This document shows, in pieces, positions 1 through 64,000 of a stretch of DNA of 64,000 nt. The position numbers and the translations under genes were made by a program. The DNA is taken from contig VGHE01000003.1 of assembly GCA_016868315.1 (NCBI GenBank), positions 309,044-373,043 on the forward strand, read 5' to 3'. How positions within the stretch are numbered: the stretch's first letter is position 1; every line of letters starts with the position of its first letter. This stretch comes from Betaproteobacteria bacterium (GTDB lineage: Bacteria; Bdellovibrionota_B; Oligoflexia; Silvanigrellales; Silvanigrellaceae). The notes below the pieces were generated by a model. The model worked only from the letters and a program-made list of their open reading frames with translations. It was not told where the DNA came from and made no database searches.

Positions 1-385
1 TATGAACAACCTCGTCGTGCAACGAGCGACCACCACGCGCAAGGAAAGCTGTGACAACAGTCCATGTGAAGGCACGGAACACAACCGCAAAAAGCACAAA
101 CCAGAGCAATGCAAAAAGGCTGCGTTGCGGTGAAACCTCGGCAAAAAACTCACGCACCGGAACTTCAATCCATGGCCCTTTCGTGCAGGCGTGGTTGCCA
201 CAGGCCTCGACCCACAGCGACACGAGCCAGCGAAACCCATTGGCAAAAAAGTTTTCCGCAACAATCAGAAAAAGCAGAACCGGTCCCATCCAGGCGATGG
301 ATCGCATCGAAAGCAAGTAACGTGAGTAAAAACTCATGCCCAGGCGACCCGTTGCCTTGGACTCTCGGGCAACAAATCCTGTCAT
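1..385 (-). CDS. ABC exporter half, ABCC-like second half (partial, cut by window edge)
   Basis: The frame read on the minus strand from ATG at 385 stays open for 128 codons to the window edge, so only the N-terminus is seen. It shows two strong hydrophobic segments (about residues 34-45 and 90-103), as expected for the first membrane helices of an ABC exporter, with a short loop containing two cysteines between them. Its ATG overlaps the stop of the preceding ABC gene as ATGA, so the two are co-transcribed and probably translationally coupled. That neighbour carries only one membrane domain and one ATPase domain, so this gene most likely supplies the second half of the transporter. The ATPase domain lies outside the window and is inferred. 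Confidence 0.7.
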   Translation of the reverse strand, partial: MTGFVARESKATGRLGMSFYSRYLLSMRSIAWMGPVLLFLIVAENFFANGFRWLVSLWVEACGNHACTKGPWIEVPVREFFAEVSPQRSLFALLWFVLFAVVFRAFTWTVVTAFLARGGRSLHDEVVH

Positions 386-2484
386 GCGCTCTCATCTCCA
401 GGTGAACTGTTTTTCTGATGGGCGTTTTGTTTGAGCGAAGAAAGAATACTGCTCAACCGTGTGCCAGGCTGCGATAAACTCTGCCAATCCCCCTGCTCGA
501 CGAGCTGACCACCATCGAGAACAACGATGTGACGTGCCAGGCTCAAGTGCGCAAGCCTGTGTGTCGCCCAAATGATTGTGGTTGAGGAGCGCCAGCACCC
601 ACCAAATAACTCGCCGACAAGTTTATCTTCGGTTTCTGTATCAACAGCACTGAGAGGATCATCAAGAACAACCAGCGGTCGTTTGGCATAAATTGCCCTT
701 GCCAAACTGAGACGCTGTTTTTGACCGCCCGACAAATTCACCCCTCGTTCACCCAGCTCAGTCTTCAAACCATCAGGCAGTGTTTGAACATCCGTGCTCA
801 ACTGTGCGCGCTCCAGCGCGCGCACGATCTGTGCATCAAAATCTGGAGGAAACTCTCCATCGTTAAGATAAGTGAGTGGTACGTTCTCGCGCACGCTCGC
901 CGCGGCAACAAAGGCTTCCTGCGGCACAAAAGTTTGCACGCGACGCAGTGCGGCGAGCCCTCGCTCACAGTGGATCGGGAAAATGAGCCTTGTTGAATGG
1001 CCATCAGCATCGACAGCATCACACTCAAGCAGTACCTCGCCTCGTGTGGGAGTGATTTCGCCCATAAGAGTCTGCAGCAGTAATGATTTTCCTGCACCAA
1101 CAGGACCAACAATCGCCGAGAGATGCGCTGCAGGGAAGCGACAACTCACACCCTGCAAAGCAGGAGTCGCCACTCCTGGCCATTCCACCCAAACATCACG
1201 GAGATCGAACGAAATGTTCCTAATTTCATGAGCTGCATTGAGTTGTGCAGCAACATCATCTGGCACAGAAAATCCGCGAGATGCGAACTCCTCCGCCTGA
1301 ATTGGAGCAATAAAGATTGCCTCGAGCCGACGCGAACCCACCTGTGCCTCGGAAAATATACGCACAAACCAAGGAAGCGGATTGAGCTGCTGACCAAGAA
1401 TGGATGAGAGCCAAATCGCCGCGAAGACTTGGCTTGCCGATTTGTCGAGATGAAACCAAAGAAAACCAGCAAAAACCCCAAGTGCAACCAACATCCACCA
1501 GGAGGTCGAAAGCCCGAATGAAGTGCTGTAATGAGCCTTCATTTTAAGATCCTGACGAAACTCCCTTTGGGCAGCAATGCGGATATCCCGCGCCATGTGC
1601 TGCGTCCAACCGAAGTAGCGCATCAGACGAGCAGCCTGAACCCATTCGGTGACCAGTGAAAGCCGCCGGTCACTGCGGCGCATAAGCTCGCCGTGAAGCT
1701 TCTGTCCGAGCCATGAAAAGAACAAAGAAACAGGAATCTGCAGGAGCAAAATCCCGAGAGCAACGAATGCTGCAGAACCCACAATTGTCCACATCACCGC
1801 GACAATCAGTGTGACACTCACAAACAACACGGGAAAATCAACCGCTGCATGCGCGAAAAATTCGGCCACATGACGCGCGTCAGTTTGCGCCACATTGACG
1901 ATATCTCCGGTCGGGAAGCGTGCTTTGGCTTGACGCGACATGTTCAAAACAAAAGTATTCAGCCAGCGGGCGAGAGTCGTCTGCACACGAAATACCACCA
2001 GCGTTTCGCGTTCAATTTTCTGAGCGTGCAGACTTGCAGCCAAAACGTTGAGCCCGAATACGGCCAGGGCAATCAATACGCTCTGCTGCGCTATCTCCCA
2101 CACACCGGCGGAGCCTGGAAGCCCCCCATTTTCGAATAACTCAAGAATACGAACAGCCAAGAGCGCCGCAATGATGGAACAAACAACGTCAACAATATGA
2201 ATGGAAAACATTTTTAAGAGAGAGAGTCTCTCGGCCCGCGCAATAGTGCGCATGACTGAATGGCGCAGCTGCGGAAGAACAGCAAATACACCCTGTTCGT
2301 AGTTGTGCTTGTCCGTGAAAATCCGCTCTACCCAAATCATCTTGCGCAAGTGATGCTCTTCACCCGCTTCTGTTTTGAGAGTTCGAAGAAGTGGGTTAAC
2401 ATCAGAGAACATGAGCCGTTGCCATACGCCCCGAAAACTCCCGATGCCCTCGGGGATATGAAGGACGCTGCGGATGAATTTCAC
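382..2484 (-). CDS. ABC transporter, membrane domain plus ATPase, ABCC/MRP-like first half
   Basis: A 700-residue exporter half: six hydrophobic segments over roughly residues 95-370, then a nucleotide-binding domain. The Walker A motif is GPVGAGKS (Lys about 466), the signature is LSGGQKQR, and Walker B runs into LVVLDDPLSAVD. The wording PVGAGKSLLLQTLMGE and GERGVNLSGGQKQRLSLARA resembles the first ATPase domain of eukaryotic ABCC/MRP proteins more than usual bacterial MsbA-type exporters. An uncommon N-terminal region of about 90 residues precedes the first helix. The start is GTG at 2484 with GGAG nine bases upstream; it overlaps the start of the divergent gene by 11 bases. It is coupled to the next ABC half by ATGA. 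Substrate unknown; export of amphipathic compounds is inference. Confidence 0.85.
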   Translation of the reverse strand: MKFIRSVLHIPEGIGSFRGVWQRLMFSDVNPLLRTLKTEAGEEHHLRKMIWVERIFTDKHNYEQGVFAVLPQLRHSVMRTIARAERLSLLKMFSIHIVDVVCSIIAALLAVRILELFENGGLPGSAGVWEIAQQSVLIALAVFGLNVLAASLHAQKIERETLVVFRVQTTLARWLNTFVLNMSRQAKARFPTGDIVNVAQTDARHVAEFFAHAAVDFPVLFVSVTLIVAVMWTIVGSAAFVALGILLLQIPVSLFFSWLGQKLHGELMRRSDRRLSLVTEWVQAARLMRYFGWTQHMARDIRIAAQREFRQDLKMKAHYSTSFGLSTSWWMLVALGVFAGFLWFHLDKSASQVFAAIWLSSILGQQLNPLPWFVRIFSEAQVGSRRLEAIFIAPIQAEEFASRGFSVPDDVAAQLNAAHEIRNISFDLRDVWVEWPGVATPALQGVSCRFPAAHLSAIVGPVGAGKSLLLQTLMGEITPTRGEVLLECDAVDADGHSTRLIFPIHCERGLAALRRVQTFVPQEAFVAAASVRENVPLTYLNDGEFPPDFDAQIVRALERAQLSTDVQTLPDGLKTELGERGVNLSGGQKQRLSLARAIYAKRPLVVLDDPLSAVDTETEDKLVGELFGGCWRSSTTIIWATHRLAHLSLARHIVVLDGGQLVEQGDWQSLSQPGTRLSSILSSLKQNAHQKNSSPGDESA

Positions 2485-3526
2485 CTCTCTCGACTCCTTT
2501 TCTCAGCACGTTGCGGCGGTCATGTTACCGCTCTTTTCAAACTCGTCCACCGCAACTCGGGATTTGCACGACAATACCTGGTTGTTGTGGCAGCTTGCTT
2601 GGCTTTATCGAGATACGCATGTGGTTTCGCAGCCACTGGCGACATGCCTCAAAAACTTTGTTGCTGCTGATATCCCGTGCAGTGCAGCGAGTGACCGAAT
2701 TCGCCACGCCTGGATGCAACAGATAGGCTACCCTGAAGCCTCAAGATTGGAGCCTGCGCCGGCATTTCATCCCGCGCATAAACTTCGCCTTTTACTTACA
2801 AAAATATTTCCTGAAGCACATTCACCCGAGACACAACTCTTACGATATCTCACTTCCATCTCAGGAATGCCGGAGACTGAAGCCTCACTTCTCGTGCAGT
2901 GGCTCACCTCACCAGAGGCACGACTACACCTTCCCTTAACCCCTCCCCTGATGGCGGTTGAGTCCTACAATTGGCTCGCTCCCGATGCCGTGAGCGCGGT
3001 GCTCGAAGGTGAAGCCAAGGCTGCGCCTCTTCTTGCTCAGAAAAACTTCCACATCATTCCGTTGCCCACACATGTGAATCGGCCCGCATCTTTAATGCTC
3101 GCTGATGGAAGTCTTTGGCTCTGCTGGCCGAAGCCTGACTCAATGCAAGCACCACATCCCATTGTGCAAGCGACCCTGGTGCTCCACGAATCATCTCACT
3201 TGCGGAAGAACGCAGATCTCTTCCGAGCAGGAGGAACCCCCTCGGCAGAGGCTGACACACTTTGGAACAGTGAGGACTCTGCTTTGCGCGCGGAGTGGAT
3301 TGCATTGGAAAAGCTCTGTGCAGGTCAACCCGAAACACTCAGGACTCACTTCAAACAAAGATGGTATGAAGAAAACCACAGAGCTCAACTCCGCTTGTTA
3401 TATTCAGACTGGACGCAATTCTGTGACACTGCACCACAGATGAGTGTCTTCTCTCCGGAACAAGTGATCTCGTTGCCCTTTATGAGTGGGGTGTATGCAT
3501 CACTCGCGGCAAAAATTTACAATTGA
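2474..3526 (+). CDS. Putative HExxH metalloprotein, unknown family
   Basis: A 350-residue protein I do not recognise. It has no signal peptide or clear membrane helix, so it is probably cytoplasmic. Residues 238-242 read HESSH, the zinc-binding HExxH motif, preceded by a hydrophobic strand as in zincin peptidases. A following helix with ALRAEWIALEK (Glu 274 and 279) could supply the third ligand at gluzincin-like spacing. The first 230 residues are mostly helical with many leucines. The start ATG has AAGGA eight bases upstream. Its first codons overlap the 5' end of the divergent ABC gene, so both promoters must lie inside coding sequence. Peptidase activity is inferred from the motif only. 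Confidence 0.7.
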   Translation: MNFTSLDSFSQHVAAVMLPLFSNSSTATRDLHDNTWLLWQLAWLYRDTHVVSQPLATCLKNFVAADIPCSAASDRIRHAWMQQIGYPEASRLEPAPAFHPAHKLRLLLTKIFPEAHSPETQLLRYLTSISGMPETEASLLVQWLTSPEARLHLPLTPPLMAVESYNWLAPDAVSAVLEGEAKAAPLLAQKNFHIIPLPTHVNRPASLMLADGSLWLCWPKPDSMQAPHPIVQATLVLHESSHLRKNADLFRAGGTPSAEADTLWNSEDSALRAEWIALEKLCAGQPETLRTHFKQRWYEENHRAQLRLLYSDWTQFCDTAPQMSVFSPEQVISLPFMSGVYASLAAKIYN

Positions 3527-3571
3527 ACGCAATGAGCCGCGGACGCGCTTTAAAAATAATTTTAGTTCGGT

Positions 3572-3597
3572 AAAAAGAAACCCGTACGCGCCGCGGG
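3572..3597 (-). terminator. Probable terminator of the tRNA-Val transcript
   Basis: Read on the minus strand just after the tRNA, a GC-rich CCCG...CGGG hairpin (3581-3597) is followed by TTTCTTTTT. The stem is short and imperfect, so this is only a moderate call. Confidence 0.45.
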
Positions 3598-3607
3598 GAG
3601 AGGAAAA

Positions 3608-3684
3608 TGGTGCAGCCGCAGGGACTCGAACCCCGGACCCCTGCCGTGTGAAGGCAGTGCTCTAACCAACTGAGCTACGGCTGC
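3608..3684 (-). tRNA. tRNA-Val (anticodon CAC)
   Basis: The cloverleaf folds by eye on the minus strand. The acceptor stem is GCAGCCG/CGGCTGC, the D stem GCTC/GAGC, the anticodon stem CTGCC/GGCAG with loop TTCACAC, and the T arm contains TTCGAGT. The anticodon is CAC, which reads GTG valine codons. The discriminator base is A and CCA is encoded (3608-3610). It lies six bases downstream of the DsbA-like gene on the same strand, so it may be read from that promoter or its own. Confidence 0.95.
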
Positions 3685-3690
3685 AACGAG

Positions 3691-4836
3691 TCAGCGTGGT
3701 TTATTGTCCGGTTCGCGTTTTGTCAACTTCTCAGACTGGCTCTGTGATATTACAGCCTTGTCGAGTGCATCGAGCATCCGTGTGCCCTCGAAAATTTGTC
3801 CTCCAAAAACCACGGCCGGGGTCTGCATCAGACCCGTCTGGCGCGCCAGCTTCTGCGCTTTGCCGAGCAGCTCAGCAAGACCTTCTCCCGAACGCCAGCA
3901 AGCTCTAAAGTCAGACATCTTCATTCCCGTATCACGAGCAAGATCAAAGACCGACACATCACTCAGAAGTTCCCCTTTGGTCAGTGCTGCCATGTGGAAT
4001 GAGGCGAATTCACCTAACTGATTTGCGCACAATGCTCCACGCGAAAAAGCTATTGCGATCTCTGGTTTGGTGTATGGGAAGGGCACGTAAACGGGGCGCA
4101 ATGCACCCCTATGAGTCTCGATGCGCTGCGCAAATTCGACAAAAAAAGGAACGCAGCCTTCACAGAGGTAATCCACAAAGACAACGGCGTTAGGAGTGCC
4201 GCGTGCGTCGCGCGGCAGACCATCAAGATTCAACCCTAAGACTTTGAGCGTGCCCGGTGGACGCTTGAGAGCAACACCCCACTCGCCTTTCTCACGAAGA
4301 CCATTGCTCCAGGTCTCAAGAGCCTCTCGCCGACGTACTTCGTTTAGATAACTGACCAGCTGATCGCGCACGGATAAAAAACCTTCACGCGGGGCGGAAG
4401 GATCGCTGGCTTCATACAGTAAGCGTGCATCGTCGGCTTCGGCTTCCTCACGCGTAAGCAATTCTTCTTCAATTTCCGATTGTGATTTTTGAGTTGCTGC
4501 AGTTTGCGCAGCAATTGTTTTCTCCAGAACGTAAAGCCGTGCGAGCTTGTCGACTTCCTTATACAGTTGAATGTCAGCATCGCGTTGAATTTGAGTTCGG
4601 AGGTTCAGCGCCTTCTCAATCTGGTTTTTCAAGGGAGTTGGAAGCTGCCCCGCAGAAACACCCTGCCCCCGAAATGTGAACAGCGGTTGATCAGTTTTGA
4701 CCGCGAGGGCATCAACACTCAGTTGAATCTCTGGAGTTGTCTGGCGCTCAACAAAAAGCCAGAAGCCCCCAAGCAGAACCGTCGAAACGAGTCCACCGAG
4801 AGCTCCCCACAAGACCGACTTGCGACATAAATTCAT
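3691..4836 (-). CDS. Membrane-anchored DsbA-like thioredoxin-fold protein
   Basis: A 381-residue protein with an N-terminal anchor (about residues 8-27) and a helical, charged region (about 60-150) that may be coiled-coil. A DsbA/thioredoxin_4-like domain takes up the C-terminal half. The redox motif is LCEGC (CxxC) after the strand AVVFVDY, and a cis-proline loop TPAVVFGG follows near the end, as in DsbA and BdbD proteins. This implies a periplasmic thiol-disulfide oxidoreductase or isomerase. The ATG at 4836 is preferred over a TTG 36 bases upstream, because AAGGG sits about ten bases before it and the hydrophobic anchor follows at once. It ends six bases before tRNA-Val. Confidence 0.85.
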   Translation of the reverse strand: MNLCRKSVLWGALGGLVSTVLLGGFWLFVERQTTPEIQLSVDALAVKTDQPLFTFRGQGVSAGQLPTPLKNQIEKALNLRTQIQRDADIQLYKEVDKLARLYVLEKTIAAQTAATQKSQSEIEEELLTREEAEADDARLLYEASDPSAPREGFLSVRDQLVSYLNEVRRREALETWSNGLREKGEWGVALKRPPGTLKVLGLNLDGLPRDARGTPNAVVFVDYLCEGCVPFFVEFAQRIETHRGALRPVYVPFPYTKPEIAIAFSRGALCANQLGEFASFHMAALTKGELLSDVSVFDLARDTGMKMSDFRACWRSGEGLAELLGKAQKLARQTGLMQTPAVVFGGQIFEGTRMLDALDKAVISQSQSEKLTKREPDNKPR

Positions 4837-4894
4837 AGAGTCTGCACCCTTCAAAGCTCCGCACGAAACCAACGTGCCTTGAAAGGGTGCCGTT

Positions 4895-5512
4895 TCACAG
4901 CCAAACTGTCAAACCCGCACCCAATCGAGTTGTCCGGGATTCTGGCTTCACTTCGACGCCTTTGCCATTCTTTCCGCTGTACTTAGACATCGTGTGTGAA
5001 GCACCAACCACAAGTGAGACCTGGCTCGAAGCGAAATAGCTCACTTCGAATGATCCTCTAATGCCAGTCCCCGAAGCAGCAAGACGCTCGCCGTCGATAT
5101 TCAAATTCGCACGTGAAATCACACCCGCAGCGCCAACAATAATGTTGCTAACGGGGGTGCTCATCACCATTTTGGTCTCTATGCCGGAATCGATCATGCG
5201 CATTTCGTTAGCCGCATTGTCGTTATTGTTAAGCTGCGAGGTGCTAAAAAACGCACCCGTTTGAATAAAACGAAAGTGCTCCAATCCAGCACTCAGCTGT
5301 AAGCCATATCCATCGAACCGCTGTGCCGCCCCCTCACCGGTATTTACGTCACTGCGAGCCATGTTGACCTGCTGAGACAGGTAGACGTTGTTCCTATAGG
5401 GGGAACGAAACCGATTGTAGTAGTCATGCGTCGGTTGATACCCGTACGCCGGAGCAACGGCCCAAAGAGAAATCGCCAGAACTACCCACTTTATGTAACT
5501 CAACGCTTTCAT
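4895..5512 (-). CDS. Exported protein, likely small outer-membrane beta-barrel
   Basis: 205 residues with a clear signal peptide ending near AYGYQ (about residue 25). The mature part is rich in alternating polar and hydrophobic residues and glycine, and contains stretches such as GLQLSAGLEHFRF and QVSLVVGASHTMS. It ends in TRLGAGLTVWL, an alternating C-terminal strand closing with an aromatic and a Leu, as in outer-membrane barrels. No family recognised. GAGGTGATTT precedes the ATG. A possible sigma-54 promoter sits 35 bases upstream of the start. It lies upstream of the DsbA-like gene on the same strand and may share its transcript. Confidence 0.75.
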   Translation of the reverse strand: MKALSYIKWVVLAISLWAVAPAYGYQPTHDYYNRFRSPYRNNVYLSQQVNMARSDVNTGEGAAQRFDGYGLQLSAGLEHFRFIQTGAFFSTSQLNNNDNAANEMRMIDSGIETKMVMSTPVSNIIVGAAGVISRANLNIDGERLAASGTGIRGSFEVSYFASSQVSLVVGASHTMSKYSGKNGKGVEVKPESRTTRLGAGLTVWL

Positions 5513-5546
5513 AAATCACCTCATGCTGTGCGTTTGCGGGAGATGC

Positions 5547-5562
5547 AGCACGAGTCATGCCA
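5547..5562 (-). promoter_or_regulatory. Candidate sigma-54 (-24/-12) promoter
   Basis: On the minus strand the sequence TGGCATGACTCGTGCT has the GG-N10-GC arrangement of sigma-54 promoters and differs from TGGCACG-N4-TTGCW at two positions. It would start transcription about 24 bases before the ATG at 5512, leaving room for GAGGTG. No activator site was identified. Confidence 0.4.
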
Positions 5563-5570
5563 AAAATAAC

Positions 5571-5603
5571 TTGACATTTATTTTTGTAGTTCTTTCGTAT
5601 AGT
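5571..5603 (+). promoter_or_regulatory. Weak candidate sigma-70 promoter ahead of nadD
   Basis: A perfect TTGACA (5571-5576) is followed by TATAGT (5598-5603), but the 21-base spacer is longer than the usual 16-18. It lies in the AT-rich gap between the barrel gene and nadD, about 130 bases before the nadD start. Confidence 0.3.
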
Positions 5604-5735
5604 TATTTATCCAAGCAAAAAAGAGGAATGAGTCCAAAGCTGAGTGAATCCTGACCAGTGCCTAAACCTTAGACAGCTCAGTTCTCGCCTGCATTCGACC
5701 GAAACCATGGCTAATAATACCGGGGGAAAGACCTG

Positions 5736-6422
5736 ATGAGCGCAACGCCCGCAAAGAAACGTGTAGGAATTCTTGGTGCTGCCTTCGACCCGCCGCATTA
5801 TGGTCATCTGCTTTTGGCGCAACTTGCGCTCAACACACAAGAACTCGATGAGATTTGGCTCATCCCCTCGCCGGAACGGTGGGATAAAAAGCCCGTGGCC
5901 AGCCATGCTCACCGCCTCGCATGGCTGACTCGAGCTGCAGCCCTGTGTCCGGATGAACTGCGCAAGCACCTGCGTGTCTCCGACGTTGAATTGAAGTTGC
6001 CCACCTACCGCGGCACACACTGGCTGCTCGAGGAAATGCGGCGCCAAAATAAGGGCTGCAGCTTTGCTCTTATACTCGGCTGGGATTCATTTGTTGGAAT
6101 TCCACAATGGCGCGATCCGACCACAGGGACGATGAATGGTGCAGAACTTTTAGCGACCACCCGCTGTTACGTTAGCCCACGTGCGAGTTCCGAGCTTCCG
6201 GAGCCCATCAAGCACCCCGCACCACATGGTGGGGGAGTCGTGATGTTACCTGCGCTCGATGCACCTGAAGCGGGGGATATTTCCTGGATGACCGGTGTCG
6301 CACAAAACCAAGTGGCTGCGCTCTCGAGCAGCTTGATCCGCACCGCTTTAAAGAGTGGCAGCGATATAAAGTTCATGTTTCCTGAACTGCAAAAAGAAAT
6401 CATCGAGAGCAAAGCCTACTGA
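5736..6422 (+). CDS. nadD: Nicotinate-nucleotide adenylyltransferase
   Basis: 228 residues. The enzyme joins nicotinate mononucleotide with ATP to give deamido-NAD in the cytoplasm. The nucleotidyltransferase signature GILGAAFDPPHYGHL (residues 11-25, GxFDPxHxGH) is complete, and the C-terminal ISSTxIR-type motif reads SSSLIRTALKSG. The substrate-binding segment YRGTHWLLEEMR is typical of NadD. Length fits the family. GGGGGAAAG precedes the ATG. The C-terminal motif is followed directly by a short tail. The gene stands alone on the plus strand, convergent with the PfkB kinase. Confidence 0.93.
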   Translation: MSATPAKKRVGILGAAFDPPHYGHLLLAQLALNTQELDEIWLIPSPERWDKKPVASHAHRLAWLTRAAALCPDELRKHLRVSDVELKLPTYRGTHWLLEEMRRQNKGCSFALILGWDSFVGIPQWRDPTTGTMNGAELLATTRCYVSPRASSELPEPIKHPAPHGGGVVMLPALDAPEAGDISWMTGVAQNQVAALSSSLIRTALKSGSDIKFMFPELQKEIIESKAY

Positions 6423-6469
6423 CCGCCGAGCGAGGCAACACAACCGACCGTCAGTGACAAATCAGATTC

Positions 6470-7498
6470 TCATGAGAGAAGCGCACGAGCCTGAAGTTCG
6501 ATGCCCGAGGTCAGACGAACGCCCATGTGGGTCACAGTGTCACTCGCCAAAAGTGTTCCCAGCTGACCACAGACATCCAGCGATTTTCCGCGCACGAGTC
6601 CAAGGAGAAAGCCTCCGGCAAAAAGGTCGCCCGCACCTGTCGTGTCGACAACGTTCACCTTGCGCGTTGGAATATGTAGGGTCTTGCCATGATGACAAAT
6701 CCAAGCGCCGTGGGCACCATCTTTGACTACCGCAAGCTCAACCTGCTCTCCCAATTTTAGCGCCGCCTTTTCAGCGGTGCAGCCCACGAGCATTTCAGCT
6801 TCTTGTGCGTTGGCGAAAACCAACGACACACAGCTGCGAAACAATTCTCCAAAACGCTCCTTGCTGCGCGATACAACGAACGGGTCAGCCACATCGAGTG
6901 CGATTTTCACCTTGCTGGCATGAGCAACGCTGAGTGCATGTTCAATAGCTTCGACTTGCTCTGGTGTATCCCAGACATAGCCAGTGGTGAAGAACACCTT
7001 GCTGTTCTTAATATCTTGCTCCGGAACAAAGCCACGATGATAGGAACGGCACGCACCCAAATGTGTGTTCAGCGTACGTTCACCATCAGGAGTCACCACA
7101 ACCAGGCAAGTACCCGTGGTTTCAGGCACAACGGCAAGACGGTTGCGGATGCTCAACTGCTCGAGTCGTGCCGAGAAAGAATCACCATATGAATCACGTC
7201 CGACGCAAGAACTGTAACTCACCTCAGCACCCACCAAAGCCATTGCACGCAGAGCATTGGCTGCACTTCCGCCCAACTCAACCTCTGCGGTTAGCCGACC
7301 CAAGTTGCCCAGAATGCGCGCCTGTTCACCGCCATCAACGAGTTGCATGCGTCCTTTGTGCATGCCCAATTCGCGCAGGTCGCTTTCTTCTGCGCGCACC
7401 AAAAGGTCAACCAACGCATTTTCGATTGAGGTCACATCGATGGAACGTGCCTGCTGTTCTTTGCTGAGAAACGAGTTGGTCATGAGATCCCCAATCAT
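6470..7498 (-). CDS. PfkB-family carbohydrate/nucleoside kinase
   Basis: 342 residues with the PfkB fold. Near the N-terminal end the glycine motif is ELGGSAANALRAMALVGA. The C-terminal signature is VVDTTGAGDLFAGGFLLG, with the catalytic Asp in GAGD. Overall it resembles the adenosine kinase/ribokinase-like branch found in many Proteobacteria. The substrate cannot be read from sequence; a sugar or nucleoside is likely. The ATG at 7498 overlaps the stop of the lipoprotein gene as ATGA, but a second ATG at 7483 has GGGGAT just before it and may be the true start. It is the last gene of the tonB-receptor-lipoprotein operon, which suggests that its substrate is what that system imports. Confidence 0.88.
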   Translation of the reverse strand: MIGDLMTNSFLSKEQQARSIDVTSIENALVDLLVRAEESDLRELGMHKGRMQLVDGGEQARILGNLGRLTAEVELGGSAANALRAMALVGAEVSYSSCVGRDSYGDSFSARLEQLSIRNRLAVVPETTGTCLVVVTPDGERTLNTHLGACRSYHRGFVPEQDIKNSKVFFTTGYVWDTPEQVEAIEHALSVAHASKVKIALDVADPFVVSRSKERFGELFRSCVSLVFANAQEAEMLVGCTAEKAALKLGEQVELAVVKDGAHGAWICHHGKTLHIPTRKVNVVDTTGAGDLFAGGFLLGLVRGKSLDVCGQLGTLLASDTVTHMGVRLTSGIELQARALLS

Positions 7499-8541
7499 GG
7501 TTTGGCTGTAAAGGTTGTCCAGGCGAAATCGACTCCGCCCTGCAAATCGCGCACTATCCCCACTGCTGTCAACGCCTCACTGCCCGAAAAGGTGAGCTCG
7601 CTACTCGCTGCGCGCTGATTGCTGAGCTCTCCGCGGCTCAAATACCACTGCACTCTCTGCTTGGAGCCCGCTGCCGTTTCAAGACCCGCCAGCTCAAGCC
7701 GCAATTCCTGGGGAGATCCACCCACCTCGCTGCCGCGGGTTGGCGTGATTGCAGTGACGTAGGGTGCTGTATTTGTTGCCGACGAGGCATTCCCAAGAAA
7801 GAATCCCGACAGGCATTTGGAGAATGATGCGCCATTCGAACCACCCCCGCCTTGCTGCGCTTCTGCGACAACAGCAAAAGTCAGAGCACCATTGTCGGCA
7901 CGGAGATTACCTGAAGTCGCCGTGTAGTCGACTTTGAACAGCGGCAACTTGCCAGTAGAGAGAACATCGCCATCGAGTGTCGTACGTGGGGGAGTCGTAA
8001 AAGAAACAACGTGCTCCTCAATCCGCATTGGGTTTTCCTGCTTCACGCTTGCGGCCAATGCATCTGTTGGAAAGCCAAAAAGCTCAAAAGGTGTATCTAC
8101 AAATTGAACTGAAATCGCTTTCTCTAGCTCCTCAAGACACTGAGTCTCGGTGAGATTGGGATCAGATTGAATACGAGTGAAGGCAGCACGGATGTCCTCT
8201 GTGGGTGATTTCTGGACAAGCTGTGCACGCTGCAGGCGCGTGAACTTGATGGCCAGCGGCTGACTTCCCGCTGGTGCAAGACCCAGCATGCGGAAATAAT
8301 ATTTACCTTCCGGACGCAGCGGGTACTGCTGACACACAGTCTCACCTGAGAGTTCAAAGCAATGCCGACCCGCCTGAACAGAATCAAATTTCTGCAGGAT
8401 TTGCATTGCTGGAACACGAATTTCTTCGAGCACATAGAATTTTCGACCAGGCTGGCACGAGAGAAGCAAAGTTGTTGCAGTGCTTCCCAAAAGGAGCATA
8501 AAGGAAGATTCGCGCATTGATTTAGTTAAATTTCTTCTCAT
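7495..8541 (-). CDS. Lipoprotein encoded downstream of TonB-dependent receptor
   Basis: 348 residues of unknown family. The N-terminus has a hydrophobic stretch ending TTLLLSC, a lipobox that predicts lipidation at Cys 29. The mature protein looks like beta-rich repeats with a late segment (APYVTAITPTRGSEVGG) resembling the start of an IPT/TIG-like immunoglobulin domain. A Gly-rich run QGGGGSNGAS sits around residue 235. GAGG lies seven bases before the ATG, and the receptor gene ends ten bases upstream. A surface or periplasmic ligand-binding accessory to the receptor, comparable with the lipoproteins paired with SusC-like receptors, is inference from position alone. Confidence 0.72.
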   Translation of the reverse strand: MRRNLTKSMRESSFMLLLGSTATTLLLSCQPGRKFYVLEEIRVPAMQILQKFDSVQAGRHCFELSGETVCQQYPLRPEGKYYFRMLGLAPAGSQPLAIKFTRLQRAQLVQKSPTEDIRAAFTRIQSDPNLTETQCLEELEKAISVQFVDTPFELFGFPTDALAASVKQENPMRIEEHVVSFTTPPRTTLDGDVLSTGKLPLFKVDYTATSGNLRADNGALTFAVVAEAQQGGGGSNGASFSKCLSGFFLGNASSATNTAPYVTAITPTRGSEVGGSPQELRLELAGLETAAGSKQRVQWYLSRGELSNQRAASSELTFSGSEALTAVGIVRDLQGGVDFAWTTFTAKP

Positions 8542-8550
8542 ATCTGCACC

Positions 8551-10935
8551 TCAGAAAATTGCTTTGACACCAAACGACGGAATGATCGGCGTACCGATAA
8601 TCTCTTCACGGCTGGTGTAGTCGGGTGAATATCTGAAGCCCTGCACATTCTTCTGGTTCAATGCATTTTGAAGTTCGAGATATGCCGAGAGGGTCCAATC
8701 GCTCATCCGAAAGTCATAATCAGTGCGCACATCCAACTGAGAAAACGCAGGATTACGGCCGTTGTTTACGTTGAGCAAAGGCGGAGGCACAGGCGCCACC
8801 GGACGATAACGGCCAGTGTTCTGGTTGTACACGCCACCATCGAAGACATTATAGGGCGACCCGCTTAAATACTGCCATCGGCCGCTGAGCTCCCACTGTC
8901 CCGTGAGGCGATAGCTTCCCACCACATTTATGGAATGCGGACGATCAAAGTTGAAAGGGCGCCAAACAAGAAGAGCAGGATCTTTACGCTCGGACTGACT
9001 CCAGCCGTAGCTCACCCATCCATTCCAGCGTCCTTTACGTGTTTTGCGTATCAAGATCTCTGCACCCACAACACGGCCTTGAATATTATTTTCATACTTC
9101 AGTTCACGCGGACTGGTGACAGATGTACCAACCAAATCCCACATGCTCTTCTGATAGACCTGCAAATCCGCATCTACGTCGGCAAACAAATTTTGCTCGA
9201 CTCCAAGAACAACATGCCGTGCTTTTTCAAGTGTGAGATTTGGATTGCCGTACTCGGGAGAGTCGAATTGCGGCTGCGGACGTTGGCTGTACAATCCCAC
9301 AGCACCCTTCAGCGCGGTTTCAGGCAAAAGCTGCCAGCGTGTCGAGAAGCGCGGGTCTGCAGCACGCTGCACCGAGCGGTTGCCCTGCAGAAAAGCGACT
9401 CCGGGATTCACGACCAAAGTTTCCAAGGGCTTCCAGATGACATCGAGATGAGCTTGAACAGAGGTCGTATTGCGAACCACATCCGAAGTTGATTTGGTTG
9501 CAGTATCGGTGTCGAAGAACGGTGTAAAGCCCGAAGGAGGAAGCTGAATGGCATTCACTTTGGAAGTGGTTCGGTCGTGCTCAGGACGCATGCCCACTGA
9601 TGCAGACCACTGGTCATTGAATTTTTTGTCGAGCTGAGCGTCGAGCACCATCCTGTGACCACGCACATTGACTGTGTTCTCGAAAATCTCCTGCTCGATG
9701 ATCACGAGCCGATGCTGCGGCGAAAGTGAAAGACCCCACCCATTGCCCAGATTCAAACTATAACGAGCACCCGTAACTGCGAAATAATTAAAAAGTGAAA
9801 ACTGAGCGGTGCCGTCGGTGTTGGTGGATTGCCCCGAGGGAACCACTAAATTAAGACGATCAGCAGCTCCTACGAGATAACCTTGCCAAGTGCCGCGCGC
9901 GTGATTGCCGTTGAGAATAAGCTGATAGTCGGTGATTTGCGGAACTGTAAAAAGTTGAAGGTTCTTGCCACCAAATTTTTTGATGAGTGGCACCAGCAAC
10001 TCTATATAGCTGCGGCGGAAACCAGCGCGCACACCTACAGGGGAATCATCACCGAAAACGTGCGTGGGGGTTTCTAGGTAAACAGCCGACTGCAACAATC
10101 CCAATTCTGCCTCACCGGATGTCCGCTGCGGAACCTTGTTCTCGGAACGCAATTGAATTGTTGCACCAATCGCATCGTTTAAAGGAGAAGAGAAGCCTCC
10201 GGGATAGAAATCAATTCCTTCCAGCGCGCGTGTCGGAATAACCGTGCCGAGTCCACCCAGGTGAAAAACGAACGGCAATTCGAGACGGTCATAGAAGCTT
10301 TTGGTGTCTTCAGGCGCACTGCCCCGCACCACAACATTGGCAGCTCCCGGGAAAACAGGGAGAACGCTGGGAAGAGTTTGCAAAGCTGAAACAGCATCGC
10401 CACGCGTGCCGGGAACGCGCTCCAACTCTGAACGGGTCAAGCTCTGCTGACTCACCTCAACCTTGCGCCGCGCTCGAATGACACCCACGCCGAGCACCTC
10501 TGCCGAAGGGTCAAGCTGGAGTCGTCCGAGATCGTCAACGTTTGCTTCAAGCTTCACTTCAAGAGGAAGATAACCTTCTTTCTTGATGAGGATGATGTCT
10601 GTTTCAGAGGTCACCTCGAGTTCAAAGGCACCATCCGCAGCTGTTTCTGTGGCGGCTTTGCGATCTGGCAAAGCGACAATATCCACATTCTTCAGGAGCT
10701 CTTTGCTGCCACGTACGCCGACGCGCCCTCTGATTTTGCGGAGCGCAGCAGCGGTCGCGCTTGGCGCAGGAGCTGAGGTTGGTGCTGGTGCTGGTACAGG
10801 CGTGGGCACGCCAGGCTCAGATTTTTGAGCAAATCCGAGTTGCGGAAGAAAAGCCAACGACAACGACGCAGCTAATTGCCTGCGACGTGAGGAACGCAAA
10901 AGGTTCCTGCGCGGGCGCGCACACGATTCAGTCAT
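8551..10935 (-). CDS. TonB-dependent outer-membrane receptor with carboxypeptidase-regulatory-like N-domain
   Basis: 794 residues. A signal peptide (to about residue 36, LGFAQ) leads into a Pro/Ala-rich linker, then a carboxypeptidase-regulatory-like domain (about 65-145, IRGRVGVRGSKELLKNVDI). The plug follows (about 155-270, with LPSVLPVFPGAANVVVRGS), then a 22-strand-type barrel ending IPSFGVKAIF, whose last residue is Phe as in outer-membrane barrels. The plug wording YPGGFSSPLNDAIGATIQ is typical of this receptor class. Substrate unknown. The ATG overlaps the last eight bases of tonB, so receptor and energy transducer are translated together. A lipoprotein and a PfkB kinase follow in the same operon, consistent with uptake of a sugar- or nucleoside-like ligand (inference). 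Confidence 0.92.
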   Translation of the reverse strand: MTESCARPRRNLLRSSRRRQLAASLSLAFLPQLGFAQKSEPGVPTPVPAPAPTSAPAPSATAAALRKIRGRVGVRGSKELLKNVDIVALPDRKAATETAADGAFELEVTSETDIILIKKEGYLPLEVKLEANVDDLGRLQLDPSAEVLGVGVIRARRKVEVSQQSLTRSELERVPGTRGDAVSALQTLPSVLPVFPGAANVVVRGSAPEDTKSFYDRLELPFVFHLGGLGTVIPTRALEGIDFYPGGFSSPLNDAIGATIQLRSENKVPQRTSGEAELGLLQSAVYLETPTHVFGDDSPVGVRAGFRRSYIELLVPLIKKFGGKNLQLFTVPQITDYQLILNGNHARGTWQGYLVGAADRLNLVVPSGQSTNTDGTAQFSLFNYFAVTGARYSLNLGNGWGLSLSPQHRLVIIEQEIFENTVNVRGHRMVLDAQLDKKFNDQWSASVGMRPEHDRTTSKVNAIQLPPSGFTPFFDTDTATKSTSDVVRNTTSVQAHLDVIWKPLETLVVNPGVAFLQGNRSVQRAADPRFSTRWQLLPETALKGAVGLYSQRPQPQFDSPEYGNPNLTLEKARHVVLGVEQNLFADVDADLQVYQKSMWDLVGTSVTSPRELKYENNIQGRVVGAEILIRKTRKGRWNGWVSYGWSQSERKDPALLVWRPFNFDRPHSINVVGSYRLTGQWELSGRWQYLSGSPYNVFDGGVYNQNTGRYRPVAPVPPPLLNVNNGRNPAFSQLDVRTDYDFRMSDWTLSAYLELQNALNQKNVQGFRYSPDYTSREEIIGTPIIPSFGVKAIF

Positions 10936-11665
10936 ACATCACCTTCCAAACCAATTTTTTGCCGACCACCGCAACCGGGCGTCCAGCGATGATAGCCGGC
11001 GAACATCTCAACTTCAGAGCTACCTTGACGGCAACTTTATCAATTTCAAATCCCGTTCCGGTTCTGATTTTTGCGTCCTGAATGAGCCCATTCGAGGCAA
11101 TGGCCACTTCGATGACAACCTCGGCATTGGTCACACCCGCGTTCAAGGCGTCGGTGGTCAACTCCAAACTGGGCGGCAGGGGACATCGAGCCGGAGCATC
11201 AGCGAGCGTCTCTGCCACAGGTTCCGGCTCTCCTGCAGGCAATGCAGAGGGCGGTGGTTTGTTTGCGTCTTCGGGATTCACCTCTGCGAGACTCGAATTT
11301 CCCACAGCCACCGCAGGAGCATTCGTTCGGGCGGTACCAGGAAGAGCCAGCGAATCCGAGAGACCTGCACGCTCCTCCGGAGGTTGTTGCTGCGGGGCTG
11401 GTGGGGGAGTCACGCGCTTGTCGACACGAATTTTAGGCTGAGGCGTTGCTGCAGGCGGAGGAGTCTTCACCGCGGGCGGCGACGCAGGCACAGCCGCACG
11501 CGGAGGAGCCTCGGCAATTTTCACGCGAATAGACTTCGGCTCGGGCCTGGATTGCACTTCAGGTAAAACACGCACGGCAATGGTCAGCAGCGCGGCATGA
11601 CCCACCATGCTGAGCAGCACCGACCACTCGAATGCCTTTTTTCCGAACCGAGCGGAAAACTGCAT
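10928..11665 (-). CDS. TonB-family energy transducer
   Basis: 245 residues from the chosen ATG. A short cytoplasmic start is followed by one membrane helix (about residues 14-32, SVLLSMVGHAALLTIAV) and a long Pro/Ala-rich periplasmic spacer (about 40-150). The C-terminal TonB domain (about 155-245) includes NAEVVIEVAIASNGLI and ends VGKKLVWKVMYD. It transmits proton-motive force from ExbBD to the receptor encoded directly downstream. The frame opens further upstream, to 11770, but the ATG at 11665 follows GGGGGAGG and puts the helix near the N-terminus; ATG at 11677 is the alternative. No exbB or exbD is in the window. Confidence 0.85.
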   Translation of the reverse strand: MQFSARFGKKAFEWSVLLSMVGHAALLTIAVRVLPEVQSRPEPKSIRVKIAEAPPRAAVPASPPAVKTPPPAATPQPKIRVDKRVTPPPAPQQQPPEERAGLSDSLALPGTARTNAPAVAVGNSSLAEVNPEDANKPPPSALPAGEPEPVAETLADAPARCPLPPSLELTTDALNAGVTNAEVVIEVAIASNGLIQDAKIRTGTGFEIDKVAVKVALKLRCSPAIIAGRPVAVVGKKLVWKVMYD

Positions 11666-11854
11666 GCCCTCCCCCATTCGCCGAAGTTGGCCCTTAATCT
11701 GACACGCAGCAGCACAATCCTCAACCCATTCGAGCGAAGTTCCAGAAGTTTTTTCGGACGTCAAAAGCACGGCTCATTGGGGGTCTACAAACCTCACGGC
11801 AGCCGCTAAACTTTTCGTAACGAAGGGTATACCGATTGCGGGAGACTAGTCCGT

Positions 11855-12289
11855 ATGAATCCACTCAAAAGCCTCTTTTTCGCGCGAGTCCTCGCAGTGT
11901 GCCTGGGAGCAGCTTCGGTGGTCTCGGCGTGGGCTTACTATGGTCTCGACATCAACGACCTGCCACGCGATGGCGATGTGACCATCCCGGGCGAATACCC
12001 CATCATGGTCAGACGCAAGAGCACAGTGCAGCTCACCGGACTCGACAACAGCCTGACTCTAAACATCGTTAACCGCAACAATCAGGCAGCCATCGTGCAG
12101 ATCTCTGCACCGAGCGAAAAGAAGGCTCGGACTTTGAAAATCGTTGCTGGGGTGCCGACAACCTACAACAACAACACAAGCAAGGAAGTGACTTTGCGCG
12201 TTGCCGACGGCGACGTCACCATCACCAGCACCCAACCCCTCAAAGTGCAACATCCGGGAAACAAACCCACGACAACAACCAACAGATAA
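11855..12289 (+). CDS. Small exported protein of unknown function
   Basis: 144 residues with a signal peptide (about 1-27, ending SAWAYYG). The mature part is predicted beta-rich and basic. It contains NNTSKEVTLRVADGDVTIT and ends in a low-complexity tail of Pro, Thr and Asn. No family recognised. It runs divergently from tonB across a 189-base gap, which must hold promoters for both, and is closed by a strong terminator 20 bases after its stop. Secreted or periplasmic location follows from the signal peptide; any role is open. Confidence 0.7.
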   Translation: MNPLKSLFFARVLAVCLGAASVVSAWAYYGLDINDLPRDGDVTIPGEYPIMVRRKSTVQLTGLDNSLTLNIVNRNNQAAIVQISAPSEKKARTLKIVAGVPTTYNNNTSKEVTLRVADGDVTITSTQPLKVQHPGNKPTTTTNR

Positions 12290-12308
12290 CGAAGTTCGAG
12301 ACGGTTCA

Positions 12309-12350
12309 GCGGACGCAGCTCTTTTTCAAGAGTACTGCGTCCGCTTTTTT
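12309..12350 (+). terminator. Rho-independent terminator, overlapping the 3' end of nagZ
   Basis: A perfect ten-base-pair stem GCGGACGCAG/CTGCGTCCGC (12309-12318 with 12335-12344) has a second inner stem CTCTT/AAGAG and ends in six T. It terminates the plus-strand exported gene. The right arm and the loop also encode the last residues and stop of the convergent nagZ. Confidence 0.92.
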
Positions 12351-13447
12351 GTGTGCGCAACAACCCGTTCGGCTTTCTCACTCCACTCAATATTGTCGAG
12401 CCGCGTTTCGAGGAATTGAGCAACAGCCTCAAGAACAGTGACCTCACGTTCAATAGACTGGCAACTCAAAAGAACATCGCACCCTGCGTCGAGAGCATCG
12501 CACGATGCTTGGCGCAGGAAAGAATCATCGGAGACATCATGCGAGGTCTGACCCTCATCGACGATAGCCGCCGTCACAGCCTTCTGCACGCCGTAGTAAT
12601 CTGAAATCGCATTCATGCGCAGGTCGTCGGAGAGAATCAGCCCCTTGAAGCCAAGCTCATCACGCAAATGATGCTTGAGGATCTTAGCGCTTAGGGTCGC
12701 TGGTCGACCGCTGTCGAGAGCTGTGCAGACCACATGTGCAGTCATAATGAAGTCGAGACCAGGGTTGGTCATCAGGTCAACGAAAGGCAGCCACTCACGC
12801 GTCCGCAGCGTTTCTAATGGAACATCGGTTGTCGCAAAGCCTTTATGAGAATCTGTGGACGTGTGCCCATGTCCGGGAAAGTGCTTGGCACAGCTGAATA
12901 GACCCGCCGCATGAATTTCTTCGACCACCGCGCGCGCACAGCGTGCAACAGTTGCGGGCTCCGAAGAAAAGGAACGATCACCTATGGCTGGATTGTCTGC
13001 TCGGGTAAGCACATCAAGAACTGGGGCCAACAAGCAATCCACGCCTATGGTTCGGGCTGTGGCCGCTTGAAGAATGACTTGCGAACGCAGCGCTGCTTCA
13101 CGTTCGGGTGTTGCAAATGCAGCCGCTGGTTCATTGCGCGGAAAGGGAGCGGGAAGACGATACACACGCCCGCCCTCTTCATCGATGGCAATCACCGCTC
13201 CCTGCCTCTGGTGATCCGCCGCGGTCAGCTGATGAATTTCCGAACATAATTTTCGGGTCTGCACCAATGACTGCATGCTGCGTCGGAACAAAACAACTCC
13301 ACTTGGCTTGTAAAGTTCAAGCAGCTCCCGCTCCCTGTCGGTCAACTCCGGACCCGACAATGAAGGCCAGACGAACAATCCTGCACGCTGCTCGCGCGAA
13401 AATTTTGCCAGAGGAGCTGAGCCCACCCGGCCGTGTTGCAGAGTCAT
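12326..13447 (-). CDS. nagZ: Beta-N-acetylhexosaminidase, glycoside hydrolase family 3
   Basis: 373 residues. The family-3 TIM barrel carries the NagZ catalytic loop KHFPGHGHTSTDSH (His and Asp of the His/Asp dyad) and the nucleophile region LGFKGLILSDDLRM. It removes N-acetylglucosamine from 1,6-anhydro-MurNAc peptides during cell-wall recycling, normally in the cytoplasm; no signal peptide is seen, which fits. The insertion TAAIVDEGQTSHDVSDD follows the catalytic domain. AAGGTGAGG precedes the ATG at 13447; an upstream in-frame start at 13474 has less support. Divergent from glpK with a 48-base gap. Confidence 0.92.
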   Translation of the reverse strand: MTLQHGRVGSAPLAKFSREQRAGLFVWPSLSGPELTDRERELLELYKPSGVVLFRRSMQSLVQTRKLCSEIHQLTAADHQRQGAVIAIDEEGGRVYRLPAPFPRNEPAAAFATPEREAALRSQVILQAATARTIGVDCLLAPVLDVLTRADNPAIGDRSFSSEPATVARCARAVVEEIHAAGLFSCAKHFPGHGHTSTDSHKGFATTDVPLETLRTREWLPFVDLMTNPGLDFIMTAHVVCTALDSGRPATLSAKILKHHLRDELGFKGLILSDDLRMNAISDYYGVQKAVTAAIVDEGQTSHDVSDDSFLRQASCDALDAGCDVLLSCQSIEREVTVLEAVAQFLETRLDNIEWSEKAERVVAHTKKRTQYS

Positions 13448-13495
13448 AGACCTCACCTTATTCTGTATCCTCAAACATCAAGACCAGAGGGTAAC

Positions 13496-15004
13496 ATGGC
13501 AGATTTGATTCTGGCTATCGACCAAGGAACAACCGGCTCAAGCGCTGCTTTTTTCCATGCCGACACACTGGAGATGATTGCGCATCAGAAAGTCGAATTT
13601 CCACAGATTTTCCCAAGTCCAGGTTGGGTCGAACACAACCCTGAGGACATTTGGCTAAGCGTCGTAGAGGCGGTTGAAAAAAGCTGGAAGACGGTCGAAA
13701 GCCGCTTACCCGGAACGCAAAAGAAAAACATTGTTGCGCTCGGAATCACAAACCAGCGCGAGACTTGCCTGGCATGGGAACGCAACAGTGGTGAAACCGC
13801 GGGCAATGCGATCGTTTGGCAAGACAGGCGCACGGCAGAGCGATGCCTCGAATTGCGCAACACGGCGTGGCAAGAGGTCGTCCGGCAGAAAACGGGGCTG
13901 GTGTGTGACCCTTATTTCAGTGCCACAAAAATGGAGTGGCTCCTGCAGAATCAGAGCAAAGTCGCAACCTGGGCGAAAACAAACCAACTGTGCCTGGGCA
14001 CAATTGACTCCTTTCTCGTCTACCGTCTCACCAACAGAAAAGCCTTTGCAACTGATCCATCTAATGCGTCGCGAACGCTGCTTTTTAATCTTCACACCGC
14101 AACCTGGGATAAAGAATTGCTCAATCTTTTTGGCATTCCTGAAACAGCTCTTCCGAATGTTATGCCGAGCAGCGGCAACTTCGGAATGACCCAGGGACTC
14201 GGATTCCTGCCCGATGGGATTCCCATCACAGGCATTCTCGGTGACCAACAGGCTGCTCTTTTTGGTCAAGGCTGCACGCAACCAGGCGAAGCAAAGATTA
14301 CTTATGGAACGGGTGCGTTTTTGCTCATGAACACAGGCTCCAAAGCTGTTCCCAGCCGTTCCGGTCTGCTCACAACGGTGGCCTTCGGCCATGCCGATGG
14401 AAAGCTGAGCTATGCACTCGAGGGTGCAGCATTCATTGCTGGTGCTGCAGTTCAATTCCTCCGCGACCAATTCCGTTGGATCGCAAGCGCGGCGGAAATC
14501 GAGTCCTTAGCTTTGCGTGAAGAGCGCGATCCGAACGTCCTCTTTGTGCCAGCTCTCGCAGGGCTCGGTGCACCGTTCTGGAATCCGCATGCAAAAGGGG
14601 CTTTGTTTGGCTTATCTCGGGGAACATCACAATCTCAAATTGCGCGAGCCCTGCTCGAGAGCATCGCACTTCAAAATGCGCAACTGCTCGAACTCATGCA
14701 GCAGGATTCCGGACAGCGCATTTCTCAAGTTGGAGTCGACGGAGGTGCAGCTCAGAACAACTCACTGATGCAGTTCCAAGCCGATTCACTTCAAACCACA
14801 CTTCTGCGCCCAAGTAATTTTGAAACCACTGCGCGCGGTGCTGCTGCCGCTGCAGTTCTCGGATGGAAACCAACCGCACGCCTGCCAAAACCAACTCTGG
14901 AACGCAATTTCCGTCCGGTTATGCCACCCGCCGACGCACGCACGATAAATCAGCGCTGGCAGGCAGCAGCGCGCTGCGTCGACGCCTTCCACCGAGAGCT
15001 CTGA
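13496..15004 (+). CDS. glpK: Glycerol kinase
   Basis: 502 residues, the normal GlpK length. The FGGY N-terminal signature ILAIDQGTTGSSAAFF carries the phosphate-binding loop. The substrate-binding segment WQDRRTAERC and the C-terminal VGVDGGAAQNNSLMQFQAD match glycerol kinases closely. It phosphorylates glycerol to glycerol 3-phosphate in the cytoplasm. The frame is open upstream to 13433, but the ATG at 13496 has GAGGG at proper spacing and starts the conserved protein. No glpF or glpD is adjacent, so the gene stands outside a usual glp operon. Confidence 0.95.
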   Translation: MADLILAIDQGTTGSSAAFFHADTLEMIAHQKVEFPQIFPSPGWVEHNPEDIWLSVVEAVEKSWKTVESRLPGTQKKNIVALGITNQRETCLAWERNSGETAGNAIVWQDRRTAERCLELRNTAWQEVVRQKTGLVCDPYFSATKMEWLLQNQSKVATWAKTNQLCLGTIDSFLVYRLTNRKAFATDPSNASRTLLFNLHTATWDKELLNLFGIPETALPNVMPSSGNFGMTQGLGFLPDGIPITGILGDQQAALFGQGCTQPGEAKITYGTGAFLLMNTGSKAVPSRSGLLTTVAFGHADGKLSYALEGAAFIAGAAVQFLRDQFRWIASAAEIESLALREERDPNVLFVPALAGLGAPFWNPHAKGALFGLSRGTSQSQIARALLESIALQNAQLLELMQQDSGQRISQVGVDGGAAQNNSLMQFQADSLQTTLLRPSNFETTARGAAAAAVLGWKPTARLPKPTLERNFRPVMPPADARTINQRWQAAARCVDAFHREL

Positions 15005-15010
15005 GCAATA

Positions 15011-15041
15011 AAAAAGCCGCTGCACTTGCAGCGGCTTTCAA
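15011..15041. terminator. Bidirectional terminator between glpK and khpA
   Basis: An eight-base-pair stem GCCGCTGC/GCAGCGGC with loop ACTT, extended by AAA/TTT pairs. On the minus strand it is followed by a run of T, ideal for khpA. On the plus strand it has only TTTC, so it is weaker for glpK. Confidence 0.88.
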
Positions 15042-15067
15042 TGAACACAGCCGTTCGAGGCTTCATC

Positions 15068-15322
15068 TCATTGGTCTATGATGTGTAAGATGTATCGTTT
15101 GTTGAGCTTGGCTGCACCGCAATTAAGAATTGTGCGGATAGCATCGGCCGTGCGGCCATTGCGGCCAATCACTTTACCCACATCTTCTTTCGCAACTTTG
15201 AGCTCAATGACGTTGGTCTGCGTTCCTGCGATCTCATTGATTTCAACACGGTCGCAATTGTCGACAAGTGATTTTGCAATATAATCAATCAATTCTTTCA
15301 TACTGCCCGAACTAAAGTCCAT
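15068..15322 (-). CDS. khpA: KH-domain RNA-binding protein, KhpA-like
   Basis: 84 residues covering a single KH domain. The nucleic-acid-binding loop is VGKVIGRNGRTADAIRTIL (GxxG as GRNG), and the start MKELIDYIAKSLVDN is the KhpA wording. KhpA binds RNA, in Gram-positives together with KhpB. In many genomes it lies near rpsP, rimM and trmD; here it stands alone. AGGTGG lies about six bases before ATG 15322, which adds seven residues to the usual start; ATG at 15301 is the alternative. A strong terminator follows. Confidence 0.93.
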   Translation of the reverse strand: MDFSSGSMKELIDYIAKSLVDNCDRVEINEIAGTQTNVIELKVAKEDVGKVIGRNGRTADAIRTILNCGAAKLNKRYILHIIDQ

Positions 15323-15512
15323 TCAGTGCCACCTTTCACAGGAAGAATTCCACGGGAACTGGTTCATCGGGAGCCGGACTGTCAACCCCGACCCTCACAC
15401 TAGGTGGTTGCACAAAAGAGAGCAACAAAACTTGGGCTTAATTTCAGAATTTTAACCGAAACAAAAACGACCCAGAATAGACTCACTTGAGACTTGTTGT
15501 CAGGATTCTGAC

Positions 15513-17264
15513 ATGCGTTCCTCAATCACCGCGCAACTCTGGCGATACGCAGAGGGACGAATATTCCGCAAGGAGTCGACCGTGGGTGAGCATTTTACGC
15601 TGAAGAACAATCAGATCTTCGTTCTCGCCGAGGCAGCTGGTGGCGTGTACAACAGTGATCAGCTCCGGACTCTTTGCGAAGTTGCCGACAACGAATCGGC
15701 ATTTTTGAAAATAACCGAAGACCAGCGCATTGGGTTCATGATCGACCCTGGAAAGCTTCCTGACATTCAGGCACAAGTGCGCAAGATTGGCCTGCTGCTG
15801 AAGTCCTACAAAGCACCAGGTGTGCCTTCGCCGCGCGCCTGCCTGGGCGAACTCTGCACCTTCTCGCACCAACCCTCATTGAGTGATGCACTCGAACTTA
15901 CAACTCATCTTTTGAAATCTTTTCCGGCTCCCAAGCGCTATTCGAGTATCGGAGTCAATGGCTGCGGTCGAGCGTGTCTCGGTTCATCGACTGAAGATGT
16001 GCACATCGTAGCTGAAGAAAGTGGATACAAAATTTCAATCGGAGGCAAGATCTCCGATCTGCCACAGCAGGCACATCTGCTCGTCGAAAACGTCACACGC
16101 ACTGACCTTCCAGTTGTCGTCGAAAAGATACTTGCCGTTTTCTACCAGGAGAGCATTGAAGGCGAACGGATTCATGACGTCATTGAGCGGGTCGGACTCA
16201 CACCCTTCATTAATGCCCTGCCAGAACACTTGAGCGTCACAACCAGCGAACCTGTCGAGCTCCATGAGCAAGTTGCGGAACTGAGCACAATAGAAAATGA
16301 GACTCTCCAAGGAGCTTCACAACGCGAGCTCAGCTTGGCCGCCGATATGACAACTGATTCGCTGATCGATGAACTCATCGACAGCTCCTCAGCTGAGTTT
16401 CCACAGCTTGACGGTGAAACTGGACTGGTCAGCTCCGACACACAGCTCGATCCAGCACTCCTCGAAGACAACGAGCCTGTTGTTGACATTGCTGCTGAGA
16501 GCGAGAGCGTCGACGCGCTCGAGCTCAACGCCAATAAAGATGATGACAATTCTCAAATGGACTCAGGCCTGCTCGAGGAAGCTGAGTTTGAGGACGGCAC
16601 TCTTGAGGATGTTGAACGTGTGCGCGATGCGATTCGCACAGAACTCTCCATGAGCCCTTCCGAAGAGCTCAAAGAGGCACATACGCACACTGACTTGCTC
16701 GACGAGATTGAGCAGGAAAACGAAGGCTCAGCATTCATTGCTCATGACTCCTTCTCAGATCAGGACACCCTCAAAGCTGATTCAAGCGACACGATGGACG
16801 ATTTGAATACCGACGTATCGAGCCTACTTCCTGAGGAGAATGATTGGAGCGACAGCACCGACACCAATCATGGCTTTGCATCGGAAAAAATCGATACCCA
16901 AGAAGCGGCCACTTTTGAGCACCAGCCACCTGTAAAACAAAAGCGTATCAACTCAAAGGTCTCATCAAATGTCGAGTCGCGGAGTGAAAGGGAGCAGCCG
17001 CGGTGGCAGAGCGCTGAACCACAGCCCGCAGTCAGTGGGCGGCTCGCAATCAAGTTCGTGGGAGATCAACTGGCTATCGAGCTCCCCTCAGGCATGTGCT
17101 TCGACTTGCCTTTTGATGCTGTGCCCGAGGGTGCGGAATTCTCAATGGTCTTGCCCGATGGCGAGCTCCACATGGAGCGCGATCAAGGCACGCTGGCAGT
17201 CAGACTCGGTCAGCTCAACATGCGCTTCCCCATACCCAGTGCATCGCACCGCAGGGTCGCATAA
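15513..17264 (+). CDS. Nitrite/sulfite reductase-like siroheme domain fused to a long acidic tail
   Basis: 583 residues in three parts. Residues about 28-95 match the ferredoxin-like half-domain of nitrite/sulfite reductases (KITEDQRIGFMID). Residues about 105-185 match the siroheme/[4Fe-4S] domain, with cysteines 110, 115, 151 and 155 (CLGELC and NGCGRAC, the latter the normal CX3C; the first pair is CX4C instead of CX5C). Residues about 235-500 are extremely rich in Asp, Glu and Ser and look disordered. About 505-583 form a small beta-rich end. Only one reductase half is present and no redox partner is encoded nearby, so a sensor or scaffold role is as likely as catalysis. AGGA precedes the ATG. 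Confidence 0.75.
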   Translation: MRSSITAQLWRYAEGRIFRKESTVGEHFTLKNNQIFVLAEAAGGVYNSDQLRTLCEVADNESAFLKITEDQRIGFMIDPGKLPDIQAQVRKIGLLLKSYKAPGVPSPRACLGELCTFSHQPSLSDALELTTHLLKSFPAPKRYSSIGVNGCGRACLGSSTEDVHIVAEESGYKISIGGKISDLPQQAHLLVENVTRTDLPVVVEKILAVFYQESIEGERIHDVIERVGLTPFINALPEHLSVTTSEPVELHEQVAELSTIENETLQGASQRELSLAADMTTDSLIDELIDSSSAEFPQLDGETGLVSSDTQLDPALLEDNEPVVDIAAESESVDALELNANKDDDNSQMDSGLLEEAEFEDGTLEDVERVRDAIRTELSMSPSEELKEAHTHTDLLDEIEQENEGSAFIAHDSFSDQDTLKADSSDTMDDLNTDVSSLLPEENDWSDSTDTNHGFASEKIDTQEAATFEHQPPVKQKRINSKVSSNVESRSEREQPRWQSAEPQPAVSGRLAIKFVGDQLAIELPSGMCFDLPFDAVPEGAEFSMVLPDGELHMERDQGTLAVRLGQLNMRFPIPSASHRRVA

Positions 17265-17289
17265 TCAGCGCAAAAGCACACCAAATTCT

Positions 17290-18441
17290 TCAGTCATTTG
17301 GCGGCAGCTGGATATTGGCCTGCAGAAACCTTGCCACCACCCTTTGATTCAATTCTCTTTCGAGCGGGAAATGCCTTCCTGGGCGGGTACGCACGCGCGC
17401 ACGTACAGTGATTGTGGAGTTTTTGATGGTATCCACACCCAACAACTCAGGGTTGGCGACAATATCGTCCTTGAAGTCGGCCGCGAGCCGAGACAATTCA
17501 CCTGCTAACAACGATAAAACCAAATCAACCTGAGCGCCTACAACGACGACAATTTTGAAATCGATTTGCGAGAAACCACTTGTAGCATTCTCAATCTTTT
17601 TGATTTCACCATTAGGAATCATAAGCAGACTTCCATCGCCCAATCGAATCTTGGTGAGGCGCAGAGTCATGTACTCTACGGTTCCTGTACGGCCTTCAAT
17701 GGTAACAACATCACCGACAGCAAATTGATCTTCAAAAAGAATAAAAAATCCTGCGAAGAGATCACGCACAAGCGATTGAGCACCAAAGCCGATGGCAACA
17801 GACGCAACACCTGCTGTCGCAAGAAGTGGAGCAACACTTACACCAATCTGCTGCAATGCCATCAAGGCACACAACACAAAGACGACCACGTTAACAACGT
17901 AACCCGCTGTGGTCATCAGGGTTGCGCGACGCGCTTCGAGCCGCGGGTGTGAGTTCAAAAGACGCTCGTTGAGACCACCTCGCAAAAGACTGCGCACAGC
18001 CCCTTGAAAAAAACGTGCAATCCAGACTCCAATGACCACGATGATCATGATCTTGAGCATGACGTCAGCGCCCTGCTTGATGAAAAACGAGAATTTTTCA
18101 ACATCGGATGCAAACTGAAGCCGCACAGAATCCTGGCGATCGCGGCTAAGATTCTGCGCCAATTGCTGAAATGCATAAGAGATTAAATTCAACACACCTA
18201 GACCAACCAACGTCCAAGCGAGTGTCTGTATGGAACGTTTGATGGCCTCACCGTAACGGAGCCAAAATGGCTCTGGTGTATGCTGACCCTCTTGCGCATG
18301 CAATTCTGCAGCAACCATACTCTGCCGTGCATGCTCAATGCGGTGCTCCACGATTCTCCGAAGGAGTGCGGAAACGAATAGTGCAATAATTCCAAGACCA
18401 ATGAAGGTCAGAAAGGGCACGGCCGCAGAGTCCAGAAACAT
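17290..18441 (-). CDS. MscS-family mechanosensitive channel
   Basis: 383 residues. Membrane helices lie at about 9-27, 70-90, 128-150 and 185-208, followed by the pore helix VAPLLATAGVASVAIGFGAQ. The family signature QSLVRDLFAGFFILFEDQFAVGD comes next, with the beta domain GTVEYMTLRLTKIRLGDGSL and a C-terminal alpha/beta domain. It gates in the inner membrane to release solutes on osmotic downshock. It belongs to the YbdG/YkuT-like group with an extended N-terminus (about 110 residues more than MscS proper). The neighbouring dedA gene ends 28 bases upstream and may share the transcript. Confidence 0.92.
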   Translation of the reverse strand: MFLDSAAVPFLTFIGLGIIALFVSALLRRIVEHRIEHARQSMVAAELHAQEGQHTPEPFWLRYGEAIKRSIQTLAWTLVGLGVLNLISYAFQQLAQNLSRDRQDSVRLQFASDVEKFSFFIKQGADVMLKIMIIVVIGVWIARFFQGAVRSLLRGGLNERLLNSHPRLEARRATLMTTAGYVVNVVVFVLCALMALQQIGVSVAPLLATAGVASVAIGFGAQSLVRDLFAGFFILFEDQFAVGDVVTIEGRTGTVEYMTLRLTKIRLGDGSLLMIPNGEIKKIENATSGFSQIDFKIVVVVGAQVDLVLSLLAGELSRLAADFKDDIVANPELLGVDTIKNSTITVRARVRTRPGRHFPLERELNQRVVARFLQANIQLPPND

Positions 18442-18469
18442 TATCTCTCCTGGCGATTGAAAATTGAAT

Positions 18470-19129
18470 TCAATTCGTTTCTTCTAGCGCTGAATTGGTT
18501 TCCGAGCTTCTGGACTTCCACCATTTCACCGCAATCGGTAAAACTGAAAGAATTACAATACCAACAACAATCACATGAATATAATCTTTGATTCCAGGAA
18601 CAGAACGACCGAGCAAAAAACCGGCAAACAGCAACGACCAAATCCAAACGAATCCGCCAATCACGTTGTAAGCAGCGAAGCTCTTGTAGGACATCCCCGC
18701 CACACCCGCCACCGTGGGGGCAAATGTACGCACAATCGGGATATAACGTGCAAGAATGATCGTTTTCCCGCCATGTTTCTCATAGAAATCGCGTGTTTGA
18801 TCGAGATGTTTGCGTTTGAAGAGCATGGAATCGGGTCTGTCGTAGAGCGCATGCCCCAATTTGCGCCCAATCCAATACCCCGTTGCATCACCCAAAATCG
18901 CAGCAGCTGTCAGAAGCCACGCCATAGACCAAATGTCCAAATGACCACCTGCAGCGAAAAGATCAGCTGAAAACAACAGAGAGTCACCGGGAAGAAAAAA
19001 GCCGATGAGTAAGCCTGTTTCAGCAAAAATAATAATTGTCAGACCAATTAAACCGACGCTTGCAATCAAAGTTTCAGGATTCTGAAGCCAACCGAGAAGA
19101 GTGTTCATAATAGGCATAAGACTTTCCAT
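18470..19129 (-). CDS. DedA-family membrane protein
   Basis: 219 residues with hydrophobic segments spread over the length. The DedA/VTT-domain signatures are FAETGLLIGFFLPGDSLLF (with the conserved Glu and Pro-Gly-Asp), GDATGYWIGRKLG and RYIPIVRTFAPTVAGVAGM (with the conserved Arg and Pro). Members are inner-membrane proteins linked to lipid-carrier (undecaprenyl phosphate) flipping and to proton-dependent envelope homeostasis. The charged C-terminal tail is cytoplasmic. It lies upstream of the MscS channel gene with a 28-base gap, so a shared envelope-stress transcript is possible. Confidence 0.93.
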   Translation of the reverse strand: MESLMPIMNTLLGWLQNPETLIASVGLIGLTIIIFAETGLLIGFFLPGDSLLFSADLFAAGGHLDIWSMAWLLTAAAILGDATGYWIGRKLGHALYDRPDSMLFKRKHLDQTRDFYEKHGGKTIILARYIPIVRTFAPTVAGVAGMSYKSFAAYNVIGGFVWIWSLLFAGFLLGRSVPGIKDYIHVIVVGIVILSVLPIAVKWWKSRSSETNSALEETN

Positions 19130-19176
19130 GGAACAGCAACCTCCGCTGGCCGTTCACTGTACGCGAGCGGGATGGT

Positions 19177-20385
19177 TCAGAGCAAGTAACCGACGTTGAA
19201 GCCATAGAGAAAATGCGATTCGGCTATCGAGCCTTCTGTACTTCCATCTGGGAAAAAGGCCGCCCCGCGGAATGTCTCAAGTGACAAATCCAGACCAACC
19301 TGGAGGCTCTTGAAGATATAAGCTAGGTTCATTTCAAAAAAGAGAGCACTTGGATTGGTGACCTTTGCATCGATCGGTGAACTTGATTTTGCAGCATCCT
19401 TGATGCGGTTATCGATAATGTATTTAGGACTAAGCAGCATGCCGCCGTTCATTCGCGTTCTGAAGGAATTCACGGGTTGAAACTGTGCCCCTCCCAGCAC
19501 GTAAACACCCGATAAACGGAGGTCACGCAGCGGCGAGAGTTCGAGCGGTGTCTCTGTTGAGCCTGCCGGCGCTTCGAATTTATTGACAACACTTGTGAAA
19601 GCGGTGCTGTAATAACCTGAGCGTAAATCCCCAAACAAGCGTCCTGCCCACAGAGGAATTCGGAGCGCAGCACCTGCACGCAGTTCAGAACGCTTAACAG
19701 CAACTGCGAGTTTGTTCTCTCCACCCGACAGATTTGCAGGTGTGGTCACTTCAACGTCTGAACTCGATGAAACTCTCCGATACAGCCCTTCGACCCCAAT
19801 CGACTGCAGCGGACTTTTGTTTCCGGAAGTGAACGCGAAAGGATAAAGTTCTGCCTCTATATTGAGTGCCGTTAAAACCAGTGGGTAGTCCTCTAAGACC
19901 GACTCACGCGCCACACCTTTGAGCGTGGTGTTCGACAGGGCAGGACCAACGGCCACGGACATTTTTGTAAGTGGAGGCGGACCAGCTTTTTTGCCGCGCG
20001 AAGATGTCCGATTGCTGCGCGCAGTTGGAGCTCCCGCTTTCGAGACATAGGCCTGAAAAAATTTGCGGCAATCACCTTGAGCCCCCACGACGGCTCCAAA
20101 GAGCCGAGTGTCGGTGATGCGCACAATCCGAACTTCTCCGACAACTGCACCCTGCCCCTGAGGACGGCGGGTTGCCGTGAGCACATCTCCCACGGAGGCG
20201 TCGAGTGGACCCCGGATGAGAGTTTTGCAGCGTGCTTCGCGAATGATCTGACCTGCATCAGATGCGAGCGCATGCGGAGCAATAAAAAAAGACACGCTAA
20301 AGGCAATTACGATGCGAACAAATGCATAAAAAAGACCCAACCAATGGAGCCGGGCACGCGCCACAGGCCGCTTAATTCTTTTCAC
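19177..20385 (-). CDS. Exported protein with barrel-like C-terminal half
   Basis: 402 residues. A signal peptide (to about residue 41, PHALASD) is followed by a region of about 80 residues (ASVGDVLTATRRPQG...GEVRIVRITDTRLFGAVVG). That region reads like the small beta-barrel module seen at the end of FlgT-type proteins. A basic linker leads into many alternating beta strands that end in YGFNVGYLL, suggesting an outer-membrane barrel. No named family recognised. Its ATG overlaps the stop of the upstream exported gene as ATGA. The two share the plan of small module plus barrel and probably act together at the outer membrane (inference). Confidence 0.72.
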   Translation of the reverse strand: MKRIKRPVARARLHWLGLFYAFVRIVIAFSVSFFIAPHALASDAGQIIREARCKTLIRGPLDASVGDVLTATRRPQGQGAVVGEVRIVRITDTRLFGAVVGAQGDCRKFFQAYVSKAGAPTARSNRTSSRGKKAGPPPLTKMSVAVGPALSNTTLKGVARESVLEDYPLVLTALNIEAELYPFAFTSGNKSPLQSIGVEGLYRRVSSSSDVEVTTPANLSGGENKLAVAVKRSELRAGAALRIPLWAGRLFGDLRSGYYSTAFTSVVNKFEAPAGSTETPLELSPLRDLRLSGVYVLGGAQFQPVNSFRTRMNGGMLLSPKYIIDNRIKDAAKSSSPIDAKVTNPSALFFEMNLAYIFKSLQVGLDLSLETFRGAAFFPDGSTEGSIAESHFLYGFNVGYLL

Positions 20386-22157
20386 TCAACCACACCCAAT
20401 TTCCAGGTCACTCCCAACATCCACTCCGACCAGCGATCGCCGTCGTCGAGAATGCGCCATTGTACACCCAGACCTTTTGGAGCCATTCCCGGATGAACAT
20501 CCAGTCCAAATTCATAACCAAAAGCTCCCGCCAGCAGACCAGTCATTGAAGGTTTGAATTCACCTTCAAGCGTCCATCCGCCATCAAAACTACGATTCGT
20601 TGATGCAACCCCAAACAGCTCCAAAGCATCAAGTGTTTTTTTGCTTTTTGAGCTTGTCACAGTTCCCGAACTCGCCTGACCTTCAACTCCCCAACGCAAA
20701 GGAAGTTCCGGCATGGCAAGAACAGCGCCCGAGGCCATCATCCCAATCCGACCAGTGATACGGCTTCCCTCAGCATCACCTGTAAAAGACACGTACTCAG
20801 CACCGTAGTTAACATCCCATTCAGGCGAATAGCGGAATCCATCGCGCACAGAAATTTGGTTAATGATTGTCGATGGGAATCCAGAACTCACAGGCCCCTT
20901 GCTGAGTTCAAGAGTTCCTTTGGCAGTCGCTGCACCAATCTTAATTGAGGCTCCTGGTGCCGAAGCGTCGCGTTGCGCCAACGATGCTCCTCCGAAAGGA
21001 GAGATACCACTCGTCATAGCAACTTGTGCCGGCTGAGAAGACGCCTCAGGCAAACGTTCTGCGGAAGTTGCAGCCGACGATGCTGCAGGTGTCCGAACAG
21101 GAGAAGAAGCAGCTAAATTTTCCCGCGCTGCAAAGCCCATACCCGCGGCATCGACACGTCCCTCATTGCGCGCAGCTTGCCACGACGGATCCGGCTTAAA
21201 GCCATCTTGGCGCCAAACAAGCAGTGGTAACTTTCTCTCGGCACCGGTTCCAAATTGGGCTTCTGCTTGCTTCATGAGATCCGGATTGAACTGCACCTTA
21301 CGGCAAAGAGAAGCTCCCTGCTTGGCATCAACGACCTCAAGAGTCATCAGCGTGACCCTCTGATAACGCATGACTTCGCCCGTCTGCGGATGATTTGCTG
21401 CCTGCAAAACAAGCCCAACCTGGAGCTTCTGTCCGTTGGCAACTCCGCGCTCGGTACCAAAGTCAACTCCAATGAGTCCGTTGTTCTCAAAAACAACCCG
21501 ACCATCATGACCAACCGTGTCACTCATGCGACCAATTGTCTGCGCAAAAGCGTTGGTCAATGTGTCCCAGTCGGCTCCGAAGGGCAGAAGAATATCTTCG
21601 CGCGCAATGACGTTGTTGCCACTTGTACCGACGATAGCCAAACGAACGGCCGTATGGTCAGCGGTGAAGTATATTTCCGTTTTCAGCCAAGCGTCCAGAT
21701 CGTATTCCGAGACAAGCTGCGCTTTCTGAAAATTTGAGAGTTCACTCTGTGCAGCACCGCGTCCAGCAACCATTTCACCCGCAATTGCATCCATCGTCCA
21801 GAAGCGTCCGGATGCGTCGGCAACCGCCTTCAGCTGAGTATTGAGACGCAGCGCAAATTCCTCGGGACTCAGAGGCTGTGCAAGCAAACCGCGGAGGGTT
21901 GTCTGATCGCTCAGAGATTTTCTTGCATCTGGAATATTGTGCGCAACGGGCAAAACTCCGAGTCTGCGCAGAGGCACCATAGCTGAGCGTTTGTCCGCGC
22001 GCGCAGAGCCAGACCAAAGGGTCGAAGCCTCAGCTTGTGCAGGCACTCCCATTCCACACAATGCGCTCAAAACTGCCACCGCTGTCAGAGACAAAAGAGC
22101 TTTCTGTGGAACGCCCCTGGTTGTGGCGCGCCCCGCGTGCAATTTACTGCGTCTCAT
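20382..22157 (-). CDS. Large exported protein with FlgT/CsgG-like N-part and barrel-like end
   Basis: 591 residues. A long, basic signal peptide ends near VPAQAEAS (about residue 44). Residues about 60-200 resemble the alpha/beta domain of CsgG/FlgT-like proteins (LGVLPVAH, then paired strands and helices). Residues about 215-300 resemble a FlgT C-terminal-like module (GVDFGTERGVANGQKLQVG...NHPQTGEV). A Ser/Ala/Pro-rich linker (about 340-400) follows, then beta strands ending WMLGVTWKLGVVE. The family likeness is weak and read by eye. First gene of a two-gene unit coupled by ATGA to the next exported protein. Confidence 0.68.
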   Translation of the reverse strand: MRRSKLHAGRATTRGVPQKALLSLTAVAVLSALCGMGVPAQAEASTLWSGSARADKRSAMVPLRRLGVLPVAHNIPDARKSLSDQTTLRGLLAQPLSPEEFALRLNTQLKAVADASGRFWTMDAIAGEMVAGRGAAQSELSNFQKAQLVSEYDLDAWLKTEIYFTADHTAVRLAIVGTSGNNVIAREDILLPFGADWDTLTNAFAQTIGRMSDTVGHDGRVVFENNGLIGVDFGTERGVANGQKLQVGLVLQAANHPQTGEVMRYQRVTLMTLEVVDAKQGASLCRKVQFNPDLMKQAEAQFGTGAERKLPLLVWRQDGFKPDPSWQAARNEGRVDAAGMGFAARENLAASSPVRTPAASSAATSAERLPEASSQPAQVAMTSGISPFGGASLAQRDASAPGASIKIGAATAKGTLELSKGPVSSGFPSTIINQISVRDGFRYSPEWDVNYGAEYVSFTGDAEGSRITGRIGMMASGAVLAMPELPLRWGVEGQASSGTVTSSKSKKTLDALELFGVASTNRSFDGGWTLEGEFKPSMTGLLAGAFGYEFGLDVHPGMAPKGLGVQWRILDDGDRWSEWMLGVTWKLGVVE

Positions 22158-22274
22158 GGAATGAGCCTCCGGTTTATCAACACTTCAAAAATACCATCAC
22201 CTCGGGCAAGACCGCTATTTTTGACGAGCCGACGCAAAATTGGCAGGATAACCCCCAGGCACGAGGGCATCCGC

Positions 22275-22916
22275 TTGAAAGCAAAATGGGGCATCACAAC
22301 ACTGACACTTTTTGCTGTGGTTTTTCCCGTTTTTAGCTTGGCACTCACAAATGCTCTGGTTCTTGCCGGTGTGCCACTCCACAGCTCGCCCCCACCTCTC
22401 CCCGCTTCAGCCTCGCCAAACGGCGCCGAAGAAACGACACTCATCGTGTTGGGTGCAGGGGTGCACCGCCAGGAACTTTCGGGAATGCTGAAATGCCGCA
22501 TGCACAAAGCTATCGACCTGTTTGCGCGTGAACGCGGCAAAAAAATCCTACTCTCGGGGGATGGCACCGATCCCCATTACAATGAGACGAAAGCCATGAA
22601 GAGCTATGCGCTCCAAAATGGACTCACACAGGACAATCTTCTGAGCGATCCGCTGGGATATTCAACTTACGACTCTTTGCGCCGAGCGATTGAAGTCTTC
22701 GGAATCCGCAAAGGTGTTATTGTGACCCAGGATTTCCACCTCAAGCGTGCCCTTTGGCTTGCACACAGCTTCGGGATTGCAGCGCAGGGGGTCTCTTGTG
22801 ACAATGGGAACTCTTCAATCTTTTATGACCTGCGGGAAATCCCTGCGCGTGCCAAAGATGTGTTTCTGCGCTGGTTCGATTTCGAGCCACGCAGCAGCCG
22901 AGACCAAATCTTCTGA
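22275..22916 (+). CDS. SanA/ElyC/YdcF-type DUF218 protein
   Basis: About 213 residues from TTG 22275. One N-terminal hydrophobic segment lies at about residues 6-33. The DUF218 domain follows, with the strand TTLIVLGAGVHRQELSGML, the motif ILLSGDG, NETKAMKSYALQNGL and VIVTQDFHLKRALWLAHSFGI (the conserved His-x-x-Arg-Ala). The family includes SanA (vancomycin tolerance) and ElyC (envelope carbohydrate), so an envelope role is likely. The TTG has GAGGG seven bases upstream and starts just before the membrane segment. An ATG at 22161 would add 38 residues but leaves only three bases to the divergent gene. Confidence 0.8.
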   Translation: MKAKWGITTLTLFAVVFPVFSLALTNALVLAGVPLHSSPPPLPASASPNGAEETTLIVLGAGVHRQELSGMLKCRMHKAIDLFARERGKKILLSGDGTDPHYNETKAMKSYALQNGLTQDNLLSDPLGYSTYDSLRRAIEVFGIRKGVIVTQDFHLKRALWLAHSFGIAAQGVSCDNGNSSIFYDLREIPARAKDVFLRWFDFEPRSSRDQIF

Positions 22917-22931
22917 CTTCTTGGCTCTCGA

Positions 22932-25028
22932 TTAAAGCGCTTTACCCGATCCAGACGTTGCTGATTTGGCCATTGCATTGCGAGCTGCTTCGCGCTTGTA
23001 GAATTCTTGAGACACTTTCACAGCTTTTACAACATCGGGCAGCACACGAGTTTTGCGGACGCGACCATTCCAATGCGTAATCCGCGCACGCACCGGCTGC
23101 CCCTCTTCCCCTGAAGTCACGACGGCCAAAGCCGCGAGTTCCGAAAGGCGAGTGTCACCTGGCGTTGCACTCTGCTGAAAGAGTGCAAGAGGAGTTGAAT
23201 CACGCAAACCAAAACTCACCATGCTCGGAAATGAAATTTCTACAAAATCACCACCCTGCTTGAGGATATGCGCTTCGAACGGAAAGGAATCGAGGAAGTT
23301 TTGAAAAAACTGACGCGAAATTCGCTCCGGAAGCGCGGTTCCGTCTTTGCCGAAGTGAGACTCCTTTTCAAAAAAAATCCGACCATCGGGACTTGAGGCT
23401 GCCAATCTCAGGCTCTGTTCACTGTCGTTGTAATCAATTGAGAGCGCAAAATCCCATTCGCCCGCAAGATGAGTTTGCTGCCAACCGCGCACCACCAAAT
23501 CCGTTGCACTCTCACCCGCAGCTGAAATCCGCGCTTGCACCTCTCCTGAGACCACTGTTTTAATGCTCGACTGCTGCATCAAGCGTGCCATAAAATCGCG
23601 CCGCCAACGGCGTAGACTCGAGGACTTCAATACACCCTGAAAGGAACGCCCCTCGTTCTTTTCCAACAGAGCCAGTGCAGGCAAATAAGGTTCTTCCGCA
23701 GCCACCAAAAAATTCATCGGTCTGCTCTGGAGACCCGGGATATCGTCGGGGCGAACAAAAAATTCCGCAGGTCTTGCCTTACGCACAACGACCTTGGAAG
23801 GCTGCTGTTCAGGGGTTTTCGTGGTGTTGTACATGGCAAATCCATCTTGCCCAGAGACTGCCAACTTGCCTAGATTCGAAGAAATCTCAAACTGCGGAAT
23901 TTTGCGCAAATAACCATAAGCTTCCTGCTGAACCAGAACACCCACGCCCGTGCCACTTTGCAGGTCGAGACGCAGCCTTGGTTCGCCACCAACTCGCGAG
24001 AGCTTCGCAGGAAAACTGCGAGGCGCACAGCAGTCATGAAAGACCGTAACGGTTTCACCCCAAAACTCTGCAGGAATCTTCGCCTGCAGCGAGCCATCTG
24101 CGCGGGTCTCACCGAGCTCTCGAACTCTGTTATCCTTGAGACGGCTCGTGTAGACAACTGCACCCTGCAAGGGCTTCCCTTCAAAGAAGGTCTCGATGCG
24201 CAGGGGTTTGTCCACCGCCAATCCACCTGAGGGCTCGACCGATGTGCGCGTTTCAACAACAGTCACACTCTCTGGACGCTTGGCTTCCAATTCAGTCTCG
24301 CGGATTTGCCCCAAGGATATTTGCTTTTGCTCGAGCTGGTCGGACTGAATCGTTTCTGACTCTGCAAGACGAATCAAGGGAACTCTATTCTGAAGCACTG
24401 AAGCTTGGCACACACTGTCGGAGAAGCCTGCCACGATGCACGTCCAGACTGATGTGCGCCCTTGTTCGAGGCTCTTCGACAAAGAAACCCATTGATTCGG
24501 ATTGAGTCCGAAAGTCGCAGCAGCAGAGACATCCAGAAGCTCTTCCTCATTGAGCCCCGTGACTTCGGGCAAGAGAGGAGCAGTGACCGTGGGTAAGTCG
24601 ATGGAAAAATCCTGGCGTGTAGCTGAATCAGAAATTTCCGACTCTGAAGCAACTGGTTCAGCATTTGGGGATGGGATGATCGGCAGCATAATCTTCATCT
24701 CATTGCCACGCACCCAAGGAACCCAGGACACCTCTGCGCGCAGAGTTTTTGAAAGATGAGCGGGCTCAAGTCTGGGATCTGTCACGGTGAGCAGAGCAGA
24801 ATCAAGCGCATAGCGACGCCCTGTGAAGACAACCGTTCCCTTTTCATCAGTGACCACAACGTCACGCTCACCGAGCGCAACCCAAGCCCCGGATAAAACT
24901 CCCTGAGCATCCACAACGCGCACGCGGAGCTGATAAGGGGTGCGCGCCACAACTACGGCACCTGCGGCAACAGCCGTGAAAACAACCGCTGCGCTTCCCA
25001 ATCTCAACATCCATTTGGCGTCATTCAT
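22932..25028 (-). CDS. Large membrane-anchored protein with carboxypeptidase-regulatory-like repeats
   Basis: 698 residues of no family I recognise. An N-terminal hydrophobic segment (about 8-28) acts as uncleaved anchor or signal. Directly after it, YQLRVRVVDAQGVLSGAWVALG...DEKGTVVF has the look of a carboxypeptidase-regulatory/Ig-like domain, and a second such unit appears near 290-340 (PLQGAVVYTSRL...GETRADGSLQAKI). The rest is mixed, with paired cysteines WTCIVAGFSDSVC and HDCCAPR. The ATG at 25028 follows AAGGGGA; a GTG 21 bases upstream is less likely. A periplasmic or surface-exposed structural role is inferred from the anchor and domains. Confidence 0.68.
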   Translation of the reverse strand: MNDAKWMLRLGSAAVVFTAVAAGAVVVARTPYQLRVRVVDAQGVLSGAWVALGERDVVVTDEKGTVVFTGRRYALDSALLTVTDPRLEPAHLSKTLRAEVSWVPWVRGNEMKIMLPIIPSPNAEPVASESEISDSATRQDFSIDLPTVTAPLLPEVTGLNEEELLDVSAAATFGLNPNQWVSLSKSLEQGRTSVWTCIVAGFSDSVCQASVLQNRVPLIRLAESETIQSDQLEQKQISLGQIRETELEAKRPESVTVVETRTSVEPSGGLAVDKPLRIETFFEGKPLQGAVVYTSRLKDNRVRELGETRADGSLQAKIPAEFWGETVTVFHDCCAPRSFPAKLSRVGGEPRLRLDLQSGTGVGVLVQQEAYGYLRKIPQFEISSNLGKLAVSGQDGFAMYNTTKTPEQQPSKVVVRKARPAEFFVRPDDIPGLQSRPMNFLVAAEEPYLPALALLEKNEGRSFQGVLKSSSLRRWRRDFMARLMQQSSIKTVVSGEVQARISAAGESATDLVVRGWQQTHLAGEWDFALSIDYNDSEQSLRLAASSPDGRIFFEKESHFGKDGTALPERISRQFFQNFLDSFPFEAHILKQGGDFVEISFPSMVSFGLRDSTPLALFQQSATPGDTRLSELAALAVVTSGEEGQPVRARITHWNGRVRKTRVLPDVVKAVKVSQEFYKREAARNAMAKSATSGSGKAL

Positions 25029-25178
25029 CGATGTGAATCCCCTTCCCACTCATTGTACGCAAAGAGCATGCATTTGTGCGTATAGGTGTGGCAATTATGA
25101 CTCCCTCGAAGAGCGTTGCCAAACCCCGATAAAGCGTGCAATAGTTGAGATTTCTTGGGCTAAATAGACGAGGAAAGT

Positions 25179-26642
25179 ATGACTCCATCAAATCAACGCC
25201 CTGTTCGGGTGCGCATTGCCCCCAGTCCCACGGGCGATCCTCATATTGGAACCGCCTACATTGCCTTATTCAACTATGCTTTCGCCAAAAAACACGGCGG
25301 AAAATTCATCGTCCGGATTGAGGACACCGACCAAACCCGTTTTCGCAAAGACAGCGAAGCCATGATTCTCGAAAGTCTGCGCTGGGTTGGCCTACCCTGG
25401 GACGAAGGTCCCGACGTTGGCGGTCCACATGCACCCTACCGTCAAAGTGAGCGCACGCAGCTCTACCGCGAGTACGCTCAAGTTTTACTCGACAAAGGAC
25501 ACGCCTACCGCTGTTTCTGTTCAGGAGAGCGTCTTGAATCAGTGCGCAAGGAACGCATGGCTCAGAAATTGCAGGGCGGATACGACCGCCAGTGCCGCAA
25601 CTTATCTGCGGAAGAATCTGCGCTACGAGCCAAGAACGGGGAGTCGTTCACTATTCGCATGAAAATGCCCCTGACCGGCAAGACCATTTTCAACGATGGC
25701 CTGCGCGGTGATCTCGAATTCGAAAATGATGGCATCGACGATCAAGTTCTTCTAAAGTCTGATGGATTCCCAACCTATCACCTTGCCAATGTGGTTGATG
25801 ACCACGAAATGCAAATCTCTCACGTCATTCGCGGCGAAGAGTGGATCTCATCCACCCCCAAGCACGTTGTTCTGTACGATATGTTTGGCTGGCAGCGTCC
25901 AGAATTTACTCATCTGCCCTTGTTGCGCAACGCAGACAAAAGCAAAATCTCGAAGCGTAAACAACCAACCAGTATCAATTACTATCGCCGCAAGGGCATC
26001 CTTCCTGATGCACTGCGCAACTACCTTGCGTTGATGGGTTGGTCATATGGTGAAGACAAGGAAATTTTTTCAACCTCTGAAATGGTCGAACATTTCGAGC
26101 TCCAGCGCATGACGCTCGGTGGACCAGTGTTCGACCTCGAGAAGCTCGCATGGCTCAACGGCCACTACATGCGAGCAATGAGCACATCCGATTACGTTCA
26201 TTTTCTTCAAAGAGAGCTTTTCTCAACAGAGCATCTTCAGAGAATTGTTCCGCTCATCCGCGACCGTATCGAGAAGTTTGAAGACTTCATTGGTGCAACA
26301 CACTTCTTTTTCTCAGGTGATTTGAAATTCGATGCAGCTTTGCTGCTTCCAAAAGGCCGCTCGCCAGCTGACACAGCTCAGGCTCTTGCAGATGCACTCG
26401 ATGCGCTCGAGACAATTGAAGCTTGGACAGTCGCTGAAATCACCAATGCTATGGAACAATTTCTTGTCGCCAAGAATCTCAAGGCCAAAGATATCTATAT
26501 GCCACTGCGCGTAGCCACGACTGGCGCAAAGGAAACTCCACCGCTGTTCGAATCACTTGAAGTTATCGGAAAAGAGATGGTGCGACGCCGCGTGCGTTGC
26601 GCCATCGGAGCGCTAAACGCACTGGCCGCTAGTTCACCCTGA
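25179..26642 (+). CDS. gltX: Glutamyl-tRNA synthetase
   Basis: 487 residues, class I synthetase. The HIGH motif is HIGT (22-25) within APSPTGDPHIGTAY. The KMSKS-like loop is KISKR (256-260). FIVRIEDTDQTR and VIRGEEWISSTPKHV are diagnostic for GluRS/GlnRS. It charges tRNA-Glu (and possibly tRNA-Gln, if the cell uses the amidotransferase route) in the cytoplasm. GAGGAAAG precedes the ATG. The zinc-like region CFCSGERLESVRKERM is present. M16 peptidase follows 72 bases downstream on the same strand. Confidence 0.96.
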   Translation: MTPSNQRPVRVRIAPSPTGDPHIGTAYIALFNYAFAKKHGGKFIVRIEDTDQTRFRKDSEAMILESLRWVGLPWDEGPDVGGPHAPYRQSERTQLYREYAQVLLDKGHAYRCFCSGERLESVRKERMAQKLQGGYDRQCRNLSAEESALRAKNGESFTIRMKMPLTGKTIFNDGLRGDLEFENDGIDDQVLLKSDGFPTYHLANVVDDHEMQISHVIRGEEWISSTPKHVVLYDMFGWQRPEFTHLPLLRNADKSKISKRKQPTSINYYRRKGILPDALRNYLALMGWSYGEDKEIFSTSEMVEHFELQRMTLGGPVFDLEKLAWLNGHYMRAMSTSDYVHFLQRELFSTEHLQRIVPLIRDRIEKFEDFIGATHFFFSGDLKFDAALLLPKGRSPADTAQALADALDALETIEAWTVAEITNAMEQFLVAKNLKAKDIYMPLRVATTGAKETPPLFESLEVIGKEMVRRRVRCAIGALNALAASSP

Positions 26643-26714
26643 ACCTGCGATTCGTGCACAGTTTATTTTTTGTCTGAGACCCGCATTAGCCCGAACTGCA
26701 AGGAGCGCATTCAC

Positions 26715-29477
26715 ATGTCTCTCACCTCATTCACTGCATCTGGTTCACGGAGCACAGAAGGTGTGCATCAGCGCTACCTTGCAAATGGCTGCGAGATTTA
26801 CCTCGAACAAGTTGATTTCGCTCCGCTTGTCACTCTTCAGCTGTGGGTCAAAACGGGAAGCATAGACGAATCGCCCTCCGAATTCGGAATGGCACATGTA
26901 CTTGAGCACATGCTCTTCAAAGGCACCGAACGTTTTCCACGCACGGGTGATGTTGCTCGTTTGGTTGAAGCTGCTGGTGGAGAAATCAACGCCTACACAA
27001 CATTCGATCACACGGTATTTTACATCAATGCACCACGCGAATTTGCTTACCAAGGCGCTGAACTGCTGTTTGATGTGGTGTGCTCCAGCCTTCTCGATCA
27101 ACAAGAGCTCGAGCGTGAACTGGAAGTCGTGATCGAAGAAATCCGACGCAGCCGCGACAATCCGTCGGCGCGCCTCAGTCACTCACTGTTTGGAAAAGTG
27201 TTTGCCGACTTTCCCATGGGACGTCCGGTCATAGGATTCGAAGAGGTCGTCAAGACCTTCAACCGAGAAAATCTACGCGAGTTTTATAAGCGCTGGTATA
27301 TTCCTAACAACATGTTTTTCATTGCCGCAGGCGATTTTCACATCGGCGAAATGAATGCTCGCCTTGATTCTTTGGCAAACAATTTTCCACCGCACGGTTT
27401 GCCACAACGCACCTGGGTGCGACAACACACCTGGCCGAAAGGCGATGGCCCGCAGTGCGAAGTCATTCATGGCCCATACCAAGAAACCCGACTGCAATTC
27501 GCAACACCGGCACCCAGCCTCGAGGACGATACAACTCCTGCGTGGGAAATGTTTGCAAGCATTCTTGGCCATGGTGATTCATCGAGACTCTCGCACAGCG
27601 TCAAAGACGAGGCTCAGCTCGTTACAGCCATCGATGCCTCACTTTACACGCCGCGTTTCCCCTATGGATTCTCGGGTTTCGCCTTCTATGGCAGAAGTGA
27701 AAACGCACATTCAGCGATTCATTCAGCCGTCGCAGAAATCGCGCGCCTCGCAAAAGAAGGCCCCACTCCTGCTGAGCTGCAACGCGTTCTCACAGCTGCC
27801 AAGGCTGAAAAAATATACGGCCGAGAAAGTATCGAAGGCCTCGTTCGCAATGTCGGCAGCAACCTACTCACAACCGCACGGCTTGAGTTCGATACCCTTT
27901 TCCTCCAGAAACTTGCCCAGGTGAGCCTGGCTCAGGTGCAAGAGTGTGCGCGCGCTGTTTGTGAGAACATAATTGCAGGAAAAGTTGTGTGTTTGGCTGC
28001 AAGCAATCAAGAACACGCAGACGTAATTGATTCCGCGAATCTCCGCACCACAGTCCTTGCCTGCGCGGAGTCCATCAAAAAGGAACTTCACGCCCAGGAA
28101 CAAAAAACTCTCCGCAGCACTGTTTCATTGAAGTCAAACGTCATCGCCTCGCAGCGAAATCCCGCCATACTGCACACCGAGGTTGACCTTGGCCACTCTG
28201 CGCGCCTGCACTTCAACACACGCTTGGCCAAACGCTTACCGGTCGCAAGCCACGTTCTTGTGTGGAAATGGGGACAACATGAAGAGCCTACAGAAAAGAT
28301 CGGTGTGAATGCATTTCTCGCTCAAATGCTCACTCGCGGCACAACACGCCAATCCTACCGTGCATTCGTCACTGAGCTCGAAGATATGGGCGCCTCAATC
28401 AGCGCCTTCTCCGGAAGAGATCTTTTTGGTCTACGGCTAGATTCTCTCACCGAAGTGCAACCACGCGCCCTGAAAATGATGCTCGACTGCCTGGCACGTC
28501 CCGCAATGGAAAGCGAACAATTTGAACGCGTCATGCGTGAAACCGAGGAAGTTCTTGTGGCGCAAAAGGACAGCCCAGGTTCACGCCTTGGTCGCCTCAA
28601 TGGGTCTTTACTTTACGGTGAACACGTCTACGCCCACCCTCCCTTGGGAACATTGGAAACCCTGAAGAATATCACTCTCGAGGACATTCGGACGCAATGG
28701 CAACGCCTTCTGCTCACCGACTCTTTCGTGCTGTCCGGAGCTGGTGAGTTTTCGAGCGACGAAACTCTCGAGGCGGTTGCCGCAGAGCTGAGTAGCATTG
28801 CTGCTCAACGTGCGCTCCGCAGTCAATCACTGCCTGCGCTTAGAACGCCGCAAGCCGCACCGAAAATGCCGGCACAAGCGCGCATTGGCTTTGATGCACT
28901 TGAGCGCGAGCAAGCACACGTCAGTTTGTCGCTCAGAGCCTATCCGCTCTCAGACAAACGCCGCACAGCTCTCGAGGTTGCCTGCAGCGTACTTGGTGGC
29001 CAGGGTGGACGCCTATTCATGGATCTGCGTGATGCTCAGTCGTTGGCCTACAGTGTAGGCTGCTCACAAACGCCATCTTTGTTTGGGGGCTCGCTGAACA
29101 CTTACATCGGTACAGCAGCTGCAAAAACCCAACAGGCGCTGTTGGGCTTGAAATCGCACCTCGAGAAAATTGCCACCGAGCCCCCGGCACAAGACGAACT
29201 CGACCGTGCTAAGAACTCTTTGTTGGGTGCTCAGAGTCTCGACAGTCAGCATCATCACTACCAGTCTTCTCAGCTCGCCATGAGTGATATTTACGGCCTT
29301 GGGTTCGACAATTTCCTGGGATTCAAAGAACGTGTGGAGGCTGTGACGCAGGAAAGTGTCTCTGCCGCAGTGCATGAGCTGCTTAAGAGCGAATCTCCCT
29401 GCGTTGCTATCATTGGCCCAAACGGAACATGGGTTCCGGAGAGTCAGGACAAACGTATTGGCGAGTGGGAAATCTGA
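26715..29477 (+). CDS. M16-family zinc metallopeptidase with two tandem units
   Basis: 920 residues made of two M16 units. The first (about 20-440) holds the inverted zinc motif HVLEH (61-65) and a downstream Glu in VVIEEIRR (about 141), so it should be catalytic. The second (about 490-915) has the fold, with QMLTRGTTRQSYRAFV and NRLGRLNGSLLYG-like segments, but no HxxEH, as in other M16 proteins where the second half only shapes the chamber. No signal peptide is evident, so it is likely cytoplasmic. ATG 26715 follows AAGGAG at nine bases; an upstream TTG at 26670 extends the frame but is poorly supported. Substrate unknown; family members degrade small peptides. Confidence 0.92.
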   Translation: MSLTSFTASGSRSTEGVHQRYLANGCEIYLEQVDFAPLVTLQLWVKTGSIDESPSEFGMAHVLEHMLFKGTERFPRTGDVARLVEAAGGEINAYTTFDHTVFYINAPREFAYQGAELLFDVVCSSLLDQQELERELEVVIEEIRRSRDNPSARLSHSLFGKVFADFPMGRPVIGFEEVVKTFNRENLREFYKRWYIPNNMFFIAAGDFHIGEMNARLDSLANNFPPHGLPQRTWVRQHTWPKGDGPQCEVIHGPYQETRLQFATPAPSLEDDTTPAWEMFASILGHGDSSRLSHSVKDEAQLVTAIDASLYTPRFPYGFSGFAFYGRSENAHSAIHSAVAEIARLAKEGPTPAELQRVLTAAKAEKIYGRESIEGLVRNVGSNLLTTARLEFDTLFLQKLAQVSLAQVQECARAVCENIIAGKVVCLAASNQEHADVIDSANLRTTVLACAESIKKELHAQEQKTLRSTVSLKSNVIASQRNPAILHTEVDLGHSARLHFNTRLAKRLPVASHVLVWKWGQHEEPTEKIGVNAFLAQMLTRGTTRQSYRAFVTELEDMGASISAFSGRDLFGLRLDSLTEVQPRALKMMLDCLARPAMESEQFERVMRETEEVLVAQKDSPGSRLGRLNGSLLYGEHVYAHPPLGTLETLKNITLEDIRTQWQRLLLTDSFVLSGAGEFSSDETLEAVAAELSSIAAQRALRSQSLPALRTPQAAPKMPAQARIGFDALEREQAHVSLSLRAYPLSDKRRTALEVACSVLGGQGGRLFMDLRDAQSLAYSVGCSQTPSLFGGSLNTYIGTAAAKTQQALLGLKSHLEKIATEPPAQDELDRAKNSLLGAQSLDSQHHHYQSSQLAMSDIYGLGFDNFLGFKERVEAVTQESVSAAVHELLKSESPCVAIIGPNGTWVPESQDKRIGEWEI

Positions 29478-29485
29478 AATTCTAT

Positions 29486-31042
29486 TTAGTCGATGCGTGA
29501 GCTCGCAGTCAGAGCAATGGCTGACAAACCCATCAGCGTGACCTGAGCCACGCCACCGCGCACCTCGATACGCGCACCTTTGCACCCTGGTTCCGAGTTC
29601 TTTTTGCCGCCATCAAGGATGTTGCAATAGCTCCCGTCAGCGAGGGATGTGGGGAGTGTGACCGCCACTGGCTTGGATTCAATATTCAACGCAAACCATC
29701 CCTTTTCGCCCCGCGAAAACGCGATTTGTCCGCCAGAAGAGCTGCTCCACCAGCGCCCCAAAGGTGCTCCATCCACCTCTTTGCGAAAACCAACCATTGC
29801 GAGAAGACCCGGGGCACGGTGCTCACAAATCCACGAGCCTTTCCCGCAGCGAGACCCTCCCATCTCTGTGTACACGGGCAGAGTTTCACCGGTGGATGTT
29901 GCAGGTGGGCCATCTGAGTCACGCACAAAGTCGTAGCTACTCATGAGGCCAACGGTTCCGTAATTGAAGGCCAGAAGGAACATGTTTGCCAGTGTGTGCA
30001 GTGCACCATCGCGGTAGGTGAGCACCCAACCGCCACCACCATGTCCCCGCTGATTGTCATGGTTGTCAGTGAAAACAACCGACTGCCTTGAAGGCAAGAA
30101 GCCCCAAGATTCACCCATGGACTCAAGCACGGAGAGGTTGCCTCGGCGAAACAAAGAGGCCAAAGCGAGCCCAACGCGGAACTCAGTAACCGAACCGGCG
30201 CTGAGGTACTCCGAGGAGGAGATAGGCTCACCACCCTGATCGATGACTTCCTGAAAGATATAAACAGATTTATCGAGCTTGTTGACGATTGCCGAAACGT
30301 CGCTTGCGAGCATGTGTTTGGCAGCATCGATGCGGAACCCGTTGATGCCGATGCGGACTTGTTCGTTTAGGAAACCCGCGATTTTGTTACGAACAGATTC
30401 CGACCCTGTGTTCAAGTCGGCCAGACCAAGCAATTCACAGTTCTGAACTTCCCACCGATCTTGATAGTTGCGAATCACGTTGTCAGAGTAGCGACCGCAG
30501 TGGTGAAAGTCGGGATACGTAAACAAACCTGGGTAAAAATAGCGCGAGTAGGTTGTTCCCGCGGAACCAGTTTCGCTCTGGTTGAAGGGAAGAGTTTGCG
30601 CCATGTGGTTGATGACAGCGTCGGAAATGACATCCACACCAGCGCGATGACAACGCTCAACCATTTCCACGAACTCAGCGCGAGTGCCGCTGCGACTCTC
30701 AAGTTTGTAACTGACAGGCTGGTATCTTTGGAACCAGGGACTCCCTGGCATGATGCGATGCTCTTGTGGGGGTGAAATCTGAACCGCATCGATTCCGGCC
30801 GGGCCGAGAACCTTTTCGCACTCAAGGGCGATGTCTTTCCAAGTCCATTCAAACAGGTGAACGTAGGCCGAATGAGAAGGTACCGCGCGCACGCGCGCCA
30901 TGCTGGTGCGCTCTGTAAGCTGCGCATCTGAAGGCACAGCCAAACGCGAGCAGCCCATAAGCAGCCCGCATGCAACAAGACTTCCAAGCAATGTCGAGGC
31001 GATATTTGATAATCGTGTAAACGACAAAGCCAGCTCCCCCAC
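29486..31042 (-). CDS. Secreted lipoprotein alpha-amylase, animal-type GH13
   Basis: 518 residues. A lipoprotein signal (lipobox LLMGC, Cys 31) precedes a GH13 barrel. Catalytic residues are Asp 239 (GFRIDAAKH), Glu 265 (FQEVIDQGG) and Asp 329 (TDNHDNQRGHG). The opening VHLFEWTWKDIALECE and SPPQEH match animal and Pseudoalteromonas alpha-amylases, not typical bacterial ones. The chloride ligands Arg 237 and Asn 327 are kept, but the third position (Arg/Lys 337 in pig or Pseudoalteromonas enzyme) falls on Gly 365 by my alignment, which predicts chloride independence. A C-terminal beta domain follows. It hydrolyses alpha-1,4-glucan outside the inner membrane. Convergent with the M16 gene, only eight bases away. 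Confidence 0.9.
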   Translation of the reverse strand: MGELALSFTRLSNIASTLLGSLVACGLLMGCSRLAVPSDAQLTERTSMARVRAVPSHSAYVHLFEWTWKDIALECEKVLGPAGIDAVQISPPQEHRIMPGSPWFQRYQPVSYKLESRSGTRAEFVEMVERCHRAGVDVISDAVINHMAQTLPFNQSETGSAGTTYSRYFYPGLFTYPDFHHCGRYSDNVIRNYQDRWEVQNCELLGLADLNTGSESVRNKIAGFLNEQVRIGINGFRIDAAKHMLASDVSAIVNKLDKSVYIFQEVIDQGGEPISSSEYLSAGSVTEFRVGLALASLFRRGNLSVLESMGESWGFLPSRQSVVFTDNHDNQRGHGGGGWVLTYRDGALHTLANMFLLAFNYGTVGLMSSYDFVRDSDGPPATSTGETLPVYTEMGGSRCGKGSWICEHRAPGLLAMVGFRKEVDGAPLGRWWSSSSGGQIAFSRGEKGWFALNIESKPVAVTLPTSLADGSYCNILDGGKKNSEPGCKGARIEVRGGVAQVTLMGLSAIALTASSRID

Positions 31043-31155
31043 TACGCTTCCCTGGTAGCCAAATGTCAGCGTGACACTAGATCAATTTTGGACTGACGGC
31101 CAGTCCTCTTCTCAAATTTTTATCGATATGGGTAATAAATTAACTTTATTGACAT

Positions 31156-32175
31156 TTATTTGTACACAAAATCAACAAAATTGTTGTCTAAGGAGAAATG
31201 CTCGGGAGTCCAGCAGGCTGTGTCGACCGCCCAATCACATCTCTCCTTGGCATTCCAGGTGCGCTGGCGTCGGACATACTGCCAAGTCAGCGTTGCAACC
31301 CGCTCTGTGAGGTCGTGGGCACTGGCGCGCCTCAATTCTCCGAGGCTGTCCGGAAGAGGAGCGGCTGAAGTCTCAAAAGCCGAGAGCCACGCCCAAATTT
31401 CCCGATAACCAATTGCCTTGAGAGCCTGACTATTCAAGATTAATTCAGCGAATTGAGCTTGCAGCGCAACGACTTCTTCAACCCAACCGTGGCTGAACAT
31501 TTCCTCAATTCGTCCGCTGATGCGACTTTTTAGAATGGAGTCTTCGCAATCGACGTGGATTACAAAGGTCTCGCCAAGACGCTGCTGCTCACTGAGTTTC
31601 TCTGATTTTGTGAATAATGATTGGGTAGAAACGCCTTCGGGAAGCTGAAAAATAATTTCCAAAGCGCGTTCAATACGTGTTTTATCGTTCGGGTGAAGTT
31701 GTGCCGCACGCTCCGAATCAAGCGCTGTCAGCCAACGGTGCAGCTCGGGCCAGCCCCACGCCTCTGCGGCAGAGCGGAACATCTTTCGCAACTCATCGTT
31801 TCGAGGAGGAAGCGGATCGAGGCCATGCAGAACAGAGCGCAGGTACAGGCCACTTCCACCAACGCACACGGGGAGATGACTGCGCGCAGCAATTTCTCTG
31901 CACTTCTGCCAGACAAATTCGGCATAACGCACGGCATCCATAGTTTCGAGAGGATCAAGAATGTCTATACCATGATAGCGAAATCGCACCCGCTCTGCAG
32001 GTGAAGGCTTCGCTGTTCCTGCTGTGACACCCCGATAGAATTGAAATGCATCTATGTTCACGAGCTCGCACGTCTGCCCTTGTGCCTCCAGACGCTCTGC
32101 GAGCAGATGGGCAAGTGCAGTTTTTCCGGTTGCCGTTGCACCCACGACGAAAACGGCTTTTTCGAATTTACGCAT
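31156..32175 (-). CDS. miaA: tRNA dimethylallyltransferase
   Basis: 339 residues. MiaA adds the dimethylallyl group to A37 of tRNAs that read UNN codons. The P-loop is VVGATATGKTALA, followed by VNIDAFQFYRG, TAKPSPAERVRFRYHGIDILDP and VCVGGSGLYLRSVLHGL, all classical MiaA blocks. The region for tRNA binding includes LKAIGYREIWAWL and a C-terminal YVRRQRTW (the QxxWF-like end). ATG 32175 is chosen with GAGGA seven bases before it; the frame is open further upstream into mutL. It follows mutL with ten bases between stop and start, the common mutL-miaA order. Confidence 0.95.
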   Translation of the reverse strand: MRKFEKAVFVVGATATGKTALAHLLAERLEAQGQTCELVNIDAFQFYRGVTAGTAKPSPAERVRFRYHGIDILDPLETMDAVRYAEFVWQKCREIAARSHLPVCVGGSGLYLRSVLHGLDPLPPRNDELRKMFRSAAEAWGWPELHRWLTALDSERAAQLHPNDKTRIERALEIIFQLPEGVSTQSLFTKSEKLSEQQRLGETFVIHVDCEDSILKSRISGRIEEMFSHGWVEEVVALQAQFAELILNSQALKAIGYREIWAWLSAFETSAAPLPDSLGELRRASAHDLTERVATLTWQYVRRQRTWNAKERCDWAVDTACWTPEHFSLDNNFVDFVYK

Positions 32176-32185
32176 CACAGTGTCC

Positions 32186-34180
32186 TCAGATTCGCGAAAA
32201 CCACTGAGCAACATCGTGAGCAGACCAGCGGCGCCAAACAGGTCGACCGTGAGGACAATGAGCAAAGAAGTCCACTTCGGCGCCGCGCAAGAGAAGCCGG
32301 CGCACGAGTTCTGGGTTCATAGGGTCACCGCTACGCACAGCGCTATGACAAGCCACTGTTGCCAGATGCAAATGAAAAAGTTCTTTGCGGCTGAGGTTGG
32401 CCGGCCGCACACCAACCTCGAGCCACTCTTGGGCTTGCCTTCGCGCTCGCTGAACCAATGGATGCGCCTCAGCAGAAGCAAAACCTTTTATAGCCAACAA
32501 CCGTGCAACTACGTCATCGAAAAGTGCTGCTGCACGATTAAAGTCGACCTGCGTGGGGGTGGAGTGAACCGCGATACTGCGGTTGGCGAGAACCTCAATT
32601 TCAAAGCCAAGGTGAGCAAGGTTCCTTTCTTCCTCCTGGAGAATCTCAGTGAGAACTGGCGGCACAGGAACAATAAGCGGCGCCAGAAGCGATTGCCGAG
32701 CCAATCCTTGACCGCCCTCGAGTTGCAGACTCAATTCTTCAAATAACACACGCTCATGAAAAGCATGCTGATCGACAACCAACAAATCACCTTGAGCCTC
32801 AAAAAGCAGGTAACAATTCTTATATTGTCCAAGGTAATCTGCGCGCGAAAGCGGATGTCCGGAATTGGCATCTTGTCCGGAAAAAATTTCAGGCTCTGCC
32901 ATTCGCTCAGTTACGCCCGAAAAGAGCGAAGCAGATTCCTGTGCGGTGGAAACTCCCCCGCCAGTGTTCCCCGCGAGCATGGTGTGGGTATTGCGCACTT
33001 GTGCCGGAATTTGAGAGTGCAGGCGCGGAACATTTTGGCCAGAAAATTGAGGCGCGCTTGGGAGCGGGTTTTGAGTGGGGAGCGGGGTTCGGCTCTGAGC
33101 AAATTTGTCGTCGAGCCAGTTTTCACGTCGCATCTCTGGCTGAACCCGCACAATGGTTTCTGCCGTGGGCAACGTACTGAGCATTTGATTTTGTGTGGTA
33201 CGACGCAGGTCAGACTGCAATGCAATGGTCACTAAATCCTGCACCAGCGGTGCATCGTTGAAGCGAATCTCTGTCTTGTTGGGATGTGCATTGACATCCA
33301 CCAAAGCCGGATCCACTGTAACAAAAAGAACACACGCAGGTACCAATCCTTTCATGGTCAGCCCCGTGTATCCAGACAGAACGCCATTGCGAACAATGCG
33401 ATCTTTTACCAGTCGACCATTGACAAAGGTTGTAAAGTAGCGCGGAACCGGTCGCGCAAGATCGGGCTTTTGAACGAATCCCTCAAGCCTGAATGCACCT
33501 TTCTCAAAGTTCACTGGAACGTACTCGGCAGCCTCGGGTCCGAGAATCGATTTAAAGCGTTCTGCGAGACTTTCTGCAGGAGCAAAATTCAAAATTTCTC
33601 GGCCATTGTGACTCAGACGCAAACCAACTCGAAAATAGGCGAATGCCATCGCCTGCACAGTCTCAAGAATATGTCCCAATTCAGTGGCTGTTGCCCTCAA
33701 AAACTTTTTGCGGGCAGGAACGTTAATAAACAGATCACGCACGACAATCTCGGTTCCAACCGGCATGCCGCACATCCGCGGGGGCGCTTTGACACCATCA
33801 CGCACTTGAATTTCAAGCCCGGTTGAATCGCAGCTCCGCCGTGTTCGCAGGGTAAAATCCGAGACGGCAGCGATACTGGGCAGTGCTTCACCGCGAAAAC
33901 CGAAGGTCGATAGATTGTTGAGGTCATCGACGTGGGCAAGCTTGCTGGTTGCATGTCTCTCGAGTGCCAACTCTGCATCATCGGGAGACATTCCTGTTCC
34001 ATTATCAACGATTCGAACAAGCTGTCGGCCACCATCAAGAAGCTCTATTTCTATTTCCTGCGCCTGTGCGTCGAGTGCATTTTCCAGCAACTCTTTCACC
34101 ACACTTGCAGGACGCTCTACAACCTCACCTGCCTTGATCTGATTGATGACGTGCTCGGGCAATTTGCGAACAACAGACAT
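32186..34180 (-). CDS. mutL: DNA mismatch repair protein MutL with endonuclease motif
   Basis: 664 residues. The N-terminal GHKL ATPase has ELLENALDAQA, DNGTGM, and TSKL...FGFRGEALPSIAAVS. The C-terminal part carries DQHAFHERVLFE, matching DQHA(X)2E(X)4E, plus ACHSAVRSG and CPHGRP, the metal-binding motifs of nicking MutL proteins. So this MutL should cut DNA itself and the cell need not use MutH. A Pro/Gln-rich linker (about 340-440) joins the halves. Divergent from fadD with 87 bases between; upstream of miaA in one transcript. No mutS is in the window. Confidence 0.96.
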   Translation of the reverse strand: MSVVRKLPEHVINQIKAGEVVERPASVVKELLENALDAQAQEIEIELLDGGRQLVRIVDNGTGMSPDDAELALERHATSKLAHVDDLNNLSTFGFRGEALPSIAAVSDFTLRTRRSCDSTGLEIQVRDGVKAPPRMCGMPVGTEIVVRDLFINVPARKKFLRATATELGHILETVQAMAFAYFRVGLRLSHNGREILNFAPAESLAERFKSILGPEAAEYVPVNFEKGAFRLEGFVQKPDLARPVPRYFTTFVNGRLVKDRIVRNGVLSGYTGLTMKGLVPACVLFVTVDPALVDVNAHPNKTEIRFNDAPLVQDLVTIALQSDLRRTTQNQMLSTLPTAETIVRVQPEMRRENWLDDKFAQSRTPLPTQNPLPSAPQFSGQNVPRLHSQIPAQVRNTHTMLAGNTGGGVSTAQESASLFSGVTERMAEPEIFSGQDANSGHPLSRADYLGQYKNCYLLFEAQGDLLVVDQHAFHERVLFEELSLQLEGGQGLARQSLLAPLIVPVPPVLTEILQEEERNLAHLGFEIEVLANRSIAVHSTPTQVDFNRAAALFDDVVARLLAIKGFASAEAHPLVQRARRQAQEWLEVGVRPANLSRKELFHLHLATVACHSAVRSGDPMNPELVRRLLLRGAEVDFFAHCPHGRPVWRRWSAHDVAQWFSRI

Positions 34181-34267
34181 GACAATTCCTCAGCTTTGCG
34201 GGACGCTCAGGCTTTGATAACCTGTTGGCACCGAAAACTGAAGCCCCAATGGAAGGAGCCTCGCCCC

Positions 34268-36049
34268 ATGACGCAATCGAATGCTGCATCCCCTTATGTG
34301 AACAAGCCCTGGCTTTCCGCGTATGCAAAGGGTGTAAAGCCCGAAATTCCGAACATTCCGTATGAAAACATCGGCGCCATGATCTCGAGCTCCGCGCAAC
34401 GCTTTTCCGCAAGGACAGCGTTTTATACCTGCCTCCCCAATGGCATGCAGGGTCACGTCAGCTTTGCGGAAGTTGAAAGCTACTCCAACCAGTTTGCTGC
34501 ATTTCTAATCAAAGAGCTTCAGCTGCAGAAGGGCGACCGCGTTGCCATCCAGATGCCTAACTGCATTGCCTACCCGATTGCTCTGTTTGGAATCCTCAAG
34601 GCCGGATGCGTCGTGGTGAACGTCAACCCACTCTACACCGACCGCGAGATGGAGCACGCCTTCAACGACAGCGGCGCAACAGTGCTCATCATCATTGACA
34701 TGTTTGCCGACAAACTTCCGCGCGTCCTTCCGAAAACAGGAATCAAACACGTCATCACCGTGAGCCTTGCCGACTTTTTTCCGGTTCACCTCAAGTTGCT
34801 TATCAAAACCCTCTTAAAGCTAAAGAAACAGGTTCCTATCTGCACTGTTCCACACCTGCCCTTCCCGGCAGCTCTGGCCGCAGGCCAGACCCGAATGGCG
34901 CAGACCGAAACTGCATGGGCACGCGCAGGCGCACAGGGTGGCCAAAAAGCACTCACGCTCCCGAGTGTCACGCTCGACGACCTGGCAGCCTTGCAATACA
35001 CCGGCGGCACCACAGGAGTCAGTAAAGGTGCGATGCTTACGCACCGCAACCTGCTGTCGAACGTCTACCAGATCCTTGAATTCGCAAAAACCACAATCAC
35101 GACCGGTGAAGAAACAATCATCACAGCGCTGCCGCTATACCACATATTTGCTTTCTCAGTGAACTGCTTGTCCTTCTTCGAAGAGGGTGCAACAAACGTT
35201 CTGATTCCAAGTCCACGTCCAATGAGCAATCTCAAAAAGCCATTCGAAAAACACCAAATCACTTGGATGACAGGTGTGAACACATTGTTCAACGCACTCA
35301 CCAACGAGCCATGGTTCGTGCAAAATCCTCCCAAGAAAATGAAAATGTCCATTGCGGGTGGTGCAGCGCTGCTCTCATCGACGGCAGAAAAGTGGGCAAA
35401 AACAGTCGGCACGGCCGTTGTCGAAGGCTATGGACTCACCGAATCAAGTCCTGTGCTTACATTCAACCCGATTGGCGGCAAGGTGAAAAAAGACGGTATC
35501 GGCGTGCCAATGCCCTCAACTGAAATTCGTCTTGTAGATGACAACGGCAAAGAGGTTGGAATTGGCGAGCCAGGGGAACTGATTGCGCGTGGTCCGCAGA
35601 TTATGGCTGGCTACTGGAAACGTGCCGAGGAAACCGCGAAGACCATCAAAGATGGTTGGCTCTGCACCGGTGACGTTGCCGTAATGGATGCAGATGGCTT
35701 CTTCAAGATCGTTGACCGCAAGAAAGACATGATTCTCGTTTCCGGTTTCAACGTTTATCCGAACGAAGTCGAAGATTGTATTGCAAAACATCCAGAAGTG
35801 GTTGAAGTGGCTGTTATCGGTATTCCCGATGGTCAGTCAGGAGAAGCAGTGAAAGCATACGTTGTTCCGCGCTCGCCGAACCTCACACAAGACGCTCTGC
35901 GTGCGCACTGCAAAGAAATGCTCACGGCCTACAAAGTCCCACGTGTTGTCGAGTTCCGCAAAGAACTGCCCAAAACGCCGATCGGCAAAATCCTGCGCAA
36001 GGATCTTCGCGCAGAATTCCTGGCTCAACAACAAGGTAAAAACGTCTAA
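34268..36049 (+). CDS. fadD: Long-chain fatty acid CoA ligase
   Basis: 593 residues. An adenylate-forming enzyme that activates fatty acids to acyl-CoA for beta-oxidation or lipid synthesis. The AMP-binding P-loop is YTGGTTGVSKGAMLTHRNL; the A5 motif is EGYGLTESSP. WLCTGDVAVMDADGFFKIVDR and KDMILVSGFNVYPNEVED are the FadD-type signatures, and the C-terminal lysine lies in KTPIGKILRKDL. The frame extends into mutL upstream, but ATG 34268 has AAGGAG nine bases before it. The addB-like gene starts two bases after its stop, so fadD, addB and addA may be one transcript. Confidence 0.93.
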   Translation: MTQSNAASPYVNKPWLSAYAKGVKPEIPNIPYENIGAMISSSAQRFSARTAFYTCLPNGMQGHVSFAEVESYSNQFAAFLIKELQLQKGDRVAIQMPNCIAYPIALFGILKAGCVVVNVNPLYTDREMEHAFNDSGATVLIIIDMFADKLPRVLPKTGIKHVITVSLADFFPVHLKLLIKTLLKLKKQVPICTVPHLPFPAALAAGQTRMAQTETAWARAGAQGGQKALTLPSVTLDDLAALQYTGGTTGVSKGAMLTHRNLLSNVYQILEFAKTTITTGEETIITALPLYHIFAFSVNCLSFFEEGATNVLIPSPRPMSNLKKPFEKHQITWMTGVNTLFNALTNEPWFVQNPPKKMKMSIAGGAALLSSTAEKWAKTVGTAVVEGYGLTESSPVLTFNPIGGKVKKDGIGVPMPSTEIRLVDDNGKEVGIGEPGELIARGPQIMAGYWKRAEETAKTIKDGWLCTGDVAVMDADGFFKIVDRKKDMILVSGFNVYPNEVEDCIAKHPEVVEVAVIGIPDGQSGEAVKAYVVPRSPNLTQDALRAHCKEMLTAYKVPRVVEFRKELPKTPIGKILRKDLRAEFLAQQQGKNV

Positions 36050-36051
36050 TC

Positions 36052-38997
36052 ATGTTCAAGTCGTTCCATGCGCAAGGCTTTCTGCTCGCTGAACACGCAG
36101 TATACGAAAACCTTGCGCGGGAACTCCTCGATGGGCTTGAACAGCAACGCCCACAGCGCTGGACAATCGTCTGCGAGCGCAAGGAAGATCTTCTTTCGAT
36201 CCGCACCCAAATATTTAGCCTACTCAGAAAAATCCAAGGTGAGCGAACCTCTGGCATGCAAAGCATTGAGGCGTGGGCGGGCGTGAGCCTGTACACTCCC
36301 GACACTTTGGTGCGTAACTTCGCACTCACACTATCTCACAACAGCATCCAACAGCTCGGTGCTGAAGCGCACCGGCTGCTCAATTCACCTTTCCTCGATA
36401 TCGTTGAACAAGAACGACTCACACGAATTCTATTGCTTCAGCTTGGCTACAGCGGGAGTGACGTCGCTCCTTTGGCAAAACAAATTCTGACACTTGCGGA
36501 TACTGAATTGCCCCGCGATGAAAATTTTCTTTCCATTCTGCTCGAGGTGCAGCAGTCAGCTAGCACAATAAAAACGCTTGCCGAGATCCCTGATATTTCC
36601 CTGCGCACAATCTGTGTTGCATATCAGCTTCTCCAGAAAATAAATTCTCACTTCTGTCGACTTCAATCTTTTGTTCGCGAATATTGGCTACCGCATTTTC
36701 CTGGCCAGCTCCGTGCTATTCTGGAGAGCGACTCGGGTTTTGAAAATTTTGTTTTACCACGCAGGTTTCTTTCCGAATCACTCTTGTGGGTCGCAGCACC
36801 TGAATACACGCGCGAAGAGCAACAGGGGAGCAGTCTAAACACCTACCGTCCGGGTAACTTCCAGGCACATTGGGTAGACGCCCTCCGCGAGAATCTCTTT
36901 AACGCGCGTGAGCTTATGCAAAATGCAAAGAATCACCGCGCGGCACAGACTTGGTGGGCACGCACAATCATTCCAACTGAAGTTCTAACGCCAGCAGCCC
37001 GGAGTGCTGAAGTTCAAATTCTCGGCACGCACGCAGCGCTTGAATCCCAGATCGATAGTCTTGAGCAGAGCTCGCAAGGGCATGTTCAATTTCTCTTGGG
37101 TGACACCGACTCCAAAGCGTGGAATGTCAACAACTCAGACGGTGCAGGAACACATTCACTGACTCCACATGATTTCGCCGTACACCTCGAACGCCTTGCT
37201 GCAGCCAAAAACCATCCACAGTCCGACTCTCAGCAAGCAAGTTCTGAATCTGCCCGCGAGGATGAATCCCAGTGGAGCAACCCCGCAGCGCAGCGCGTCG
37301 CTGATCTGCACCAAGAGTTCAAAAAAGACTGGAATCGGCTGGAAGATTTTATTCCACTGGTGCAGGAAGCTCTCGTTCGCTACGAACTGAGTCCAGCGAT
37401 CAGAAAGCAGGGTATTTCCCAGGACCTTCTGCTGCATCGTTTTTTCGATTCAGACGTGTTCAACATCGGACAGCCAGGAAAGCCAGCATTGCTGCCTCCA
37501 GCACTATCACTGCTTCCTGGCCTCAAAACAGCCGATAAATTTGTCGTTGTCGGTGCGCCACACTCGCCAACCACTCCAAGCTTCCACCTGCGCATTCTTA
37601 ATGCCGTCTTCCATGCGCTACGAAGCAAACAAATAGCCATCGAGCCGATTGCATCTGAGCAATCGTACCGCGGTTACTGGCAGGCATTTTTGCGCAGAAC
37701 ACAAAAAATAACGTTTGTTTTACGCGACCTTCAGGAGTTCGAAAACTTTCCAGCCTACTCCAAAGACTGGTGCAAAACACCTGTGCTTTGGCAAAATTTA
37801 TCTCGCCCCAAGCACGAGGTACCCGCATTTCGAAGCTGGCTCAACGCCCCCTGTGCAATTGAAGACAAACATTGGTCGCGCCTGCTTGAGGGCAATTCTG
37901 TCAACGGAAGCATACGGATGGCTGTAACCGCCTTCGCTGACTACATCGAATGCCCGCTGAGGCATTACTGGACAAAACTCCACCCCATTGAGGCAACAGA
38001 GCTCACGCCGCTTCGCCCTGATCGCCTCGCGCTCGGCCACCGCGTTCATGCTTTGGCGGAAAATTTTTTGCGCACGGTTCGACATGTTTCATTGCTCGAA
38101 TCCGATCCTAAGCAGCAAAATGATCTCTGGCTAAATATTTTCTCTGCCGTCGACGAACACTTTTTGAACTCAGACGCGTTTCTCTTCACCCATCCCGAGC
38201 ACTGGACGAAGGCTTTTTTAAAAGCCATGACGTCTTGTCATTTGAATCAAACTCAAATGATACATATGGAAAGGATGGCTCACGAACTGAAGTCATTTAT
38301 GTTCGGCTCGACGAGCGAAACGCAGCATCACTTGAAATCTTCATCAGCTGATGCCAATCTCAAAAACCAACTCACACGCGAAAGTGTGCGGCGAGCGATG
38401 AAAAAGCTGGTGCAGTGCGAACGGCAGATGGCAGCCGAGCAGAACGACACCGGCAGCGAGTCAATTCAGTTGCGCATCCGTGCCGCTTTCCTGGAACAGC
38501 CTGTGCTTCTACCACTCAACAACACCATCACACTTTCAGGGCGAATCGACCGTGTGGATTCGCACCCCGACGGTGATTTCATAATCGACTACAAGACGTC
38601 CAAAGTTCCAAAAAACGACACAGATCTTGTCATCCTCCCATCACAGATGAACTCAACCAACAAATTGAGCGTTCAGGGGGCAGTCTACAGCCTCGCGTGG
38701 GCGCTCCAGCAGGGAGAAAACGATTTCGGCCGAACTCGCGGAGTACGACGATTCAGCCTGATGCGTCTCAAAACCCTCGATCTCACGCGCAATCCAGAAC
38801 TCAGCTTCGATTTTTCCGAGCCACTGCAGAAGTCATCTGAAGGTTTCGAGCAGCTTCAATCAGAGTACCTGCGCTTCGCCGACCAGCTTTCCAAGGGTGT
38901 TTTTCCCGCTCAACCCCTGCTCAAAGATACCTGCAAGAGCTGCGCATTGAACTCGTTTTGTCCTACTGCGGAGCTCAATTTGGGAGGTCAAGCGTGA
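36052..38997 (+). CDS. addB: AddB/RecB-family nuclease subunit with iron-sulfur staple
   Basis: 981 residues. The C-terminal PD-(D/E)XK nuclease shows GRIDR (Asp 833) and IIDYKTSK (Asp 846, Lys 848). Cysteines at about 634 (ECPLRHYW) and 961, 964, 970 (CKSCALNSFC) form the C...CX2CX5C staple of AddB-type nucleases, which binds a [4Fe-4S] cluster. No Walker A is seen in the first part, so the helicase-like fold is inactive, as in AddB and RecC. With the next gene it would form a double-strand-break resection complex that makes 3' single strands for RecA. Overall likeness outside the nuclease is weak. It ends in GTGA overlap with addA, and GGGAGG in its last codons serves as addA ribosome site. 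Confidence 0.85.
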   Translation: MFKSFHAQGFLLAEHAVYENLARELLDGLEQQRPQRWTIVCERKEDLLSIRTQIFSLLRKIQGERTSGMQSIEAWAGVSLYTPDTLVRNFALTLSHNSIQQLGAEAHRLLNSPFLDIVEQERLTRILLLQLGYSGSDVAPLAKQILTLADTELPRDENFLSILLEVQQSASTIKTLAEIPDISLRTICVAYQLLQKINSHFCRLQSFVREYWLPHFPGQLRAILESDSGFENFVLPRRFLSESLLWVAAPEYTREEQQGSSLNTYRPGNFQAHWVDALRENLFNARELMQNAKNHRAAQTWWARTIIPTEVLTPAARSAEVQILGTHAALESQIDSLEQSSQGHVQFLLGDTDSKAWNVNNSDGAGTHSLTPHDFAVHLERLAAAKNHPQSDSQQASSESAREDESQWSNPAAQRVADLHQEFKKDWNRLEDFIPLVQEALVRYELSPAIRKQGISQDLLLHRFFDSDVFNIGQPGKPALLPPALSLLPGLKTADKFVVVGAPHSPTTPSFHLRILNAVFHALRSKQIAIEPIASEQSYRGYWQAFLRRTQKITFVLRDLQEFENFPAYSKDWCKTPVLWQNLSRPKHEVPAFRSWLNAPCAIEDKHWSRLLEGNSVNGSIRMAVTAFADYIECPLRHYWTKLHPIEATELTPLRPDRLALGHRVHALAENFLRTVRHVSLLESDPKQQNDLWLNIFSAVDEHFLNSDAFLFTHPEHWTKAFLKAMTSCHLNQTQMIHMERMAHELKSFMFGSTSETQHHLKSSSADANLKNQLTRESVRRAMKKLVQCERQMAAEQNDTGSESIQLRIRAAFLEQPVLLPLNNTITLSGRIDRVDSHPDGDFIIDYKTSKVPKNDTDLVILPSQMNSTNKLSVQGAVYSLAWALQQGENDFGRTRGVRRFSLMRLKTLDLTRNPELSFDFSEPLQKSSEGFEQLQSEYLRFADQLSKGVFPAQPLLKDTCKSCALNSFCPTAELNLGGQA

Positions 38998-41900
38998 GTG
39001 CACCACGACTGACCGAAAGCCAACAAGAGGCTGTGTTTTTTCCACTTGTGCCAGCAACAGGCGAGAATCGTCCGGTCCCTTTCCGTCATCTTGTCATCGA
39101 GGCCGGTGCGGGTGCAGGTAAAACGACGCTTCTCACTGAGCGCGTCCATTGGCGGCTGAATGCCGCTCCACGTGGATTTAGAATTGAACCTCAGGATCTC
39201 ATTCTTGTCACTTTTTCACGTGCAGCCGACGAGGAACTGCGTTCGCGCGTTGAGAAACGCATTACCAAATCGGGGTTGCCACAGGAAACAAGCGAACGCA
39301 TCCTCGGACGTCTGCATATTTCAACCATCGATAGTTTATTTATGCAGCTATCGAACAACCTTTTCCCCACATGGTGGGAGGACAAGCGCAGCTCTTTACC
39401 CGCGCATCTCATTGAGGACTGGGGACTCACGCAACAACTCTTCCCTCCCCCAGTCACTTTGGTCTCTGAAGACGAATTACATGCTGAACTTGCAGAGAGC
39501 CTCATACGCGCTCTGAATACAGCTGCTCAGGATCCGGAAAAGGAAATTGCACTGCTCGATTTTATCCTCGCTGGAGCCTTCGAAGGGCAATTTTTTGCAT
39601 CAACTTCGCAGTCTGGCAATCGCCACCAGAGCCTCACGCGCATTCTCTCAGCCATGCTGCATGAGAATTTATTACGGGAAGATGCACCACCGTTGCAGTT
39701 CGCTTTGGAAAAAATTCATCCGTCATCACTTACTGCACTGGAGTCATTAAAGAAATTGGCTCGGGCTCATTTTCAGCGGCGCCTGATGCAAGGACGTATG
39801 ACCCACAATGACCGCATGCTTTTCCTGCACCATCTGCTCGTTGCACAGGACACACTGAATTCTGATTCATTTTTTAAAGTCCAAACAAAACCATACTTGC
39901 CGGTTCAGTGCAAAGAATTGATCGTCGACGAATACCAAGACACCAACGAAATCCAACACAATATCCTTACCTCTTTGCTGCACCCGGCAGAAGGCCGGAT
40001 GGTTGTTGTGGGCGATCCTAAGCAAAGTATTTATGGCTTCCGCAGTGCTCATGTCGGCGTTTTTCAACGCCTAAAGATCGATCCGAATTGGAGATTGATT
40101 GAACTCACTCAGAACTTTCGATCACATCCAGATCTGCTTCCGTGGATCAACTATCTTTCTGACCTTAGTTTTTCATATAAAAACAATAAAATTCCGGAAC
40201 AATTCCTTGGAACAACCTTTTCATTGGCAGCGCAGCAAACATTCGTTGCTTCTCGGGCTCTCGATGCAGGACGTCCAGCAGACGTGTCGCACGACAACAC
40301 ACAGTATCCGCGAGTTCTGCTGCTGGGAGCGTCCCTCTCCAAAGATAGATGCACATCTGGAGCAATAGAGCCTGGGCACGATCAGCACAGTTTCACATGC
40401 TGGGCATTGGCTCGCGAACTACGCATCCTCATCGAGCAAAAGCACTTTACATGGAAGGACATTGTGGTGCTTTGCGAAACCAACGATTCGGCGCTCAAAA
40501 CCCACCAACAATTTCAGAAACTAGGACTCCCTTCGGTCGCCAAAACCACGCGTTTTGCCGAGAGCGAAGCTGCCTTTCGGATGCGCTGCGAAAACTTAGG
40601 CCTTCTGCTTGCAAAGTGGATCTGTGAGCCGCTCGATATTCTTGAGTTTGCTCAACTCATCTGGGCAGGCTGGATTGAACTCACCCTCTCTGAAGCATCA
40701 AATCTTTTATCTGCGGCAAGCCGGGGAAAATTGGGAAGAGAATTTGTCCGAACATCGATCACACCCGATGCTCACGCCGCCCCTGGAGAGCCTCCTCCTG
40801 TTTTGCCGAACGCTTGGTCTGCTCTTCAAACACATCTGTCATCTTGCCGTGCACTCGCTCAGAAACATTTTTTCTCTGCCTGGCAAGTGCTGCGCTGGGG
40901 CTTGGACGGGCACGGCACGGCAGTGCGCAAAGACATGAACGTTGAGATGGAGAACGTCGCCATCGCGCTGCACCATACTTTGGAAATCTGGTCGGTGCGC
41001 AAAGATCTGGAGCAGGCCGCATCTGTGCTGCAAACTCGGTGCAACCAGGGCTCACAAATCAACATCAGTGCAACATCCGAGCTTTCAATCGGAGTTTGGC
41101 CACAGGAACTTCTCCAAAACCGGATGCGCCAATTGCGCCTTAAATCAGTACAAGGCGATCCAAATGCAGATGCTATTTCGGTGTGTACAATTCACGGTGC
41201 AAAAGGCTTGGAATGGCCTGTTGTGGTTTTTTGGCCGAGCAGCAAGAGAGAACGTGCTCCCGAAAATTTTGTAATGAAAAGCGGCGCGGATGCAACCCAA
41301 ATCAAATGGCTGGCAGAGGATACCCAATCAGCTTCTCTTTTACATTGGATTGCCAACCCGAACCCGCCAAAAGACATTGTGTCGATTGCCGTGCAGGGAA
41401 GTTCGGGCGAGCAGGCCGTGCGCTGGAGTGCAGACTTGCAAGATAGACTCGAGCAGGACTTCGAACGGCAGCGTGTGTTTTATACAGCCTACACACGTGC
41501 ACGGGAAATGTTGATCTTGGTCTCACCCGCAACGAGTGGTCGTGCACAAAAGAATCTTCGAGATAAACTCTCTACTTTAAAAGTGGGTGACGAGTTCGAC
41601 CCACTCAAGCTTAAACTCAATTCTCTCGAATCCACCATCATGGCTCTTTTCGCAGACACGTTTTTTGACCTGCGAAAAGAAGAAAAACGCGGCAGCCGTC
41701 CCAAAACACCCTGGCTGGGGCGGGCACAGGATGCGACAGTCCGTCACCAGGATTGGCAGGGTATCCTTGCTCTGCGTGACTATGGGCCTGACTGGCTTTC
41801 CGACGTACCGTTGGATGCTGGCCCACTGGAATTGCAGGAGACCACAAACCCTTACCATCTCGATCAAAATTGGCGCGAGAATTGGGCCGAAAGCCGCTTC

Positions 41901-42668
41901 ACTCGTGCGCGCTCAACTCCGTGGCAGAGGCAGACCAACTCAGCGGAGCAGCCTCCGGCCGAATTACAAAACCCAGCAGTTAGAACACTCAAAAGCAATC
42001 AAGATTATGAAAAAACGGGCGAATCGAGCGTGGAAAGAGGGGCGGATAATATCGCACCGAACGAAGCCGGGCTCCGGTTCCATGCACTGATGGAACATGG
42101 TGGCACTGCTCTTCCCTCGGAGCGGAACTTTCTCTCCAAACTTTTTTCACGCATGATTGTGCGGGAACATGAACTCGAACTCTGGGGAGCGTTCGACACA
42201 AATGAAAGCGAGCCACGAGTTGCGCACGGACTCTACCGCACACAGCGGCGTATTCTTGATTTATTCTGTGTTCTACCAGCCTCAAAGTGGCCAAAAGAAT
42301 TGTGGCAGATTCCCTGCCTTCAGCCGGAACAGCAGGCCTCTTTGAGTCTGCAGAAAGTTTTGGAAGATCCACTGAAATTTGATCCCCACCTCCATCTGGT
42401 TATCGACTTCAAGACAGGCCGGTTCGATCCCGAACACCTTCAGCAAATGCGCCAGTACCTGAAGTGGATCAAACACATCCTTGCCACCCAGCCGGCGCTG
42501 CTTGTCAGTGATTTGTCTGGGGCGACACTGTTTGCAGGGAGCGACAAACCGTTAGTGGGCATTTTGTATTACACCTCGGCAAACTTCGCCGAGAATCACT
42601 CCTTCTTTGCCTCCTGCAGTGTCCAGGTCGACAAAAACACGTCACTTCTTTTTGTCAGCGCTGAATAA
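38994..42668 (+). CDS. addA: AddA-like UvrD/Rep superfamily helicase-nuclease
   Basis: 1224 residues. Helicase motifs in order: Walker A AGAGAGKTT (Lys about 43); motif Ia at VTFSRAADEEL; motif II VDEYQDTN; motif III GDPKQSIYGFR; motif IV QNFRSHP; motif V TIHGAKGLEWPVV; motif VI VFYTAYTRAREML. A C-terminal PD-(D/E)XK-type region ends LVIDFKTGRFDPEHLQQMRQY, with DxK and the QxxxY element, though the upstream Asp of the fold is not obvious. It is the motor of the resection complex with the preceding AddB-like protein. The start is GTG 38994, overlapping the addB stop, with GGAGG six bases upstream. A long low-conservation stretch (about 925-1040) precedes the nuclease. Confidence 0.88.
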   Translation: MSAPRLTESQQEAVFFPLVPATGENRPVPFRHLVIEAGAGAGKTTLLTERVHWRLNAAPRGFRIEPQDLILVTFSRAADEELRSRVEKRITKSGLPQETSERILGRLHISTIDSLFMQLSNNLFPTWWEDKRSSLPAHLIEDWGLTQQLFPPPVTLVSEDELHAELAESLIRALNTAAQDPEKEIALLDFILAGAFEGQFFASTSQSGNRHQSLTRILSAMLHENLLREDAPPLQFALEKIHPSSLTALESLKKLARAHFQRRLMQGRMTHNDRMLFLHHLLVAQDTLNSDSFFKVQTKPYLPVQCKELIVDEYQDTNEIQHNILTSLLHPAEGRMVVVGDPKQSIYGFRSAHVGVFQRLKIDPNWRLIELTQNFRSHPDLLPWINYLSDLSFSYKNNKIPEQFLGTTFSLAAQQTFVASRALDAGRPADVSHDNTQYPRVLLLGASLSKDRCTSGAIEPGHDQHSFTCWALARELRILIEQKHFTWKDIVVLCETNDSALKTHQQFQKLGLPSVAKTTRFAESEAAFRMRCENLGLLLAKWICEPLDILEFAQLIWAGWIELTLSEASNLLSAASRGKLGREFVRTSITPDAHAAPGEPPPVLPNAWSALQTHLSSCRALAQKHFFSAWQVLRWGLDGHGTAVRKDMNVEMENVAIALHHTLEIWSVRKDLEQAASVLQTRCNQGSQINISATSELSIGVWPQELLQNRMRQLRLKSVQGDPNADAISVCTIHGAKGLEWPVVVFWPSSKRERAPENFVMKSGADATQIKWLAEDTQSASLLHWIANPNPPKDIVSIAVQGSSGEQAVRWSADLQDRLEQDFERQRVFYTAYTRAREMLILVSPATSGRAQKNLRDKLSTLKVGDEFDPLKLKLNSLESTIMALFADTFFDLRKEEKRGSRPKTPWLGRAQDATVRHQDWQGILALRDYGPDWLSDVPLDAGPLELQETTNPYHLDQNWRENWAESRFTRARSTPWQRQTNSAEQPPAELQNPAVRTLKSNQDYEKTGESSVERGADNIAPNEAGLRFHALMEHGGTALPSERNFLSKLFSRMIVREHELELWGAFDTNESEPRVAHGLYRTQRRILDLFCVLPASKWPKELWQIPCLQPEQQASLSLQKVLEDPLKFDPHLHLVIDFKTGRFDPEHLQQMRQYLKWIKHILATQPALLVSDLSGATLFAGSDKPLVGILYYTSANFAENHSFFASCSVQVDKNTSLLFVSAE

Positions 42669-42739
42669 TTCCATCTTCTGCCGAAACGCCATCGAATAAA
42701 TAATTGTGGGTGGAACAGACCCCACAGATGGGATGGAAG

Positions 42740-44485
42740 ATGTTGTCTCGCTTGAAAACGAGCTTGCTCTTGGCAACTGCACTCATTGGTACCGCTGATG
42801 CGAGCGAACCCTTGCCGCAGCGGTATACGAAAGATGCATCTCAATTCTGTTTCCCCAAACTCAGCGCCGATGATCAGGTAAAGTACTATTCACGCATTAT
42901 GAATATCGGTGCGAGTTACACACATGGCTGCATGGGTTGCGATCAGAACGACAACCTCCGAGCATACACAGACCTAACGGGGGACAACCTCTGGTTCCGC
43001 AGAAACTATCTGCTCCACTTTCTTTCCGAAGTGCAGTGGAAGAAACCCGATTACGGCAAGGCCGACAAGATTGCTATCCTCGAAAATGACCCTAAGAACC
43101 GACCAAAGGGGTTGATTCCGGCTTGGTCTCTCAAGCGCGATGGCTATACCGGCGAATGGCTCTACGACCCGAAGCGTGACGTAGCAAACCTCACCGATCC
43201 TGAGTTCTCCGAGTGGATGAAAAAGAACACACACTATGGCGAATCGATTGCGCTGGTGGGCGGCATCGAAAATGTGCGTGACCTCAGCAAACCTCGCAAT
43301 ACAGCGCGCAAAGGTATCCTGTTTCAAACCCTACAGAGCAATCTTCCTCAAGATCCGAATGCGCCTCGTGTGATCGACCTTGCTATAGACGGCGGTCGTA
43401 TGCACGATTTCTTTGCCGCATACGTGAGTCCCTCCATCATTGAACCCTTACAGCGTTCGAAATGGACGGATCCTGTGCTGCGGCGCCGCGCTATCACAGA
43501 GGCTGTAAAATATGTAAAAACAATCAATCCAAGTATTATCATGGGCATCGACATGATGTTCTGGGATTCGGTTTCTCAGGCCATGGCCTACATGCGCCAA
43601 AGCAAACCGAAAAGCTTTATTGTCCGCACGGTGCTGAACTTCCTGGCACTAACCGACAAAAACGGAATGACCTTTGACGAAACCCGTCGCTTCAACGTTT
43701 CGGAGGACTTTTTCAAAGTTCTCGAAGGCATTTCACAAGAGAACGAGCATGGACCGGCCATCCCCGTGTTGTTTGCAAGATTGGTCAACAATCCACTCGA
43801 GGTTTTTGCCAAGAACAACTACGAGCCTGTGTTAGGTGCCGTATTCGGACAATACTTCGAGACGCTCACTGGTCTCAATTTCGCACAACAGCTCGCCATA
43901 TGGCTCCGACGCATTTCATACGCAGACAACGCAAACGTTCAGCTCACAGCAATCGAGCCTGGATGGAATCCAAATCACTCTCTTGGAACATTCGCATCGC
44001 AACGTGTAGAACGCACCGGTGGGTACTACGACGAAGAAACCGAGACCTACTATAGCACCGCAGAAGTTGAAGAAGCTCGCGCATCATACGAAGAGTTTGA
44101 ACGTTCCCTAAACACCGCTCTAAACGAGCAAGGGCTGCTTTCGCGCTCGCCCTCAACCAGTAAGTCTCAGGAAGATGCGACCATGCGTGCCAAAAAGCTG
44201 AATGCACTGGTCAGTGGGCTTGCAAATTGGCTCGTGATGAAGGCAATTAAAGATCTTCCTCTGCTTATGACATCGCTCGAGAAAGCAATGCAATATCAAA
44301 ATCGTGGAACACGTGCATTCACCTCCCTGCAGACCAACAACACACATATCGTCAACGTCGATAAATTTTTCGAACACTTCCCGATTTTTATCAAACCTGA
44401 AATCATGCACCCCTCAGTGTTTGGAGCTCGTCAGATGGCAGGCATGATCAACAAAGCAGTTTGTCATAGCGTGGGTGCACAATGA
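42740..44485 (+). CDS. Exported SGNH/GDSL-hydrolase-like protein
   Basis: 581 residues with signal peptide (ending about TADASEP). The mature protein looks like a divergent SGNH hydrolase. Block I reads IMNIGASYTHG (Ser 59, with GAS in place of GDS). A Gly block is LAIDGGRMHD. A block III-like stretch is MGIDMMFWDS (Asp in place of Asn). The last block is EIMHPSVFGARQMAGMI (His 557, Glu in place of Asp). CMGC follows the nucleophile. Long helical insertions make it over twice the usual size. Esterase or lipase action in periplasm or outside is inference. The ATG at 42740 has GGGATGG just before; a TTG at 42704 is less likely. Coupled by ATGA to the next gene. Confidence 0.65.
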   Translation: MLSRLKTSLLLATALIGTADASEPLPQRYTKDASQFCFPKLSADDQVKYYSRIMNIGASYTHGCMGCDQNDNLRAYTDLTGDNLWFRRNYLLHFLSEVQWKKPDYGKADKIAILENDPKNRPKGLIPAWSLKRDGYTGEWLYDPKRDVANLTDPEFSEWMKKNTHYGESIALVGGIENVRDLSKPRNTARKGILFQTLQSNLPQDPNAPRVIDLAIDGGRMHDFFAAYVSPSIIEPLQRSKWTDPVLRRRAITEAVKYVKTINPSIIMGIDMMFWDSVSQAMAYMRQSKPKSFIVRTVLNFLALTDKNGMTFDETRRFNVSEDFFKVLEGISQENEHGPAIPVLFARLVNNPLEVFAKNNYEPVLGAVFGQYFETLTGLNFAQQLAIWLRRISYADNANVQLTAIEPGWNPNHSLGTFASQRVERTGGYYDEETETYYSTAEVEEARASYEEFERSLNTALNEQGLLSRSPSTSKSQEDATMRAKKLNALVSGLANWLVMKAIKDLPLLMTSLEKAMQYQNRGTRAFTSLQTNNTHIVNVDKFFEHFPIFIKPEIMHPSVFGARQMAGMINKAVCHSVGAQ

Positions 44486-45585
44486 ACACGTCAGGCAAAT
44501 ATATCATCATCGCAGCGACCCTGCTCGGCATTTTCACATCACAAAACGCCGAAGCATTTTTCTCGAAGGAAAAACAAAAGAGGGATTTCAATTCGCACGG
44601 CGAAGCGCTAACGGCTCTGGGGATTGTCGATGTCTACCCTTTCGAGGAAAAGCACCGCGCCTTGCGCTGCACCGCGTTTCACCTTGGTGATGGGTATGTT
44701 GCGACTGCAGGACACTGTTTCCTCGGTGCTCAGGACTGCAACGGAGCTCTCGTACGTTGGCACAACAGCAACGTTACTTCTAAATGCCAAAAGATGCTTT
44801 ACAGCAATGCGAGTGAATCATTCGCACGGGGCAATGAATTCTCGAACGACCTCAGTGTTTTTGAGGTCGATGTGGCACCAGCGCAAAAGTTTTTGGTCAC
44901 TTCAGAGCGTCCCTTTTCAGACACGTTATCTCGCGAGAACGTGCGTCTATTGCGTGCGCAGCTGCGCTCCGGAAAAGTCGAAGCGAGCTACAGCGAAACC
45001 TGTCAGCTTGTCACAGGTCGGATCACCAACATTTTTGGACAGCCAAAAGCGCAAGACACTGCAGTACACACATGTACCTATGGCGATTTTGCAGATGGTT
45101 CTCCGCTCATTGATATCAACACAAAGACACTCCTAGCTCTGCATCAGGGAACAAGTCTTTTGCCTGCGTTCGACTCCACATCCGATGAAACTGCAGCGCT
45201 GAAATCCATTAATTTTGCAAAAACCATCTCCGAACTCGACATCCTGCGCATCATAAACAGCAAAGATGTGCGGCGCACACAAATCCGCATCGGTGGATTT
45301 TCGAGCGAAGTTTTCTCGACCGGCCTCTATGAAAAAATTTCAATGAAAGTCGCTACCCTGAATGCATTTCCAGATTCCGAGACTGTGTCGTTTTCGGCTC
45401 ACAACGGAATCGACTCCCAGCTTGAAATTTCCGGTGCCGATGGTGCCAAAATGATCTTCGCAGGCCCAAGGCGTGCAGGCTATGAGCAGCGCTTTCAGTT
45501 CAAGGCTCCGGTGCAAATTGTGCTGAAGAGTGCCCATACCGGTATTGCCCCCTCGGCCTGGATTGAGAACATTCAGAGCCCCTGA
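44482..45585 (+). CDS. Secreted trypsin-like serine protease
   Basis: 367 residues with a signal peptide (to about 25, AEAFF). The chymotrypsin-fold triad is visible: His 78 in VATAGHCF, Asp 123 in SNDLSVFEV and Ser 207 in GDFADGSPL (the usual GDSGGP is loosened to DGSP). Several cysteine pairs suggest disulfides. After about residue 260 comes a beta domain like a pre-peptidase/P-type binding module (GADGAKMIFAGPRRAGYEQRFQF). The ATG overlaps the stop of the SGNH-like gene (ATGA), so the two secreted enzymes are made together. Specificity unknown. A short inverted repeat lies 12 bases beyond the stop. Confidence 0.85.
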   Translation: MNTSGKYIIIAATLLGIFTSQNAEAFFSKEKQKRDFNSHGEALTALGIVDVYPFEEKHRALRCTAFHLGDGYVATAGHCFLGAQDCNGALVRWHNSNVTSKCQKMLYSNASESFARGNEFSNDLSVFEVDVAPAQKFLVTSERPFSDTLSRENVRLLRAQLRSGKVEASYSETCQLVTGRITNIFGQPKAQDTAVHTCTYGDFADGSPLIDINTKTLLALHQGTSLLPAFDSTSDETAALKSINFAKTISELDILRIINSKDVRRTQIRIGGFSSEVFSTGLYEKISMKVATLNAFPDSETVSFSAHNGIDSQLEISGADGAKMIFAGPRRAGYEQRFQFKAPVQIVLKSAHTGIAPSAWIENIQSP

Positions 45586-45597
45586 AGTGCGTGGGCT

Positions 45598-45617
45598 TTC
45601 GACAGAGAGCTGTCGAA
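45598..45617 (+). terminator. Inverted repeat after the protease gene, possible weak terminator
   Basis: TTCGACAG-AGAG-CTGTCGAA is a perfect eight-base-pair hairpin with a four-base loop. The following CAGTTTAAA is not a real T tract, so it could instead be an operator or a transcript-stabilising stem ahead of the U32 gene. Confidence 0.4.
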
Positions 45618-45756
45618 CAGTTTAAAACTCTGAAATCAATGAACAAAATTCAACTTGTGTTTGCCTGTAGTTTTCAGGACAACCGCCGCTGTGCATTGCC
45701 CGTGAGGGAGGACACAGATCCGTTCCTTTGCGGCCGCACAACGAGAGGGCTGTCCA

Positions 45757-48414
45757 ATGCAAGAAACACAGACCAACGCAGTCAACAACAGCGCAACCCT
45801 GCCTGAGGTGCTTGCGCCTGTCGGTGGGCGTGAACAATTTTTTGCCGCTCTCAACTCCGGTGCGGATGCTGTTTTTCTCGGATTGAAGAATTTTAATGCT
45901 CGAGCGCGGGCTGAGAACTTCAGTCTCGACGACTTGCGTGAGCTCATACCGGTTGCCCACAGCCATGGCATGCGGGTTCTCGTTACCATGAATATCCTTA
46001 TCAAGAACGTTGAGCTCCAACCTCTCCTTGAGGTGCTTTCAGCTCTCGAAGAAATCGAAGTAGACGCCATCATTGTGCAAGACCTTGGGCTTGCACGCCT
46101 GTGCCGTGAATATTTCCCGCAGCTGCGTTTGCACGCTTCGACACAGATGGCAGTGCACAATCTCGATGGAGTGCTTGAAGCCATGCGCTGCGGCTTTAAG
46201 CGAGTTGTCTTGGCGCGCGAGCTCACTGCACTGGAAATCAAAAAAATTCGAGCTGCCGTGCCGCGTGAGCAAGTTGAACTCGAGGCCTTTTGCCATGGCA
46301 GCTTGTGCTACTCATACAGCGGGCTGTGTTTTTTCTCAGGCGCGGAAGATGCCCGCAGCGGCAACCGCGGCGAATGCGCCTATACGTGCCGCAAGCCATA
46401 CAAAATCCTCAATGAGCCAGGACATGGCTTTCTTTTCAGCATGAAAGACTTCAACACAGTTGAGACGCTGAATTTGCTTGTCGATGCTGGTGTCGACACC
46501 CTGAAAATCGAAGGTCGAAAGAAGGATGCGCAATACGTATCAACGGTCGTCCGCGCCTACCGGCAGCGACTCGATGAAATCTTTGGGCGCACAACCCTGC
46601 GTCGCAATGCGCCCGCTTTGGCGCATGAACTTAATCAGGCTCAGGCTGCAAGCAAGGAGCGTCTCCGGGAAGATCTCAGCCTGACCTTCCAACGCGGCAG
46701 CACCTCTTTTTTCCTAAAGGGCCGCTATCACGAGAATGTGATTGATTTGAACAATCCAACCCACAAAGGTCAGGCCGTGGGAGAAGTGCTTACGGTACGT
46801 GGTCGTAAAATTGAGATACTCGCCCAGTGTTCGCTCGAAAAATTCGACGGGCTACGTATCGACCCCGCAGAAGAACTCTACCATGCAAAGCCACAACATG
46901 GAGAGAGTCAACGCAGTGCTCTCGGAGACGTCAGCAAAAAGTATCAAAACGAGGTGTGCCATTTCTCGCTGAGATCCTTCTGGGTCGAGGGAAAATCCGT
47001 CACTGCAGCGGCGGCAGGCAGCAGAGTGAGTATCGATCTTCCTCAAGAGGTACCCTTGCCCCAGGTCGGCGACCGCGTTGTACGCACACGCTCAGATGCT
47101 CTACGTCAAGAAATCGAAAAGCGCGTGCGCCCGCCTGCTGACACACGTTTGCGCCCTTTCAGAAAAGTAGAAATCACCTTCAAACTGAGTCAGGATGGAG
47201 ACGAGCTTCGGCTCTGTGCTGAGGTCAGTAAACTTTCTGTCCCAGTGTTGAGTGTTACACATCGCGTTGCTGCCGTGCGTCCCCAGGCTGAAGGCTCAGG
47301 GCTGGAAAAGAGCATCAAAGACCTTTTCACGCTGTTTGGGAATATTGGCTTCAAAGCAGAGCCGCTGTCCGTGGAAGGCGACGAGCACTGGTTTGTTGCC
47401 CGGAGCGTGCTGAAGGAACTCAAGCGAGAAATCGAGGAGAAGCTTCCCGGAGCCTATTCTGCGTTCGTCAATGAGCGTTTGACCGTGGCGAGCGAGAAAA
47501 CACGATCCGCCGGACGCTCCCTGACACCGAGGCGCACGGGTCAGTCGAGCTTGGCTATTAAAATCGATCGGCTCGAATATCTCCCCTGGATTGAGGAGTT
47601 TCACACCGCTGAGATTTCAGCGGCAAACCTCACAATCGAAGAGGTTGTTTTCGAGCCAAAACGCACGTTTCTTCCTCAAAATAATTTCGGTGAAGTCATC
47701 CAGTCCCTCCTCCATCTCAAACAGCGCACAGGTCTTCGCCTTCGCCTTGCCTTCCCCACAGTTCTGAGAGCTTGGGATGAGCCCCTCATGAAGCGTTGGA
47801 CTCAACTGTTCTTAGACAATGGAATCACAGATATCGAAATTGGAAACCTGGGAGTGCTGTCGATGATTGAACGCTGGGGGATGCGTCAACACGTCACATC
47901 GATCCGTTCCGACTTCACGCTCTATACGCTCAATACAGCGGCAGCTGCGCATTGGGGTGAACGGGGAATAGACTCAGTTGCTTTGTCGGTTGAAGATGAC
48001 TTCAACAACATCAAGGACAGCTGCAAGCATTGGCCTGAAGAAATCACCCCCCAAGCTATTCTCTTCAAAGATACACCCTTATTCATCGCCGAAAGCTGCA
48101 GCCTTACAGCTCTCCACAATGGTTGCCCAACCAACGCTGTATGCGGCTATCGCACGCTGGAAATCCAAAACGATGCCGGTGAGCAATTCTTTGTCGCACA
48201 TGAAACCTGTAAATCAATTGTCTTCGACAAACGCTCCTATTCAATTACCCACAAACGCCATCAACTCGAGGAAATTGGGCTCACCCACTTCCGAGCAGAC
48301 TTCCTGACCCGCGCCTACGATGAAAATCGTTTCAAAGATGTGCTCCGTGCAATCGTTGCAAGAGAGGCAGTCAGCGACACTCATGGAGCGAATTTCGACA
48401 GGACACTGCTGTGA
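45757..48414 (+). CDS. U32-family protein, RlhA-like (23S rRNA hydroxylation)
   Basis: 885 residues. The U32 TIM-barrel part (about 15-300) begins EVLAPVGGREQFFAALNSGADAVF. The signature ELEAFCHGSLCYSYSGLCFFS and NRGECAYTCRKPY carries the four cysteines thought to bind an iron-sulfur cluster. The following region (about 300-560) fits the collagenase-like DUF3656 part of RlhA (YdcP), the E. coli protein for 5-hydroxycytidine in 23S rRNA. A C-terminal extension (about 560-885) with GCPTNAVCGYRTLEI also has cysteines and resembles a second U32-like half. It is about 230 residues longer than RlhA. GAGAGGG precedes the ATG. Chorismate mutase overlaps its end, hinting at prephenate-derived chemistry. 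Confidence 0.87.
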   Translation: MQETQTNAVNNSATLPEVLAPVGGREQFFAALNSGADAVFLGLKNFNARARAENFSLDDLRELIPVAHSHGMRVLVTMNILIKNVELQPLLEVLSALEEIEVDAIIVQDLGLARLCREYFPQLRLHASTQMAVHNLDGVLEAMRCGFKRVVLARELTALEIKKIRAAVPREQVELEAFCHGSLCYSYSGLCFFSGAEDARSGNRGECAYTCRKPYKILNEPGHGFLFSMKDFNTVETLNLLVDAGVDTLKIEGRKKDAQYVSTVVRAYRQRLDEIFGRTTLRRNAPALAHELNQAQAASKERLREDLSLTFQRGSTSFFLKGRYHENVIDLNNPTHKGQAVGEVLTVRGRKIEILAQCSLEKFDGLRIDPAEELYHAKPQHGESQRSALGDVSKKYQNEVCHFSLRSFWVEGKSVTAAAAGSRVSIDLPQEVPLPQVGDRVVRTRSDALRQEIEKRVRPPADTRLRPFRKVEITFKLSQDGDELRLCAEVSKLSVPVLSVTHRVAAVRPQAEGSGLEKSIKDLFTLFGNIGFKAEPLSVEGDEHWFVARSVLKELKREIEEKLPGAYSAFVNERLTVASEKTRSAGRSLTPRRTGQSSLAIKIDRLEYLPWIEEFHTAEISAANLTIEEVVFEPKRTFLPQNNFGEVIQSLLHLKQRTGLRLRLAFPTVLRAWDEPLMKRWTQLFLDNGITDIEIGNLGVLSMIERWGMRQHVTSIRSDFTLYTLNTAAAAHWGERGIDSVALSVEDDFNNIKDSCKHWPEEITPQAILFKDTPLFIAESCSLTALHNGCPTNAVCGYRTLEIQNDAGEQFFVAHETCKSIVFDKRSYSITHKRHQLEEIGLTHFRADFLTRAYDENRFKDVLRAIVAREAVSDTHGANFDRTLL

Positions 48415-48725
48415 ACAAAGTCGATGCGAAAGCAGCACTGTCAATTGCAGAACTGCGCACGCAGGTCGATATTATCGACCTGCAACTTCTTGAGAGCATC
48501 AAGAAGCGCGCTACTCTTGCACGACAGATGGGAGTGATTAAAAAAGACGCGGGTGCACCACTGAGGGATACAGCCCGCGAAAGCACAATTCTCGAGAAAA
48601 TTATCCAGGAAAACAGATGCAGTGAGCCTCGCCTACCTGACTCTGACCTCGAGAATCTCTACCGCTGTCTGATGCAGATCTGCCTCAAGATCCAGGAATC
48701 AGAAAACGCCAGCTTCAACGGTTGA
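48411..48725 (+). CDS. Chorismate mutase, AroQ type
   Basis: 104 residues. A stand-alone AroQ helical chorismate mutase that turns chorismate to prephenate in the cytoplasm. The signature LRTQVDIIDLQLLESIKKRATLARQ with later K(D)AGAPLRDTARE matches (Arg, Lys, Asp and Arg-Glu active-site residues). The GTG start overlaps the U32 stop (GTGA) and AGGA sits seven bases before. Hydroxylation by RlhA in E. coli is reported to depend on prephenate, so this coupling is functionally meaningful. Its end overlaps the convergent exported gene by 11 bases. Confidence 0.88.
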   Translation: MNKVDAKAALSIAELRTQVDIIDLQLLESIKKRATLARQMGVIKKDAGAPLRDTARESTILEKIIQENRCSEPRLPDSDLENLYRCLMQICLKIQESENASFNG

Positions 48726-49146
48726 TGTCACCCGCTGCACAATTGAAAGACAGCGTCTGCTGCATCAGTGTCGTGTAGAACAGCAACATGGTTTGTTGAG
48801 CCGGTGTGAACGCTGGCGGAGGCTCTCCCTGACTTCCATCGAGCGTCGACATTATAGAAGCAATCGATTGGTACACAGACCAAGGCACTTTTACCTGCTT
48901 TGTGCAGACATCGCCTTTGCGCAAGACAGTGGTCTGGTATGAGTTGGAATCATCCAAATAAATCACAGGAGAGTTTACAACAACTGGCCTGTCAACGGCA
49001 CTGTCCATCTGGATACTCACTTCAAAAATCACACACTGCCCATCCGGATGACATTGCTGCCCACCCTTTTCAGGCTGTTTCAGATTTGCACTCGCCATAG
49101 AACTCAAACTCAAGGCGAGCACAAAGGGAGCAATCTTTTTTAACAT
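48715..49146 (-). CDS. Small exported protein, paralogue A of a tandem pair
   Basis: 143 residues from ATG 49146 (AAGGAG six bases upstream; an ATG two codons earlier touches the ribosome site). Signal peptide ends SMASANL. The mature part has Cys pairs (HPDGQC; DVCTKQVKVP) and a C-terminal helix AQQTMLLFYTTLMQQTLSF followed by NC. The C-terminal part is clearly like that of the next gene upstream (TPA-Q-QTMLL-Y-T-MQQT). No known family. Convergent overlap with chorismate mutase is 11 bases. Probably co-transcribed with its paralogue, which ends 26 bases upstream of this start. Confidence 0.78.
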   Translation of the reverse strand: MLKKIAPFVLALSLSSMASANLKQPEKGGQQCHPDGQCVIFEVSIQMDSAVDRPVVVNSPVIYLDDSNSYQTTVLRKGDVCTKQVKVPWSVYQSIASIMSTLDGSQGEPPPAFTPAQQTMLLFYTTLMQQTLSFNCAAGDINR

Positions 49147-49172
49147 AAGCATCTCCTTTCTTGCGGTTTATC

Positions 49173-49610
49173 TCAATTGGAACATTGAAAATTCATCGTC
49201 TGTTGCATGATCGTGTTGTAGTAGAGCAACATCGTCTGTTCGGCTGGGGTCAGACTCGCAGGTAGTGCGTTCTGATCGCCTCGTGCTAAAACAGATCGAA
49301 ACATTTGAGTGACTGCATCAAAGACAACTCTCGGAACTCGCACCTCCTTTCGACATGTTTTCTTCGCGCTCAATGTGCTCATAGGCATGGGCTTAAAACC
49401 ATCGGAATCAATCGTGCCCACCATCACTCCACCGGAGCCCGAAGGGCTCTTCTGCGCAACCTCATGTTCAACGCGGATCAATGAGCAGAAGCCATCAGCC
49501 GCGCAGCTTCCCGGAGTCCAATATCCACCCTCACCGGCAAAAACTTGTGTTGAGCAACTCAAGAGAGTCAGTATCAAAACTCGTGGGATCCATTCTTTTC
49601 TCATCTGCAT
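49173..49610 (-). CDS. Small exported protein, paralogue B of a tandem pair
   Basis: 145 residues. The N-terminal signal is MRKEWIPRVLILTLLSC...VFAGEGG; the Cys in LLSCS could act as a lipobox, though the following sequence fits cleavage at VFAG better. The mature part holds SCAADGFCSLIRVEHEV and KKTCRKEVRVPRVVFDAV, and ends AEQTMLLYYNTIMQQTMNF plus QC. This matches the neighbour in Cys placement, in the basic KxVxVP segment and in the final helix. AGGAGG lies eight bases before the ATG. Function unknown; the amphipathic, Met/Gln-rich last helix is the most conserved feature. Confidence 0.78.
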   Translation of the reverse strand: MQMRKEWIPRVLILTLLSCSTQVFAGEGGYWTPGSCAADGFCSLIRVEHEVAQKSPSGSGGVMVGTIDSDGFKPMPMSTLSAKKTCRKEVRVPRVVFDAVTQMFRSVLARGDQNALPASLTPAEQTMLLYYNTIMQQTMNFQCSN

Positions 49611-49784
49611 GAGTCACGCCTCCTGTCTCGTTGGATCTTCATATAGCTCCTCTTTGTTGAGCTGCGTCTATTTCGGATTTTCACGTTTCAGGAAGATTGA
49701 ATGGCCAGGGTTCGACAGAGAGATTTCGGAATTTTATCCTCCGAACCGTTCTTGGAGTTCTATTTTTAAAGGGGAGAATGACGT

Positions 49785-50114
49785 ATGATGAATCGTTACT
49801 TTAGCCTTGGTTTACTTGGCATTTGCGCTTTTCAAGGAACTGCATCAGTAACAGCCTTTGCACAGCAAAACACAGGCACGGTAAACACTCCCGGCGCATG
49901 TCAGGATCTCGTAATCGTCATGAAGGATGACTCACCCGATGCTGTAAACAGCAAAAAAATGACCGTCTTTTTGGATTGCCATGAAAATGCGGGCAATCTC
50001 CCCTCGGCAACAACAATGAACTTCTTCATTTTTGACCAAGGACGCCTTTGCCATGTGAACTTCAGGGAAGGCTTGAATCGGCCAGCGCGGTGCACCTTCG
50101 CCCATGTCGATTGA
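49785..50114 (+). CDS. Small exported protein of unknown function
   Basis: 109 residues with a signal peptide (to about residue 26, VTAFAQQ). The mature protein is short with four cysteines (GACQDLV, FLDCHEN, GRLCHVN, ARCTF), likely two disulfides, and alternating strand-like stretches. GGGGAG lies eight bases before ATG. Its 3' half overlaps the tail of the convergent exported gene by 183 bases. Codon pattern and cysteine spacing look like a real protein over the whole length. No family recognised. Confidence 0.68.
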   Translation: MMNRYFSLGLLGICAFQGTASVTAFAQQNTGTVNTPGACQDLVIVMKDDSPDAVNSKKMTVFLDCHENAGNLPSATTMNFFIFDQGRLCHVNFREGLNRPARCTFAHVD

Positions 50115-50834
50115 AAGTGGAGTTTCATCTGCGGAAGATTCAATCGAAAATCGCAGAGCACCCGAACCAAGAGGCCTGAGCAACGTACTCCGCCCAGACG
50201 CATCTCCTGAAATATAAAATCCCGAATATGCAAATATATCCGAGGGCTCAAGCTCGAGTCGGGCAAAGTTATCCTTATTGGTGCATTCAGGATTAATTTC
50301 ATAACGAACAGTAAATGCCGAGTTCGGATTTATCCTAAAGTAACAGAGACCGCCCCGGGCAATCACTTCATAATTGTCCACCGGGAAAACCTCACAGGCA
50401 GGATGCTCACCCGCGGGCGAAATTCCTGCAGCGTCTCGTATTCTAAATTGAACACAGGCATTCAATTGCCGTGTTTGCAATTGATACAAACTCTGTTTGC
50501 TGTCCCATGTTCTCAGTGCCATAGGAAATGGAACATCTTGGACACTACATTTGTCGGGGTTCAATTTTCCTGTGAAGGCCGCAGAGTGGCCACCGAGAAG
50601 ATTCACAAACTCGGGTCCCGTAGCCAACGTCAACCAACGGTTAAAATCGTCAGCTGGAAAGCCAGAAAACGAAGCGACGGGCAGGATTGTGCCGACACTC
50701 CCGGCCCAGCCGCTCTGCGGTGCAATGTGCAGGTGCACCGCCTCTGGAACCGAGCGCAAGAGATCACCCTGGGCAGAAACAGACGCGACTCCCAGACAAA
50801 CAACACTTAAGAGACTCAGGTTCAGTGTTTTCAT
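49932..50834 (-). CDS. Exported protein, unknown, with a long convergent overlap
   Basis: 300 residues. The signal peptide ends VASVSAQGD (about residue 21). The mature protein is beta-rich with cysteines DKCSVQD, NACVQF, HPACEVF, GLCYF and PECTN. The last 60 residues (from about GEGAPRWP) lie antisense to the neighbouring exported gene. They include HCCCRGE and lack the composition of the rest, so they may be a read-through extension after loss of the original stop. AAGGA is 11 bases upstream of ATG. No family recognised; the cysteine-rich mature part suggests an envelope or secreted location. Confidence 0.68.
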   Translation of the reverse strand: MKTLNLSLLSVVCLGVASVSAQGDLLRSVPEAVHLHIAPQSGWAGSVGTILPVASFSGFPADDFNRWLTLATGPEFVNLLGGHSAAFTGKLNPDKCSVQDVPFPMALRTWDSKQSLYQLQTRQLNACVQFRIRDAAGISPAGEHPACEVFPVDNYEVIARGGLCYFRINPNSAFTVRYEINPECTNKDNFARLELEPSDIFAYSGFYISGDASGRSTLLRPLGSGALRFSIESSADETPLSIDMGEGAPRWPIQAFPEVHMAKASLVKNEEVHCCCRGEIARIFMAIQKDGHFFAVYSIG

Positions 50835-50856
50835 ATGCGCTCAGTTCCTTTTCTTC

Positions 50857-51777
50857 TTATGGCAGAACTGGAGTGTAGGAGACGTTGTTTACGTGCAAGT
50901 CGATTGTGAAGTTGGCACTGTTCAGATCCCACTTGCGCTTAGCAATTGCCTGCTCGCGGAAGATGTAACGGAGCACGCAAAATTTAGCCGGAGCTTCGAG
51001 AGGAACCTCGTGTGGGCTCGCAATTGAGCCAAACACGTTCTGCGCGGTTCCGTTGAAATCGTTTGCGGTTGTCAGGTGTGTTTGCGAAAGAGGCACCCCA
51101 TCGAGCCCCAAAAGACCTATGGCAAAGAGATCGTTAATGGTCGTTGTCGACCAGTTTTCGCTGCCTGAGGAGCTTCTTTCCTCACACACCAACTTGCCCT
51201 GCACTTCCAAGTCCGCATCTGTTAGGTAAGTTCCTGCGCCGAGGTCGGTTGCGGAAACCACATCGCGAACATGGTATTCATACTCGCCCGGGGGATAAGG
51301 AAGTTGAGAACCGCGGAAGCAGAAATCAACAAAGTACCGCGCACCATAGTAATCCGAAGCCAGATTGAACGTCAGCTGGCCTGCAGAAGTCCCGGCATTA
51401 GAGTTAGCAATGACCGTGTTAAGGCGGTCAATGACAGGTGTTGTGAACCCTGGATAGCCTGAGGGATAGGCCACCGTGTGGAATCCAGGCGGGGGTGGAA
51501 GAATCGTATTGCTTTGAATCATGAGATCGTTCCAAATAGAAATCGGATTACCGTTGTTGTATGCGCCAACACGCGCCTGGATATTGCTTTGTGCAGCCGA
51601 TCCGCGCACCCCAATGGGGAGCAAAAAGAGAGGATCATAAATACCTGCATCACAGGCATAGAGGTCTGAGCCAGAGCTGTTCACAAGAAAATTAAAGTTA
51701 ATATCGGCTGCTTGAGCCGCATTCAAAAAACTAAATCCCGCTGCTATCGTCGCAAATATACCATAATAATACTTCAT
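50857..51777 (-). CDS. Exported protein of unknown function
   Basis: 306 residues. A signal peptide ends NAAQAADIN (about 24). The mature part is Asn-, Ser-, Thr- and Tyr-rich, with sections such as YPPGEYEYHVRDVVSAT and FTIDLHVNNVSYTPVLP. It has few charged residues and scattered cysteines. Such composition suits a secreted or surface beta protein; a fimbrial-like or spherulation-like fold is conceivable but not shown. ATG 51777 is chosen because AAGGAG lies six bases before it; the TTG five codons upstream overlaps that site. A gap of 22 bases separates it from the next exported gene on the same strand. Confidence 0.7.
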   Translation of the reverse strand: MKYYYGIFATIAAGFSFLNAAQAADINFNFLVNSSGSDLYACDAGIYDPLFLLPIGVRGSAAQSNIQARVGAYNNGNPISIWNDLMIQSNTILPPPPGFHTVAYPSGYPGFTTPVIDRLNTVIANSNAGTSAGQLTFNLASDYYGARYFVDFCFRGSQLPYPPGEYEYHVRDVVSATDLGAGTYLTDADLEVQGKLVCEERSSSGSENWSTTTINDLFAIGLLGLDGVPLSQTHLTTANDFNGTAQNVFGSIASPHEVPLEAPAKFCVLRYIFREQAIAKRKWDLNSANFTIDLHVNNVSYTPVLP

Positions 51778-51803
51778 AAAAATCTCCTTCAAAAATTAAA
51801 TAA

Positions 51804-51827
51804 TTCCTGTGGCCAAAGAACCAGGAA
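51804..51827. promoter_or_regulatory. Inverted repeat upstream of the exported gene, candidate operator
   Basis: TTCCTG-N12-CAGGAA (six-base arms) lies 27 bases upstream of the ATG at 51777. Its position would overlap a promoter. No matching site was noticed elsewhere. Confidence 0.25.
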
Positions 51828-51918
51828 CAATCAGTCTGGACGGGACGTAGGATGGAATTAAAAGTGCGTGAAAATTTTCTCAAGCTTCAAGGAAAGAAGC
51901 TGATGTGCTGATAAGAAG

Positions 51919-51940
51919 GTTTTCTGTGGAGAAAGAAAAC
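51919..51940 (-). terminator. Weak hairpin after the HTH gene
   Basis: Seven-base stem GTTTTCT/AGAAAAC with an eight-base loop, followed on the minus strand by CTTCTT. An A/T-rich stem and short T run make it a weak terminator call. Confidence 0.35.
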
Positions 51941-51947
51941 TAAAATT

Positions 51948-52277
51948 TTACTCTTCGTCGCTTAGCCAATATTCACTCGAAGTCGCAAAGACGTTCCCCA
52001 GACGGCGGGCAAGTTCGGGGGTGATCTTTTGTCCACCGCGTATGAGGGCGTGAGCCTCTGCGGCCGGCACGCCAATCTGCTCGGCCAAATCTCGAGCGGT
52101 CCAACCGCGCCCTTCCGTTTCGCGTGCCAACTTCGATCTCTTTCCCGAGGCAACGAGTGTCGAGGGCTGCGCAGGGAGCTGGTCAGGTGGCAGGCGTCCT
52201 TTCAACTCACGGCGGGCAAGCTCAATGAGGAGATTTTCGTCCAAAAAGAGATCTTTCAGATCTGGTTCTTTAGCCAT
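51948..52277 (-). CDS. XRE-type helix-turn-helix protein, HigA/VapI-like
   Basis: 109 residues. The C-terminal half is an XRE HTH domain of the HigA/VapI antitoxin kind: WTARDLAEQIGVPAAEAHALIRGG followed by ITPELARRLGNVF and the typical closing SEYWLSDEE. The N-terminal half is a charged helical arm. HigA antitoxins normally sit next to a HigB toxin, but no small toxin frame is found on either side, so it may be an orphan regulator. The 155-base gap upstream to the rhomboid gene holds both divergent promoters; none is clear to the eye. Confidence 0.82.
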   Translation of the reverse strand: MAKEPDLKDLFLDENLLIELARRELKGRLPPDQLPAQPSTLVASGKRSKLARETEGRGWTARDLAEQIGVPAAEAHALIRGGQKITPELARRLGNVFATSSEYWLSDEE

Positions 52278-52432
52278 ATGCCCTCACCCCCACCGTCTGA
52301 GTCCGAATCAATTCACCAACCTTGGCCATTTCTTTAGCACTCTGTCGAACCCGAGGCTATCGGAGTCCACCCCAATCTGGCACAATACGCATTTAAACCG
52401 GCAAACATGCCACCTGACAAAACAGATAATTC

Positions 52433-53050
52433 ATGAACACCGCAAAGATTTCTGATTCCAACTTGGCGCGGCAGACCCTTAAAAATCTGCCCTGGCTGCC
52501 TGTTGCCCTTTCCCTCATTGCTCTTGGGATGCTCATTTTAACCGAGGCCGACTCGACTCAGGCTGTTTTTGCATTTGAACTCGGAGGCTCCAGCCTCAAA
52601 TCCCAACTTGCTTTCGATACCAGTGCACCCCTGAAGGGATTCGCAATCCCGGTGCTGACCTCGTTCTTTGTGCACGAGAACCCCAGCCATCTTTTTTCAA
52701 ATCTCCCTTGGCTCATTATCGCAGGGATAGCGCTGCAAAAATACTGTTCGATCGGCTGGATTATAGCCGTGCTGTTGGTGGGTCACAGCACAGCACTTCT
52801 CGGAGCAGTTGCCGCGCATCACCTTACTTCGGCACCTCCGCTGGCTCTGGGTATGAGCGGTGGAGTTTTTGCTTTACTGTTTACCTGGCTTTTCTATCGC
52901 TTCAAATTTTGGAGCTGGGCTGCTCTGCTCACCGTCGTGTTCCTGCTGCACGCAACACATCTCGCATTGTTGCTCAGTCATGCTCCTGCGTTGTTCAGCG
53001 GCTGGCTCTGTGGAAATCTTCTTCTTCGCTCAAAAATCAAAAGCGCCTAG
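52433..53050 (+). CDS. Rhomboid-family intramembrane serine protease (divergent)
   Basis: 205 residues, about six membrane helices. The rhomboid marks are FVHENPSHLFSNLPWL (helix 2 His/Asn region), GMSGGVFALLF (GxSG with the catalytic Ser) and a last helix with LSHAPALFSGWLCG, whose His would complete the dyad. The L1 loop is short. Such enzymes cleave membrane proteins within the bilayer. The substrate is unknown; the abundance of exported proteins nearby is suggestive only. The ribosome site before the ATG is weak. Convergent with the beta-propeller pseudogene. Confidence 0.75.
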   Translation: MNTAKISDSNLARQTLKNLPWLPVALSLIALGMLILTEADSTQAVFAFELGGSSLKSQLAFDTSAPLKGFAIPVLTSFFVHENPSHLFSNLPWLIIAGIALQKYCSIGWIIAVLLVGHSTALLGAVAAHHLTSAPPLALGMSGGVFALLFTWLFYRFKFWSWAALLTVVFLLHATHLALLLSHAPALFSGWLCGNLLLRSKIKSA

Positions 53051-53075
53051 ACTTTGCAAACCCGCTCTGCCGCAT

Positions 53076-54536
53076 TCACCGGAACAGTGCAGCAGTTCCT
53101 TTTCCGTCGACCACGACAAACTCACGCCCTGATATTGTGATTGGAGCATAGATGATTTTGTGGTCTGGCAATTGACTCCTGAAAAGAACATTTCCCGAAG
53201 CGCGATCGAGCAGATAAATACCATCCATCATCGACGCGTAAACCAACGCATCGCGCTCCTGGAAGTACACCGGTGAAGCAAAATTTACGCCTTTTGATTT
53301 CTCCACCTTTTTGCACCAGCGTACTTCGCGCGCAACCAAATTGAGTGCACAGACTGTACCCTTGGTGTCAGTGGTGAAAAGCTCATCGCCGATAACGAGC
53401 GGTAAGGTTGTTTGTGGTGACGCTAGATTGAAGGTCAGCGTAGGCAGACCGGTGTCTTGCCTAAAACACTGCACTCCTCCAAGCCCTGATTCAAAATAGA
53501 TTTCGCCATAAACAAAACAAACATGTTCCCGCCAGACCACTGGATTCATCCAACTCGATGCCGGCAACTCCATTTTCCAGATTTTTTCACCGCTCTAAAA
53601 ATCATATGCAACGGCATAAGATCGGTTTTTCTCCGTGTCTCCCTTTTCTCGCCCGGTACCTGCAAATACCCGACCATTCATAACACGCACAGAGGAGTCA
53701 ATGTAACCATCGTTGGCCGTCCACTTCGCCTTGAACGTCTGGGGATCGACCGCATGAATGCCATCCGAGCCAGCCACCACGAACATCAATTTTTGCCACT
53801 GATGCTCTGCCATCACGGGCTGTCCCTCGGTGTGACCTTTAGTCGAGTATGCCCCCTTGAGGCGCCCTGTGCGTAAATCAAACGCATAAATTCGTGCCGA
53901 ATGCGTATCGTGTACACCTTCACCCACATACAGAACGCCATCATCGATCATCAGTTCAGGGGTGACAGGAGTACCAACGAAAAAGCTGCGCAGAATCGCA
54001 CCCGATTCAGCATCGAGTTCGTAAACGAACCCATCAAAACTACCGACAAAGACACTGCCACCGGAAAAAATAGGCGAGCGGAAGGAACCTTTGGGTAATT
54101 TCTGACTCCAGCCAGCTTTGAACTCTTGTTGTCGAGGTTGTCCAGCAACACCTGCTCCCACAGAATGTTCGCCCGGCACGGAGTGATAATTCTCATAAGA
54201 TCTATCGGAAGGTTTGGCCTTGTCACGAGCCTCTTTCTCAATACGCCACAGCATCGTGGGTCGATTCTTAATGTGGGTGTAGAGCTGTATTCCTCCAAGA
54301 ACTAAAATGTTGAGCACAAGCGCAGACAAAAGCACCTTGGGTTTAAGCAGCACTTCAAGCAGACGCCGAGGTCCCTCGCTCTTCAGGCGGATGCCGAAAA
54401 GTCCTGCGATAAATGAAGCAAGCATAGAGAGGGCAACCATGACTGCCGTCAGCGGAATCATCACGGTTGGAATGATTAAACTCTGATAATTGACAAGTGT
54501 TTCAGGATTCAAGTGAGACACGTCCATTGTTACCAT
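53076..54536 (-). pseudogene. Membrane-anchored PQQ-type beta-propeller, interrupted by in-frame TAG
   Basis: One frame of 487 codons, broken by TAG at 53597-53595. The first part (313 codons) has two membrane helices (about 20-45, 65-85) and then PQQ-like blades (VFVGSFDGFVYELDAESGAIL, VLYVGEG). After the TAG the same frame continues SGEKIWKMELPASSW, which with the preceding YAVAYDF forms the expected blade text D-x-SGEKIW. A further 165 codons of blades (TTDTKGTVCALN, LYDLDRASGNVLF-like) follow. So a single codon change (for example CAG or AAG to TAG) split a propeller gene. Read-through or a sequencing error are alternatives. Its ATG overlaps the end of the phosphotransferase-like pseudogene by 35 bases, in one operon. 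Confidence 0.8.
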
Positions 54537-56855
54537 CCAACCAAATTTTTGCTCCGGTCTTCAACACGCGGTGGCATTGCCGGATACCACTCACTGCTGG
54601 AATACTCATTTCACGAGCGACGATCGCACAGTGCGAAAGCACTCCTCCTTTGTCGACAATCACGCCTCGTGCATGCGAAAAAAGAGGCGTCCAACCAGAA
54701 TCGGTTGCTTCTGCAACCAGAATTGCATTTTCAGGCCAGGCTGCAGGATTTACAGCATGAGGATCCTCAACAACGACGACTTCACCAAAGACAATTCCAG
54801 GGCTCAGCGCCTGCCCATCCAAATGCCCCTGACCGACCTCGAGTTCGCCATGAATAATGGATTCTACTTCACTGATGGTTACAAACTGAGGAAAAGAGAA
54901 TTGCCGAAAGGCCTCAAATCTCACTTTCCGCTCTTCAATTCTGGCACGCAGTAGGGAAAGTTTTTCAGCCGAGGAATCACGCGCCAACTCCTGCAGTTCG
55001 CTTAAACGCAACCAATGCACATCGCGTTTCAGACCAAGCCGCTCGCCAAACTCTTCCACCATAAAGCGGATTTGCGCATAGGGCTTGAGCAGCTCCATTT
55101 TCCAGTGCTCACGTAACTCGAGCATCGCTTTGAGGAGCTTCCACTCATGCAAGAGAATGTCACGTTTGAAGGTACTGAGACTTGCGATTTCTTCCTCAAC
55201 GGTCTGATGCGGTGCAGAGGAATTTTGCTTTCTGTCTCCCCCAATACGCGCACCAGAACCAAGAAAAGCAGTGTCGCCCATTTCCATCCAACGAGGGTTC
55301 GCCAAATCCAACTCACCCGGTCCGCGATGACCATACTGCGCCAAAAAGAATGGGTGCTTTAACGGGTCACCACACGATTCTTGATACTTTCTGGTCATCT
55401 CTGCTGTGACTGTCTGCAGTCCGAGCCCCATCCAGCGTCTGAGCATCTTCTCAGCATCATTCTTCCCCACCAGAGTTGTAAGAATGGAGGTTAGAGTTTG
55501 CATGGATGATTCACTCAGAACGATGAGAACCAGTGGCCAGTGCAAAGTGCTGCGGAAGAACTTTTCACACTCTGCAAACAGAGTCTCTGCGAGCTTTGGT
55601 GTCTCCCAATTACGGAGGCTCCCCGCTTCAACTGCAGAAGAGTTCGAATTGCGAAAATCATTGAGTTCAAGACGGCAACGGGTCAGCCACGCCGATCGGC
55701 GGGTGCTCAAACTCCAGCCGACCATCAGCATATTGAGAATAGCAAAGGGGGCGTTCAGAAATACCCTCAGGCTCATTTTGCGCAATGAGAACTTCGGATG
55801 CGGTCTCGGCTTTGCAACCATGGTGAAGGGAATTGGACCAAAGTACAGCGTTGAGAGCTTTTCAAGGTTCACATAGGCGCGACCAAACACACGTTCAAGC
55901 AGAGAATCTTTGCGAGAATCAGAGGATACATCGGCAAAACTACGGTAGCCAAGAGTGCGCAATGCGTTGCCGAAAGCATTGCGGGGCGAGAACGCGTTAC
56001 GCCAGAGACTGAATGTGAAATAACTTGGAAATCCAGTCCACTCCGAAAAAGTCTGACCATCCCAAACGGGATTGTCAGGATACATCTTCTTGAGGCGCAG
56101 AGCTCGCCCTCTACCAATTTCGCCTGCGTGGAAAGGCTGCGCAACGCTGTTACGGGACGCGCTTGGAGCAGACGAACGTCGAGGTTTTGATCGAGCGCCC
56201 ATTCCATGTCGACTTCATAGCCGAGAATCTCACGCACTCGTGCTCCCAAAGCCAGCACCTTCTCAAAATTGAATGTGTCGAGACCTGGTACGGTGATTCC
56301 CGCACGATTTTCTGCCGTGATGAACACTGGGGTTTTACGACCAGAAACGAGGTCTTCACCGAGACCCTCAATTAACTCTATAATCCATGTTTTTTCTTTG
56401 CCGCGAGGGTCTTTTGAGAAGTAGACACCCGAGAACTTAGGATCAACCATTTCCTGCAGCACAACATTCATGTCGTCATCGTGCACCTGGCTCTGCGAAA
56501 AGAAATGTCGGTAGGTCTTACTCGACTCTCCATGAATGGACTCAAAACAGCGCCGAATACACTCCCGCAATTGCGTTTCATCGCGCACATTCAAGAAAGA
56601 TTGATTTTACCCGGCGTAGCTCAACTCATGGGAATCTTCACCCAAGGCTGAACTGCGCACTGCGAGCGGCGGATGGCCAGCACTGCCCCACCAGGAGGTG
56701 ATCTGTTGCCATTCATCTTCAGAGCGGGGAGTGCGCGTCAGAATGCCACCACTCGGAACAGGGAAGCCCTGCCCTGCAAGCAGACCCAACACTGCCCCCT
56801 TTCCGCCCAATTTCCCCTGAAACTGTGACACCTGCTGGAACGGAACAAAAAACAC
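54502..56855 (-). pseudogene. Rifampin-phosphotransferase/PEP-synthase-like gene, nonsense plus frameshift
   Basis: Three open pieces of one protein. The first (56855-56607) has LGGKGAVLGLLAGQGFPVPSGG and AVRSSALGEDS of the PPDK ATP-binding domain and stops at TAA after SYAG. The same frame resumes NQSFLNVRDE, so the family's SxAGQ Gln is now TAA (CAA to TAA fits). The second piece ends the ATP domain with LLQARPVTAL, after which the frame shifts near 56090-56160, consistent with a one-base loss. The third piece (to 54502) continues YPDNPVWDGQTFSEW, then QYGHRGPGELDLANPRW and the phosphohistidine domain GGVLSHCAIVAREMSIPAV. The order ATP domain, middle domain, His domain fits rifampin phosphotransferase relatives. 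Likely inactive. Confidence 0.85.
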
Positions 56856-56923
56856 AGCTCATAACCTCCACAAGAACCCAGAATCGATAACGGGAGCCGG
56901 TCGATAACCGTGATAACTCCGAA

Positions 56924-58576
56924 TCAGGCTCTGGTCATCAGACTGACCATCCGTCCCACCATGGCGTGAGCAGCCTCAATCTCTTCAACGATCACCTCAG
57001 TGGCACCCAGCTTCAAAAGGCGCTCGCGATCGGACACATAGTGGGTACGTACCAAAATCGGGACTTTGCTGTTCTCTCGCCGCACCGCATCAATGATGCG
57101 CAAAACGGCCTGTGGGTCGTTGATCATCAATAGAACTAGCCGGGCGCTATTGAGGTGTGCATGCCTGAGTGCCTCAACACTCGACGCGTCGCCATAATAA
57201 ATGGGCAAATTCATTGCCCGCCCGACGCGGACATTGTTGGCATTGAGCTCGATCCCCAAAAAGGGCAGCTTTCTCTCGGAGAGTTCACGCGCGCACTGCT
57301 GCCCCGCCACTCCAAAGCCTATCATGACGACATGTTCTTTCAGTGTTTCCTTGGGCGCCCGCATGGAATCAATGCCCTTCACTCCGAGGAGCCTTTCAAG
57401 CGGTGCAAGGATCCGTTCACCTGCCGTCATGTGCGGGGCAGCCATCAACAATAAAGGCGTGAGACAAACGCTCAGCACGCCCGCGGTCAGCACCGGTTCG
57501 ACCTCAGGTGAGGTCACAACACCTTCAGCCAAAGCCACTTGCGTCAACACGAATCCGAATTCGCCGAACTGCGCCAAACCCACGCCAGAGAGCCAAGCCA
57601 CACGTGCAGGAAAACGCAGCAGCAATGCTGAGAGCGTTGCGAGAAATCCCTTCAGAAACAAAAATCCACAAAGGAGCAGAGCCACGCTCAGCGGCTTTTC
57701 AAGAAGCAACGCACTATTAAAAAACATTCCAAGCGAGACAAAAAACAAACTGAGAAAAACATCACGCAGCGGGAGAATATCCCCCATTGCGCGATGACCA
57801 TATTCAGTATCGGCAACAATCACACCTGCGAGGAATGCCCCCAATGCGAGAGACAACCCCACTTGAGCTGTGAGCCAAGCTGTGCCCAGGCAAAGGCTAA
57901 TAACCGCAAGAAGAAAGATTTCGCGGCTTTGAGTTGCATCAACCCATTTGAAAAGGATTGGCACGACAGTGCGCGAGAGAAAAAAAGTACCAACGATGAC
58001 AGCCGAGGCTTTGCCGAGAGCCATGAGAATTTCAAATGAGCTTGAGAGAAAGGACTGTGTGGAAGCCAGCAACGGGATTATCAGAACCATAGGAACAACA
58101 CAAAGATCTTGGAATATCAAGGTTCCCAAAATAAATCGTCCGTGCGGCGCATCACTCTCGCCACGTTCAGAGAGCAAGCGCAAAACCACAGCAGTGCTCG
58201 AAAGTGCAAACACAAATCCGTAAAAAATAGCCTGAGGCGATGACACACCCAATTCGCGCGAGATCACATAGGCGACTACAATCGTGAGAATCATCTGTGC
58301 GGAGCCACCAATGGCAGCTTGCTTGAATACATCGCGCAACCGCGCCAGCGAGAACTCAAGGCCAATTGTAAAGAGAAGTAGAACAACTCCAACATCCGCA
58401 AGCCGTTCAATGAAGTCGTTGCTTTTGACAAGAGCAAACCCATGCGGACCTAAAAGTGCGCCTGCACAAAGAAATCCTGCGATGGTGGGAATCTTAAGAC
58501 GACGCAGCACCAAAGCTACACCAGCAGCAATGGTTGCAACGAGGACGAGGTCTCCGAGGAAAGGGATGGTGGTCAT
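56924..58576 (-). CDS. Kef/YbaL-type cation:proton antiporter with RCK domain
   Basis: 550 residues. A CPA2 sodium/potassium-proton antiporter domain with about twelve helices (1-380) shows GFLCAGALLGPHG, FTIGLEFSLARLRD, FALSSTAVVLRLL and FLAGVIVADTEYGH. A TrkA-N/RCK nucleotide-binding domain follows (about 415-535), with HVVMIGFGVAGQQCARELS (GxGxxG-like). Such KefB/YbaL proteins exchange K+ for H+ in the inner membrane and are gated by a nucleotide or glutathione ligand. Only the N-terminal RCK half is present, with no TrkA-C domain. No kefF/kefG-type partner lies nearby. It is separated from the pseudogene operon by 68 bases. Confidence 0.92.
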   Translation of the reverse strand: MTTIPFLGDLVLVATIAAGVALVLRRLKIPTIAGFLCAGALLGPHGFALVKSNDFIERLADVGVVLLLFTIGLEFSLARLRDVFKQAAIGGSAQMILTIVVAYVISRELGVSSPQAIFYGFVFALSSTAVVLRLLSERGESDAPHGRFILGTLIFQDLCVVPMVLIIPLLASTQSFLSSSFEILMALGKASAVIVGTFFLSRTVVPILFKWVDATQSREIFLLAVISLCLGTAWLTAQVGLSLALGAFLAGVIVADTEYGHRAMGDILPLRDVFLSLFFVSLGMFFNSALLLEKPLSVALLLCGFLFLKGFLATLSALLLRFPARVAWLSGVGLAQFGEFGFVLTQVALAEGVVTSPEVEPVLTAGVLSVCLTPLLLMAAPHMTAGERILAPLERLLGVKGIDSMRAPKETLKEHVVMIGFGVAGQQCARELSERKLPFLGIELNANNVRVGRAMNLPIYYGDASSVEALRHAHLNSARLVLLMINDPQAVLRIIDAVRRENSKVPILVRTHYVSDRERLLKLGATEVIVEEIEAAHAMVGRMVSLMTRA

Positions 58577-58629
58577 CAGTCGATTCTCCCCTCAAAGGAT
58601 AAATGAATCTTGTAAAACCTCAATCCTCT

Positions 58630-58658
58630 GAAAAAAAAGAAGACACGCAATTGCGTGT
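58630..58658 (-). terminator. Terminator after the small lipoprotein gene
   Basis: The palindrome ACACGCAATTGCGTGT (58643-58658) is followed on the minus strand by CTTCTTTTTTTT. It sits about 50 bases beyond the stop of the lipoprotein gene at 58711. Confidence 0.75.
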
Positions 58659-58710
58659 ATTCATAAAAACTCAAGGGGGAATGAAAAGACGATCGTTTGC
58701 TTGTATTTGC

Positions 58711-59169
58711 TTAGTCGCAGCGCGAATTGGAAGAACTGAGCAGCTCACGCGCCTTCAGAACTGGGGCGTAGCAAATCAAAGCGCTTTTTTCTGTTGCTGC
58801 GAATGAAAAGTCAGATGAAATTGTGACAGCCAAACCAACGCCCTTGCCGTCGTACTGAACCTCTAGGATTCCTTTTTTCTCGGTACTGACTTTCAATGCC
58901 TCTGAACAGAAATCTTCCTGACAGGCAGCGTAACCCTTAGCCTTCAGTTCAGCATTCTGCTCGCGGCAGGTCTTGGACAGCTCGAGTGCAAGTTGCGCCT
59001 CTGGGGAGATCTTGCCACTACACTTCACAACCAAACGTCGTGCCATTTCATGATCGCCGTGAAGCGATTGAGCCGAAGAGCTCGCTTGATTATCGACACC
59101 ACAGGCAGCAGCGCCTGCGAAAAGGAGTGCGGCGAGCGAAAGTGTCTTGAACAGTTTTGTGGTCTTCAT
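58711..59169 (-). CDS. Small lipoprotein of unknown function
   Basis: 152 residues from ATG 59169, which has AGGAGG seven bases upstream; the frame opens further to 59289 but without support. The signal peptide ends in the lipobox AGAAAC (Cys 23), predicting a lipoprotein. The mature part is helical then beta, with cysteines VKCSGK, KTCREQN, AACQEDFCSEA, ICYAP and a final SRCD. No family recognised. It starts about 117 bases downstream of ung on the same strand and has its own terminator. Confidence 0.8.
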   Translation of the reverse strand: MKTTKLFKTLSLAALLFAGAAACGVDNQASSSAQSLHGDHEMARRLVVKCSGKISPEAQLALELSKTCREQNAELKAKGYAACQEDFCSEALKVSTEKKGILEVQYDGKGVGLAVTISSDFSFAATEKSALICYAPVLKARELLSSSNSRCD

Positions 59170-59285
59170 GGCAAATCCTCCTGATTGGAATGTACAAAGA
59201 CGAGAGCAACCGCCATGCCAACACAGACTCCCAGAATCACTAACTTTTTTCGGAATCCAAGTGTTCAAGGTTTGAACATTGCCGT

Positions 59286-59990
59286 TCAAGTGACAGACTG
59301 CCAGTCAATCTGACCTCGCCCCGCAGACTTGAGGAATTCGTTAGCTTTTGAAAAGTGGCCGCAACCCAGAAAACCGCGGTGAGCCGACAATGGAGAAGGA
59401 TGCGGCGCGCGCAACACCAAATGCCGAGAATCATCGACCAGAGCCGCCTTTTCCTGTGCCGGTGCCCCCCACAACATGAAAACGAGCGGCTGCGGGTGAA
59501 GGTTGAGAACTGAGATAACTTTTTCGGTAAAACGCTCCCAACCGCGGTTCCGATGTGAGAAAGCCTCATCCTCCCGAACACTGAGGACAGTATTCAGCAA
59601 CAATACGCCTTGACGAGCCCATCCCAGCAGAGAGCTATCCTGCGGCAGAGGACATCCCAGATCACTGCTTATCTCCTTAAAAATGTTGCGCAGTGATGGC
59701 GGAATTTTCAACCCAGACTGAACAGCGAAGGCGAGCCCATTGGCTTGACCCGCGCCGTGGTAGGGGTCTTGTCCCAGAACGACAACCCGCACATCGAGGA
59801 ATGATATTAACTGTAGCGCTCTAAATAGAACGTCCTGCGGCGGAAACACTGTCTTTCCCGACACGAGCTCATTTGAGAGAAATTCACATAACTGTTCAAT
59901 ATAGGGCTCCGAAAACTCAGCAGCCAGCAAAGGCTGCCAACTCGGATGCAAGGATTCTGGACGCATGACAAAAGAATGAGTTCGGTTCAT
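59286..59990 (-). CDS. ung: Uracil-DNA glycosylase, family 1
   Basis: 234 residues. Ung removes uracil from DNA. Motif A GQDPYHGAGQANGLAF carries the catalytic Asp and Tyr, followed by PPSLRNIFKEI. VLLLNTVLSVRE contains the uracil-binding Asn, and motif B reads HPSPLSAHRGFLGCGHFS, with the DNA-intercalating region. Length is that of family-1 UDGs. The N-terminus MNRTHSFVMRPESLHPSWQPLL includes the normal entry helix. An independent gene divergent from the lipocalin gene across a 123-base gap. Confidence 0.96.
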   Translation of the reverse strand: MNRTHSFVMRPESLHPSWQPLLAAEFSEPYIEQLCEFLSNELVSGKTVFPPQDVLFRALQLISFLDVRVVVLGQDPYHGAGQANGLAFAVQSGLKIPPSLRNIFKEISSDLGCPLPQDSSLLGWARQGVLLLNTVLSVREDEAFSHRNRGWERFTEKVISVLNLHPQPLVFMLWGAPAQEKAALVDDSRHLVLRAPHPSPLSAHRGFLGCGHFSKANEFLKSAGRGQIDWQSVT

Positions 59991-60113
59991 GGGTGCCTGG
60001 ATATCTGGGACACCAAAAGTTTGTCAAATTGCAAACTTGGCCCCTCGAAGAATTAAACCTGGACGCTATACGTCAAAGCAAATATACCTTATGACCCATG
60101 GGGAGGCTCACAT

Positions 60114-60641
60114 ATGAAAAAGACTGCCATGCTCGCATCTGCTCTGATTTCTGCGAATTCTGCCTATGCCGTGAATCTCGACGGTGTTCACAACCTCGAA
60201 CCCAGCCGATTCGTCGGAGCCTGGTACCAAATCCAAAGCACGAATCCGTTCTTCCAACGGGGCTGCAAATGCGCAAAGGCTGAATATGAACAGCTGGATG
60301 CAAAAACCATCAAAGTAGTGAACACCTGTCTCGATGAACGAGATAGAGTTTCTACCGTGGTCGGAAAAGCCACCATCAAAGATCCGAGCAAACCAAGTCG
60401 ACTCGCTGTCGCCTTCGGACCCATATCGTTCGGAAGAGTTAACTACGTGGTTACAGAACTTGGAGAAGAGTACGAGTACGCCGTGATTGTCAGCCCAGGC
60501 AATTCACCCATCTGGATTCTTGCGCGGGAAAAGGAGCTCCCGGAAGATGTCTTGGCGGGCATTCGCTTGCGTCTCACCCAAGCAGGTGTGCGCGTCGCAG
60601 ACCTGAAGAACACTGATCCAACCCAATGCGGCGACTTCTGA
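60114..60641 (+). CDS. Exported bacterial lipocalin, Blc-like
   Basis: 175 residues with a signal peptide ending NSAYAVN (about 20), but no lipobox Cys, so it is periplasmic or secreted, unlike the E. coli lipoprotein Blc. The lipocalin motif 1 is RFVGAWYQIQSTNPFFQRGC (GxWY). Later strands include YVVTELGEEYEYAVIVSP and PIWILAREKELPEDVLAGI, matching the Blc signature PxWILaRxxxLp. Cysteines CKCAK, NTC and a final CGDF suggest disulfides. Blc proteins bind lysophospholipid or fatty acids under stress. GGAGG is present ten bases before ATG. A strong terminator follows. Confidence 0.9.
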   Translation: MKKTAMLASALISANSAYAVNLDGVHNLEPSRFVGAWYQIQSTNPFFQRGCKCAKAEYEQLDAKTIKVVNTCLDERDRVSTVVGKATIKDPSKPSRLAVAFGPISFGRVNYVVTELGEEYEYAVIVSPGNSPIWILAREKELPEDVLAGIRLRLTQAGVRVADLKNTDPTQCGDF

Positions 60642-60664
60642 AGCAGTTAAAGCATTCCAATAGA

Positions 60665-60698
60665 AAAGCGCGGAATCAGAGATTCTCGCGCTTTTTTT
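60665..60698 (+). terminator. Rho-independent terminator after the lipocalin gene
   Basis: AAAGCGCG-GAATC-AGA-GATTC-T-CGCGCTTT forms a 13-base-pair stem with one bulge and a three-base loop, running into seven T. Confidence 0.9.
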
Positions 60699-60735
60699 AT
60701 AAACCGATACGCCTCAAAGGGCTGGAGCGAGCAGA

Positions 60736-61848
60736 TTACTGGGTGCAAAATGTTTGCGAAAAACCTGAGAATACAAACCCCTCAACCTGCTTTCCACCAC
60801 ATTGCGCCTTCACCCGCGCCCAATAGCCTTCTTTGCCGAGCAGCTCTGCTCGCGTTCCATTGGGCAGCATACACAAAACATTTCCTTGAGGCGCCGCGCG
60901 CAGATTCACACCATTGGGATCCGACGGGTCGCTGATTTTCACGCTCGTACATGCTGACTTCGGAGGAGCAACCACTCCCGAGTTAAAGCTTTGCACGTTA
61001 CCCTTTCCATCCGTAATAACACCCTTGTTTGCTTTGACCTCGTTGAGGATCTCCGCAGGAATGGTCAAAGTCACATAGTAGTTTGTTGGGTCGAGATCGT
61101 CGATCTCTGGGAGACGCACTTGAATATCTTGAGGCGCACCGGATGTGTCTCGGTTTAGGTAAATCCAGGGCGTGTGCATCCACTTACGACGAAAACCCTT
61201 ATTGTACCAATCCATCGGAATCATGTGCTGAAACCATTGCCGCTGAGGATTGTTGTCTGGCCGATACCAGTTGTTGTGATAAATTTTTATGTAGCCAGAG
61301 TCGTCGATATCGCCCACAAGAGCAATATGACCATCGCCTGCCTGACCGGAACAATCAGGACGTAAACAACCACTCACAAATGAACCGACGGGAATTCTTC
61401 CATTAAAGACAGTCTTAATTTTTTGGGCAATTTCTGCGCGGTTCCTGGGCAGCTCCATCACTAAACCGCCGCGCTTGCGTACCGCGTTTACCATAGTCAT
61501 CAGGAGTGGTGAGCTGTAGGATTTAATGCCAGCCATCTCCAAGACTCTCGATGCGTTGGTCGCACACATTGCAGGCTGCGCATAATACTTAGCTTCAGCC
61601 ACTTGACCTGTTTCCCAGGTTTTCATTGCAGCAAAGATTTTTTCGCCCGTCGGGGTGATCAGATGAAATCGATTTTTCTGAAGCATCTCAGAAGGATCAT
61701 TCCCGACAGGAGCCATCTCGACGGGAACACCCGCTGCACCGAGCGTCTCAGTAGCGCTCTCCGGAGCCTGACTTAACTGAGCTCCACAGCCAGTCATTGC
61801 CGACAAAATAACAGAAAGACGCAGTGCCGAAAGAAACAAAGCTTTCAT
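60736..61848 (-). CDS. Lipoprotein with CHAP/NlpC-like cysteine peptidase domain and SH3 tail
   Basis: 370 residues. ATG 61848 (GAGG six bases before it) is preferred to an upstream start at 61950. The lipobox LSAMTGC predicts Cys 20 lipidation. Residues about 90-260 show MCATNASRVLEMAGI (candidate catalytic Cys) and GDGHIALVGDIDDSGYIKIYHNNW (candidate His and Asn), the block order of CHAP/NlpC-P60-like cell-wall amidases. The C-terminal 60 residues form a bacterial SH3 domain (GVNLRAAPQGNVLCMLPNG...GYWARV), common for peptidoglycan binding. Peptidoglycan cleavage in the envelope is inferred. The catalytic assignment is by eye and the family is not pinned down. Confidence 0.78.
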   Translation of the reverse strand: MKALFLSALRLSVILSAMTGCGAQLSQAPESATETLGAAGVPVEMAPVGNDPSEMLQKNRFHLITPTGEKIFAAMKTWETGQVAEAKYYAQPAMCATNASRVLEMAGIKSYSSPLLMTMVNAVRKRGGLVMELPRNRAEIAQKIKTVFNGRIPVGSFVSGCLRPDCSGQAGDGHIALVGDIDDSGYIKIYHNNWYRPDNNPQRQWFQHMIPMDWYNKGFRRKWMHTPWIYLNRDTSGAPQDIQVRLPEIDDLDPTNYYVTLTIPAEILNEVKANKGVITDGKGNVQSFNSGVVAPPKSACTSVKISDPSDPNGVNLRAAPQGNVLCMLPNGTRAELLGKEGYWARVKAQCGGKQVEGFVFSGFSQTFCTQ

Positions 61849-62197
61849 GGAAAACCTCGCCAACTGGAGTGTACCCCATCGAAGACACTTTCGTGTCCGG
61901 ACGATTCCACAGTCCAGCAGCAAGACTCGATCCAGCCCAGAGATATCCACAAACTGCTCGCTAGTTTAAATTTAACACAATAATTACTGATGCTTTTAAA
62001 CACACTTCACCGAACTGTGAGTGATTCTGTAGACACTGTCGAAGTTCTCGACACCCCAAAAAGAAATTCAAGAGATCCAAAAAATTTCCTTGTCTCGCAA
62101 TCAAAAAAAAGCAAATAAAGTGCTCTCGGCGTCCCAAATCCAAATGGTCGCGCGTGACAAATGAGTCTTACAACTCTGACTGGGAGATTGAACGACA
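61849..62197. other. Intergenic region with no gene seen
   Basis: About 350 AT-rich bases between the divergent peptidase-like and repeat-protein genes, with no convincing coding frame. It must hold both promoters. An inverted repeat TGTCGA-N5-TCGACA lies at 62037-62053. A weak TTGTCT (62090) with TAAAGT some 20 bases later on the plus strand is not enough for a promoter call. On the minus strand TTAAATTTAAAC near 61960-61975 could serve as a -10 region. Confidence 0.5.
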
Positions 62198-62644
62198 ATG
62201 AATATTTCCCAATTCTTATTGGCTGGAGTCGTTTCGTTGAGCTGCATCAGCATCAATGCTCTGGGGCAATCAGAGAGCTACGTGTGTGTTGCGGGAACTC
62301 TCTACGGGCCAAACGCTCAGGAAACATACGTTGGCATGTCCGGCTGCGACGACGCCAAGATCTTTGGACGAGTCGCATGTGTGGCTGGCACTGTTTACCT
62401 CGCAAGCGGCCAAATCGCTTACGTCGGACAAGGTGCATGCGCACAAGCCAAGGTGAGCCCATCGTTCGTGTGCGTCAATACTGTTTTGTATCACTGGACA
62501 GGTTGGAGTCAGAGCGCGGGTAGCGGATGCGCACAGGCTGTTCTCATGTTCGATGCCGCATGCGTCAATGGGATGCTTTACAGAGCCGACGGTTCTTCGT
62601 CCTACGTTGGCCAACAGGGCTGTGCAGGATTTCGCCCACGCTAA
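62198..62644 (+). CDS. Exported protein of four cysteine-containing repeats
   Basis: 148 residues. The signal peptide ends NALGQSE (about 25). The whole mature protein is four repeats of about 30 residues. Each begins with a Cys-Val segment (YVCVAGTLY, VACVAGTVY, FVCVNTVLY, AACVNGMLY), continues with a variable polar turn and ends with a Gly/Cys element (YVGMSGCDDAK, YVGQGACAQAK, SAGSGCAQAV, YVGQQGCAGF). Two cysteines per repeat give a probable disulfide each. This resembles no named domain I know. GGGAG lies upstream of the ATG. A small secreted repeat protein of this sort would suit binding or a structural role; both are guesses. Confidence 0.75.
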   Translation: MNISQFLLAGVVSLSCISINALGQSESYVCVAGTLYGPNAQETYVGMSGCDDAKIFGRVACVAGTVYLASGQIAYVGQGACAQAKVSPSFVCVNTVLYHWTGWSQSAGSGCAQAVLMFDAACVNGMLYRADGSSSYVGQQGCAGFRPR

Positions 62645-62690
62645 GTGTTGACTCGAGTGGGTTTGCTTTTCTCAAAACGAATGACTGCTC

Positions 62691-63851
62691 TCAGCGACTT
62701 CCTTCAAGACACTGATATGGATACTTCTCCGATTGGCACTTGAAATAAATATTTTTATAACGCACGCGCTCACTTTCAAGGGCGTTGAATTTAATTTGAG
62801 ACCTCTGCTTGCTGCGCTCGCAAACCTGAAGAGTTGCCTGTGAAAGTGATACATTCTGGCTCTTGGCAGCCTGAGGGGGCAAAATCAGGGACTTGTTCTG
62901 GTATTTTTTCACACCCGTGAATGTGAGCAGGAGAGGCAGATTGGGGCTGATGTTTTCAAAAAACTGCGGCTCGACCCCGGACGCGAGATCAGAACGTCCT
63001 GCCATTGCGCTCGGAGCAACTGCGGATGCGTCTTTAAAGGCTGAACGCGGCATGAACATGTCACTCTCACAAACCCGTCGCATCAGCGTATCCTTGAACA
63101 TGGCGTAGGTGGCCACATCCCCTGAACCAGCTTGCAGCTCCTTAAAGCTCGCCTCAATAATCTTCTCGATCCCATTGATGGGACTGAACAGCAGTTCATG
63201 CACGGGTGTGATCACTGCGATGTTTGTTTTGAGGCGATTGGCCTCCTGCGACAAATGCTTACCATATTGACTCAGCAAACTGACTTTCGCAAAGTCTCCA
63301 CTCAAACAGCTTTGAACAAAAACCAAAGACTCGTCGACTCCAAGACTCGCAATCTGCTGTGCTAGTTCTCTACCGGTGAAAAAGTCGTTCGGATTTGTGT
63401 AATCCTCCGCTGCATTGTTCACGACCATAATATACTCTTCGCTGCTGTACTGGCTCAGTGCAGCACGACCAAAACCATGCCCCGTGAGCCCCAACACAAG
63501 CATAGTGGGAGCACTCGGATTCCTTTCTTTGTAGGTTCGAATATTCTCTTTAAGGCGGACAAACTGCTCAAGCACTTGTGACTTCGTTGGAGTCACACCA
63601 CTTTTGTCATCCACATGGAATCCCCGTTGGTAGTTGCCTCCCTCAACGCTTCCGAAAGTCTGTTTCAAAACATTCGCAAGAAAGAGCGTCTCCCTCGGAG
63701 CAATAGCGCCACCAATAGATATTGTTGCGAGCCATTTTCCTGCGGGCTCATCCTTCAACGTAATCGATCTCTCAACCGCTTCAGTTGTTCTTTGAGGCTT
63801 GCAGGACAACAAAATGAAAACAAACAAAAACAGTGGCAGGAGCAATTTCAT
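62691..63851 (-). CDS. Lipoprotein with caspase-like (clan CD) peptidase motifs
   Basis: 386 residues from ATG 63851 (GGGGAGAG upstream; the frame extends to 63878). The lipobox is ILLSC (Cys 17). The following domain matches the clan CD plan: a strand then His-Gly (MLVLGLTGHGFG, His 125) and a strand then Gln-x-Cys-x-Ser-Gly (LVFVQSCLSGDFA, Cys 182), as in caspase-like, legumain (C13) and gingipain peptidases (consensus GHG and SCxSG). The C-terminal 180 residues have paired cysteines (VCESD, VCERS, CQSEKYPYQC) and no known domain. A cell-surface or periplasmic cysteine peptidase is inferred. Its stop lies 47 bases from the convergent repeat-protein gene. Confidence 0.78.
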   Translation of the reverse strand: MKLLLPLFLFVFILLSCKPQRTTEAVERSITLKDEPAGKWLATISIGGAIAPRETLFLANVLKQTFGSVEGGNYQRGFHVDDKSGVTPTKSQVLEQFVRLKENIRTYKERNPSAPTMLVLGLTGHGFGRAALSQYSSEEYIMVVNNAAEDYTNPNDFFTGRELAQQIASLGVDESLVFVQSCLSGDFAKVSLLSQYGKHLSQEANRLKTNIAVITPVHELLFSPINGIEKIIEASFKELQAGSGDVATYAMFKDTLMRRVCESDMFMPRSAFKDASAVAPSAMAGRSDLASGVEPQFFENISPNLPLLLTFTGVKKYQNKSLILPPQAAKSQNVSLSQATLQVCERSKQRSQIKFNALESERVRYKNIYFKCQSEKYPYQCLEGSR

Positions 63852-63963
63852 GGCTCTCTCCCCAATCTTTGGCGCCAAGGAGGGTGTCGGAGTTATTCGG
63901 GAATGTCTTGAGAAAAAGAAAACTATGAATGGCTTACATTCAGCGGCCGCCCATGCGGTTGAT

Positions 63964-63978
63964 CCCCCCCCCCCCCCC
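63964..63978. repeat. C15 homopolymer
   Basis: Fifteen C in a row, flanked by CGGTTGATC and GCATGTG. It lies upstream of the caspase-like lipoprotein gene. It could be a slippage-prone tract that sets phase-variable expression, or an assembly or sequencing artefact. Confidence 0.6.
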
Positions 63979-64000
63979 GCATGTGTTTTTTTCGCGCATT

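Follow-up and report, generated by a model that had tools for sequence, protein, structure and literature searches.

Among described proteins, the closest to the one studied here are siroheme enzymes in which a single ferredoxin-like plus sulfite reductase (SiR) half is present. Fsr shows that single-half siroheme enzymes exist; its sulfite ligands, Arg355, Arg423, Lys460 and Lys462, are conserved across sulfite reductases, and its cluster motif is CX5CXnCX3C (PMC10229431). The C-terminal siroheme domain of NirB has the same single half, in a protein that also has NADH/FAD and [2Fe-2S] modules. IspG (GcpE), a [4Fe-4S] enzyme of the MEP pathway, contains no siroheme, and its C-terminal domain has a SiR-like fold, in a protein that also has a TIM barrel. 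Among regulators, the XRE/IrrE systems (ImmA-ImmR, IrrE-DdrO) link an XRE helix-turn-helix and an M78-like part to a partner, with the idea of regulated proteolysis. The protein described here resembles each of these systems in part, and would be a siroheme-free regulatory protein rather than a reductase.

The window, a stretch of 64,000 nucleotides, contains an open reading frame of 583 codons at 15513-17264 (+), confirmed at the coordinates first given for it. Homologues begin at the position equivalent to GTG 15582, and we moved the start to this codon because in the sister species an in-frame stop precedes the equivalent GTG, and an AAGGAG six bases 5′ of the GTG is common to both species; codons 1-23 (15513-15581) are probably not translated (Table 1). 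As the original prediction held, the product is a lone reductase-like half fused to an acidic tail, which both the open reading frame and the Pfam matches bear out, and no flavoprotein, ferredoxin or other electron-donor gene lies beside it, the neighbours encoding a glycerol-kinase-type FGGY kinase, KhpA, an MscS protein and a VTT protein. Adjacency to khpA is kept in Silvanigrellaceae (11 genomes). The protein is the sole NIR_SIR match in the whole 3.24-Mb genome, which rules out an ordinary two-half reductase with a partner elsewhere.

Table 1. Features of the locus and of related proteins; coordinates refer to the window unless a locus is named.
Feature	Coordinates	Strand	Basis
khpA (KH-domain RNA-binding protein), divergent neighbour	15068..15322	-	Pfam PF13083
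Putative ribosome-binding site AAGGAG for GTG 15582	15570..15575	+	Sequence; kept in sister species
Likely true coding sequence	15582..17264	+	GTG start, 560 aa; longer frame begins at ATG 15513
Single SiR/NirB-like half, residues 24-244	15582..16244	+	Pfam PF03460 + PF01077; AlphaFold; VIA
C110-X4-C115, shortened first cluster motif (canonical CX5C)	15840..15857	+	45/45 family rows
C151-X3-C155, second cluster motif	15963..15977	+	Invariant in 45/45 rows
Acidic linker, predicted disordered, residues 245-505	16245..17027	+	Charge-hydropathy
C-terminal beta domain, no Pfam family	17043..17237	+	Alignment; model; same protein across class
C-terminal RRVA tail, candidate ClpXP degron	17250..17261	+	Homologue tails mostly -AA
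CheX-domain protein with same C-terminal beta domain	L182:2492-3622	+	Directly 3′ of XRE paralogue
CheX-domain protein with same C-terminal beta domain	L183:2525-3463	-	Directly 3′ of XRE paralogue
CheX-domain protein with same C-terminal beta domain	L185:2566-3660	-	Directly 3′ of XRE paralogue
CheX-domain protein with same C-terminal beta domain	L187:2188-3141	-	Directly 3′ of XRE paralogue
CheX-domain protein with same C-terminal beta domain	L188:3345-4520	+	Directly 3′ of XRE paralogue

The N-terminal domain consists of a ferredoxin-like half (NIR_SIR_ferr, PF03460, residues 41-90), which scores over the curated Pfam cut-off, and a NIR_SIR region (PF01077, residues 146-241) that reaches 45.9 bits against a cut-off of 27. 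Its predicted structure has a mean pLDDT of 83.7 (AlphaFold), and the closest fold is the Fsr sulfite reductase domain 7np8 (VIA, Z 21.3 over 221 residues); the Fe-S half also matches IspG (VIA, Z 9.8 over 93 residues), an enzyme that a PDB sequence search with the window protein did not report. The best NCBIfam match is NirB (E 2.5e-21). Unlike NirB, however, the protein has no NADH/FAD or [2Fe-2S] modules, and it has neither the ferredoxin insert of Fsr nor the barrel of IspG. The four cysteines read from the sequence at the outset, C110/C115 and C151/C155, are invariant in all 45 rows of the family alignment. The first pair is spaced CX4C in 44 of 44 homologues, or 45 of 45 counting one more divergent member, whereas all 14 outside relatives have CX5C, so that the family departs from the canonical CX5C...CX3C pattern; the shorter spacing could weaken cluster binding.

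Around the cysteines, the siroheme pocket has been lost. By alignment and NirB mapping, Fsr R355, R423, K460 and K462 correspond to L38, P105, Y143 and S145 of the window protein, with a possible error of one residue in the match to Lys460. NirB Arg570 is basic in 12 of 14 outside relatives but Glu in 44 of the 45 family rows (E40 in the window protein), and the positions of Arg648, Lys673 and Lys691 are non-basic in the family. Equivalents of NirB K596 and R602 are kept, and the position of Fsr K462 (NirB K675) is Lys or Arg in 33 of 45 rows, all outside Silvanigrellaceae. With the basic substrate and siroheme residues gone, this domain shows the loss of the heme pocket that the original prediction had itself named as its refutation, and this tells against the siroheme reading.

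The supply of siroheme points the same way. When the window's genome was searched for siroheme synthesis, there was no match to SUMT (uroporphyrinogen-III methyltransferase, TIGR01469); this genome is 94.8% complete, and single-contig relatives are also without SUMT. The gene is missing from 38 of the 46 genomes that carry the family (26 of 32 among high-quality genomes), including G010 and G011, each a single-contig genome. Two TP-methylases are present in the window's genome, RsmI (over its cut-off) and a YabN-like protein, and neither is SUMT. A 268-aa TP-methylase-domain protein (L180:742-1548:+) has YabN as its nearest NCBIfam family, far below that family's cut-off. HemE was found in 15 of 16 genomes checked, which suggests that tetrapyrroles are made and that the siroheme branch is missing. 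Two-half SiRs were found only in seven genomes of the class, all of which have SUMT, and the same seven also carry the acidic-tail protein. A CobG-type role in cobalamin synthesis is unsupported, since SUMT and the cobalamin methylases are absent in most carriers. We consider the window protein very probably siroheme-free, and with SUMT absent from its genome and from most carriers, neither the siroheme-reductase half nor the siroheme-based sensor of NO or sulfite that had been proposed can be upheld. A [4Fe-4S] domain without siroheme is chemically plausible on the modelled structure because the pocket is lost, the cysteine cage is kept and the Fe-S half matches siroheme-free IspG. Judged from the alignment, the N domain probably carries such a cluster, and a sensor based on [4Fe-4S] could still be accommodated because the four cluster cysteines remain.

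A profile search with the N domain found the family in 46 of the 58 genomes examined from its GTDB phylum and in 22 of 30 genera, so that the architecture sought in other genomes does recur there, with the domains in the same order in about 20 genera. Among named relatives, Silvanigrella, Spirobacillus and Silvanigrellales MAGs stand nearest (NCBI Bdellovibrionota, Oligoflexia); a contig search for relatives, which was pattern-limited, found Silvanigrella relatives only. Across 325 genomes outside the phylum no match rose above 113 bits in the profile search, and family members score 282-372 bits, except two fragmentary or divergent ones. The family is a clade of its own (100/100 support, long stem), apart from NirB and from single-half proteins of 224-251 aa in other phyla. 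In a 1.2-Mb genome from another family of the order (L157, G014), a truncated and divergent SiR-like domain keeps both CX4C and CX3C. Measured against the sister species as pN/pS, which was used because synonymous sites are saturated, the N domain stands at 0.10, the C-terminal domain at 0.15 and the linker at 0.47, ratios that indicate strong purifying selection on the two domains and weaker selection on the linker. Such selection, together with conservation in 46 genomes, rules out a pseudogene or a frameshifted reductase.

The Asp/Glu-rich disordered region, first estimated at 260 residues, was recovered as a linker of 261 residues with 69 D/E against 15 K/R and no Cys, and it plots below the charge-hydropathy boundary, where disorder is predicted. 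In about 17-20 members outside Silvanigrellaceae the linker contains two 19-residue motifs, usually 25-28 residues apart, which score 10-25 bits with no shuffle above 8 bits; the remaining linker is unalignable. These motifs are probably docking sites, and a search of the window protein for the two of them found neither. In L023 (G025) and L021 (G042), the linker runs at the contig end into near-perfect short repeats (DELDAG, EASEAS), which suggests fast, repeat-driven length change.

Beyond the linker, the small C-terminal domain that had been anticipated comprises about 65 residues in seven predicted beta strands (pLDDT about 90). It is conserved across the class, and a domain-only search recovered it from the same protein in every case that the contig permitted. 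Foldseek returned nothing under E 0.1 and the best VIA match had a Z of 4.0, within the noise range; such an absence of fold match does not make the fold new. The end of the protein is also conserved, with -AA in 27 of 36 intact family C-termini and AA, AS or VA in 34 of 36, compared with -AA in 4 of 169 neighbouring control genes. The tail lies at varying distance from the last strand, and because this spacer varies in length, it appears to be the free end itself that is conserved. Since Ala-Ala-COO- is the main ClpX determinant (PMC7652416) and the terminal Ala-Ala is conserved, ClpXP turnover of the family proteins is likely; the window protein, with VA in place of AA at its end, has in RRVA a weaker match to the degron.

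Gene order connects the family to a regulator. In carriers outside Silvanigrellaceae, the SiR-like gene lies immediately 3′ of, and in the same orientation as, a gene whose product is an XRE-like helix-turn-helix protein with a C-terminal part resembling M78/IrrE. This arrangement was found in 28 genomes, with a gap of ≤300 bp in 25. Only the M78 part of the XRE proteins is matched by Pfam, with an E-value of 1.6e-8 in one of three proteins tested and below cut-off in the other two. In contrast to ImmA-ImmR and IrrE-DdrO, the M78 part is without the HExxH zinc site (10 of 10 XRE-A proteins), and its partner, instead of being a protease, carries a SiR-like or a CheX domain. In Silvanigrellaceae, window included, the SiR-like gene is not beside an XRE gene and adjoins khpA instead, and XRE-A orthologues persist in genomes without the SiR-like protein; for these reasons we regard the pairing as strong but not obligatory. 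XRE/degenerate-M78 proteins (L061:7782-8684:+ and orthologues) occur in 57 of the 58 phylum genomes, usually as several paralogues per genome. In the window's own genome, the gene after a further XRE paralogue (L184:3092-3673:-) encodes a pentapeptide-repeat protein whose N-terminus is very acidic.

Searching the class with the C-terminal domain gave weak matches in a second protein, which has a CheX domain; HMM E-values for the match ran from 1e-7 to 2e-3, and hhalign gave 92% for one of the members. In five genomes (G034, G045, G050, G053 and G054) the gene for this protein lies immediately 3′ of a different XRE paralogue. The CheX domain keeps its E-x-x-N motif intact, and the protein also has an acidic stretch, the C-terminal domain of the SiR-like family and a tail of -AA, -VA or -IA. 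The strongest evidence for a modular role in regulation is that one linker, output domain and tail are combined with either of two input domains, in each case next to an XRE paralogue.

We interpret these observations as follows. The single NirB/Fsr-type SiR fold, with its four ligands kept, would most likely hold a [4Fe-4S] cluster, with the state of the cluster (redox, O2, NO or iron supply) serving as input. The acidic disordered linker would tether this domain to the C-terminal beta domain, a likely output or docking module, and the free -AA/-VA tail would make the protein a likely ClpXP substrate, its level probably set by regulated degradation. Its presumed partner is the XRE-type DNA-binding regulator that carries the degenerate M78 domain and is usually encoded just 5′ of it, and in the sister module the CheX domain would replace the SiR-like domain, downstream of another XRE paralogue. 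We lean towards a regulatory role for the protein; the whole chain, in which a siroheme-free Fe-S input domain sits in a short-lived partner of an XRE regulator, is evenly balanced between being right and being wrong. The earlier suggestion that the protein is not an ordinary enzyme, and is perhaps a sensor, is consistent with the lost pocket, the missing donor gene and the DNA-binding regulator that adjoins most relatives, although its siroheme basis falls away.

Other explanations account for part of the same evidence. The protein could be an electron-transfer or Fe-S scaffold protein, which passes electrons or delivers its cluster to clients bound by the linker and C-terminal domain and senses nothing. 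Invariant cluster ligands beside a lost pocket would suit such a carrier, as would short recurring linker motifs that may bind partners, but the XRE pairing and the CheX-input sister protein point to regulation and a housekeeping carrier would not usually conserve a degron-like tail, making this unlikely. That the domain is a cofactor-free pseudoenzyme, in which the four cysteines form disulfides or bind zinc, is quite unlikely: CX4C spacing in every member favours it, yet the cysteine positions match the cluster cage of the SiR and IspG folds and all four sites are invariant.

The two remaining alternatives would place a tetrapyrrole or another ligand in the cavity. A heme or ligand sensor, in which the emptied cavity holds another tetrapyrrole (e.g. 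protoheme) or a small molecule, draws on the retained fold and on HemE, from whose presence in nearly all genomes checked protoheme is probably made. We find it decidedly improbable, as most of the basic residues that would hold tetrapyrrole carboxylates have been replaced, one of them by an almost invariant Glu, and no heme motif was seen in the protein. Least credible, and in our judgement very improbable, is a genuine single-half siroheme sulfite or nitrite reductase of the NirB/alSIR/Fsr type, acting as a homodimer and obtaining its siroheme externally or through a pathway that escaped recognition. Fsr itself, the closest fold, the four cysteines kept and the short single-half proteins of other phyla lend it some precedent, against which stand the carriers without SUMT, the lost sulfite-binding Arg and Lys residues, the altered CX4C, the missing electron-donor gene and the fusion to an acidic linker and a tail-bearing domain.

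If the siroheme-free regulatory reading is true, the family is a clear case of a sulfite reductase fold that has lost siroheme and catalysis and has been maintained across a phylum, apparently in a regulatory role. The literature searched yielded no account of a protein of this kind. A wider proposal, which we put forward tentatively and consider doubtful as it stands, is that of a modular phylum-wide system, undescribed in that literature, in which XRE/degenerate-M78 regulators would act with short-lived partners built from an exchangeable input, an acidic linker, a beta output domain and an AA degron, the input being either a siroheme-stripped SiR serving as a [4Fe-4S] redox or NO sensor or a CheX phosphatase domain. 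The finding would also be a caution not to annotate such genes as nitrite or sulfite reductases or to credit these bacteria with sulfite or nitrite reduction, and the CheX version suggests a reusable two-gene design.
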